From an uncultured Nitrospira sp. (GTDB taxonomy: Bacteria > Nitrospirota > Nitrospiria > Nitrospirales > Nitrospiraceae): a stretch of DNA of 36,391 nt. The stretch is taken from assembly GCA_902500785.1 (NCBI GenBank), contig CABVRW010000038.1:1-36391 (forward strand). The letters are read 5' to 3'. The position numbers and the translations under genes are program-made. The notes below the pieces were generated by a model. That model saw only the letters and a list, made by a program, of their open reading frames with translations, had not been told where the DNA came from and did not search any database. This document shows positions 1 through 36,391 of the stretch, one piece after another. How positions within the stretch are numbered: the stretch's first letter is position 1; every line of letters begins with the position of its first letter.

Positions 1-700
1 CCAGCCATCGGACGATGTGGTGCTGCCGTCGATTCAAGTAGGCGGTATGGCGGATAGGGTCATAGCGACGCGGAGACGGAAGAATCGCCGCCAGCAGGGC
101 CGCCTCCTCAATCGTGAGTTCCTTGGCGGATTTTCCGAAATGATGACGTGCCGCCGCTTCCGCGCCGAACACGCCCTGCCCCCATTCGGCGACATTCAGG
201 TATAACTCCAGAATCCGTTCCTTCGTCAAATGGTGCTCCAGCGAGCGGGTGATGAGTGCTTCCCTGGCTTTTCGTAACAGGGAGCGTTCCGAAGACAGGT
301 ACAGATTCTTCGCCAGCTGTTGGGTGATAGTGCTGCCCCCGCGTTTGAACTCACCAACCTCCAGATTGTACAGGGCGGCATCCTTGATCCCTTCCCAATC
401 AAATCCCTCGTGGGCGAAGAACGAGGCGTCCTCAGCCGCCACGACGGCGCGTTGGAGTGCCGGCGCGATGCGTGACAGAGGCACCCAGACGAATTGAGGA
501 TGCAGACTACGGCCTTGCTGCTTGGCCTGGGCCCGTCGCGCTTCCATCAAGGGCGTGTCCGTGGGGTGATGTTTGGCCAAGTGCGCGACGTCGGGTAGCG
601 TCGCCAGCCAATACAATGCCACTGCGGCGGCGGGCATACCGACGAGCACAGTCACCCACAACAGCATCCGGCCGAACAGACTGCCAGTTGACTTGCTCAT
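1..700 (-). CDS. mtgA: Monofunctional biosynthetic peptidoglycan transglycosylase (3' end outside window)
   Basis: The gene reads right to left from an ATG at 700 and runs off the window edge, so only about 233 N-terminal residues are present. The protein has one N-terminal membrane anchor (about residues 11-32) followed by a GT51 glycosyltransferase domain. Visible signatures are the catalytic EDASFFAHEGFD block (E90), GGSTITQQLAKNL at 121-133 and KERILELYLNVAEWGQG at 160-176, which together define the family. The enzyme polymerises lipid II into glycan strands at the outer face of the inner membrane. There is no transpeptidase domain in the part seen. MtgA proteins are usually about 230-270 aa, so little should be missing. 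It is divergent from engB, with about 100 bp between the two starts. Confidence 0.93.
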   Translation of the reverse strand, partial: MSKSTGSLFGRMLLWVTVLVGMPAAAVALYWLATLPDVAHLAKHHPTDTPLMEARRAQAKQQGRSLHPQFVWVPLSRIAPALQRAVVAAEDASFFAHEGFDWEGIKDAALYNLEVGEFKRGGSTITQQLAKNLYLSSERSLLRKAREALITRSLEHHLTKERILELYLNVAEWGQGVFGAEAAARHHFGKSAKELTIEEAALLAAILPSPRRYDPIRHTAYLNRRQHHIVRWL

Positions 701-801
701 TCCCAACACTCTATCTATGAGTACACGAGGTGTTCCACCGGTCCGGCGTCGGCTTCCGGAGGTGAGTGTCCATCCCGCACGACGGTATGCGGTTCGCCAC
801 C

Positions 802-1404
802 ATGAAATTACTCAGCGCTGAGTTTATCAAAAGTTCCGTGTCCCCAGAACAGTTTCCTTCCGACCGGTTACCGGAGATTGCGTTCGTCGGGAGGTCGAAT
901 GTCGGAAAGTCCTCGTTGATCAATTCCCTGCTTCATCGCAAGAAACTGGCGAAGGTCAGCAAGACCCCAGGGAAAACGCGCGCCGTCAACTTCTTCACGG
1001 TGAGGACGTCGGACCCGAAGCTCTCCATGCTGTCGCTGGTCGATCTGCCCGGCTATGGATACGCGAAGGTGTCGAAAAGCATGCGGGCGCAATGGGGGCC
1101 GATGATCGAGCAATATCTCGAGCAGCGACAGTCGCTCGGCGCCGTGATTCTCTTGATCGAAGCCCGGGTGTGGATGCCGCAGGATGTGATGACGGTGCAG
1201 TGGGTTCGGTCCCTCGGGTGCGGGCTTATCATCGCGCTGACGAAAGCCGATAAATTGCGGCAGAGTGAGCGAGCGCCGAGTCTCGCCGCCGTGCGGACAG
1301 CCTGCGGCTTGCCTCCCGAGGTGCCTATTGTGCTGTACTCGGCCGAAACCCATGAGGGGCGGGATGCATTGTGGGGCGAGATTCGTGCGCAGTTTAAAAC
1401 TTGA
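802..1404 (+). CDS. engB: Ribosome biogenesis GTP-binding protein EngB/YsxC
   Basis: This is a 200-aa TRAFAC GTPase required in known bacteria for 50S subunit maturation. GTPase motifs are all present: G1 GRSNVGKS (30-37), the switch region around TPGKTRAVNFF, G3 DLPGYGYAKV (81-90), G4 TKAD (147-150) and a G5-like SAET near the C-terminus. The start at 802 gives MKLLSAEFIKS, which matches the usual family N-terminus; an ATG at 787 and a GTG at 766 are possible in-frame alternatives. No strong Shine-Dalgarno decides between them. Its last 11 bp overlap the end of the convergent SurA-like gene. Confidence 0.95.
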   Translation: MKLLSAEFIKSSVSPEQFPSDRLPEIAFVGRSNVGKSSLINSLLHRKKLAKVSKTPGKTRAVNFFTVRTSDPKLSMLSLVDLPGYGYAKVSKSMRAQWGPMIEQYLEQRQSLGAVILLIEARVWMPQDVMTVQWVRSLGCGLIIALTKADKLRQSERAPSLAAVRTACGLPPEVPIVLYSAETHEGRDALWGEIRAQFKT

Positions 1405-2404
1405 TCTCGATATAGGCTTTGTTTTTTAAATCGGCCATCCAGGTCTGGTACTGATCCTCGGTTTTTTGTTGAAACACCAGTGACTGGATTTCGGCTTTCA
1501 CCTGCTCAAAGGGTCGAAACTGACGCGGCTTTTTATCGTCGACCCGCACGATGTGCAACCCCTCGGTCGTCTGAATAATCTCCGTGATCTGTCCCACTTC
1601 AAGGGACGTCAACGCCTGCTCCAGCGCGGGAATGAGTTCTCCTTGACGCACTAATCCGAGACGGCCTCCACGCGAAGAGCCGGCACCATCGGAAAAGCGT
1701 AGCGCGAGTTCCTCAAACGGCTCGCCTTGCTTCAGGGTAGCCAGGAGAGCTTCGGCCCTCCCTTGGGCAATGGAGAGTTCGTCCGGGCTGCGCGGTTTAA
1801 TCAAGATTTGGCTTAATTGATATTCTTCCGGGTACGCGAAGCGATCCCGGTGTTCCTCGTAGTAGCGTTTCATATCCGACTCCGCCACCATGATCAAGCC
1901 GCGGACTTCGCGGTCGACGACCCGCATCAAGGTCAGCTGTTCGCGGACGTTTCTGGCGGTGTTCGGGTCGGCGCTGTTGAGCGTCTCGCCCTGCTTTTTC
2001 ATTTCCTCGAGTGCCTGCGCGACTTCCTGATCGGACACATCCACGCCCTTATTCTTTGCGGCCTGGAGTTGCAGTCTGCGTTCGATCATCTTCGTCACCG
2101 CGATCGCTTCAGCGGTTTTGAGGCGGCGTTTGAGATCCTCGCCGTTGTACAGCTTGCGAAGCCGTTCTTGGTCCGGAAGCAGGTCGCGTTTCACTTCGGA
2201 CAGCATGATCAGATCTGAATTGACGACCGCGATAATGCGATCTTCCAACTTGGCGGCGTTCACGGAACTGGTCGCACCGATCACCAAGCACAGGCCGAGC
2301 AGGAGCGAGCCGGTCAGTGGCGTGACGAAGGTCGTCCGCCAAGGGGTACCACCGCGCCGAGTGGCGTGACGGCACGTTGAGACATCAAGAAATCGGTCTT
2401 TCAT
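1394..2404 (-). CDS. SurA-like periplasmic peptidyl-prolyl isomerase/chaperone
   Basis: The protein is 336 aa when started at the ATG at 2404 and has an N-terminal hydrophobic export signal (about residues 28-50, ending near SSVNA). Next is a SurA_N-type helical region opening with LEDRIIAVVNSDLIM, then one parvulin domain (YQLSQILIKPRSPDE ... FSDGAGSSRGGRLGLVRQGELIP ... GLHIVRVDDKKP). SurA-type proteins fold outer-membrane proteins in the periplasm. E. coli SurA has two parvulin domains, this one has a single domain. It lies directly downstream of a second PPIase lipoprotein and mfd on the same strand, suggesting one transcript. Upstream in-frame codons would add about 29 residues that do not look like a signal peptide, so the shorter start was chosen. 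Confidence 0.88.
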   Translation of the reverse strand: MKDRFLDVSTCRHATRRGGTPWRTTFVTPLTGSLLLGLCLVIGATSSVNAAKLEDRIIAVVNSDLIMLSEVKRDLLPDQERLRKLYNGEDLKRRLKTAEAIAVTKMIERRLQLQAAKNKGVDVSDQEVAQALEEMKKQGETLNSADPNTARNVREQLTLMRVVDREVRGLIMVAESDMKRYYEEHRDRFAYPEEYQLSQILIKPRSPDELSIAQGRAEALLATLKQGEPFEELALRFSDGAGSSRGGRLGLVRQGELIPALEQALTSLEVGQITEIIQTTEGLHIVRVDDKKPRQFRPFEQVKAEIQSLVFQQKTEDQYQTWMADLKNKAYIEIKF

Positions 2405-2514
2405 GGGGTTGCTGGGATTGTACACAATCGAGATGTCAGAAAGGGAGCGCTCTCGCAAGGAAAAGCATGGAAAGGTGAAGCCGGATGGCACGCAAGAGTC
2501 GGATGCGCAGGAGG

Positions 2515-3429
2515 TTAGGGGCGCCCTGGGTCATCCGTCACATAGCGAGCTGCGTCGGCCAGACGGATGGTCGCGCCGGTGCGGAGTTCGGCAAACACAT
2601 CATCCAGACGTTTTCGGCGCTTTTCCGCTAATAGTTCCTGCCGGAGTCGCTCGCGGGTGGCCTGGTCTGCCTGAAGAATTTCCGGTTCCAAGGGACTCAC
2701 CTTCATGAGGTAGTAGCCCTTGTCGGTCTTGATCGGATCACTGAGGATCCCGGGGTGCAGAGAGGGAATCAACGCATCCAGTTCCGGTTCCAGCAGCCCC
2801 TTCTTATAGGGGCCCAGGTCGCCGCCTTTGGCGCGGCTGCGTTCGTCGATTGAATACCGGAGAGCGAATCGCGAGAAGTTGCCGCCGCCTTCGACCTGTC
2901 GCTTCAGATCCTTGGCCGCGTAGATGTTCGGCAGCAGCATGATCGATACCTGCACCTTGGGGTTGGCCAGGAGCTGATTGGCATGTTTCCCGAAGTAAGC
3001 GTCCAATTCCTCCTTGGTGACTTCGACCTTGGTCTTGATCCGGTCTTTGAGTAACTCATCCAAAATCAGCTGTTCGCGGTACCGCAAGGTTTTTTCCCGA
3101 ATTTCATCGGACTGATCCAAGCCTTGCTTGCGCGCCTCCTGCATCAGCAGCTCGCGCATGATCAATTCGTCGAGGAAGCGACGTTTCCCGCCTTCCTTTT
3201 CATATCGCGCGCGCGTGGCCTCTGAGAGGTCTTCCCAGCTGATGTCGAACTCGGATTGGGTAATGGCTCGGCCGTTGATCATGGCGATCACCGGCTCTTC
3301 CTGCGGAGGTTCGGTGCAGGCGGCCAACAAGCCGAGGGCGCAGAAACCCAGCGCGGCGCTGGTCAATCGTGCCTGCCAGAGGGAGATGTGTCCTGTGTGC
3401 GGTGCCGTCATGCGGTCGGGGCGGAGCAT
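2515..3429 (-). CDS. PpiC-type peptidyl-prolyl isomerase lipoprotein
   Basis: This 304-aa protein has a lipoprotein signal ending in LGLLAAC (Cys around residue 38), so it should be lipid-anchored and face the periplasm. After the anchor comes a SurA_N-like segment starting PVIAMINGRAITQSEFD, then a parvulin domain (KVQVSIMLLPNIYAAKDLKRQ ... YSIDERSRAKGGDLGPYKKG ... GYYLMKVSPLEPE). It begins 12 nt after the mfd stop and is followed by the SurA-like gene. Two PPIases in a row suggest paired roles in outer-membrane protein biogenesis; this is inference. The start at 3429 has a poorly spaced ribosome site; the ATG at 3411 is an alternative. Confidence 0.87.
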   Translation of the reverse strand: MLRPDRMTAPHTGHISLWQARLTSAALGFCALGLLAACTEPPQEEPVIAMINGRAITQSEFDISWEDLSEATRARYEKEGGKRRFLDELIMRELLMQEARKQGLDQSDEIREKTLRYREQLILDELLKDRIKTKVEVTKEELDAYFGKHANQLLANPKVQVSIMLLPNIYAAKDLKRQVEGGGNFSRFALRYSIDERSRAKGGDLGPYKKGLLEPELDALIPSLHPGILSDPIKTDKGYYLMKVSPLEPEILQADQATRERLRQELLAEKRRKRLDDVFAELRTGATIRLADAARYVTDDPGRP

Positions 3430-3441
3430 CCTCTACGAAGG

Positions 3442-6400
3442 TCAGGTCGAGGCCGTACGTGGGCCTTGGTTGTTGGTACCACAGACGTGGAGGGTTTGCA
3501 AGGTTGCGTTGAGTTCTGGAAAGACCAAACTCCAGTCTTCATGCGGTATCTGGAGTTCAAAAGACAATGGCGACAAAAACCGCAGCCGCTTCTTGTATCG
3601 ATCCATCAGGGCTTGGACGGCGGCTTCGGAGACCGTGGCCTTGGGGTCGAAGGTAATGACCACCGCGTGTGGCTGTTCGACGACGGAGCTCAACCGGAGC
3701 TGTTTGGCCAGGAGCCGGATTTGCATCAGTTCGAACAGCCGTTCGACCGGATCAGGCGGATGTCCGTACCGGTCTTCGATTTCTCCGTGCATGAGGGCGA
3801 GGTCGCCGAGTTGCCCGCACGAAGACAGCCGTTTGTAGAGCGATAGCCGTTGGTGGCTGTCGGCCACGTAGTCTTCGGGAATGAAGGCTGAGACGCTGAG
3901 ACGCAGCGTGGGGTCCGGTTCTTCCTCCACGACCTGCCCCTTCAGGCGTTGCACGGCCTGCTCCACCATTTGCAAATAGAGATCAAGCCCGACCGCGGCG
4001 ATGTGGCCTGATTGCTGTTTGCCGAGTAGATTGCCTGCTCCCCGAATTTCCAGGTCGGCTGCCGCGATGCGGAAGCCCGATCCCAGTTCGGTAAATTGCT
4101 GGATGGCCGTCAGCCGCTTCTGCGCGTCGTCCGAGAGGGCGCCTTCGTCCGGGACCATGAAGTAGGCATAGGCCTGTTCGCCGCCTCGTCCGACCCGGCC
4201 ACGTAACTGATAGAGCTGGGCCAGCCCGAAGGCGTCTGCGCGGTTCACGATGATGGTGTTGGCCGTCGGCACGTCCAGACCCGATTGGATAATGGCGGAG
4301 GCGATCAGAATATCCGCTTCCTGATGAAAGAATTTCAGCATCACGGCTTCCAGCGGTTTTGAATCCATCTGGCCGTGCGCCATCACGATGCGGGCTTCCG
4401 GCACCAGTTCCTGGAGCCAGGCGCCCATCCGTTCCATGGTTTCGACCCGATTGTGGACAAAGTAGGTTTGTCCGCCGCGGCCGAGTTCGCGAAGAATCGC
4501 CTCGCGAATCGCCTTCTCGCTGAACCGGAGGACTTGGGTGCGAATCGCCAGCCGTCCTGACGGAGGGGTATCGATGATGGAGAGGTCGCGCACACTCGCC
4601 ATGGTCATTTGCAATGTGCGTGGGATCGGCGTGGCGGTCAGGGTCAACACATCGACCTGCGTACGCAGTTGTTTCAAGCGTTCTTTATGTTTGACGCCGA
4701 ACCATTGTTCCTCGTCGATGATAACGAGGCCAAGATTTCGGAACTGCACGTCTTTTTGAAGCAGCCGATGGGTTCCGATGAGGACATCGACCAGGCCCGC
4801 CGCCGTATCCTTGATGATGGCTTTGGTGTCCTTCGGGGATTGAAACCGTGACAGCAGCGCCACGCGCGTCGGGAACGGCGCAAATCGTTCGGCAAAATTG
4901 TCATAATGCTGGTGGGCGAGCAACGTGGTCGGCACCAGTACCGCCACCTGCCTGTTTTCCTCGACGGCCTTGAACGCGGCGCGCATGGCCACTTCCGTCT
5001 TGCCGTAACCCACGTCGCCGCACACCAGGCGGTCCATCGGCTTGGTCGAGGCCATGTCGTTCGCAATGTCTTCGATCGCCTTGCGTTGATCGGGCGTCTC
5101 TTCATACTCGAAGGCCGCCTCAAACTCGTGATAGAGCAGGCTGTCTTTGCCATAGGAGGTCCGATGGACCAACTCCCGGTTGGCGTAGAGGTCGACAAGC
5201 TCGTGAGCCATTTCTTCGATGTCTTTTTTGACCCGTGCGGTCGTCTTGGCCCAACTGGTGCCGCCCAGGCGGTCCAGACGGGGTACATGGGCATCGGCTC
5301 CCGCGTAACGCTGGACCTGACTCAATCGGTCGAGCGGCACGTAGAGCTTGTCCGTTCCGGCGAATTCCAGCACCAGAAAGTCGCTATCGAAGTCCTGTAC
5401 CGAGAGCCGACGCAGCCCCTGATACTTGGCGATGCCGTATTGCATGTGGACGACATAGTCGCCGATGTTCAGATCTTCCAGCGAAGAGAGGAAGGTCGCC
5501 GCCTTGCTCTTGGGTTGCGGCTTGTGTCGCGCGCCCTTCGCAAACAATTCTTCTTCGGTCAGAACCACCAGCCGCAGATCGGGGGCGAGAAAACCAGCGG
5601 AGACCTCGCCGTTCAAGACGGAAAACGGGGCCTTTTGCGCGCCGCCTGCCGACAGCGCCGAAGGCGTCCATTCCACAGCCGGACGATCGTGTTCGCCGAA
5701 CAGCGCCAGCAGGCGGCCGACTTGGCCCTGGCTGCGCGCGACCAGGACGACGGGCCCGCCTTCGCGCAAGCGATCCAGAACCTCCAGCGTATGGCTGAAC
5801 GCCGTGCCGCGTTGGCCGAGCCCCACGCTGGCCGGTGTTTGAGCCGGACAGGTCAGCACCGGGTCCCAGCTCGCGTCCGGTGCGGTTACCGGTTCAAGCG
5901 CGAGCGTCGCGTAGCCGTGGGTCGCGGCAAGAATCTGTTCCCAGGTGAGGTACAACTGGTCCGGCGTCGGGTAGGGATTCGGATCCGTGCGATCTTCGTG
6001 GCGAAGAAACCCCTCTTCGATAGCCTGCCAGCATTCCGTAGTGTGGGCAATGAGGGTGTGGGGTTGATCCAGGACCAGCACCGGCGGTTGAGGGAAATAG
6101 TCCAAGAGGCTGTCCATGCTTCCGTACACGGCCGGGGCGTGCCATTCGGCGTCGGCGGCCAGGGGAGCGAGGGCATCGGGCGCCTCTTCGGGACGAATCA
6201 ATTCACGGGCCGGGAGCACCCACGCCTGCTTGATCTTGTCGGTCGATTTTTGCGTGGCGGGATCGAAGAAGCGGATCGATTCGATCGTGTCGCCGAGAAA
6301 TTCCACTCGCAACGGGTCGGGATAGGCCGTCGAATAAATATCGACGATCCCGCCGCGAATGCTGAACTCGCCGGGAATCTCCACGACCGACCCTTTTCGA

Positions 6401-6915
6401 TAGCCCAAGCGCAACAGGCTGGAGACGAGTACGTCCCGCTCCAGGGATCCGTTCGGTTGAAATTGCAGAATCGCGTCAGTGAAGACCAGGGCCGGAAGGA
6501 CCCGCTGCGTCAATGCCGGAATGGAGGTGAAGAGGACGGAGCGCGCCGTCGTACAGAGACGATGCAAGGTCTGCATCCGGCGGGCAACCAGGTCGATGTG
6601 GGGCACCGTCGATTCATAGGGGAGCGTTTCCCATTTCGGGAACAGTGCCAGATCGTTGCCGGACTGTCCGCAGAGGGTTCTGAAAAACAGGGTGTCACGA
6701 TAGAGGCGTTCCGCCTCGTCATCGGTTTTGGCTACCACCAGCCAGGAGCGGTCGGCCAAGGGCTGACCCGGCATGCTTTGGGTGAGGAGCGCCAGGCCGA
6801 AGCCGGCAGTCGAACCATGCAACCCCATGAGGCAGGGTTTGCCCGAGCCGGTGCGAAGAGCTTCTCGCGCAGGCGCGAGCCATTGGGTCAGATGTGGGGG
6901 GATCAGGGGAGGCAC
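3442..6915 (-). CDS. mfd: Transcription-repair coupling factor Mfd
   Basis: Mfd is an ATP-dependent translocase that displaces RNA polymerase stalled at lesions and recruits UvrA. I place the start at the GTG at 6915: an AAGGAT ribosome site sits 5 nt upstream and the codon lies just after the rfaE2 stop (6923), giving 1157 aa, a normal Mfd length. Longer in-frame starts up to 7035 would overlap rfaE2. Domains in order: UvrB-like N-terminal modules; the RNA polymerase interaction domain with DYVVHMQYGIAKYQG (about 490-505); the helicase core with Walker A GDVGYGKTE (about 630), DEEQ (about 733), TATPIPRTLQM and QLRGRVGRG (about 907); and the C-terminal TRCF domain (FIPEDYVADSHQRLSLYKRL). It appears intact. 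Confidence 0.97.
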   Translation of the reverse strand: MPPLIPPHLTQWLAPAREALRTGSGKPCLMGLHGSTAGFGLALLTQSMPGQPLADRSWLVVAKTDDEAERLYRDTLFFRTLCGQSGNDLALFPKWETLPYESTVPHIDLVARRMQTLHRLCTTARSVLFTSIPALTQRVLPALVFTDAILQFQPNGSLERDVLVSSLLRLGYRKGSVVEIPGEFSIRGGIVDIYSTAYPDPLRVEFLGDTIESIRFFDPATQKSTDKIKQAWVLPARELIRPEEAPDALAPLAADAEWHAPAVYGSMDSLLDYFPQPPVLVLDQPHTLIAHTTECWQAIEEGFLRHEDRTDPNPYPTPDQLYLTWEQILAATHGYATLALEPVTAPDASWDPVLTCPAQTPASVGLGQRGTAFSHTLEVLDRLREGGPVVLVARSQGQVGRLLALFGEHDRPAVEWTPSALSAGGAQKAPFSVLNGEVSAGFLAPDLRLVVLTEEELFAKGARHKPQPKSKAATFLSSLEDLNIGDYVVHMQYGIAKYQGLRRLSVQDFDSDFLVLEFAGTDKLYVPLDRLSQVQRYAGADAHVPRLDRLGGTSWAKTTARVKKDIEEMAHELVDLYANRELVHRTSYGKDSLLYHEFEAAFEYEETPDQRKAIEDIANDMASTKPMDRLVCGDVGYGKTEVAMRAAFKAVEENRQVAVLVPTTLLAHQHYDNFAERFAPFPTRVALLSRFQSPKDTKAIIKDTAAGLVDVLIGTHRLLQKDVQFRNLGLVIIDEEQWFGVKHKERLKQLRTQVDVLTLTATPIPRTLQMTMASVRDLSIIDTPPSGRLAIRTQVLRFSEKAIREAILRELGRGGQTYFVHNRVETMERMGAWLQELVPEARIVMAHGQMDSKPLEAVMLKFFHQEADILIASAIIQSGLDVPTANTIIVNRADAFGLAQLYQLRGRVGRGGEQAYAYFMVPDEGALSDDAQKRLTAIQQFTELGSGFRIAAADLEIRGAGNLLGKQQSGHIAAVGLDLYLQMVEQAVQRLKGQVVEEEPDPTLRLSVSAFIPEDYVADSHQRLSLYKRLSSCGQLGDLALMHGEIEDRYGHPPDPVERLFELMQIRLLAKQLRLSSVVEQPHAVVITFDPKATVSEAAVQALMDRYKKRLRFLSPLSFELQIPHEDWSLVFPELNATLQTLHVCGTNNQGPRTAST

Positions 6916-6922
6916 AATATCC

Positions 6923-7405
6923 TTAGGCTGTCGTGGAACGAATACGTTGCACCAGCGTCGTGGTGGAGACGCCGGGGACGAGCGGAATGGTGTGAACGCG
7001 CCCGCCGCGAGCCTCGACCGTGTCCCGTCCCACAATCTGGTCGAGCGGCCAGTCTCCGCCCTTCACGAGAATATCCGGCTGGAGCGCCGCGATGAGCGAT
7101 CCCGGATCCGGTTCGGGGAAGATCACGACATGGTCCACGCAGGCCAGCGCGGCGAGGACCTCCGCGCGTTGGGCATCCGGCACGATGGGGCGATCGGCGC
7201 CCTTGTGCAAGGCGCCCACAGACTCGTCGGAATTCACGCCGACTACAAGCAGGTCTCCCAGATCGCGAGCCGCTTGCAGGTAACGGGTATGGCCGATGTG
7301 CATCAGGTCGAAGCAGCCGTTCGTAAAGACGATGCGCTGTCCCTGCAGACGGCGCTCCTCCAGCAGTGAGGCAAGTTCGTTTCGCGTGGTGACTTTGGTG
7401 TGCAT
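6923..7405 (-). CDS. rfaE2: D-glycero-beta-D-manno-heptose 1-phosphate adenylyltransferase (HldE C-domain type)
   Basis: This is a 160-aa stand-alone nucleotidyltransferase equivalent to the C-terminal half of HldE/RfaE. The cytidylyltransferase-like motif TNGCFDLMHIGHTRYL (with the HxGH nucleotide site) is near the N-terminus, and VKGGDW and GRVHTIPLVPGVSTT near the C-terminus are typical of the family. The reaction is ATP plus heptose 1-phosphate to ADP-heptose, used for the LPS inner core. gmhA, which makes the first intermediate, lies 3 kb upstream on the same strand. The kinase half (RfaE1) and GmhB are not in the window. The ATG at 7405 is the sensible start; the open frame extends upstream into dinB without homology. 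Confidence 0.92.
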   Translation of the reverse strand: MHTKVTTRNELASLLEERRLQGQRIVFTNGCFDLMHIGHTRYLQAARDLGDLLVVGVNSDESVGALHKGADRPIVPDAQRAEVLAALACVDHVVIFPEPDPGSLIAALQPDILVKGGDWPLDQIVGRDTVEARGGRVHTIPLVPGVSTTTLVQRIRSTTA

Positions 7406-7497
7406 CGCGGATGCGCCGGTTGAAAACAAGCATCTTAACAGGATGTGGAAAAAGTTCGCCACCACGAATCCGCGACGGACCGGCCGCATCCCGGCTG

Positions 7498-8688
7498 TCA
7501 GTCTTTTGCGCGACGTCCGCGCTTCTTGTGGCCGTCCCCTTTGTGCGGAAGCCCTCCAAGACGAACCACGCCCGTGCCGTGCCGCTCGATCAATCGGTCG
7601 AGAATCGCGACGGCATCGCGCTGTCGCCGGTCGAACAGAGGTTCGGAGGCCGGAACGAGGTCCGACAGTCCTAAACCGACAAGACGATAACGCGATCGCG
7701 GCTGCAGCAATTCGTGAAGGGCAGCGCGGATGTCCGGCCACAGATCCGGATCATAGTTCGCCGGCGACGAGAACTTCCGCTGCCGCGTGGTGATGTGAAA
7801 GTGCGAATCTTTCAACTTCAGCGTGAATGAACCGGCAGCCAGCCCCTCCAGGCGAAGATCGTGCGTCAAGGATTCGAGGAACCCATGGATGATGGGCTCC
7901 AGTAAGGCCGGATCGTTGGTATCTTCGTCGAACGTGGTCTCATGGCTCACGCTCTTGGCCTCGCGGTCGGCCACCACGGGATCGGAATCGTGACCGAGAG
8001 CGAGCGCTTGAAGCGCGGCCAGGCGGGTGCCCAGCTGGCGGACGAGCGCCGATTCGAACCGAGGCTCGAGCAGATCGCCGACGGTATGAATGCCCAGACG
8101 CTCGATCGCCTCGGTGGATTTCGGGCCCATGCCGGGCAGCGAGCGAATCGGCAGCGGCGCGAGAAATGCCGCTTCCGAGCCCGGTGCGATCACGGCCAGG
8201 CCGTCGGGCTTATGGAAATCGGCGGCGATCTTCGCGACGGTTTTGCCGGAAGCCAGGGCAACCGTGCAGGTCAGGCCGGTGGTGCGGCGGATGTCGGCTT
8301 TGAGCGCCTCCCCCAACTCGCGCGGATCAGGATGGCGGATCTGTAGCCTGGTTGTCTCCGTATAAAACTCATCGATGCTCGTCCACTCGGTTTCAGGGAA
8401 AAACCGGTGCGTGACGTCCTGAATTTGGCGGTGCAACCGCTGGTACAACGGCCGGTCAGGCGGCACGAGAATGAGCTGCGGGCAGAGCCGCATCGCCTGA
8501 ATGGTCGGCATCGCGGATCGCACCCCGAATCGACGGACCTCATAACTGGCCGCGGCGACAATGCCGCGTGGCGGAGGGCCGCCGACGGCAACCGGTTGCC
8601 CTGCCAGCGAGGGATCAGTCAGCACGGCGGCGGAGGCAAACATGGCGTCGATATCGCCGAAGAGGATTTGTCGAGGCCAACGGGCCAT
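7498..8688 (-). CDS. dinB: DNA polymerase IV-like Y-family translesion polymerase
   Basis: A 396-aa Y-family polymerase that would extend past damaged bases. The metal-binding residues are kept: D12 in LFGDIDAMFA and D106/E107 in WTSIDEFYTE. The fingers motif ASYEVRRFGVRSAMP matches the usual YEAR..GV..amP. Further on are the helix-hairpin-helix region (LPGMGPKSTEAIERLGIHTVGDLL) and a little-finger domain (FTLKLKDSHFHITTRQRKF). The usual DCFFASVE is replaced by DAMFASAAV and SIDEAYLD by SIDEFYTE, so it is a divergent member. I saw no clear C-terminal beta-clamp peptide; the end is basic (HKKRGRRAKD). The ATG at 8688 was preferred over an in-frame TTG four codons upstream. Confidence 0.88.
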   Translation of the reverse strand: MARWPRQILFGDIDAMFASAAVLTDPSLAGQPVAVGGPPPRGIVAAASYEVRRFGVRSAMPTIQAMRLCPQLILVPPDRPLYQRLHRQIQDVTHRFFPETEWTSIDEFYTETTRLQIRHPDPRELGEALKADIRRTTGLTCTVALASGKTVAKIAADFHKPDGLAVIAPGSEAAFLAPLPIRSLPGMGPKSTEAIERLGIHTVGDLLEPRFESALVRQLGTRLAALQALALGHDSDPVVADREAKSVSHETTFDEDTNDPALLEPIIHGFLESLTHDLRLEGLAAGSFTLKLKDSHFHITTRQRKFSSPANYDPDLWPDIRAALHELLQPRSRYRLVGLGLSDLVPASEPLFDRRQRDAVAILDRLIERHGTGVVRLGGLPHKGDGHKKRGRRAKD

Positions 8689-8729
8689 ACGTGTCGCCAA
8701 GCGTCAACGGTGAAGAGAATCGTGGGCTG

Positions 8730-9368
8730 CTAGAAGAACCTCAACTCCAACTGAGTGGCCGGGGGCGCCGGATCCTGGTCGGACTGAGACCGATTCGTGA
8801 CGGATGACGAATGATTCATGATGTCGGACGGACTCAGCTCGCGGAGCGGCCCTCGGCAGGAGCCACAGCGATGGCGTCGTGGTTGAATGGTCCGGCGTTG
8901 TCGTTGGTACATGCAGCCACAGTGCTGGCAACGCCAGGCATACTGGGCCAACGCGGCCACTGCGTTGCCCAGCGAGTGATAGATCGTGATACCCAGGCCG
9001 TCCCGATTCATCTCGGCCATCATGCGACGAAAGTCGGCACCATGGTTCGGACGACGCTTCAGAATATCGTATTGCCATTGGTGAATCATTTCGTGCGCCA
9101 GAGTCATGACAGTGTCGTGGCTCTCCTCGGGGTTGTTCTTTTGAAGGAGAACCGCCGATAGCCTGATGCATCGTCGTCGGGTCGGGTCCCCGGTGGTGCG
9201 CGCGAGCGGCTGTCTTGGTCCGATCCGACAAACAAACATCCCGGCTGAGGAGGTCAGCCGACGGCTCCATTCGATGGGAATCGGTGGTAAGCCGCCGCGA
9301 AAGTATCGGTCGTTGAGATCGGCCCAGATGGTGAGCAATGGTTCAGGAGAGGGCGCCATGGTACTCAC
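8730..9368 (-). CDS. SprT-like zinc metalloprotease-domain protein
   Basis: This 212-aa protein has a SprT-like domain: LLTIWADLNDRYFRGGLPPI at the N-terminus, the zinc-protease motif TLAHEMIHQWQ (HExxH) in the middle and a third histidine candidate in HGADFRRMM. A C-terminal zinc ribbon follows with paired cysteines, WRCQHCG and HRCGSCRG. SprT/Spartan proteins in eukaryotes cut DNA-protein crosslinks; the role of bacterial SprT is poorly known. Its position 41 bp upstream of dinB on the same strand would fit co-expression with a translesion polymerase, but that is inference. The start is a GTG at 9368 or the ATG at 9359; neither has a strong ribosome site. Confidence 0.82.
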   Translation of the reverse strand: MSTMAPSPEPLLTIWADLNDRYFRGGLPPIPIEWSRRLTSSAGMFVCRIGPRQPLARTTGDPTRRRCIRLSAVLLQKNNPEESHDTVMTLAHEMIHQWQYDILKRRPNHGADFRRMMAEMNRDGLGITIYHSLGNAVAALAQYAWRCQHCGCMYQRQRRTIQPRRHRCGSCRGPLRELSPSDIMNHSSSVTNRSQSDQDPAPPATQLELRFF

Positions 9369-9415
9369 AGGTGATTGTAAATGCGATGATCTGTGGACGA
9401 CTCAAGCAGTCTGAT

Positions 9416-10414
9416 TCAGCGGCCGGACAATTCTTCAATGACCGCGGCGGCCAGCAGCGGCACCATGATCTCGTGATGGCCGGTCAATGCGTATCCCTTG
9501 CCGCCCTTCTGGGTGGGGCGGCGCACGACGTTCGTCATGGGACGATAGTGCGTGAGGAAATCCATGTTCACCGTCGTGATGTTCGTCAACGGATGCCCGA
9601 GGTTCCGCCCGAGCGAGACGGCTTTCAAAAACACTTCGGGCAAAATCACGGCGGATCCCAGATTGAGATACACCCCGCCTTCCATCCCGGAGACCACCGC
9701 TGCCAGCCGACGAAAATCAAGCAGCGAGCCTGCCCCGATCGCGGCGCCGTCGGCAGAGGGATGCATATGGATGATGTCGGTCCCGACGGCCACGTGCACG
9801 GTGACGGGGAGGCCCAGCCTGAAACCGGTGGCGAGGAGGCTGGTGGCGCGATGTGGAAATTGCTGCTTGCGTCGAGCGATGTAACCTCCGAGTGCTTCGC
9901 CAAGGCCCTGGCCGTCTTTCATGCCTAGACTGATAGCGTCATTGAGCATGCGGCCGGTTTCTTCTGCCATGCCGAATCGACCGGAGTCGATCTCCGCGTC
10001 CACCTCTTCGGAGGTGTGTCCCATGAACGCCAGTTCGAAGTCATGGATGATCACGGCGCCGTTCATGGCGAGGGCGGTGACGATGCCGCGTTCCATCAGG
10101 TCCACGAGGAGCGGGCCGAGTCCCACCTTCACCACATGGGCGCCCATCCCCACAATGACCGGGCGGCCGCGGCGATGGGCCTTGGCAATGGCCTGCGCCA
10201 CCTCGCGCAGCGTCTTGACCGCCAGGATATCGGGGAGGGAGCCCAGAAAACGTGCGAACGATCCACCACGTCTCCAGACCTTGGCAAAGTTCGAGACCTG
10301 GACCTTGCTATGACGTCGTTGGAGTGGATAGGTCTTCAGGCGCGAGGCATCGATCGGCGGGATGATCGCTGGGGGCGCGGAAGCTGCAGTGGGACGCTTA
10401 CGCCTGGTTGGCAA
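9416..10414 (-). CDS. Conserved protein, possibly deoxyhypusine-synthase-like
   Basis: About 332 aa. The core resembles deoxyhypusine synthase-like proteins: VIVGMGAHVVKVGLGPLLVDLMERG is followed by ALAMNGAVIIHDFELAF, matching a pattern of glycine-rich nucleotide-binding turn, then a His-Asp pair. Later blocks are HPSADGAAIGAGSLLDFRR and GGVYLNLGSAVILPEVFLKA. No eIF5A substrate is expected in bacteria, so if the relation is real the substrate would be something else. It directly follows gmhA, and the coding frame overlaps the gmhA end. No ATG exists near the start of the conserved region; a TTG at 10414 has GAGGA 8 nt upstream, while an ATG at 10447 has no ribosome site. The family call is from motif memory only. 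Confidence 0.5.
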   Translation of the reverse strand: MPTRRKRPTAASAPPAIIPPIDASRLKTYPLQRRHSKVQVSNFAKVWRRGGSFARFLGSLPDILAVKTLREVAQAIAKAHRRGRPVIVGMGAHVVKVGLGPLLVDLMERGIVTALAMNGAVIIHDFELAFMGHTSEEVDAEIDSGRFGMAEETGRMLNDAISLGMKDGQGLGEALGGYIARRKQQFPHRATSLLATGFRLGLPVTVHVAVGTDIIHMHPSADGAAIGAGSLLDFRRLAAVVSGMEGGVYLNLGSAVILPEVFLKAVSLGRNLGHPLTNITTVNMDFLTHYRPMTNVVRRPTQKGGKGYALTGHHEIMVPLLAAAVIEELSGR

Positions 10415-10976
10415 GAACGTGATCCTCAATGAGCTCGCAGAGCACATGGCCCAATGTGATGTGACTTTCCTGAATACGGGCAGTCAGCGTGGAGGGCACG
10501 ACGAAGGCATACTCGACCATGCCGGCCAGCTTGCCGCCTGATCCGCCGGTCCAGGCGACCGTGGTGAGGCCCATGGATTTGGCCGCCTCGACACCTTTCA
10601 ACACATTGGGGGAGTTGCCGCTGGTGCTGATCGCGATCGCGACGTCGCCCTGCTGCCCATGCGCGCGCACCTGGCGGGCGAAGAGCTCCTCAAACCCATA
10701 GTCGTTGGCGATGCAGGTAATGGCCGCGATGTCGGTGGCGAGGGCAATGGCCGGCAACGGGGCGCGTTCGCGCTTGTACCGGCCGACAAACTCGGCGGCG
10801 ATGTGCGCGGCATCGGTGGCGCTACCGCCGTTGCCGAAGAGCAAGACTTTGTGTCCCGCGTGAAAGGCGCGGCCCAGGAGTTGCGCGACCTGCACGATCC
10901 TGTCGGCATGCTCCCGCGCGAAACGCCGCTTGATCTCGGCGCTGTCGTCGAAGGCCTTGATGGCAAGTTCTTTCAT
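10398..10976 (-). CDS. gmhA: Phosphoheptose isomerase (sedoheptulose 7-phosphate isomerase)
   Basis: This 192-aa SIS-domain enzyme should convert sedoheptulose 7-phosphate to D-glycero-D-manno-heptose 7-phosphate, the first step to ADP-heptose. Diagnostic blocks are KVLLFGNGGSATDAAHIAAE, the SIS phosphate site AIAISTSGNSPNVLKGVEAA, and ESHITLGHVLCELIE with the C-terminal catalytic-region histidine. The length and layout match GmhA rather than the related DiaA, although the two families are close. It lies 55 bp downstream of the SPFH gene on the same strand, and its end overlaps the start of the deoxyhypusine-synthase-like gene, implying translational coupling. rfaE2 lies farther down the same strand. 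Confidence 0.9.
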   Translation of the reverse strand: MKELAIKAFDDSAEIKRRFAREHADRIVQVAQLLGRAFHAGHKVLLFGNGGSATDAAHIAAEFVGRYKRERAPLPAIALATDIAAITCIANDYGFEELFARQVRAHGQQGDVAIAISTSGNSPNVLKGVEAAKSMGLTTVAWTGGSGGKLAGMVEYAFVVPSTLTARIQESHITLGHVLCELIEDHVLANQA

Positions 10977-11030
10977 CGTCGGGAATTGTAGGGAAGCCCT
11001 CGCGCACTGTCAAACGACAGCAGACGGCTC

Positions 11031-11969
11031 TTACTTTCCCGGCGGCGGGGGCGAAGACCGTTTCGTGATCATATTCATCGCCAGCGCCAGCATGGAGCCC
11101 ACGTCGGCGACATTGGCCGGCAGCACGAGGGTGTTGCTGGTCTTGGCCAGCTCACCGAACTGGCCGATGTACTGTTCGGCGACGCGCAGCTGGATCGCCT
11201 CATAGCCGCCGGGAATCTGAGTGGATTCAGCGACCCTGCGGAGGCCTTCGGCGGTAGCGGTGGCAATCGCCGTGATGGCGGCCGCCGCGCCTTCCGCTTC
11301 GTTGATCTGCTGTTGCTTCCTGGCTTCCGAGGCCTTGATCACCTGCTGCTTCTTGCCTTCCGCTTCGTTGATCGCGGCATCCCGTTCGCCTTCGGAATTC
11401 AGGATCACCGCGCGTTTTTCCCGTTCCGCGCGCATCTGCTTTTCCATCGCATTGAGCACATCCTTGGGCGGCGTGATGTTCTTGATCTCATACCGGAGCA
11501 CCTTGACGCCCCAGGGCTCCGAAGCCTTGTCGAGTTCGTTGACGACCTGGGCATTGATGTTGGTGCGTTCTTCGAAACTCTTGTCGAGATCGATCTTGCC
11601 GATCTCACTGCGCAAGGCGGTCTGGGCGAGCTGGGAAATGGCGAAGCGGTGGTCGCTGATGCCGTAGGAGGCGCGCTGGGCGTCGAGCACCTTGAGGTAC
11701 AGGATGCCGTCCACTCCGACCTGCACATTGTCCCGCGTGATGCAGACCTGTTCCGGGATGTCGATGGCGGTTTCCTTGAGGGAATGTTTGTATTGAACGG
11801 CGTCGATGAAGGGAATCAGGATGTGGAACCCCGCGCCGAGGGTGCGCGAGTAGCGGCCTAGCCGTTCGACCACGTAGGCGCTTTGCTGGGGCACGATGCG
11901 GGCGGTCTTGGCAATGACCAGCACCACCAGGAAGGCGAGGAAGATCATGACCATCAAGCCGCCGGACAT
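11031..11969 (-). CDS. SPFH/Band 7 (stomatin-like) membrane protein
   Basis: 312 aa, starting at the ATG at 11969, which has GGAGGA 7 nt upstream. One N-terminal membrane segment (GLMVMIFLAFLVVLVIA) is followed by the SPFH domain (RIVPQQSAYVVERLGRYSRTL ... GFHILIPFIDAVQYKHSLKE ... VCITRDNVQVGVDGILYLKV). An Ala/Glu/Lys-rich coiled coil (about residues 190-250) comes next, and the C-terminal part resembles QmcA/stomatin. These proteins form large oligomeric membrane platforms, often with NfeD partners. Here nfeD is immediately upstream, 34 bp away, so the two form the usual SPFH-NfeD pair. The extreme C-terminus is proline-rich. Confidence 0.92.
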   Translation of the reverse strand: MSGGLMVMIFLAFLVVLVIAKTARIVPQQSAYVVERLGRYSRTLGAGFHILIPFIDAVQYKHSLKETAIDIPEQVCITRDNVQVGVDGILYLKVLDAQRASYGISDHRFAISQLAQTALRSEIGKIDLDKSFEERTNINAQVVNELDKASEPWGVKVLRYEIKNITPPKDVLNAMEKQMRAEREKRAVILNSEGERDAAINEAEGKKQQVIKASEARKQQQINEAEGAAAAITAIATATAEGLRRVAESTQIPGGYEAIQLRVAEQYIGQFGELAKTSNTLVLPANVADVGSMLALAMNMITKRSSPPPPGK

Positions 11970-12003
11970 ACCTGTCTCCTCCATAAGAAATTACTCCCTC
12001 ACG

Positions 12004-12438
12004 CTATTCTGATTTGAGCCAGAGGGCGAGGCCCTCGACCCGCTCCACGAGACTGCGTTGTCCCTTGAGGAGACCGGTCGGGCCGAGGTTGTGGGCGGTC
12101 CAGGCCGTCCCGCGACACTCGGCCTTGCCCGTGCTGCCCGGCGCCAAATTTTCCATCGGGATGGCGATCTCGCCGACCATCGTATCGATGGGTGGGCCGA
12201 CGGACTCGTGCGACTTGATCATTCTCAGCAGCGGACCACGGAAGATGAAGAGCGAGGCCACGGACATGACCGAGAACAGCAGCCACTGGATCCATTCGGA
12301 GGCAACCAGTTCGACGCCTGCGAGGGCGGCCACCACCAGGGCTGAGAGGCCGAAGAAGAGGATGTAGAAGCCGCCGGGTGTGGTGATCTCGACACCCAGC
12401 AGGATCAATCCCAGAAATGCCCAGAGCCACCAGGTCAT
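12004..12438 (-). CDS. NfeD-like membrane protein
   Basis: 144 aa; the ATG at 12438 has GGAGGAGAG upstream. Three hydrophobic segments (MTWWLWAFLGLILLG, GGFYILFFGLSALVVAALAG, WIQWLLFSVMSVASLFIF) are followed by a cytoplasmic or periplasmic OB-fold tail (about 80-144) containing GEIAIPMENLAPGSTGKAECRG. This is the short NfeD1b-type layout without the ClpP-like protease domain. It is paired with the downstream SPFH gene and probably co-transcribed with it. The promoter should lie in the 142-bp gap shared with the divergent CARF-HEPN gene. Confidence 0.88.
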   Translation of the reverse strand: MTWWLWAFLGLILLGVEITTPGGFYILFFGLSALVVAALAGVELVASEWIQWLLFSVMSVASLFIFRGPLLRMIKSHESVGPPIDTMVGEIAIPMENLAPGSTGKAECRGTAWTAHNLGPTGLLKGQRSLVERVEGLALWLKSE

Positions 12439-12580
12439 CGTCTCTCCTCCCCCGCCGCGCCCAGCCAGGTCGCATTGGAATTCACGCGGAAGTCTATGCG
12501 TCTTTTTCGAGACCGTCAAGGATCGTGCGCAAACCGTGGTTCGTTGAAGCGGCTGGAGTGCAGTGGTATAGTCCGCCGTT

Positions 12581-13837
12581 ATGCCTGCGGATACCCCGGT
12601 CAAAGCACTCATCCTGGCGTTCACCGACGCGCCGACGCTCGCCGCCTATGTCATCAACCGGCTGCAGCCGGAATTGCTCTGCTTTTTCATGCCGGAAGCG
12701 GCGAAAGTGCAGGTCGAGGAGGCGGTGCAGCCGCTCGTGCAGCAGATGCCGAAGCGCTGGGATTGGGTGGTCACACCCGATCCGGCCGACGTCATGGCCT
12801 GCCATCAGGCCTTGTCGCGCACGATTCATGATCTCTTTCGAAATTGGGCGGTGCAGGTGGGTGACGTGGTGGTGGATTTGACCGGAGCCACCCCCGCCAT
12901 GGCGGCGGCGTTGGCGATGGTGAGTCAACCCTGGACCTCTCGGGTGATCAGTCTGGTCGATGCGACGGGGCGCGAAGCGGGTGAGACGATCACCATCGGC
13001 GAGCGTTCCAAGCAGTGGCTCCAAGGCAATCCCTGGGACGAGTCGGCGGTCGTCGTGCGCCGTGAGGCCAGTGACGCGTTTAACCATGGATCGTTCAAGG
13101 CCGCCGCCACTCTGTTTCACACATTGGAGGCTCGTGTCAGCGGGGGGCAGAAGCCTCTCTACCGTGCCTTGGGCGAGCTGGCGACGGGCTATGGGTTATG
13201 GGAGCAGTTCCACTATCGCCAGGCCTGGGAAAAACTTAAGACCTCGCTGAAAGCGCTCGACATGGCGTCCGTCTGGGGTGGGCCGCCCGGGTTGAAAGCG
13301 CTGCTGCCGTTCATCAAAGCCAATACCGGATTTTTGGAAAAGCTGGTGCTGGATCCCGCTGAGGTGAAAGACGGTGTCGTGCTCGATTTGTTGGCGCATG
13401 CCCATCGTCGCGCCCATGTAGACCATGACTATGAGCGGGCCATGGTGGCGCTCGTGCGCGCCATGGAGGCTTGTGCCCAGCGGCAATTGTTCAAGCAGCA
13501 CAAGATCAAGACCTGGGACGTGCAGCCGGAGCAACTCCCCGAAGCGATGCGCGACACCTGCCGCACCTGCTACCTGGATGATGTGGATGGGAAGTATAAG
13601 CTGCCGTTGCAGAGTCAATTCCGGGCATTAGCCGGACTCGGCGATCCGATAGGGCAGGCCTTCCTTCGCGATTGGCCCAAGATGAAACCGCTCTTCGATG
13701 CCGCCGATCATGCCGTGTTGGGCCACGGGTTTGAGGCGATCAAGTCCGAGCGGGTGCAGCAGCTGTCCGATGTGGTAATGAAACTCAGCGGCGTGAGCGA
13801 GTCCTCGCTGCCGAGGTTTCCGATGCTTGGTCTGTAG
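12581..13837 (+). CDS. Orphan CARF-HEPN protein, CRISPR-associated Cas02710/Csm6-like
   Basis: 418 aa. The N-terminal part looks like a CARF (Rossmann) domain: beta strand KALILAFTD, then PELLCFFMPEA, and the ligand-loop motif VVDLTGATPAMAAALAM (D99-T104), matching the D-x-TGGTK-x-M signature of this family. The C-terminal half follows the TIGR02710/PF09670 pattern: DYERAMVALVRAMEACAQ (about 283-300), then IKTWDVQPEQLP, and near the end AADHAVLGHGFEAI, where relatives usually read RN-x-SILAHG. The HEPN histidine (H382) is present but the arginine seven residues before it is Ala375. In Csm6-like proteins these domains bind cyclic oligoadenylate and cleave RNA. No CRISPR array or cas gene is in the window. 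It is divergent from nfeD/SPFH. The family call is from motif recognition, without a search. Confidence 0.72.
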   Translation: MPADTPVKALILAFTDAPTLAAYVINRLQPELLCFFMPEAAKVQVEEAVQPLVQQMPKRWDWVVTPDPADVMACHQALSRTIHDLFRNWAVQVGDVVVDLTGATPAMAAALAMVSQPWTSRVISLVDATGREAGETITIGERSKQWLQGNPWDESAVVVRREASDAFNHGSFKAAATLFHTLEARVSGGQKPLYRALGELATGYGLWEQFHYRQAWEKLKTSLKALDMASVWGGPPGLKALLPFIKANTGFLEKLVLDPAEVKDGVVLDLLAHAHRRAHVDHDYERAMVALVRAMEACAQRQLFKQHKIKTWDVQPEQLPEAMRDTCRTCYLDDVDGKYKLPLQSQFRALAGLGDPIGQAFLRDWPKMKPLFDAADHAVLGHGFEAIKSERVQQLSDVVMKLSGVSESSLPRFPMLGL

Positions 13838-13975
13838 GCCATCGTGCATGAATCGTATTTCCCGAACACGAACACCTCATCCAGCATGGTCAGCCGGGGA
13901 AGATATGGAACACAAGTCGAACACGCTTCGAAAGGCGATCCACCACCTCTGACGACATACGGCTCACGCGATTGA

Positions 13976-14377
13976 ATGGAAATCAGGATTTACTACGAAG
14001 ATACCGACTGCGGCGGCGTGGTGTATTACGCAAACTATCTCAAATACTTCGAACGCGCGAGGACCCAGTATCTCGAAGAACGGGGGTTGTCGGTCGCCGC
14101 GTTGCGCGACGGCGGGACGCAGTTCATGGTCGTGCATGCGGAGCTCGACTATCGATCGCCGAGTCGTTATGGTGAGACCCTGATCATTGAGACAACGTTG
14201 CCGGTCGTGAGCCAAGCCTCTTTCACCGTCGCCCATGTCCTGCGGGAACAGACGAGCGGGCGCCTCGTGGTTGAAGGGTCGGCCAAGCTCGTGACCGTAG
14301 ATGACCGCTTGAAAGTGAAGCGGCTCGACAAACCTATCCTGGCTGCGTTACAAGGACCTCCACAGACGAGGAGTTAA
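13976..14377 (+). CDS. ybgC: YbgC/4-hydroxybenzoyl-CoA-type acyl-CoA thioesterase
   Basis: 133 aa with the hotdog-fold signature right at the N-terminus: IYYEDTDCGGVVYYANYLKYFERART, including the catalytic Asp of the DTD block. The family hydrolyses short- to medium-chain acyl-CoA; in many proteobacteria ybgC opens the tol-pal operon. No tol or pal gene is seen here, so the cellular role is open. The stop codon TAA overlaps the ATG of a 37-aa membrane peptide by one base, a sign of translational coupling. The start has no strong ribosome site. Confidence 0.9.
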   Translation: MEIRIYYEDTDCGGVVYYANYLKYFERARTQYLEERGLSVAALRDGGTQFMVVHAELDYRSPSRYGETLIIETTLPVVSQASFTVAHVLREQTSGRLVVEGSAKLVTVDDRLKVKRLDKPILAALQGPPQTRS

Positions 14378-14490
14378 TGGACAAACTCGGCACATGGTTG
14401 GCAGTGACTGGCGTGGCGATCGGTTTCGTCGTGCTGGCGTGGTTGCTCTTCTCCGATAATCCCTCCGACAAGAAAAAGAAAAAACCGTAG
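14377..14490 (+). CDS. 37-aa single-pass membrane peptide
   Basis: A short open frame starts at an ATG sharing its A with the ybgC stop codon (TAATG), with a GAGGAG ribosome site 3-4 nt upstream. It encodes one transmembrane helix (LAVTGVAIGFVVLAWLLF) and a charged tail ending in DKKKKKP, so a cytoplasmic C-terminus is expected. The good ribosome site, coupling and classic membrane topology make it a likely real gene despite its size. Function is unknown. Confidence 0.6.
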   Translation: MDKLGTWLAVTGVAIGFVVLAWLLFSDNPSDKKKKKP

Positions 14491-14555
14491 CGCTGGCATT
14501 GCTGGTCTCGGCCTGTTCCTTCCGCGTTCCGGCTGTTAGTCTGGAGGGTCGTTCT

Positions 14556-14915
14556 ATGACGGCATCTCTCTCCGCCTTCGCACTCATCGTGGTGCTCTTT
14601 GCGATACCGGCCTGCAAGACCGGGTCCGATCCTGGCGTGACGGGGATCTATCAAACGTGGGACGACGTCGTCACACGGTGGATCGGGAAGCACAAGGAAG
14701 ATCTCTATTTGGAGCTTGGCCCGCCGAATCTGCATCCGAAGGAAGCGGAGGACGGTACGGTCGAAATGGTGTGGGATATGACCATCGACCGCATGCCGGG
14801 CCAGGCCGATGAGTACAACACGCTGCCGCTCTATGGCGGCGTGGATTGCCAGCTGATATTTTTTGCGGACAAAGAAGGGATCGTGACCAGTGGTCGGAGA
14901 AATGGGTGTGAGTGA
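14556..14915 (+). CDS. Hypothetical lipoprotein
   Basis: 119 aa from the ATG at 14556. The signal peptide ends in VVLFAIPACKTGS, a lipobox with Cys at residue 20, so the product should be a lipid-anchored envelope protein. The mature part, with WDDVVTRWIGKHKEDLYLELGPPNLHPKEAEDGT, resembles small lipoproteins that carry an SmpA/OmlA-like 'GPP' turn, but I cannot place it in a family. An in-frame GTG/ATG start 19 codons earlier would place the signal internally and was not chosen. A short hairpin (TGAGGC/GCCTCA, 14913-14929) overlaps the stop codon and lies between this gene and the convergent hydrolase. Confidence 0.7.
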   Translation: MTASLSAFALIVVLFAIPACKTGSDPGVTGIYQTWDDVVTRWIGKHKEDLYLELGPPNLHPKEAEDGTVEMVWDMTIDRMPGQADEYNTLPLYGGVDCQLIFFADKEGIVTSGRRNGCE

Positions 14916-14942
14916 GGCTTCGTGCCTCAGCAGAGTGCGGAA

Positions 14943-15809
14943 CTATTGCCGCGGCTGCTGCGAGAGGGATCGATACATGCCGTCCACGTTCTCAGTAAAC
15001 CAGTCTGCGTAACCGTACCATTGTTCATACTGAGGCAGGCGGATGCGCGTCTTTGTCTCCTCCAGGCTCGCGCCGTTTTGAAGCTGTTCGCGGACGGCAG
15101 CTCGCAGCGCTTCGAGGTATTCGCGAAACAGCCGCACATGTTCTTTCGTGCCGACTTTCCCATGGCCCGGCACGAGAATATCGAAGTCTAACCGTTCGAC
15201 CTGCTTCAGGGATTCGATCCATTCGTCTGGGTAGCTATCCGGCAGCGCCCGGTACGCTACCGTCTCGACGGGAATGAAATCGACGGCGAAGAGCAGACTG
15301 TTCTGCGGGATCCACAGTACCAGACTATTGTCGGAATGGTTTCTGCCGGTATAAATCAACTCGACATGTTTTCCTCCAAGATCGATCGTCATCCGGTCGG
15401 TAAAGGTGAGATCGGGAACCGGGGTGGTGGGATCTGCGGCCTGCAGGATTTTGGGCCGCGCGGCTGCGTGACTCACAAAGCGCGCCGTATCGGCGAAGAC
15501 GCTGCCTCCGGTGATGTGGTCGTTATGGTGGTGGCTATAGATCACATAGCGCACCGGTTGATCGGTGAGGGTGGCGATCTTTGCCTTGAGCCATGTCGCC
15601 GCATCCGAACTGATCGGATCGGTGACGATCACCCCGTTCGACGTCACGATGAAGATGGCTTGATGTGACTGATGCCGGTACAGGTACACATCCTCGGCGA
15701 AATGCGTAATCTCATCGGCTGGACGAGGCTGCTGTGCGGAGGCAGACAAGGAAGGAAATAGGAGAGAAGCGAGGACACAGAGACGAGGCAACCATTTCGA
15801 GAAGAACAT
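14943..15809 (-). CDS. Secreted metallo-beta-lactamase-fold hydrolase
   Basis: 288 aa with a cleavable signal peptide (ends near SLSASAQQ, about residue 25). The MBL-fold zinc motif YSHHHNDHITGG gives H93, H95, D97 and H98, and later zinc ligands are in YTGRNHSDNS and LVPGHGKVG. The product should be a periplasmic hydrolase. It resembles the MBL proteins near quinoprotein relay systems and subclass-B-like enzymes, but the substrate cannot be told; calling it a beta-lactamase would be unsupported. It is convergent with the upstream lipoprotein (27 bp apart). Confidence 0.88.
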   Translation of the reverse strand: MFFSKWLPRLCVLASLLFPSLSASAQQPRPADEITHFAEDVYLYRHQSHQAIFIVTSNGVIVTDPISSDAATWLKAKIATLTDQPVRYVIYSHHHNDHITGGSVFADTARFVSHAAARPKILQAADPTTPVPDLTFTDRMTIDLGGKHVELIYTGRNHSDNSLVLWIPQNSLLFAVDFIPVETVAYRALPDSYPDEWIESLKQVERLDFDILVPGHGKVGTKEHVRLFREYLEALRAAVREQLQNGASLEETKTRIRLPQYEQWYGYADWFTENVDGMYRSLSQQPRQ

Positions 15810-16026
15810 CTAAAACCGTCCATTCCACCGGTGCGTGATTCGATGAATGTCCCTTGGGCGCCTGGTCAGTGTGCATGTTGCGCTAGGTGTCTTCAAGCGA
15901 AAATATTCATCTGCCGGCGGCTTCCGCGCCAGAACGCGCTGTATCCAAGGTCCGGACAGGGTGGGGGCGCGCGAAGGGAGGTCGGACTGGAGGGATGCGG
16001 GCATGGTCGTCGATCTTTTCGCCGGG

Positions 16027-17265
16027 TCAGGGATGGGCCGCCACCTGTGGAGGGTGCAGCAGACGGTCGAGGGCGCCGTTCACCAGTGTCGCCACGATGC
16101 GGTGGCCACGTTCATCGGGGTGGCAGAGGTCGAGGTAGAGACTGGGATCACGGGCTAGGATCTGACCGGCTTCGACGATGACGGCGCCATTCCCACGGGC
16201 GACGGATCGCAGGATCTCGTTATATTCGTCGTCGAGGCGGAGCGGTCTTCCACCGTGAGTCAGTTTCCAGGCCGGCAACGTGAGGCTCGCGGTGTGGGTC
16301 GCCTCCTCCGTCGCGCCTCGCAGTTCCAGTACCGTGGCGAGATATTTCCTGGCGAGATCCGAGAACCAGTTGTCCATGTTCATCGCAATCCGCAGCTCCG
16401 CTTCGGCCTGTTCATGTCGTCTGGCCTTCAGATGGGCGATGCCCGCCCGCAGATGTTCAGAGTGGGCTGGATTGTCCTGAAAGGCTATGAAGACCAACGG
16501 CACCTGCCGCTCCTGACAGAATCGCGCGATGCGCTCCAGATTTGCCCGGTATTGTTCAGGCGAGACTCGGGTCGGCGCCGTCCTCGCGTCGACGGTCAAG
16601 CTGCCGTCGCCGGCGCTCTTCATGAGGTGGAGCTTGATCAGTACGCGTTGTAGCCCGCGGTACAGATACATCTTTTCTCTGAAGTCCAGCCGATGCAGCA
16701 ACGCTTCTCGCTCAAATTTGTCGTGACTGTCGGTAGCCGCTTCCGACGGCACGACCCGTCGGTCGTTGAAACTGAACGAGGCAATCACGACATCCGGGCG
16801 TACTTCGTCGAAATGTTTGACCAGCGCCGAATACCCTTGAAAGGACGTGTACCCACTTACGCCCAGGTTGATGACGTCGGCATCCGGGCGCAGATCATCC
16901 AGAACTTCCGGGAAGGCATTGCGAGTCGGTACACCCCAGCCGAAGGTATTGGAGTCGCCGATCGCGAGGATACGTTTATGGGTCGTATCATGGATCTGAG
17001 CAGTATCGACGGCGAAGAAACCCTGGGCGTCGAATTCGCGCAGGTATTGAGCGGCGCCATGCCGGTGTAGCTCTCCGGCGACCAGTCCCTTGAAGTGCGG
17101 CCGGCGTTCCCATCCCAAGTCCGGGGTGTACTGATACCAATCGGGCTGCACCGATGCCAGGTCGGCTTGTGCTGTGAGCAGCGCTCGCGATAACCCTTCA
17201 AGGGCCAGCAATCCGACCAGGGTCAGGGCTAATCCGATCAGCGGCGCGCTCAGACGGTGCTTCAT
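16027..17265 (-). CDS. SGNH/GDSL-type hydrolase, membrane-anchored
   Basis: 412 aa from the ATG at 17265. An N-terminal hydrophobic anchor (SAPLIGLALTLVGLLALEGLS) is followed by the SGNH fold: block I ILAIGDSNTFGWGV with Ser105, block II INLGVSGYTS, an Asn-containing FSFNDRR block, and the C-terminal DLCHPDERGH with the Asp-His pair at 379/382. A helical, TPR-like insert (about 280-340, HLKARRHEQAEAELRIAMNMD) separates the halves. Such proteins include acyl-esterases acting on extracellular polysaccharide; the substrate here is unknown. The longer open frame (to 17352) only adds a stretch without signal-like features. Confidence 0.85.
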   Translation of the reverse strand: MKHRLSAPLIGLALTLVGLLALEGLSRALLTAQADLASVQPDWYQYTPDLGWERRPHFKGLVAGELHRHGAAQYLREFDAQGFFAVDTAQIHDTTHKRILAIGDSNTFGWGVPTRNAFPEVLDDLRPDADVINLGVSGYTSFQGYSALVKHFDEVRPDVVIASFSFNDRRVVPSEAATDSHDKFEREALLHRLDFREKMYLYRGLQRVLIKLHLMKSAGDGSLTVDARTAPTRVSPEQYRANLERIARFCQERQVPLVFIAFQDNPAHSEHLRAGIAHLKARRHEQAEAELRIAMNMDNWFSDLARKYLATVLELRGATEEATHTASLTLPAWKLTHGGRPLRLDDEYNEILRSVARGNGAVIVEAGQILARDPSLYLDLCHPDERGHRIVATLVNGALDRLLHPPQVAAHP

Positions 17266-17519
17266 GCACGGACTCCAATCGTGACTGATTCGCCTTGAAC
17301 CCAGGGCAATCTCGCGACGCCGGGTGGCGAGGGGACGAGAAAAAGATCGCACGTGACCGGTAAAGACCGCTGCTGTGATTTAGTATTGAGGAAGAGGTCC
17401 GACTTGCCAAGCAAAGGGTAAAGTTTTGCAGAGGAAGGTCGAGGGGATTTGCCGGCCCACGATGCGAGAAGCGCACTCTCGCTCTGGGAGCGAGACCGAG
17501 ACATGGTTCGCCGGTCCCG

Positions 17520-17638
17520 TTAGGGCGCCGTCAGGTGTATGTTAGTCCCGGTGAGGTACGGCAGGGTTGTGTCGTGATGGTGGGGGACGATTCGTTGTAC
17601 TCGCCGGTGTAATGATCGAAGACATCGAGGTGAAATCT
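17520..17638 (-). pseudogene. Fragment of a decayed gene, paralogous to the C-terminus of the 18.7-19.2 kb pseudogene
   Basis: Read on the minus strand from 17638, this gives RFHLDVFDHYTGEYNESS, which matches RPHLNIFDQGTGDYKGSS in the remnant at 18.7-18.8 kb. The tails also match after one frameshift: LTAP then TAA here, DLTARP then TAA there. Nothing upstream of the homology is retained, since the SGNH gene begins at once at 17671. The rest of the 405-bp gap between the two SGNH genes (17266-17519) holds no gene I can support. Confidence 0.45.
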
Positions 17639-17670
17639 GGCCTAGTCACTGGATCTACACCGGCTGGTTT

Positions 17671-18411
17671 TCATTCGCCCATCAGTTTGCTGACTAGGTT
17701 TTCCATGCCCTCGGCCCATAGGCGGTAGCCCCGTTCGCTGGGGTGCAGGGCGTCTGGCATGACATCCTCGGAGATTCTTCCTGCTTCGTCGAGGAAACGT
17801 CGGCTGAGGTCGAGGAAATACACCTGGCGTTGGTCGGCGAAGGCACGAAGCCGATCGTTGACAGCGTTGTTCACCCGGCGAAGCGGGTCGTCGGCCGACG
17901 CGCATCGGGGAAACACGGCCAGCAACAAGATTTTTGTCTGCGGTAGGTGAGTGCGCAAGGTGGTCAGGATTGCTTGGACTCCCGCGGCGGTGTTTTCCGG
18001 AGGATCTTCCCGCATCGACGTGTTGTTGGTGCCGATCATCAAGATCGCCAGTTTGGGGGCAATGCCGTCGAGTTCCCCATGCTGAAGTCGCCACAAGACG
18101 GTTTCCGTGCGATCGCTGTTGAATCCCAGGTTCACCGCCCGCCGCGGCTCATAATAGCTGTTCCACACCCGGCGCCCATCCTCCTCCCACCCCTGCGTAA
18201 TGGAGTCCCCGATGAACAAGAGATCAACAGAGCCTTCTCGGACGCGGGCGACGGCGCGCTCATGTCGTTCAGTCCACCAGGACTCGTTCTGAGGGACGGG
18301 AACGACGGCTTTCATTTGGTCGGCGGAGACGAGCTGAGCCCAAAAAGACAGCAAGACGGTCCCTAGCAAGCAGGCGAGATAGAACGGGGCAGAGAAAGAG
18401 CGACGATGCAT
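17671..18411 (-). CDS. Secreted SGNH hydrolase (PAF-acetylhydrolase-like)
   Basis: 246 aa from the ATG at 18411, which has GGAGG 5 nt upstream. There is an N-terminal signal peptide (about residues 1-30, ending VSADQ). SGNH blocks are clear: LLFIGDSITQGWEED with Ser70, RAVNLGFNSDRTETVLWRL with the block II Gly, ILMIGTNNTS with Asn129, and DALHPSERGYRLWAEG with Asp220/His223. The pattern is that of the PAF-acetylhydrolase beta/gamma-like branch. The likely reaction is hydrolysis of an ester in the periplasm; substrate unknown. It is unrelated in detail to the SGNH protein encoded next to it. Confidence 0.9.
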   Translation of the reverse strand: MHRRSFSAPFYLACLLGTVLLSFWAQLVSADQMKAVVPVPQNESWWTERHERAVARVREGSVDLLFIGDSITQGWEEDGRRVWNSYYEPRRAVNLGFNSDRTETVLWRLQHGELDGIAPKLAILMIGTNNTSMREDPPENTAAGVQAILTTLRTHLPQTKILLLAVFPRCASADDPLRRVNNAVNDRLRAFADQRQVYFLDLSRRFLDEAGRISEDVMPDALHPSERGYRLWAEGMENLVSKLMGE

Positions 18412-18673
18412 GGAGTCCTCCAGATATGAACGCATGACTCTTACCGCATGAAATGCGTCAGATCAACCCTGCATGGATGTGGGGGATACGGGCGGTAAGA
18501 AAAAGTCTGAGAAAAAAGACTGACCGACAGGAACGTATTCAGTAGACAGTGATCGAGGCTAGACCTTCCCCCTGGGATTCTCTGGGATCAGCCCTGACAA
18601 CAACCCTGTTGTTTGGTTCCGGCCTTTAGCTAGATAGGCGTGAACGGCCAAGGTGTCATCTCCGGGGCTCCTC

Positions 18674-19248
18674 TTAAGGTCGCGCAGTCAAGTCCGTTTC
18701 GAGCCAGGTCAGGTACAAATGGACCGTGTATGGATCATAACGCCCGCGCTCGATGATCGTGTCGGACGAACCTTTGTAATCGCCGGTGCCCTGATCAAAG
18801 ATATTCAGATGTGGCCTTGCATATCCGTTCTGGGCTTGATGTTCGTGGGGCGTTAGTTGGGGAAGCGCAAAGGGGCATGCGGACGAAGGTTAGGCCTTGC
18901 ATGGTGCCCGACCCGATCGACACTCGATGAGGGGGGCGAGCTGCCCTCACGTCTGCGAACACAGTATCCCATGCGCTCAAGCGCCGTAGGCACTGTATCC
19001 CGAACAAAAAGAAAATCAACCGTAGGGTCTTGCACGGTTCCCGAACCCTGATCCGGCATGGTCAGCCCCTCGTGGTCGATATAAAGCTCGGTGACTTCCA
19101 GCTCCAGATTGGCCATAGGGCGAGGTGCCAAACTCGAATTGGTCAATGTACGCTTGACGGATGCCGACGGATGAAGCTGTTCGACTGCCGTGCGCGAAAT
19201 CTCCTATTGCATCGCACAGCCGATCGGGATCAGGGAGATTGCAACCAT
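18674..19248 (-). pseudogene. Decayed lipoprotein gene
   Basis: Read from 19248 on the minus strand, the frame gives a hydrophobic stretch ending IPIGCAMQ, like a lipobox, then a TAG stop at codon 15. The same frame then continues with EISRTAVEQLHPSASVKR and MANLELEVTELYIDHEGLT and ends at 18853. A second frame carries QNGYARPHLNIFDQGTGDYK through TVHLYLTWLETDLTARP to a TAA at 18674. So at least one nonsense change and one frameshift separate a lipoprotein start from its C-terminus. I do not recognise the family. The C-terminal part has a second, shorter copy at 17520-17638. The 262 bp between 18412 and 18673 hold no gene, only a weak ACAACA/TGTTGT hairpin near 18600. Confidence 0.5.
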
Positions 19249-19817
19249 GTGAAGCGCTGTTCGATACCGAGGTGTGATGGGCTCCTGCTCTTGAAGTAAG
19301 AGGGTTTAGATGACGAAGACTAGACGACCCTTCGCAAACCGAGGCTCCTCAGGCGCGTTTCGTACCACCGGTACGAGCCCTGCTCGCTTCCGCTCTGTCC
19401 CCCTTGCCATCGGTTCCACGATGATCTGACTACTGTCCCGATTGCGGCGACCTGCGCAACCGAATTCCGCAGATATCCTGTCGGAGTTGAATCCTCATGC
19501 CCAGTGTTTTGGTGGGAGCTGTCGTGGTGGTCGAGGTCGGCCCAAAGATTCGCTGGTATATCGAATCGGATACGGCAGCCAGGCTGCGGTCGAGGCACCG
19601 TTAGATGCTTCAACAGGTTGAGCGGAATACTTCCAAACCAGGCTCTGGTCCGGTGTTTGCTCAGTACGTATATGACAGTGGGGCGTATCACCTGGGAATC
19701 GGAATGGAAAATGAGACAGGCCTTCAACTGAGAGGGTGATCGTGACGCATCTGCCGGTCGCAGACAAGGTACGACGGGACTGAAGGATGAAAGGACTTTG
19801 GAAGAGGAGGATTGGCC
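19249..19817. other. Gene-poor spacer, no supportable gene
   Basis: The open frames here on both strands overlap one another and show no signal peptide, domain or ribosome site. There is a small imperfect palindrome around 19367-19381 (CGTACC/GGTACG). The strong GAGGAGG at 19804-19810 belongs to the lipoprotein that follows. The sequence may be decayed coding DNA but I cannot identify its source. Confidence 0.4.
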
Positions 19818-20225
19818 ATGAAACAGGTACTGACAACTCTTGGCTTCGTCGGCATCCTGGTTCTCTTCACTTCGTGCGTGGCTCACCACAGCTGCAGCAG
19901 TCAAGAAATGATGGCGATGAAAGAAAAGGGGTTTGGAATCGATGAGATCAATAGACTATGCATCAGTTATAAGATATCCGAGGAAGCGCTCAAGGCCATG
20001 TCGAACACTCTGGAAACCGAACTCGCAAAACGGCAGGGCGGGAGTCAGGCCACTCCGGGCCCCGCGTCGAATCTCAATCAGGCGCCTCCCTACCGAGTCG
20101 TCCAGGGACAGGCCGCAATCTGTGCCACTCCGGTCGTGTCATGCCGGTTAATGCAACCCGGCTATATCGGAGCTCCCTGCATCTGTTATACGCCCAACGG
20201 GCAATTCCAGGGAGTGACGAGATGA
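19818..20225 (+). CDS. Small lipoprotein of unknown function
   Basis: 135 aa from the ATG at 19818, preceded by GAGGAGG at a 7-nt distance. The signal peptide ends in VLFTSCVAHH, a lipobox with Cys at residue 19. The mature region has MMAMKEKGFGIDEINRLCISYKISEEALKAM, a helical segment that looks like the repeated 'lysine-x-x-G-hydrophobic-x-x-x-I' helices of several small envelope proteins, then a Pro/Gln-rich linker, and a cysteine-containing end (AICATPVVSCRLMQPGYIGAPCICYTP, five cysteines). The cysteines suggest disulfides in the periplasm. No family assigned. Confidence 0.7.
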   Translation: MKQVLTTLGFVGILVLFTSCVAHHSCSSQEMMAMKEKGFGIDEINRLCISYKISEEALKAMSNTLETELAKRQGGSQATPGPASNLNQAPPYRVVQGQAAICATPVVSCRLMQPGYIGAPCICYTPNGQFQGVTR

Positions 20226-20723
20226 TAGGTGGTCAGGGTTTAGCATCTCATCAAGGAATGGACTGGTGCCATCGGCCAGGGTATCCAGAGTCAATGACTC
20301 GACGTCCGCAAAGCTTCAAGCATCATCAAAATATATTAGGTAAGGAGCAGGGCTCACAGTGCTTACCGCCCAAGTTTGCGCGCCACTGGAGTGACCCTCT
20401 TCACTGGAGTCCTCATCTGGAGGGATGCATGTCAAGTCACAATGAAGTGGGTAGCCTGTGGTGAGCGAGAATATATCGAAGGCTGGTGGTCGGCTGCAGG
20501 CGACGCGCGTCCCGGGAGTTCATAAGTTCAGCGGTCGAGTCGGCTCAGCTCATCCGGCAAAGGCGATGTGAGCCAAGAAACCAACGTCAGGATCGCACAG
20601 AGGTGGACGGCAACGAACAGTCGCACCCGTCGGCTTCCCCTTGCAGGATGGTCATGGTTGCATGGCGGATGAGCAATACTATTTATCCGGACGGGCCAGG
20701 TCGTCATGTTTCTCGGTTCCAGG
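20226..20723. other. Gene-free spacer of about 500 bp
   Basis: Between the lipoprotein and the convergent patatin gene. The short overlapping open frames lack ribosome sites and recognisable motifs, and I see no hairpin with a U-tract at either gene end. Confidence 0.4.
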
Positions 20724-22034
20724 CTAACGGAAGGACATAGCCTCGGTATTCTGCCCGTTCCCAAGCACTGCCGCTGGTGCGCCGTTGTGGTTATAACTCG
20801 CCAGAAACGCCTCGGCGATGCCCTTGCGGATGTTCTTGTACTTCTCCCAATTAAATTGGCACAGGAATTCGGCGGCTGCCTGTGCGCCCCGTGCGAAGAG
20901 ATCGATCTTGGGCGGGTCCGTCGTCGTGAAATCGAGCCAGTTGTGATCGCCGGTGTCGATCATAGCGACCAAGTGTTTGTAATCTGGATTCCGTGAGATG
21001 AAATCGAAGTCGAGGGTGTGTCGAGCCGCGTCGAAGACCGCGCCGAGCACTTGCGACGGTTTGGTGACGGTGGCGGGTTTCTGGCGATCGATGCCCATCT
21101 TCGCACCGAAGGTCGGTGAGGTCGGCACGCGGTAGGGTTGGTGAAAGAGGTTGATGGGAAAGTTCGACATGATGCCGCCGTCCATGAACATGACGTTGTC
21201 GGGAGGCTGACCGTCGTAGTCGGCGAGATCTTTCCACTTGGCTCTGTCCTGCGGGCAGCCGCTGACTCGGAACGGATGAAAGAAGAAGGGAATGGACATC
21301 GAGGCGCGGGCGAAACTAGCGGGATTCACTCTATCCGGGTCGGCCCAATAGAGCTCGGCCATGCGGGGGAATTCGACTTTAGTTTCGGTCGTAATGTCGG
21401 CCGCGACCATGATGAGTCTACCGAAGGCATCGTCGCCTTTAATTTCTGCATCCGTACGGCTCTCACGGAGCCGCAGACCATGCGGGACGGTTCGGAGCCG
21501 GTTTAGGAGGTCGGCGTTCGTCCTGACGCCGGCCCGTCTCAGTTGATCCGTCAGCCACTCAAAAAACTTCTCGCCCGGGTTCAATCCCAAGTCATCGGTG
21601 AGGTTGTCCACGACTTGCAGGGCTTTCCAGATGAGGTTCGCCATGCCGACCTTTCCTAAAGCAGCGCGCGAAAAATCGCGGGCATCCTGATCGCCGTCGA
21701 TGAACGTCGCCATCGGCATTTCGGCTAGCACGCGTAGGAGCTTCTCGCTCTTCGCTTCTTCTGGGGGGCCTAAGGCGGCGATCATCAATGCGTTGATCGA
21801 TCCTGCGGAAGTCCCGCCGACACCCAGGAATCGGATACCGGCCTGTTCCAAAACGTAGGTGTAGCCGGTAAGGGCGATGCCAAGCACGCCGCCGCCCTCC
21901 ATGACGAGATCCACATATTGCAGGCCATTCGCATCGACGATGTCAGAAATCTCCTTTCCTTTACAGGCTGCTTGGGCATTGCGGACAGCTGCTTGCACCG
22001 CGAGATGAGTAGTAAACTGTTCAATGGTTGCCAT
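20724..22034 (-). CDS. Patatin-like phospholipase
   Basis: 436 aa from the ATG at 22034, which has AGGAGG about 5 nt upstream. The patatin signature is complete: the oxyanion loop MEGGGVLGIALTGYTYVLE (about 46-64), the nucleophile elbow GTSAGS with Ser76, and the catalytic Asp in FMDGGIMSNFPINLF (about 285-295). No signal peptide or transmembrane segment is seen, so it is likely cytoplasmic or secreted by another route. It probably hydrolyses acyl esters of phospholipids. The upstream membrane protein reads into its 5' part in another frame. Patatins occur both in lipid turnover and in defence systems, but no cyclase or sensor gene is adjacent to support the latter. Confidence 0.92.
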   Translation of the reverse strand: MATIEQFTTHLAVQAAVRNAQAACKGKEISDIVDANGLQYVDLVMEGGGVLGIALTGYTYVLEQAGIRFLGVGGTSAGSINALMIAALGPPEEAKSEKLLRVLAEMPMATFIDGDQDARDFSRAALGKVGMANLIWKALQVVDNLTDDLGLNPGEKFFEWLTDQLRRAGVRTNADLLNRLRTVPHGLRLRESRTDAEIKGDDAFGRLIMVAADITTETKVEFPRMAELYWADPDRVNPASFARASMSIPFFFHPFRVSGCPQDRAKWKDLADYDGQPPDNVMFMDGGIMSNFPINLFHQPYRVPTSPTFGAKMGIDRQKPATVTKPSQVLGAVFDAARHTLDFDFISRNPDYKHLVAMIDTGDHNWLDFTTTDPPKIDLFARGAQAAAEFLCQFNWEKYKNIRKGIAEAFLASYNHNGAPAAVLGNGQNTEAMSFR

Positions 22035-22630
22035 GGAATCCTCCTGGGAATAACAGTATGGAGACACCGATCTGAGCGCGTGAGAATCATTCTGACGACG
22101 AGTCCGGCGAGGCTCAGATAGAGTCCGCGCGTGAGGCATAGTTTGACGATCGTTGCGCAGCTGGACATCTGTATCCATAGGTTCTGTATGCGACTCTCAT
22201 GGGAGGGGAGGTAGTGACAGAGCTGCACCAATTGAATGAAGTTCTCCGTCCAGTCGGCCGTCAGGATTATCACAAGCGGCGCCGCGATCCATGCCGGGTG
22301 GAAGGGACTCTCCAAGGTCTCCCAGACCCACCACAGGCTGGCCGCGAGCGCTCCTCCATACACAAGGGGGAAAAGTAAATCCAGAATGAGGAACTTCTCC
22401 TCGGCCTGGCGTCCCACGAAGGTAACCCAATCCCAGTATTCCTTCGCGGCAGTTGTGCGATAGCCGAACCAGCTCCGACTCAACGGCTTGGGCGCTTCAT
22501 CCTTCTCACGAGGTAGTTGGTTTATCGCGGCAGCGCGACCACGCACGACGAAGAGGGCACGCCCGTCACCAAGCACGAGTACGGCGGGGATGCCAACTGC
22601 GAGCCATGCTTTGAGGATCATCGGTGCCAT
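21785..22630 (-). CDS. Integral membrane protein; C-terminal third overlaps the patatin gene out of frame
   Basis: Residues 1-184 look like a genuine four-helix membrane protein: AWLAVGIPAVLVLGDGRALF, LILDLLFPLVYGGALAASLWW, HPAWIAAPLVIILTADWTENF, and KLCLTRGLYLSLAGLVVRMIL. From about residue 199 the frame runs through the 5' part of the patatin gene in a different frame for 83 codons, giving low-complexity, non-hydrophobic sequence. I infer that the original stop near 22070 was lost by mutation or a frameshift, or that the annotated end is simply an overrun. The start at 22630 lacks a clear ribosome site. Function unknown; it may be co-transcribed with the phospholipase. Confidence 0.6.
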   Translation of the reverse strand: MAPMILKAWLAVGIPAVLVLGDGRALFVVRGRAAAINQLPREKDEAPKPLSRSWFGYRTTAAKEYWDWVTFVGRQAEEKFLILDLLFPLVYGGALAASLWWVWETLESPFHPAWIAAPLVIILTADWTENFIQLVQLCHYLPSHESRIQNLWIQMSSCATIVKLCLTRGLYLSLAGLVVRMILTRSDRCLHTVIPRRIPWQPLNSLLLISRCKQLSAMPKQPVKERRFLTSSMRMACNMWISSWRAAACLASPLPATPTFWNRPVSDSWVSAGLPQDRSTH

Positions 22631-23376
22631 GGTGTGAATCCCTCGTTCTCACTCCATGTAGTGAGCAAAACCGATGCCTGGATGTGGAGAAAAATGACGC
22701 TGCGGTGGGAGCTGGTTTTCAGAGCGCGAAGTGGAGACGAGTGTGCAGAGGGTTCAGATCAGTATCAGAAGCGATACCGCGTCGTATCGAAAGGGATACG
22801 GCGGATGATTGCTAATCGGGTAGCTGCGAGATAAGTGAGCTCGTTGGTATGGCCATCGTCTGACGAATTGAAGTTCCAGCGGGCACAGCAGGAGCCTATC
22901 AGGGGAGGAATGGGACGCCCGTAACAACCAGCCTTCGCTGCGTTTTGCGCAATTCCGGTTGCCTGCGGGGTTAGTGCGAAGGTGTATGTATGTCGAGCGA
23001 CTCGATATTGATGGATGGAGAAGCGTCTGCACGAGCAGCGCGGAGGGCCGCACGACGGAGCCAGTGCTGTTACTGCAGCCGCGAGCCATTGGGATTTTGG
23101 TTCATGGCCTCTTCGTATGGGGAAATAGACCTTCTTCGCGTCGAGTTCGTAGAACACCGTGCCGTGGATTCCATTCACTTCGCGTTTTGGAATTCGACGC
23201 TCCCGTATGTTCGTGAATAGTTTGCCCAAGACCGCGGCACAGTGCCTATTGGAGCAAGCAATCCATCAAGCTTCGGCCCTAAGCACATCTGGGCCAATCA
23301 ACGGAGTCCGCGGCGATCCAGACGGTTCATTGGATTTCAGCAATAGCGCGGTAATTCCAATCCTCTGACTTCTCGG
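22631..23376. other. Gene-poor spacer, possible decayed sequence
   Basis: About 750 bp between the membrane protein and the DUF2254 gene. The longest open frame (minus, 23229 to 22765) would start at TTG without a ribosome site and has a composition unlike its neighbours. In another minus-strand frame, ASPSINIESLDIHT resembles AVSPDIDSLDTCFG from the gap on the other side of the DUF2254 gene, suggesting related decayed sequences. No gene is supported. Confidence 0.35.
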
Positions 23377-24639
23377 CTAACCAATTTTGGCGAAGGCGGC
23401 CAGCTTTCGAGCCACTTCTACATCCTCAGGTAGCGTGAGCGCCTTCTCCGCCCTGGCCAAGGCCTGGCGAGCATGGTGTGTTGCTGCCTCCCGCATCGTG
23501 GCATCTCCGATCGACGCGAGCGATTCAAAGGCTTTCTGCAGCCGGGTCACGACTTCGATGGTGCCGGCGCCGTCGCGCGCAATCGAGGTGAAGGCATCGT
23601 CGAACATATCCCACACGGAGAGTTCAGGGACCGACACACGATTACAGTCAACCGGTCGCTTCTCGCCTTCGCCGGCCGGTTGGTTCCAGAGCGCGAAGAG
23701 CCTGACGAACCTTCCAATGATGTCGATGGCGGTACCAGGATCATTCACGGCCGGAGACAGGGCTCGACCGGCGATTTCGGCCAGCACCACCAGCCCGAAT
23801 CGAGGATCTTCATCGAAAATCCTGTCATGCCCCATCAGGAAGGCCTGTGCAATCTGGTCGTGATCGATCTCGGAGAGATCCCCTGAGTCTGCCGCCACAT
23901 AGGCCAGCGCTCGGTTCGGCGCCGAAAAGGTGCCGGGTAAAGACGCGACAGAAATACGTAACTTAGATTTCTCCGCATGGCCCTGCAATGCGGTCACATC
24001 GATCTGTTGGACATACCCGATCGACTCCGCATAAATGGCTCGGCCCTCGCGCTGATGCGCTGAAGCAGGCTTGCCGCGAAGTGTCGGTGCAGCTCGCCGG
24101 CGCCGCAGCGAGGCGGCTGTGGCGGCCTCTACCTTCTCGATGGTGGCGCCGAGGCGGCCAAGGCGTGCGATACGGTCTACCCAAGCCACGAACGTCAAAA
24201 TCACAACGGTAAAAGTGATCAACGTCAGGGTGAAGAGCGCGAACCGACCTGATTTATCGTAATAGCCATTTTGTAAGGCGATCAGCGCGACGATACTGAA
24301 GATGAAAGCTCCGATGAAGGTCGAGAGCGCGTTCTGGGAGACATCGTCGGAAATGATGAGCGCAAATGAGCGGGGCGTGGCGGTGGTGCTGGCCGAGGCA
24401 TAGGCGGAAACCATGGAGGCCACCGCGAACGTGGCGATGACGAGCATGCTGGCGGAGATGATTTTCAGTAGGGTTTCGAGTGACTGCGTCGTAATATCCA
24501 GCACGAGGTGGCCGATATCGGCCCGGTCCATCATCATCGCGAGGAAGACGCCGGCTACGGAGAGTATGCACATGAAGAGCGGTCTGACCCACAGTCGCTC
24601 CTTGATGCGGTTTAGTAGAAATTTCAATCGATCGCCCAT
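23377..24639 (-). CDS. DUF2254 family membrane protein
   Basis: 420 aa with four N-terminal transmembrane segments: LFMCILSVAGVFLAMMM, LKIISASMLVIATFAVASM, TFIGAFIFSIVALIAL, and FALFTLTLITFTVVILTF. A soluble C-terminal part of about 250 residues follows. The block DPRFGLVVLAEIAGRALSPAVNDPGTAIDIIGR and the arrangement of helices match DUF2254, a widespread family of unknown function. The start at 24639 gives MGDRLKFLLNRIKERLWVRP, a normal DUF2254 N-terminus. It is alone on its strand with long gaps on both sides. Confidence 0.88.
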   Translation of the reverse strand: MGDRLKFLLNRIKERLWVRPLFMCILSVAGVFLAMMMDRADIGHLVLDITTQSLETLLKIISASMLVIATFAVASMVSAYASASTTATPRSFALIISDDVSQNALSTFIGAFIFSIVALIALQNGYYDKSGRFALFTLTLITFTVVILTFVAWVDRIARLGRLGATIEKVEAATAASLRRRRAAPTLRGKPASAHQREGRAIYAESIGYVQQIDVTALQGHAEKSKLRISVASLPGTFSAPNRALAYVAADSGDLSEIDHDQIAQAFLMGHDRIFDEDPRFGLVVLAEIAGRALSPAVNDPGTAIDIIGRFVRLFALWNQPAGEGEKRPVDCNRVSVPELSVWDMFDDAFTSIARDGAGTIEVVTRLQKAFESLASIGDATMREAATHHARQALARAEKALTLPEDVEVARKLAAFAKIG

Positions 24640-25516
24640 TGTTGCGCTCCTCTGGTGGTACGGTAGGACTTCCCCCCGTCGATGTTCCCCTGGCTATTAC
24701 TCTTCCAGGTCGTCTTTTCGTTCAATGGCCTCGCCGTTGTTCCCCCATGATAAACGACGCATAGGGTCCCTGATAGATCGTTCCATGATGGCGACGGGTA
24801 GTTCTATAAGGTAGCTGGACGACGGGCGCTGCGATTGTTCGCTACGAAGAAGATTGTGAATGGCCTGCCGCTTGCGCACTGCGCATGGAAGGGATTGTGG
24901 ATGTGGTTTGGGAGCCGAAGCAAGTGTCGAGCGAATCAATATCAGGAGATACGGCTGGGCAACCGGTCTCACGGAGCAGTGCACTCGGCACCAGGCTGGA
25001 GCAGAGGCGTCGAAATTGGAAGACCAGCACAATCCATACGTCATTCGTCATGGATAGTTCGGCGAACGCGTGCCCATTCGTTTCGAGACCGCTAGTTATG
25101 CGGTGACCCAAGGCAGTTCATAGTCAAGGCTTGTGACGGTAACCCTCATGCAAGCCCGGACGAATGGGATCTCAATTGCTGAAGGAACATACATGATTAC
25201 ACGAACCAGTTGAACTATGTCTTCCCAGATGCCATCTGAGACACAACCTTCACCTCCGTACTGCTTGCTGTTCGTCGGCCAGCGGAGACTGTCGCTGGTG
25301 GTCGATACAAAGACAAGTCGACAGGTCACCCGCAAACCGTTACTCACGCTGTGGTGAGGTTGGCTATATCGAAGCCTCGCGATTTCTCGTTTGTGTCCAA
25401 GGTCGGCCCATGATGCTTCTCGGAGAGGGCCAGAAGGGTCTACTTTCCCTGCAGCGAATTGATGAGTGGGGACAGGCGCGTTCACCTGGCCCATCCCCAC
25501 TGTCTTGCCGGTCAGT
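24640..25516. other. Gene-poor spacer, decayed coding sequence likely
   Basis: About 880 bp. A minus-strand open frame at 25500-25096 (134 codons, starting GTG/ATG 16 bp after the periplasmic gene's stop) has AT-richer third positions than nearby genes and no domain that I recognise; it could be a decayed gene. Further on, minus-strand fragments SPDIDSLDTCFG and SYLIELPVAIMERSIRDP recall pieces of the gap at 22.8-23.1 kb. No intact gene is supported. Confidence 0.35.
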
Positions 25517-25921
25517 CTATCTTAAATCCTGATGGGTCTTTTCTGGAGCGTTAAAAGCGGGGTCCGGCAGGCTTTTAAGCTTGACCACGGCCTCTGCGTC
25601 GCCTCGTGAAGTCATTTGTGCCGCAATATTGTCACCGACCTTGGGCAGCCCCTGAATGTTGGTGGTCGGTGTGACCGTCACGTGGATTTCCGATCCGTCC
25701 GGTTGTTTAATCCAATAGGATTCTTCGATCCGCACGATCTCACCGGTGACAGTCCGGCAGGGTTCATTGGTCGTACAGGTCTTTGTGGGAGGAAACTTCA
25801 TTGACGTGAGAGATTGGCTGCTCTGGGATTGATGGCCTTGGTCTGCCTGCGCCGAGGGCATGATCGGTAAGGCGAGAAGGGCCAAGGCTGCAAACATTGG
25901 TATGCGATGTAATTTCATCAT
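25517..25921 (-). CDS. Small periplasmic protein, unknown function
   Basis: 134 aa. The signal peptide (HRIPMFAALALLALPIMPSAQA) predicts export with cleavage after about residue 26. The mature part has a Gln/Ser-rich linker, two cysteines in TCTTNEPCRTV, and then GEIVRIEESYWIKQPDGSEIHVTVTPTTNIQG, a beta-strand region that looks like a small OB-like or DUF5666-like domain, followed by KVGDNIAAQMTSRGDAEAVVKLKS. The likely start is the ATG at 25918 or 25921; GGAGGTGA lies just upstream, and 25918 has the better spacing. Confidence 0.72.
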   Translation of the reverse strand: MMKLHRIPMFAALALLALPIMPSAQADQGHQSQSSQSLTSMKFPPTKTCTTNEPCRTVTGEIVRIEESYWIKQPDGSEIHVTVTPTTNIQGLPKVGDNIAAQMTSRGDAEAVVKLKSLPDPAFNAPEKTHQDLR

Positions 25922-26602
25922 TCACCTCCAAAGAGATTAAGGGCTTTGCCTGAGTGATATGGTCCGAGTGAATCGTCGGCTCATAGTCTGGAGCGAAGCT
26001 ATCGGCCGCCTCCGCTGAGGTTGCCAGATAGTCTCCGCATCACAGGAAACGCCATCGTCGGTTTCGCGCATCACGATTCCATAGTCTTCACTGTGCGCGT
26101 CTATGGCCGAGCGTGATACTAGGAGAAGCCCCAGTCGCCCCACAGAGCCGATTCCAGAAGGGGTCAGGTTGAGCAGAAGAGAGATCCGATCTTGCAATTA
26201 CTCAATGATGGCCGGTTCAGCGTGCTTCTGACACCGACCGGCGAGTGGTGAAAAGCGGCCATCTCGACTAACCGATGCCCCTACTGCCGAGAGGTGTCGT
26301 GGGGCAGTCGATCCGATCGCGGTGCCGTTGAGCTAAGACGCAGGGCGCCGGACGTTGGGCTTGAGTTGACTGCGCGAGGACCTGACTGATCACGTGATGC
26401 GGCGGCGTCTCCTTGAATACACTCTTGGGCCGCGCCGAGGCTTGCTCCGCGAACCATTGGGATTATACTGCTTGCCGACACTGCCGAATCACCAACGCTA
26501 TTGAACTGTTCAACTGGGTGCGCGGCTCGGCGTGCGAAATCCTTCTCCTGGTTGACGAATGACCGTATCCTTGCGCTTCAGGAGATACACATCACGCTCC
26601 CG
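25922..26602. other. Gene-poor spacer
   Basis: About 680 bp with no gene that I can support. On the minus strand, a stop-free tract from about 26570 to 26281 (FARRAAHPVEQFNSVGDSA and onward) has no good start codon and may be a remnant. A hairpin-like TGCCCC/GGGGCA pair spans about 26276-26311. Confidence 0.35.
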
Positions 26603-27232
26603 CTAACCCCTCCGTCCAAATCCCTCCCTCGTCATCACCTCCGCCACGTTCTGTCCGTGCACAAAGACATCGGCGAGCGTGCGACCATAGACATCGTGGC
26701 CGTGCGGAACGATGGTGATCATGCCTTCTTGTAAGAGCCGTTCCAGTCGGAGCGCCGCGTCCCAGCCGCCGGGTTCGGACAACTCCGGAGCGTTGTACCC
26801 CCGGATGCGGATGCGGTCCGTGCCGTAGCGAATGGTGTCGCCATCCACAGTACGGACTTGCCAGGGGTCTACGGTTCGCTCGAAACTTCCTGCCGACAGT
26901 GCGTGACGTGGGAGTGACCGAAGGCCTTTGCTGCGAAAGTGCGATTTCTTCGCGAAGGGGTTCTTGTGCGGCCGCGGCCCGCGTTCATGGTGCCCGTGTC
27001 GATACCGTTGCGCCTGATGTTGAGGCAGCGTCGGGCGTTCTTCCGGCTTCAGTCCCCAACAGTCATGACAGTGAAACGGACTCGGATCTCGCGGAGTTTC
27101 CGGGGTGTAGGTATGTAACGTAGAACGACTTTCTTCCACCGCGCTGAGTACCGGGGAGGCGGGTGACGTCACAAGGAACAGGAGGAGCAACCGGCTCAAG
27201 GTGCGGGAGTCGGGTATGATCGTGTGCAGCAT
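26603..27232 (-). CDS. Secreted staphylococcal-nuclease-like protein
   Basis: 209 aa from the ATG at 27232, which has GGAGGA 8 nt upstream. The N-terminal hydrophobic segment (SRLLLLFLVTSPASPVLSA) is an export signal. It is followed by a His/Arg/Pro-rich linker (about 50-95), then an SNase (TNase) domain: RTVDGDTIRYG, IRIRGYNAPELSE, and VYGRTLADVFVHGQNVAEVMTREG. Counterparts of Arg35 (R144), Glu43 (E150) and Arg87 of staphylococcal nuclease are seen; Asp40 is Asn147, a change found in some homologs. The domain ends soon after REGFG, shorter than typical. Likely a secreted Ca-dependent nuclease, or a non-catalytic derivative. Confidence 0.8.
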   Translation of the reverse strand: MLHTIIPDSRTLSRLLLLFLVTSPASPVLSAVEESRSTLHTYTPETPRDPSPFHCHDCWGLKPEERPTLPQHQAQRYRHGHHERGPRPHKNPFAKKSHFRSKGLRSLPRHALSAGSFERTVDPWQVRTVDGDTIRYGTDRIRIRGYNAPELSEPGGWDAALRLERLLQEGMITIVPHGHDVYGRTLADVFVHGQNVAEVMTREGFGRRG

Positions 27233-27475
27233 GTGAAGGGTCCTCCATTGTTCTGGCGGTAGACAAAGCATGCTCCATGCCATCGGGACGTTGCTGAGAA
27301 GGCGCGGTTGACAAGCCGAAAAACCGCGTGCTCAAATGCCCCTCGGATGGGGAGCTTTGGGCCGATAGCCGAGAGCGTATCGCAAAATTCCCGATACTCT
27401 TCTCCTCTTGCTATCAGCGATAGGGCATTCGCTCTTATCTTTAAGGACGTACGAACTACTACAGGAGAGCCGCTC

Positions 27476-27709
27476 ATGGATATGTTTGGAAAAGTAGGGC
27501 TGGTCGAGGTGCCGATCTTGATCGCTCCCGATCAGAAGGCCTGGATGGATCGCATGATCAAGGAAGGCAAGATCGCGATTCCTCCCGGCGGGACGTTGGA
27601 GAAAGGTTCCCTCTATTCGATGTTTGTCCGCATGCTCCTGCACAACGCGATGGAAGAGCAGAAGCGCCAAGAAGTGTTGGATGCGGAGGACGAGGACGAC
27701 GACGAATAG
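27476..27709 (+). CDS. Small acidic-tailed protein of unknown function
   Basis: 77 aa from the ATG at 27476 with ACAGGAGAG just upstream. Sequence: MDMFGKVGLVEVPILI, then helices including GGTLEKGSLYSMFVRMLLHNAMEEQ and a strongly acidic tail (AEDEDDDE). The first codons of the longer open frame (from 27308) lack a ribosome site. No family recognised. It is followed by a perfect inverted repeat and then by convergent hemL. Confidence 0.7.
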   Translation: MDMFGKVGLVEVPILIAPDQKAWMDRMIKEGKIAIPPGGTLEKGSLYSMFVRMLLHNAMEEQKRQEVLDAEDEDDDE

Positions 27710-27766
27710 GTCAGGATGCTGGACAGGGTCTCCGGCGTCCACAGGCCTAAGGTCTGTATCCGAATG

Positions 27767-27802
27767 GATGCATTTCGTATCGAAACCGATACGAAATGCA
27801 TC
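27767..27802. terminator. Perfect 16-bp inverted repeat, possible bidirectional terminator
   Basis: GATGCATTTCGTATCG is followed by AAAC and then by its exact reverse complement. The stem is 16 bp with a 4-nt loop. It lies between the ends of the convergent small-protein and hemL genes, about 58 bp and 30 bp away. A convergent position suits a shared terminator, but there is no U-tract on either side, so it could instead be a protein-binding palindrome or RNA-processing structure. Confidence 0.45.
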
Positions 27803-27831
27803 TCACGCTAGGCATGTTACGAGCGATGATC

Positions 27832-29115
27832 CTAGAGGTTTTTGAATGCGGCCTCGGCGGCGCTGATGGTGCGGTCGATTTCCTTAGACGTATGGGCGAC
27901 CGACATGAAGGCGGCTTCGAACTGTGACGGGGCCAGGTAGATCCCAGCGTCCAACATTTGGTGAAAGAACTTCGCGTAGGCCTTGGTGTCAGACTTCTTG
28001 GCCGATGCCCAGTCCACAACCGGCCCCTGAGTAAAGAACGCACACATCATCGAGCTGACGCGAGTTTGGGTGAGTGAGACCCCGGCTTTTCGCGCGGCGT
28101 GGCCCAGTCCCTCGGCCAGGGCGACGGATCGCTGTTCGAGTTGTTCATAGGTACCGGGCTTCTTGAGGCGCTTCAGCGTCTCGATGCCGGCTGTGACAGC
28201 CAGCGGATTGCCTGACAAGGTGCCTGCCTGATAGACCGGTCCGGATGGCGCGATCATCTTCATAATGTCCTTCGCGCCGCCGTAGGCACCCACCGGAAGT
28301 CCCCCGCCGATAATTTTCCCTAAGATCGTAAGATCGGGCTTGATGTCATACAGCGTTTGCGCGCCGCCGTATTGCACACGGAATCCGGAGATGACTTCGT
28401 CGAAAATCAGCAGCATGCCGTGCGCATCGGTGAGTGTTCGTAGGGCCTGCAGGAATTCCGGCGAGGGCGGGATCACACCCATGTTGCCGGCGATCGGCTC
28501 GACGATGACACAGGCGAGCTGACGGTAGTGTTTCTTGATCAGCTTCTCGACGGTAGCCAGGTCGTTATAGGGCGCGGTCAATGTGTGTTTCGTGAAATCT
28601 TCCGGCACGCCTGGACAGTCGGGAATCCCGAGTGTCGTGAGGCCTGACCCTGCCTTCGCCAGCAAGTAGTCGCTGTGCCCGTGGTAGCAGCCTTCGAATT
28701 TGAGGACCCCATCGCGTTTGGTATAGGCGCGGGCGACTCGAATGGCGCTCATGACCGCTTCAGTCCCTGAACTCACCAGCCGCACCAGTTCCATGGACGG
28801 CAGAGCCTCGCGGATCATGGTGGCCAGGTGAATTTCCAATTCCGTCGGCGCGCCGTAACTCGTTCCGTTCGCGGCGGCCTGTTGAATCGCCTTGGTCACG
28901 GTGGCGGGCGCGTGACCGAGAATCATGGGCCCCCAAGACAGCACGTAATCGATGTAGTTATTCCCGTCGACGTCATAGAGGCGCGAGCCTTTGGCCCGTG
29001 CGATGAAACGAGGCTGTCCGCCCACCGAGCGAAAGGCACGAACCGGGCTGTTCACCCCCCCGGGAATGATGAGTTGCGCGTCCGCGAAGAGTTGTTCCGA
29101 TCGTTGTGTTTTCAT
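27832..29115 (-). CDS. hemL: Glutamate-1-semialdehyde 2,1-aminomutase
   Basis: 427 aa, the normal GSAM length. This PLP enzyme converts glutamate-1-semialdehyde to 5-aminolevulinate in the C5 route to heme and related tetrapyrroles. Signatures are PGGVNSPVRAFRSVGG at the N-terminus, LVSSGTEAVMSAIRVARAYT, FDEVISGFRVQYGGAQ, and ILGKIIGGGLPVGAYGG with the PLP lysine near residue 266, then QAGTLSGNPLAVTAGIETL. The ATG at 29115 gives MKTQRSEQLFADAQ, the usual start. Upstream, 278 bp separate it from a divergent small gene; I see no distinct promoter there. Confidence 0.97.
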   Translation of the reverse strand: MKTQRSEQLFADAQLIIPGGVNSPVRAFRSVGGQPRFIARAKGSRLYDVDGNNYIDYVLSWGPMILGHAPATVTKAIQQAAANGTSYGAPTELEIHLATMIREALPSMELVRLVSSGTEAVMSAIRVARAYTKRDGVLKFEGCYHGHSDYLLAKAGSGLTTLGIPDCPGVPEDFTKHTLTAPYNDLATVEKLIKKHYRQLACVIVEPIAGNMGVIPPSPEFLQALRTLTDAHGMLLIFDEVISGFRVQYGGAQTLYDIKPDLTILGKIIGGGLPVGAYGGAKDIMKMIAPSGPVYQAGTLSGNPLAVTAGIETLKRLKKPGTYEQLEQRSVALAEGLGHAARKAGVSLTQTRVSSMMCAFFTQGPVVDWASAKKSDTKAYAKFFHQMLDAGIYLAPSQFEAAFMSVAHTSKEIDRTISAAEAAFKNL

Positions 29116-29393
29116 GGGTCTCTTTCATCGAGCGGTGAGTTGGGGCGCCAACCTACCACGGGAAATTAAAAACGGTCAATTGGAGAGGCGTATAGACGCC
29201 ATTCCCGTAGTGGGACCGATATTCTCCTTGTCGACGATTCGATACAGCCGGTTATCTGAATAGATACATCATCGATGAACTCGTATTGTGCTTAGGCAAT
29301 GTTAGCACAGATAAACAATGAGTTAGCGGTCCTCGTCTCAATGGCGCAGGTTTTGCTGATGGGAGGGGTGGATACCGCTGCGTAGGAGAAACA

Positions 29394-29681
29394 ATGAAAG
29401 TGATCTGTTCCTGGTGCCAGAGCGAGGGCCGGTCCGGGTTGGTACGAGAGAAGGCCTCGTTCGCTGATCTACGCGAAACCCATGGGATCTGTACCGTCCA
29501 CCTCCAGCAAATGGGCGTCGGCTCGGATCCGCTGGTTCCTAGTTATGACGAAACATCGCTGCCGCGCCATGAGTCCGGCGTCATTCGCCGAAGGTCACTC
29601 CCCGCCGTGCTTGTGATGAATGAGCGGCGCGTCCCCGGTCCTCCCCACTCGCTCTCAGCGGCTTTGAGGCTCTCCAGCTAA
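29394..29681 (+). CDS. Cys/His mini-protein, paralog A
   Basis: 95 aa, with GTAGGAGAAACA just before the ATG. The N-terminus MKVICSWCQSEG carries CxxC, and THGICTVHLQQM supplies H-x2-C-x2-H, so a single zinc site is plausible. The same layout occurs in the gene starting 180 bp downstream. The C-terminal 45 residues are not shared with the paralog and are low in complexity. Function is unknown; a regulatory or zinc-binding adaptor role is speculation. Confidence 0.62.
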   Translation: MKVICSWCQSEGRSGLVREKASFADLRETHGICTVHLQQMGVGSDPLVPSYDETSLPRHESGVIRRRSLPAVLVMNERRVPGPPHSLSAALRLSS

Positions 29682-29864
29682 AAGAGACAAAAAACGTCAA
29701 TCATTGCCGGAATGACACGTTATTGACGACATGAACGAATAAGTTCGTCTGGTTAAAACGATGCATCATGCTGAAACTAGTGCATATTTTGTTTGCTTGT
29801 GGCTTCTGGTGTGACTCTTGCGCCCATAAAGTCGGTAGTTGGACTACCAAGAAGGAGTATCCCT

Positions 29865-30125
29865 GTGAAAGTGCTCTGTGCCTGGTGTGTGCGAGACGGT
29901 AGGCCGGCGTATCTGCGCGAGAAATCGCCGCTGGACGATCCCAGTGAAACGCATGGGCTCTGTGGTGATCATTTCACCTCGCTGAGTGCGAGTGTGGGAC
30001 AAGTCGTCACATCGAGAGTCTGGCTGATTTCACGCGTGAATGACTTCTCATGGGGACTCACGCGGTGGGCGCAACGAATGATGGGGCGATTCTGCTCTCT
30101 ACTCGTCACCGATATCGAGCGGTAG
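29865..30125 (+). CDS. Cys/His mini-protein, paralog B
   Basis: 86 aa, starting at a GTG at 29865 with AAGGAG about 9 nt upstream. VKVLCAWCVRDGRPAYLREKS and ETHGLCGDHF repeat the CxxC...HxxCxxH pattern of the gene at 29394, with identical spacing between the conserved blocks. The C-terminal part (WLISRVNDFSWGLTRWAQRMM) differs from the paralog. Start codons further upstream are in a region without a ribosome site. Confidence 0.62.
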   Translation: MKVLCAWCVRDGRPAYLREKSPLDDPSETHGLCGDHFTSLSASVGQVVTSRVWLISRVNDFSWGLTRWAQRMMGRFCSLLVTDIER

Positions 30126-30151
30126 CCCGGCACCCGAGAACGAGTGCCGGG
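30126..30151. terminator. Hairpin between convergent genes
   Basis: CCCGGCAC and GTGCCGGG form an 8-bp perfect GC-rich stem with a 10-nt loop, starting directly after the stop of the second mini-protein and ending 10 bp before the end of the YidB-type gene. There is no U-tract. The position and strong stem suit a bidirectional terminator. Confidence 0.55.
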
Positions 30152-30160
30152 AATCGGATC

Positions 30161-30571
30161 CTACCCGAGTGTCCCTCGCAAGAGATTCAATCCCTGTTCA
30201 ATTAATTTCGTATCCGGCATCTTGCCACCCGGCGTCAGCTGATCGATCAAACCGGGAAGCAGATTAGCCAGTTGACCGCCGGCTGCTTCCGGGCTCATTC
30301 CTGCCTGGGACGCCAGTTGCTTCAGGAGGTCGCCACCCAAGCCCTGTTGGACCTGCTCCGCGGAAATCGGCAGGTTCTTCCCCGTGCCGACCCAGGAGTT
30401 GACGATGTCCCCCAGGCCGTGTTTCTGAAAGGCCTGAATGAGTCCGCTGAATCCACCGATGGAACTGTTCTGCCCTAGCAGGCCCACCACGGCTTGCATC
30501 AGCGGATTCTGTTCGCTGCTGGCCCCCATCATGCCGGCCGCTGCCTGTCCGAGTTGATCGAGAAGACCCAT
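30161..30571 (-). CDS. YidB family protein (DUF937)
   Basis: 136 aa. MGLLDQLGQAAAGMM at the N-terminus, the Gly/Gln-rich SSIGGFSGLIQAFQKHGLGDIVNSWVGTGKN, and then SAEQVQQGLGGDLLKQLASQAGMSPEAAGGQLANLLPGLIDQLTPGG match the YidB/DUF937 family. No signal peptide is present and the role is unknown. It lies 36 bp after the barstar-like gene on the same strand and may be part of that transcript. Confidence 0.87.
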   Translation of the reverse strand: MGLLDQLGQAAAGMMGASSEQNPLMQAVVGLLGQNSSIGGFSGLIQAFQKHGLGDIVNSWVGTGKNLPISAEQVQQGLGGDLLKQLASQAGMSPEAAGGQLANLLPGLIDQLTPGGKMPDTKLIEQGLNLLRGTLG

Positions 30572-30607
30572 CGTGACCTCCTTGTGTGTATCGAAACCGT
30601 GCCTCGC

Positions 30608-31144
30608 CTACGGCGTGGATTTTTTCGACTTCCTGACCGGCGTGGATTTCGCCGCCTTGCGCTCCATGGCCAAGGGCGGCGCGAACCAATTGTGGCGGGT
30701 GCGCTTGTGGCGATCCGAGACGGCCAGTACGGCGTGAAACGGCAGGCCGTCTCCCGTCGCCTCGTCGGATTCTTTCAGGCTCCAGGCTTCACCGGCTTCA
30801 CTCAGAATTTCGACGAAGGTTTCAAAGTCGTCCTCTTCATCGGGTTTCGTCAGCACTTGGTCGGCATCCGTGACCACCACGAGGTAGCCTTTGGCCGGCA
30901 GCCAGTCCAGGTCGGCCAAACATTCTTCGAGGGCATCCCAGTTGTGGCCGAAATATTCGGGAAACGAAAAGACCCGGCTGAACTCATCCAGCAGGCCCGA
31001 CTTCGTCTTACATTTCTTGCCGGAGATGGTTTTGGTCACGAAGTGGGCTGGGACCGAGAGTATGGTATCGAGTGCTTCTCCTTCGGCGTGCACCAGGAGA
31101 TGTGCCCACGGTTTCTTGATCGATTGGAGGGCGATGAGCGACAT
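30608..31144 (-). CDS. Barstar-like RNase inhibitor
   Basis: 178 aa with a central barstar motif: KSGLLDEFSRVFSFPEYFG followed by HNWDALEECLADLDWLP (about 48-83). The Asp and Glu of the WDALEECL helix correspond to the acidic residues with which barstar plugs the barnase active site. The gene starts 6 bp after the stop of a barnase/RNase-Sa-like gene, the classic toxin-inhibitor arrangement. No signal peptide is seen, so the inhibitor would stay in the cytoplasm. The protein is about twice the size of Bacillus barstar and ends in a basic tail (ERKAAKSTPVRKSKKS), whose role is unknown. Confidence 0.82.
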   Translation of the reverse strand: MSLIALQSIKKPWAHLLVHAEGEALDTILSVPAHFVTKTISGKKCKTKSGLLDEFSRVFSFPEYFGHNWDALEECLADLDWLPAKGYLVVVTDADQVLTKPDEEDDFETFVEILSEAGEAWSLKESDEATGDGLPFHAVLAVSDRHKRTRHNWFAPPLAMERKAAKSTPVRKSKKSTP

Positions 31145-31150
31145 GTATCC

Positions 31151-31612
31151 TCAATTCATCGGAATAAATGAACGGTAGTGATCGGCGGTGTAATAGGCCT
31201 TGCCGGTGCGTTGTTCGATAACGATCCGTTCGGCCCCTCGATTCTTCCCCGGCACCTTTGGATGCACATCATACTCGCGATAGCGACCGCTCGGCAGCAC
31301 GCGCTCACGATTCTGAAAGGTGCGTCCCCCGACGTATCCCGGCGGCGGATCACCATGCCTCGTCTCAATGGCGCTCAGGGTGTCCCGCGCGGAGAGGGGA
31401 ATGGCTGCCTGGACGTCCCGCGGCTTGGTCTCGGGGCCGGCGCGTACGGAACCGTTCTGTGTGTGCGGCGCCTGCTCAGGAGGAGGCGTGAGGATCGGCG
31501 TCGGCGCATCGAGGACTGTCCGGCCCGGTTCCATCGCAAAGGAGGGGCCCACAGACAGGGCGATCGTCGTGCAGAGCCAGAGGAGAAGGTGCGTGATGCG
31601 TCGAATGAACAT
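31151..31612 (-). CDS. Secreted guanyl-specific RNase, barnase/RNase Sa-like
   Basis: 153 aa with an N-terminal signal peptide (LLLWLCTTIALSVGPSFA). The C-terminal 75 residues follow the RNase Sa pattern: TFQNRERVLP (RNase Sa has FQNRESVLP), YREYDVHPKV with the candidate general base Glu113, GAERIVIEQRTG with Arg129, and YYTADHYRSF with the candidate general acid His145. It should cut RNA after guanosine. A Pro-rich linker of about 45 residues joins signal and domain. The barstar-like gene follows at once, as expected for protection of the producer before export. There is no evidence for a contact-dependent delivery module here. Confidence 0.85.
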   Translation of the reverse strand: MFIRRITHLLLWLCTTIALSVGPSFAMEPGRTVLDAPTPILTPPPEQAPHTQNGSVRAGPETKPRDVQAAIPLSARDTLSAIETRHGDPPPGYVGGRTFQNRERVLPSGRYREYDVHPKVPGKNRGAERIVIEQRTGKAYYTADHYRSFIPMN

Positions 31613-31706
31613 AACGATTCACAACCGGTGGCATCAACAGGGATGACCCTAACATGTCACATGGGAGGGGTCAACGCCGTCCCGCGGGGGTAGGATCGAG
31701 GTCTCG

Positions 31707-34046
31707 CTAGATGCTGTCGTGGGTCATTTCCGTTCCATGCATGCGGGTAAACAATTCCCAGTCGAACGGTTTGGGTGAGACGGCGTGAAGAGGAATCGTT
31801 TCGAGCCGGTTCGAATCGTGATACGCCACCATGCAGCCGACGATGGTGTCCGGTTGTTCGACCAGCCGGCGAACGGTTTCGTAGGCGAGGTGTTGCGCGA
31901 TCATTTTATCCTCCGGCGTCGGGGGGGCGCCTCGGAGTGTATGTCCCAAGATCGTCGCCTTTGTGGCAGAAGCCAAGGAATAGTGGCCGGCCGTCTCCCG
32001 ACGTTGCGGCCAGGCTGCGATGGTGTTGGCCACATATTCGACCAGCCCGTGGACACCACCTTCCCGGTGATGCCGGTGAGGCGTGCGCTCCGCCACGACA
32101 AAGATGTGGCTCTTGTTGGGCACCCCCAACGTGCGTTTTAAGGTGCCCAGCACAATTTCTTCGATGTACGCATCGGGATCGGGGTGCTCGTTCACGAGGA
32201 TGCCCTCCGCGCGGGCCTGATAGGCGCTGGCGAGGGCCAGGTGGCCGGATCCGGCGCCCATGACCTCCACAAAAAAGATGCTGCCCATGGCGGCGCTGGT
32301 CGCCTTGAGGGATTCAATGGATTGATTCGCCAGGGCGATTGCCGAATGAAAGCCCAATGAGGTCGTGCCGGCGATGTTATTGTCGATCGTGCCGGGAATG
32401 CCGACGACCTGCACCCCGTAGGTTTCATGAATCGCCCGGGCGCCTCGCAGGCTGCCGTCACCGCCCAAGACCACGAGCGCCGAATCTTCAAGATAGGGCG
32501 CCAGCGAGCGCATGGCGGCGCGTTGCACCTGCTCGTCTTTGAAATCTTCGAAACGACTGCTGCCGATAGGGCTGCTGGCATGGCTGCTCATGCCGCGCGT
32601 GTCTTCCTCGGTGACGGTATCGATCCAATTGTTGGCCAGCCCGAGGAAACCGTGCCGGACGAAGAAGACATCCAGGCCGAAGCGGTTCCCGGTCACGCGA
32701 AGTTCTTTCAACGCCGCCCCGCCGCCTGCGAAATCTCCGCCCGATACCAGCGCGAGGAGGCGCTTGATCCGCTGTGGCTTGAGCGTCACACGCTGACTCC
32801 GCTCGCGCTCGATGGTCACCCAGGCTTCGCGGGCCACCCGTTCGCTTTCAATCAAACCGACGGCGGTGGAATACCCGGAGAGTTTGCCGTTCTCCAACGT
32901 GAGAAGGACGACATTGTCCTGGCCTTCTTTGTATTCGCCGAATTCTGAAAACGCTTCGCGGAACGGACGCGGGTCCAGATAGATGCGCAGCGCGCGCAGA
33001 GTCGAACTGTGGGTGTAGAGGCACAAGACCTCTCCGGGATGGGAACGGCCGAGCCGGTGGAGGCCGTCGATGACATCGATATAGAGGTCGAAGAACGAAT
33101 GCCCGCCTGGGTAGCTATAGAAGGGATGTTTGATGAGACGCTTGGCGGTCTTCGCATCGACGCCGAAGGCCTGGGCCGCTGCCTCGACCTCGGCCTGCTT
33201 TTCCATGCCGGTGGCCCAACCGAAATCCTGCGATTCCAATGTCGGCTCGACATGAGGGTGCACGGCGTCCGCTCGATCGGGGATCAGCGCCTTCGTGATT
33301 CGCCGGCAGAGTTGTTCCGTGTTCGGGCTATGGCTGATGAGGTGGAGAAAAGTGCGCGGGTCCAAATAATTGCGCAACTGCAGATAACCCAATTGCTGTC
33401 CGACCACGCCTACCATACGTGCCAACGCCGCCCCAACGGCTTCCGCCCTGGGCACACCGCGCTCGGTATCCAGGACGTTGGCCAGGCGTCGCCCGACCCG
33501 ATGGGTCTTACTCTCGACTTCCGAGACGCCGTGGCGCATCGTGAGAAACAGCGTGCGGTCGCCGAGGTCACGAGGGAGCAGCCAGAACCGGTCATCACCC
33601 AAATCCAAGACTATGCGGCCTTCGGCCAACTGCGGGGTCAGATGGGCGCGCGGCACGATGGCAACCGGACGGCGATGGGTGGGTTTTGGGGTTGCGCCGA
33701 TCGGCGCGCGATATAACGGCGCCAGTTCCCCGCGAGCCAGGAGCCAATTCCAAGCGGCAAAGAACACCAGCGGATCGTTGCCGCAGGCGTCGGCAATCAA
33801 CTCCTGACGTGCTGCGCGATAGGCGTCGGCGCTGGGCAGACCGGCCTGGGTGACCTGGATGAACGTTCTGATCCTGTCGGTCGCTTCCTCGGCCCGCTGC
33901 CGCCGGTCGGTAGACGGCGGGGGTGGAGGGGGCAGCACGAACCGGCTGCTCGATAGACGTTGCGTGAGCACGTCCCCATAGGCCAGCAGGCCATTGATCG
34001 TGACAAAGTCCAATTGATCGGTTGCCTGACTGTCCGATGCGTTCAT
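31707..34046 (-). CDS. Histidine phosphatase-phosphofructokinase fusion protein
   Basis: 779 aa in one uninterrupted frame. Residues 1-130 have no recognised domain. About 165-395 form a histidine phosphatase (phosphoglycerate-mutase superfamily): FLTMRHGVSE with His172, ISHSPNTEQL, DFGWATGME, YPGGHSFFDLYIDVIDGL, and CLYTHSSTLRAL with His346. From about 430 to the end is a phosphofructokinase domain: LVSGGDFAGGGAALK, VVLGGDGSLRGARAI (the GGDGS of ATP-type enzymes), GIPGTIDNNIAGT and LGHTLRGAPPTPEDK. Diverged sites include MGAGSG where E. coli PFK has MGR, GHS for GES, and LESQDFG for LNEIDFG. A kinase joined to a phosphatase recalls animal PFK-2/FBPase-2, but with a PFK-1-type kinase. Activities of both halves are inferred only. 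Confidence 0.82.
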   Translation of the reverse strand: MNASDSQATDQLDFVTINGLLAYGDVLTQRLSSSRFVLPPPPPPSTDRRQRAEEATDRIRTFIQVTQAGLPSADAYRAARQELIADACGNDPLVFFAAWNWLLARGELAPLYRAPIGATPKPTHRRPVAIVPRAHLTPQLAEGRIVLDLGDDRFWLLPRDLGDRTLFLTMRHGVSEVESKTHRVGRRLANVLDTERGVPRAEAVGAALARMVGVVGQQLGYLQLRNYLDPRTFLHLISHSPNTEQLCRRITKALIPDRADAVHPHVEPTLESQDFGWATGMEKQAEVEAAAQAFGVDAKTAKRLIKHPFYSYPGGHSFFDLYIDVIDGLHRLGRSHPGEVLCLYTHSSTLRALRIYLDPRPFREAFSEFGEYKEGQDNVVLLTLENGKLSGYSTAVGLIESERVAREAWVTIERERSQRVTLKPQRIKRLLALVSGGDFAGGGAALKELRVTGNRFGLDVFFVRHGFLGLANNWIDTVTEEDTRGMSSHASSPIGSSRFEDFKDEQVQRAAMRSLAPYLEDSALVVLGGDGSLRGARAIHETYGVQVVGIPGTIDNNIAGTTSLGFHSAIALANQSIESLKATSAAMGSIFFVEVMGAGSGHLALASAYQARAEGILVNEHPDPDAYIEEIVLGTLKRTLGVPNKSHIFVVAERTPHRHHREGGVHGLVEYVANTIAAWPQRRETAGHYSLASATKATILGHTLRGAPPTPEDKMIAQHLAYETVRRLVEQPDTIVGCMVAYHDSNRLETIPLHAVSPKPFDWELFTRMHGTEMTHDSI

Positions 34047-34253
34047 GCGTGGCCTCGCGTGCCGGTTCGTAAGTAAATTCTAATGAGATTGGCGTCCGTG
34101 ATCTCCGAGAAGGATGTGGATGTTCTTTTGCGGCATAGTGTTGGGTTTGTTAGAATGATCCATTGCCGACCGAACGACGGACGCATCCAGTCTCACCGTT
34201 CACGTACAAGATGGTGTGCCGGGCCTATCTTGTCAAGACAGAAGCACAGCGCC

Positions 34254-35705
34254 ATGCGAAAAGCGAAAATCGTATGCACCATCGGTCCGGCGAGCGATGG
34301 TGCCGCCGTTCTTGAGCGACTCATTCAAAGCGGCATGAATGCGGCTCGTTTAAATTTTTCTCATGGTACGCATGAATCGCATGGGCGCGCGATCAAGGCT
34401 ATCCGCGACACGGCCGACCGTCACGGGATGGCGGTCGCAATTATTCAAGACTTGCAGGGGCCGCGCATTCGCGTCGGCGAAATCGACGGCGCGTTGGAGC
34501 TCATTGCCGGTCAGCGAGTTCGGTTGCGGACCATGTCCTTGCGATCCGGCGGGCAGATCGGTGCCAGAACGGTGATCGCCACGGACGGGGTGCAGGATAT
34601 TCCCGTCACCTATCAGGCGCTGACCAGGGACATTCGGCCCGGGGCCAAAATACTGATCGATGATGGACTGGTGGAATTGACGGCGGATCGAATCGTCGAT
34701 GGTGCGGTAGAGTGTACGGTGGTGGCAGGCGGGCGTGTGACGTCTCACAAGGGCATGAATCTGCCCGGTACCGTCGTCAGCGCCTCGACCCTGACGGAGA
34801 AAGATCGGGAAGATATGCGATTCGGCGTGGCGCAGGGCGTGGATTATATTGCCCTGTCCTTCGTTCGTGGAGCGGAGGATGTCATCGCCGCCAAGCAATT
34901 GATCGCCGAGTGCGGCGGAGATGTCCCGGTCATTGCCAAGATTGAGCGACAAGAGGCGGTGACGGAGTTGGAACACATCCTCGCCCATGCGGATGGGGTC
35001 ATGGTGGCGCGTGGTGATTTGGGGGTCGAATTGGGGCCGGAGGCCGTGCCGGTCTTGCAGAAGCGGATTATCGCGACCGCCAATCGCCATCGGCGTCTGG
35101 TGATCACGGCCACGCAGATGCTGGAGTCGATGACGCAACATATGCGGCCGACCAGGGCGGAAGCCTCAGATGTGGCCAATGCCGTGTTCGATGGGACCGA
35201 TGCGGTGATGTTGTCCGCCGAAACGGCAGTGGGGCAGTATCCGGTTGAAGTGGTGCAGGTGATGGATCGGATCGTGCGGGCCGCCGAAGTCGAAACAGGG
35301 CCGGGATTCGTCAGGCGGGCATCGGTGGACCATGCGTGCCTGACATTCGAAGAGGCGATTTGCCTATCGGCTTCCTCGGCAGCGTCGGCGATCGGCGCGG
35401 GCGCGATCGTGGCCTTCAGCGAGCGTGGCATGACGGCACGGTTGGTATCGAAACAGCGTCCGACTGCGCCGATCATCGGGTTTACTCCGTTCGAGCCTGT
35501 CCGCCGGCAGATGGCCTTGTACTGGGGAGTGCTTCCTCTCACGATGGTGCAGATCCCGACGACCGATGAGCGGGTCAACGAAGCCGAGCGCCGCTTGAAG
35601 GCGGAAGGGCTGGCTCGCAGTGGACAGCGCATCGTGATTTTGTCCGGGACCAGAGTCGGTCAGCCGGGCGGGACGAATCTGATGAAATTGCACGAGGTGG
35701 GATAG
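34254..35705 (+). CDS. pyk: Pyruvate kinase
   Basis: 483 aa from the ATG at 34254, giving MRKAKIVCTIGPASDG, the usual pyruvate kinase N-terminus; the longer frame to 34083 adds non-homologous sequence. The domains are the N-terminal barrel (NAARLNFSHGTHESH, QDLQGPRIRVG), the beta-barrel B domain, the catalytic segment VMVARGDLGVELGPEAVP, and ITATQMLESMTQHMRPTRAEASDVANAVFDG, then a C-terminal allosteric-type domain. It makes pyruvate and ATP from phosphoenolpyruvate. Divergently placed against the phosphofructokinase fusion gene, so two glycolytic functions share an intergenic region of about 200 bp. Confidence 0.96.
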   Translation: MRKAKIVCTIGPASDGAAVLERLIQSGMNAARLNFSHGTHESHGRAIKAIRDTADRHGMAVAIIQDLQGPRIRVGEIDGALELIAGQRVRLRTMSLRSGGQIGARTVIATDGVQDIPVTYQALTRDIRPGAKILIDDGLVELTADRIVDGAVECTVVAGGRVTSHKGMNLPGTVVSASTLTEKDREDMRFGVAQGVDYIALSFVRGAEDVIAAKQLIAECGGDVPVIAKIERQEAVTELEHILAHADGVMVARGDLGVELGPEAVPVLQKRIIATANRHRRLVITATQMLESMTQHMRPTRAEASDVANAVFDGTDAVMLSAETAVGQYPVEVVQVMDRIVRAAEVETGPGFVRRASVDHACLTFEEAICLSASSAASAIGAGAIVAFSERGMTARLVSKQRPTAPIIGFTPFEPVRRQMALYWGVLPLTMVQIPTTDERVNEAERRLKAEGLARSGQRIVILSGTRVGQPGGTNLMKLHEVG

Positions 35706-35709
35706 CGAC

Positions 35710-36273
35710 ATGGGAACTAAACGGCGCCGCGTCCTCCTGCATCTCGTGACGGCGGTCTTCATGTTGATGGCCTCGGCCACTCCCGGCCTTGCCCAGAGCA
35801 ACTCGGTCTCGCATTCTCCGGCGAAAGTGGTGGAGAAATATTTCGCCCTCGACAACAAGGGTGTGCGGCTCGATGCCGGTTCCTTCGAATCGGTGGCGGG
35901 TCTTGTCGATTGGAAGGAAGAACCGGCCTGGGGCAAGGTCATCGTCATCGACGGCTTCACGGTGCCGGATGATTTTCGCCGGTGGGAAATCGTGAACCGG
36001 TTGGAGGTGCTTGTCCCGGTGGAGTTCCAGGTGTTGGGCGTGATGTACCTGGAGACCGCGGGGTTTGTGCCGGAACCTGTTACGGAGCAGGCGCGTGTCC
36101 GCCTCAAGGTTCTGAATGGGCGGTGGAAAATCATGGAGCCGGTCCTCCCGCCCCATGTCGGACGAAAGCGGATGTTGAATGTTGTCCGAGAGGCCATGCT
36201 GGAAGAACAGGACGGGACGCGGCAAGCGTCGTTGGCGGCCTTACAGGCCGAGTTGCGAAAGGCGAAAGAATGA
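35710..36273 (+). CDS. Exported protein of unknown function
   Basis: 187 aa. The signal peptide (RRRVLLHLVTAVFMLMASATPGLAQ) ends near residue 29. The mature protein is mixed alpha/beta with HSPAKVVEKYFALDNKGVRLDAGSFESV and RVRLKVLNGRWKIMEP. That shape resembles small NTF2-like or DUF4440-type folds, but this is weak. The ATG at 35710 is 4 bp past the pyk stop, and the stop codon overlaps the next ATG (ATGA), so the three genes probably form one transcript. Confidence 0.75.
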   Translation: MGTKRRRVLLHLVTAVFMLMASATPGLAQSNSVSHSPAKVVEKYFALDNKGVRLDAGSFESVAGLVDWKEEPAWGKVIVIDGFTVPDDFRRWEIVNRLEVLVPVEFQVLGVMYLETAGFVPEPVTEQARVRLKVLNGRWKIMEPVLPPHVGRKRMLNVVREAMLEEQDGTRQASLAALQAELRKAKE

Positions 36274-36391
36274 CGAAGCAGGCTGAGATCGATTTACTCA
36301 TCTTCGACCTCGACGGCACGTTGATCGAATCGAAATGGGACATCGCCGACAGCGTCAATTTGACGTTGCGCGATCTGGGTGTGCCGGAGCG
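36270..36391 (+). CDS. HAD-superfamily hydrolase (phosphoglycolate phosphatase-like), 3' truncated by window
   Basis: Only 40 residues are present. LLIFDLDGTLIESKWDIADSVN is HAD motif I with the nucleophile Asp and the DGTLI of phosphoglycolate phosphatase and PpaX-like enzymes. The start ATG overlaps the preceding stop (ATGA), indicating translational coupling. The substrate cannot be told from this fragment. Confidence 0.8.
   Translation, partial: MTKQAEIDLLIFDLDGTLIESKWDIADSVNLTLRDLGVPE

Follow-up and report, generated by a model that had tools for sequence, protein, structure and literature searches.

A core CARF-HEPN protein of the Nitrospirales that lacks the HEPN arginine and CARF lysine of Csm6, probably recruited from type III CRISPR defence

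Introduction

Csm6-type CARF-HEPN proteins are ancillary effectors of type III CRISPR systems, in which a CARF domain senses cyclic oligoadenylates and a HEPN domain cuts RNA. The residues on which these activities depend have been defined in the Thermus thermophilus enzyme, where each of the substitutions R415A, N416A and H422A abolishes RNase activity (PMC10897365, PMC4748810) and K137A abolishes cleavage of cA4 (PMC4748810, PMC10897365). Wherever CARF-HEPN proteins turn up they are taken for defence effectors, and annotation models label the protein described here as CRISPR-associated. Here, we analyse this protein in a 36,391-nt stretch of DNA (the window), which is contig 38 of a 3.9 Mb, 99.6% complete genome of an uncultured Nitrospira sp., and describe the loss of sensing and cutting residues in what is a core gene of the order, carried by nearly all of its members as a single chromosomal gene, a combination that suggests the recruitment of a defence protein to a housekeeping job. 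The original prediction, made for this single copy, had noticed the altered HEPN motif but missed that the loss is ancestral and order-wide, that the CARF lysine has gone too, and that a ybgC gene is the conserved same-strand downstream neighbour. In the literature on Nitrospira with CARF/HEPN or Csm6, a search that did not extend to the CARF classification paper (10.1093/nar/gkaa635, PMC7498327), we found no report of a two-site loss across the order.

A Csm6-type protein by profile and by fold

The gene (12581..13837, + strand, ATG start) encodes a 418-residue protein in three parts, all on the same strand: a CARF domain over residues ~1-146 (12581..13018), delimited from DSSP of the model and from alignment columns, a 6H helical linker over residues ~147-265 (13019..13375), recognised by PF22205, and a HEPN domain over residues ~266-418 (13376..13834), recognised by PF09670 and in the model. 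Its assignment to the TIGR02710/PF09670 family, proposed from sequence motifs, is borne out by profile searches: TIGR02710 matches at 2.7e-38 (131.9 bits, curated cut-off 83.9), PF09670 at 1.4e-17 over residues 267-403 (64.3 bits, cut-off 27) and PF22205 (Csm6_6H) at 7.8e-12, while the PADLOC model PDLC01812 (CARF1--CARF_HEPN) matches over the full length at 2.3e-244 (808 bits). Pfam, NCBIfam and PADLOC concur on a Csm6-type CARF-6H-HEPN protein and, as the family is already in the PADLOC CARF catalogue, the protein does not represent a new sequence family.

The predicted structure leads to the same place. An AlphaFold2 monomer model built from a 71-sequence alignment (pLDDT 93.6, pTM 0.85) contains the whole three-part fold, and its top matches among solved structures are Csm6 proteins along their whole length, T. 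thermophilus Csm6 being first (8jh1, Z 21.3 over 388 residues). A search of solved structures with the single sequence returned chance-level matches only; the alignment profile did reach Csm6. By analogy with Csm6, the protein would work as a dimer. Its closest named relatives come from Nitrospira sp. (96% identity) and Ca. Nitrospira defluvii (92%). A typical Nitrospira protein of this kind is also encoded on a public contig titled uncultured Nitrosospira (L047, CAADGK010000056.1), where the organism label is probably wrong.

Loss of the HEPN arginine and the CARF lysine

Profile alignment places residues 375, 376 and 382 of the window protein opposite Arg415, Asn416 and His422 of T. thermophilus Csm6 (chain numbering offset by 3), confirming that His382-Gly383 is kept and that Ala375 stands in place of the HEPN arginine. 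The relic motif, A375-D-H-A-V-L-G-H382-G383 (13703..13729, + strand), reads R-N-x-S-x-L-A-H-G in active relatives, and with Ala375 the window protein lacks the R-x4-6-H ribonuclease motif of Csm6 and Csx1. The CARF-like motif of the original prediction, VVDLTGATPAM, was found at residues 97-107; its core, D99-L-T-G-A-T-P105-A-M107, corresponds to D/N-x-T-x-G-T/S/K-K in the 19 relatives outside the Nitrospirales clade, and Pro105 aligns with Lys137 of the Thermus enzyme.

Both replacements extend across the order. Among 98 aligned homologs, arginine at residue 375 is found in none of the 79 Nitrospirales orthologs, the check on orthologs that the original prediction had proposed, and in all 19 relatives outside the clade, which comprise four sequences of another Nitrospirota lineage (f20), three intermediate sequences and 12 CRISPR-type copies; alanine takes its place in 75 of the orthologs, with valine, serine or threonine in the others. 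The CARF ligand lysine at position 105 is divided in the same way (0/79 against 19/19), being replaced by proline, alanine, serine, threonine or valine, whereas the outside relatives have RNxSxLAHG or something near it in HEPN and a CARF motif ending in lysine (GTK or similar). A count by regular expression, which needs no alignment, reproduces the split. Altogether, 11 positions that are near-invariant outside are lost within the clade, five in CARF (G15, S38, G103, K105, R130) and six in HEPN (N273, D286, R290, Y292, R375, A381), and 38 alignment columns, among them those of Trp60, Trp62, Trp312 and Trp365, are newly constrained in the Nitrospirales form. Relocation of the HEPN arginine within the window protein was rejected, since the active-site position has no arginine and Arg276 and Arg293 are common to active relatives.

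The original prediction held that the nuclease may be inactive or rewired, and for the window protein the loss of these residues makes inactivity the probable outcome. We regard it as improbable that the protein still cuts RNA through a changed active site in which His382 acts together with other residues. His382 is kept in all 62 of the f1 and f2 sequences, and a HEPN family without the arginine but with the histidine has been listed (PMC3710099); however, the window protein lacks the asparagine that follows the arginine as well as the arginine itself, the second HEPN helix has lost D286, R290 and Y292, and in 9 of the 17 f3 sequences the histidine has become Q, Y, A or N with the gene still in the same place. 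In the f2 clade (L097, L099 and L129; two f2 sequences and one labelled f1) the relic motif is RSPLGHGF, and an arginine at position 377, five residues before the histidine, makes a possible second R-x4-H motif of different spacing. Only one further sequence, of f1 and with RGILGHGF, has this arginine, and the motif may thus be rewired in some members.

The main rival reading is a rewired sensor-regulator, in which CARF would bind a different small nucleotide and the arginine-less HEPN dimer would bind RNA without cutting it; such a protein is compatible with exaptation and differs in its present function, and we give it a minority chance. The CARF fold is for the most part retained, as are D99, T101, T104 and M107, the HEPN loop (D373-A374, L380-G381-H382-G383-F384) is almost invariant in 46 sequences, and HEPN domains without conserved polar residues have been proposed to bind nucleic acid (PMC3710099). 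Against this, CARF is the least conserved part of the protein (95% identity is reached in 10% of its columns, and in 25-29% of those in the other parts), and the five lost CARF positions are among those near-invariant in relatives.

A vertically inherited core gene

In a tree built with the motif columns left out, the Nitrospirales orthologs form one clade (support 100/100) on a long stem (0.78), sister to the f20 sequences (100/97), and the loss of the arginine maps as a single change on that stem. The gene tree mostly tracks the groups f1, f2 and f3, where the f1 label of one sequence, L054, was assigned by default. An exception is genome G009, whose copy (L129) is of f2 type under a family f1 label, through either transfer or a mis-binned contig.

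Within the family, a homolog is present in 159 of 175 genomes and in all 22 genera, 145 of these genomes having a match at E<1e-90; the rest are mostly contig-end fragments, and in a few genomes probably only a separate CRISPR-type paralog was matched. Across the order the count is 176 of 197 genomes (140 of the 151 good genomes), with no homolog in family f4 or in some of f2. Against most congeners its dN/dS is ~0.06-0.09, close to that of the neighbouring GSU2086-family and ybgC genes, with 0.21 against the closest congener (L031), a comparison at low divergence; the 6H linker is the most constrained part (~0.04). A near-universal, vertically inherited and constrained gene of this kind is unlike the usual behaviour of mobile CRISPR accessory genes. 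A pseudogene or sequencing error was rejected, as the reading frame is intact in most family genomes and dN/dS is low. Two orthologs contain an in-frame TGA (G016:C8:2454-3629 and G076:C13:320211-321311), possibly an early loss or an assembly error.

Separation from type III CRISPR systems

As the original prediction had noted, there is no CRISPR array in the window: no CRISPR-like repeat was found in its 36,391 nt. The genome-wide search for cas10 and arrays that it proposed brought to light one array, of 11 repeats (~36 nt each), beside a Cas4g/Cas1g fusion of type I-G near the end of contig C55 (L152:13057-16040), a different contig from that of the CARF-HEPN gene and not adjacent to it. 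No RAMP gene was found in the source genome, and the sole, weak cas10 match there was rejected as RNase Y. Type I systems are not known to produce cyclic oligoadenylate. Over the order, type III (RAMP) genes occur in 10 of 197 genomes, while 13 of the 14 genomes outside the order that have the intact form also have RAMP genes; these 14 were chosen for bearing a homolog and are not a random sample, and the contrast applies only to the genomes compared. The linkage to, or co-occurrence with, cas10 or RAMP genes by which type III ancillary effectors are recognised is thus absent for this gene.

The original prediction had offered two alternatives, a CRISPR-independent sensor or a partner acting at a distance with a type III system; the second was not supported, and the protein is uncoupled from type III. 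Action in trans with a type III system encoded at another site in the genome seems to us very improbable. The protein shares its fold and family with type III ancillary effectors, and intact relatives in three genomes (G399, G403, G371) lie within ~5 kb of RAMP genes, but the source genome offers RNase Y and a type I-G locus in place of type III genes, the lysine for cyclic oligoadenylate is lost, and several Nitrospirales that do have type III genes (G008, G097, G131, G204) carry an extra, intact Csm6-like copy beside the altered core copy.

A conserved neighbourhood with ybgC

Throughout the order the gene lies in a block in which one strand carries a GSU2086-family gene and gmhA, and the opposite strand carries the CARF-HEPN gene followed by ybgC. 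In the window these are a GSU2086-family protein (9416..10447, - strand; NF052581, 445.6 bits), which travels with gmhA; the divergent GmhA-like SIS-domain sugar isomerase (10398..10976, - strand), conserved in f1 and f3; and, downstream, a YbgC/FadM-family acyl-CoA thioesterase (13976..14377, + strand; TIGR00051 over cut-off). The gap between the CARF-HEPN gene and ybgC is 138 bp in the window. It spans 5-24 bp in f3 and 23-31 bp in f2, and most f1 gaps fall at 0-160 bp or around 430-550 bp; the short gaps make a shared transcript likely in many lineages.

Between gmhA and the CARF-HEPN gene, part of f1 only has an insert of SPFH/Band 7 and NfeD-like genes (11031..12624, - strand; the NfeD-like coordinates are from the longest start, the true start probably being near 12440). 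The pair is indeed divergent and upstream in the window, as first described, and accompanies about half of the family loci. The membrane-linked response that was suggested on this ground did not hold up and is, in our judgement, most unlikely, as none of the f2 and f3 loci read contains the pair, many f1 loci are without it too, and ybgC and gmhA stay where it is missing.

The thioesterase gene and the CARF-HEPN gene are also absent together. All 17 tested Nitrospirales genomes without the CARF-HEPN protein are also without this ybgC, and 10 of 11 with the protein have it, the exception being G192, which has the protein and no ybgC match (Fisher 8e-7 on the assumption of independent genomes, which these are not). 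Among genomes that lack both genes, the gmhA site is assembled only in G132, G202 and G209, with ~5 kb beyond it, and there both genes are missing. Part of this pattern could come from single deletions that took out the two neighbours together, or from contigs that were not assembled. Several of the genomes that lack both genes (G132, G202, G209, G181, G177 and G183) are small, at 1.7-2.1 Mb, and some of the losses may reflect genome reduction; G139, G092 and G221 are large. G330 and G368, which belong to other orders of the class, possess ybgC and lack the CARF-HEPN protein, and ybgC is therefore not dependent on it there.

Proposed origin and function

We think it likely that the protein began as a type III CRISPR alarm effector, was exapted on the Nitrospirales stem and today is a vertically inherited core protein that is not a nuclease. 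Judged by the residues lost, its HEPN cleft would have lost the ability to cut RNA, and its CARF pocket would neither bind nor cleave cyclic oligoadenylate as Csm6 does. As the fold and the emptied cleft are strongly constrained, the most likely role is one of binding or scaffolding, for RNA or for another protein, and the near-invariance of the motif loop without its catalytic arginine makes continued use of the cleft, for one or the other, probable. Linkage and shared absence make the YbgC-type thioesterase encoded directly downstream the best candidate partner, if a tentative one, and the fuller proposal, that a type III effector, domesticated on the Nitrospirales stem, now works with YbgC in envelope or acyl-CoA metabolism as a core protein without catalytic activity, is put forward with similar reserve. 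Retention of His382 in every f1 and f2 sequence, needless for scaffolding, counts against a cleft that only scaffolds, and the dN/dS of 0.21 against L031, the lack of ybgC in G192 and the Arg-377 motifs count against the exaptation proposal as a whole.

If the proposal is true, a CRISPR ancillary protein became a housekeeping factor across a whole order. Intact relatives, an altered clade and the branch of origin are all available, which makes the passage from CRISPR part to cell machinery testable, and in nitrite oxidisers and comammox bacteria, organisms important for the nitrogen cycle. For annotation, TIGR02710 matches in Nitrospira genomes call for caution before type III CRISPR immunity is inferred.

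Comparison with known systems

The PADLOC profile PDLC01812 evidently describes the family of the window protein, but the entry is without a description and does not state the inactivation, the core-genome status or the neighbour. The HEPN-T (PaREP) proteins resemble it in having a HEPN domain with the histidine and without the arginine, and differ in being archaeal and in having no CARF domain listed (PMC3710099). T. thermophilus Csm6 (5fsh, 8jbb, 8jbc, 8jh1) shares the whole CARF-6H-HEPN fold (Z 19.5-21.3 over 376-388 residues) and a profile match of 2.2e-20; unlike it, the window gene is not in a CRISPR locus, and Arg415, Asn416, His422 and Lys137 of the Thermus enzyme are Ala375, Asp376, His382 and Pro105 in the window protein. 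The orthologs of the sister clade f20 (G251, G273, G283, G259, G267), at 36-42% identity, differ in keeping both RNxSxLAHG and the GTK lysine (4/4 sequences), and four of their five genomes have type III genes. In G251 (L074:3399-12117), the intact ortholog lies beside rho, prfA and an EPSP-synthase-family gene, with an oxidoreductase pair on the other side; like the Nitrospirales gene, it occupies a housekeeping place and is not beside cas genes.
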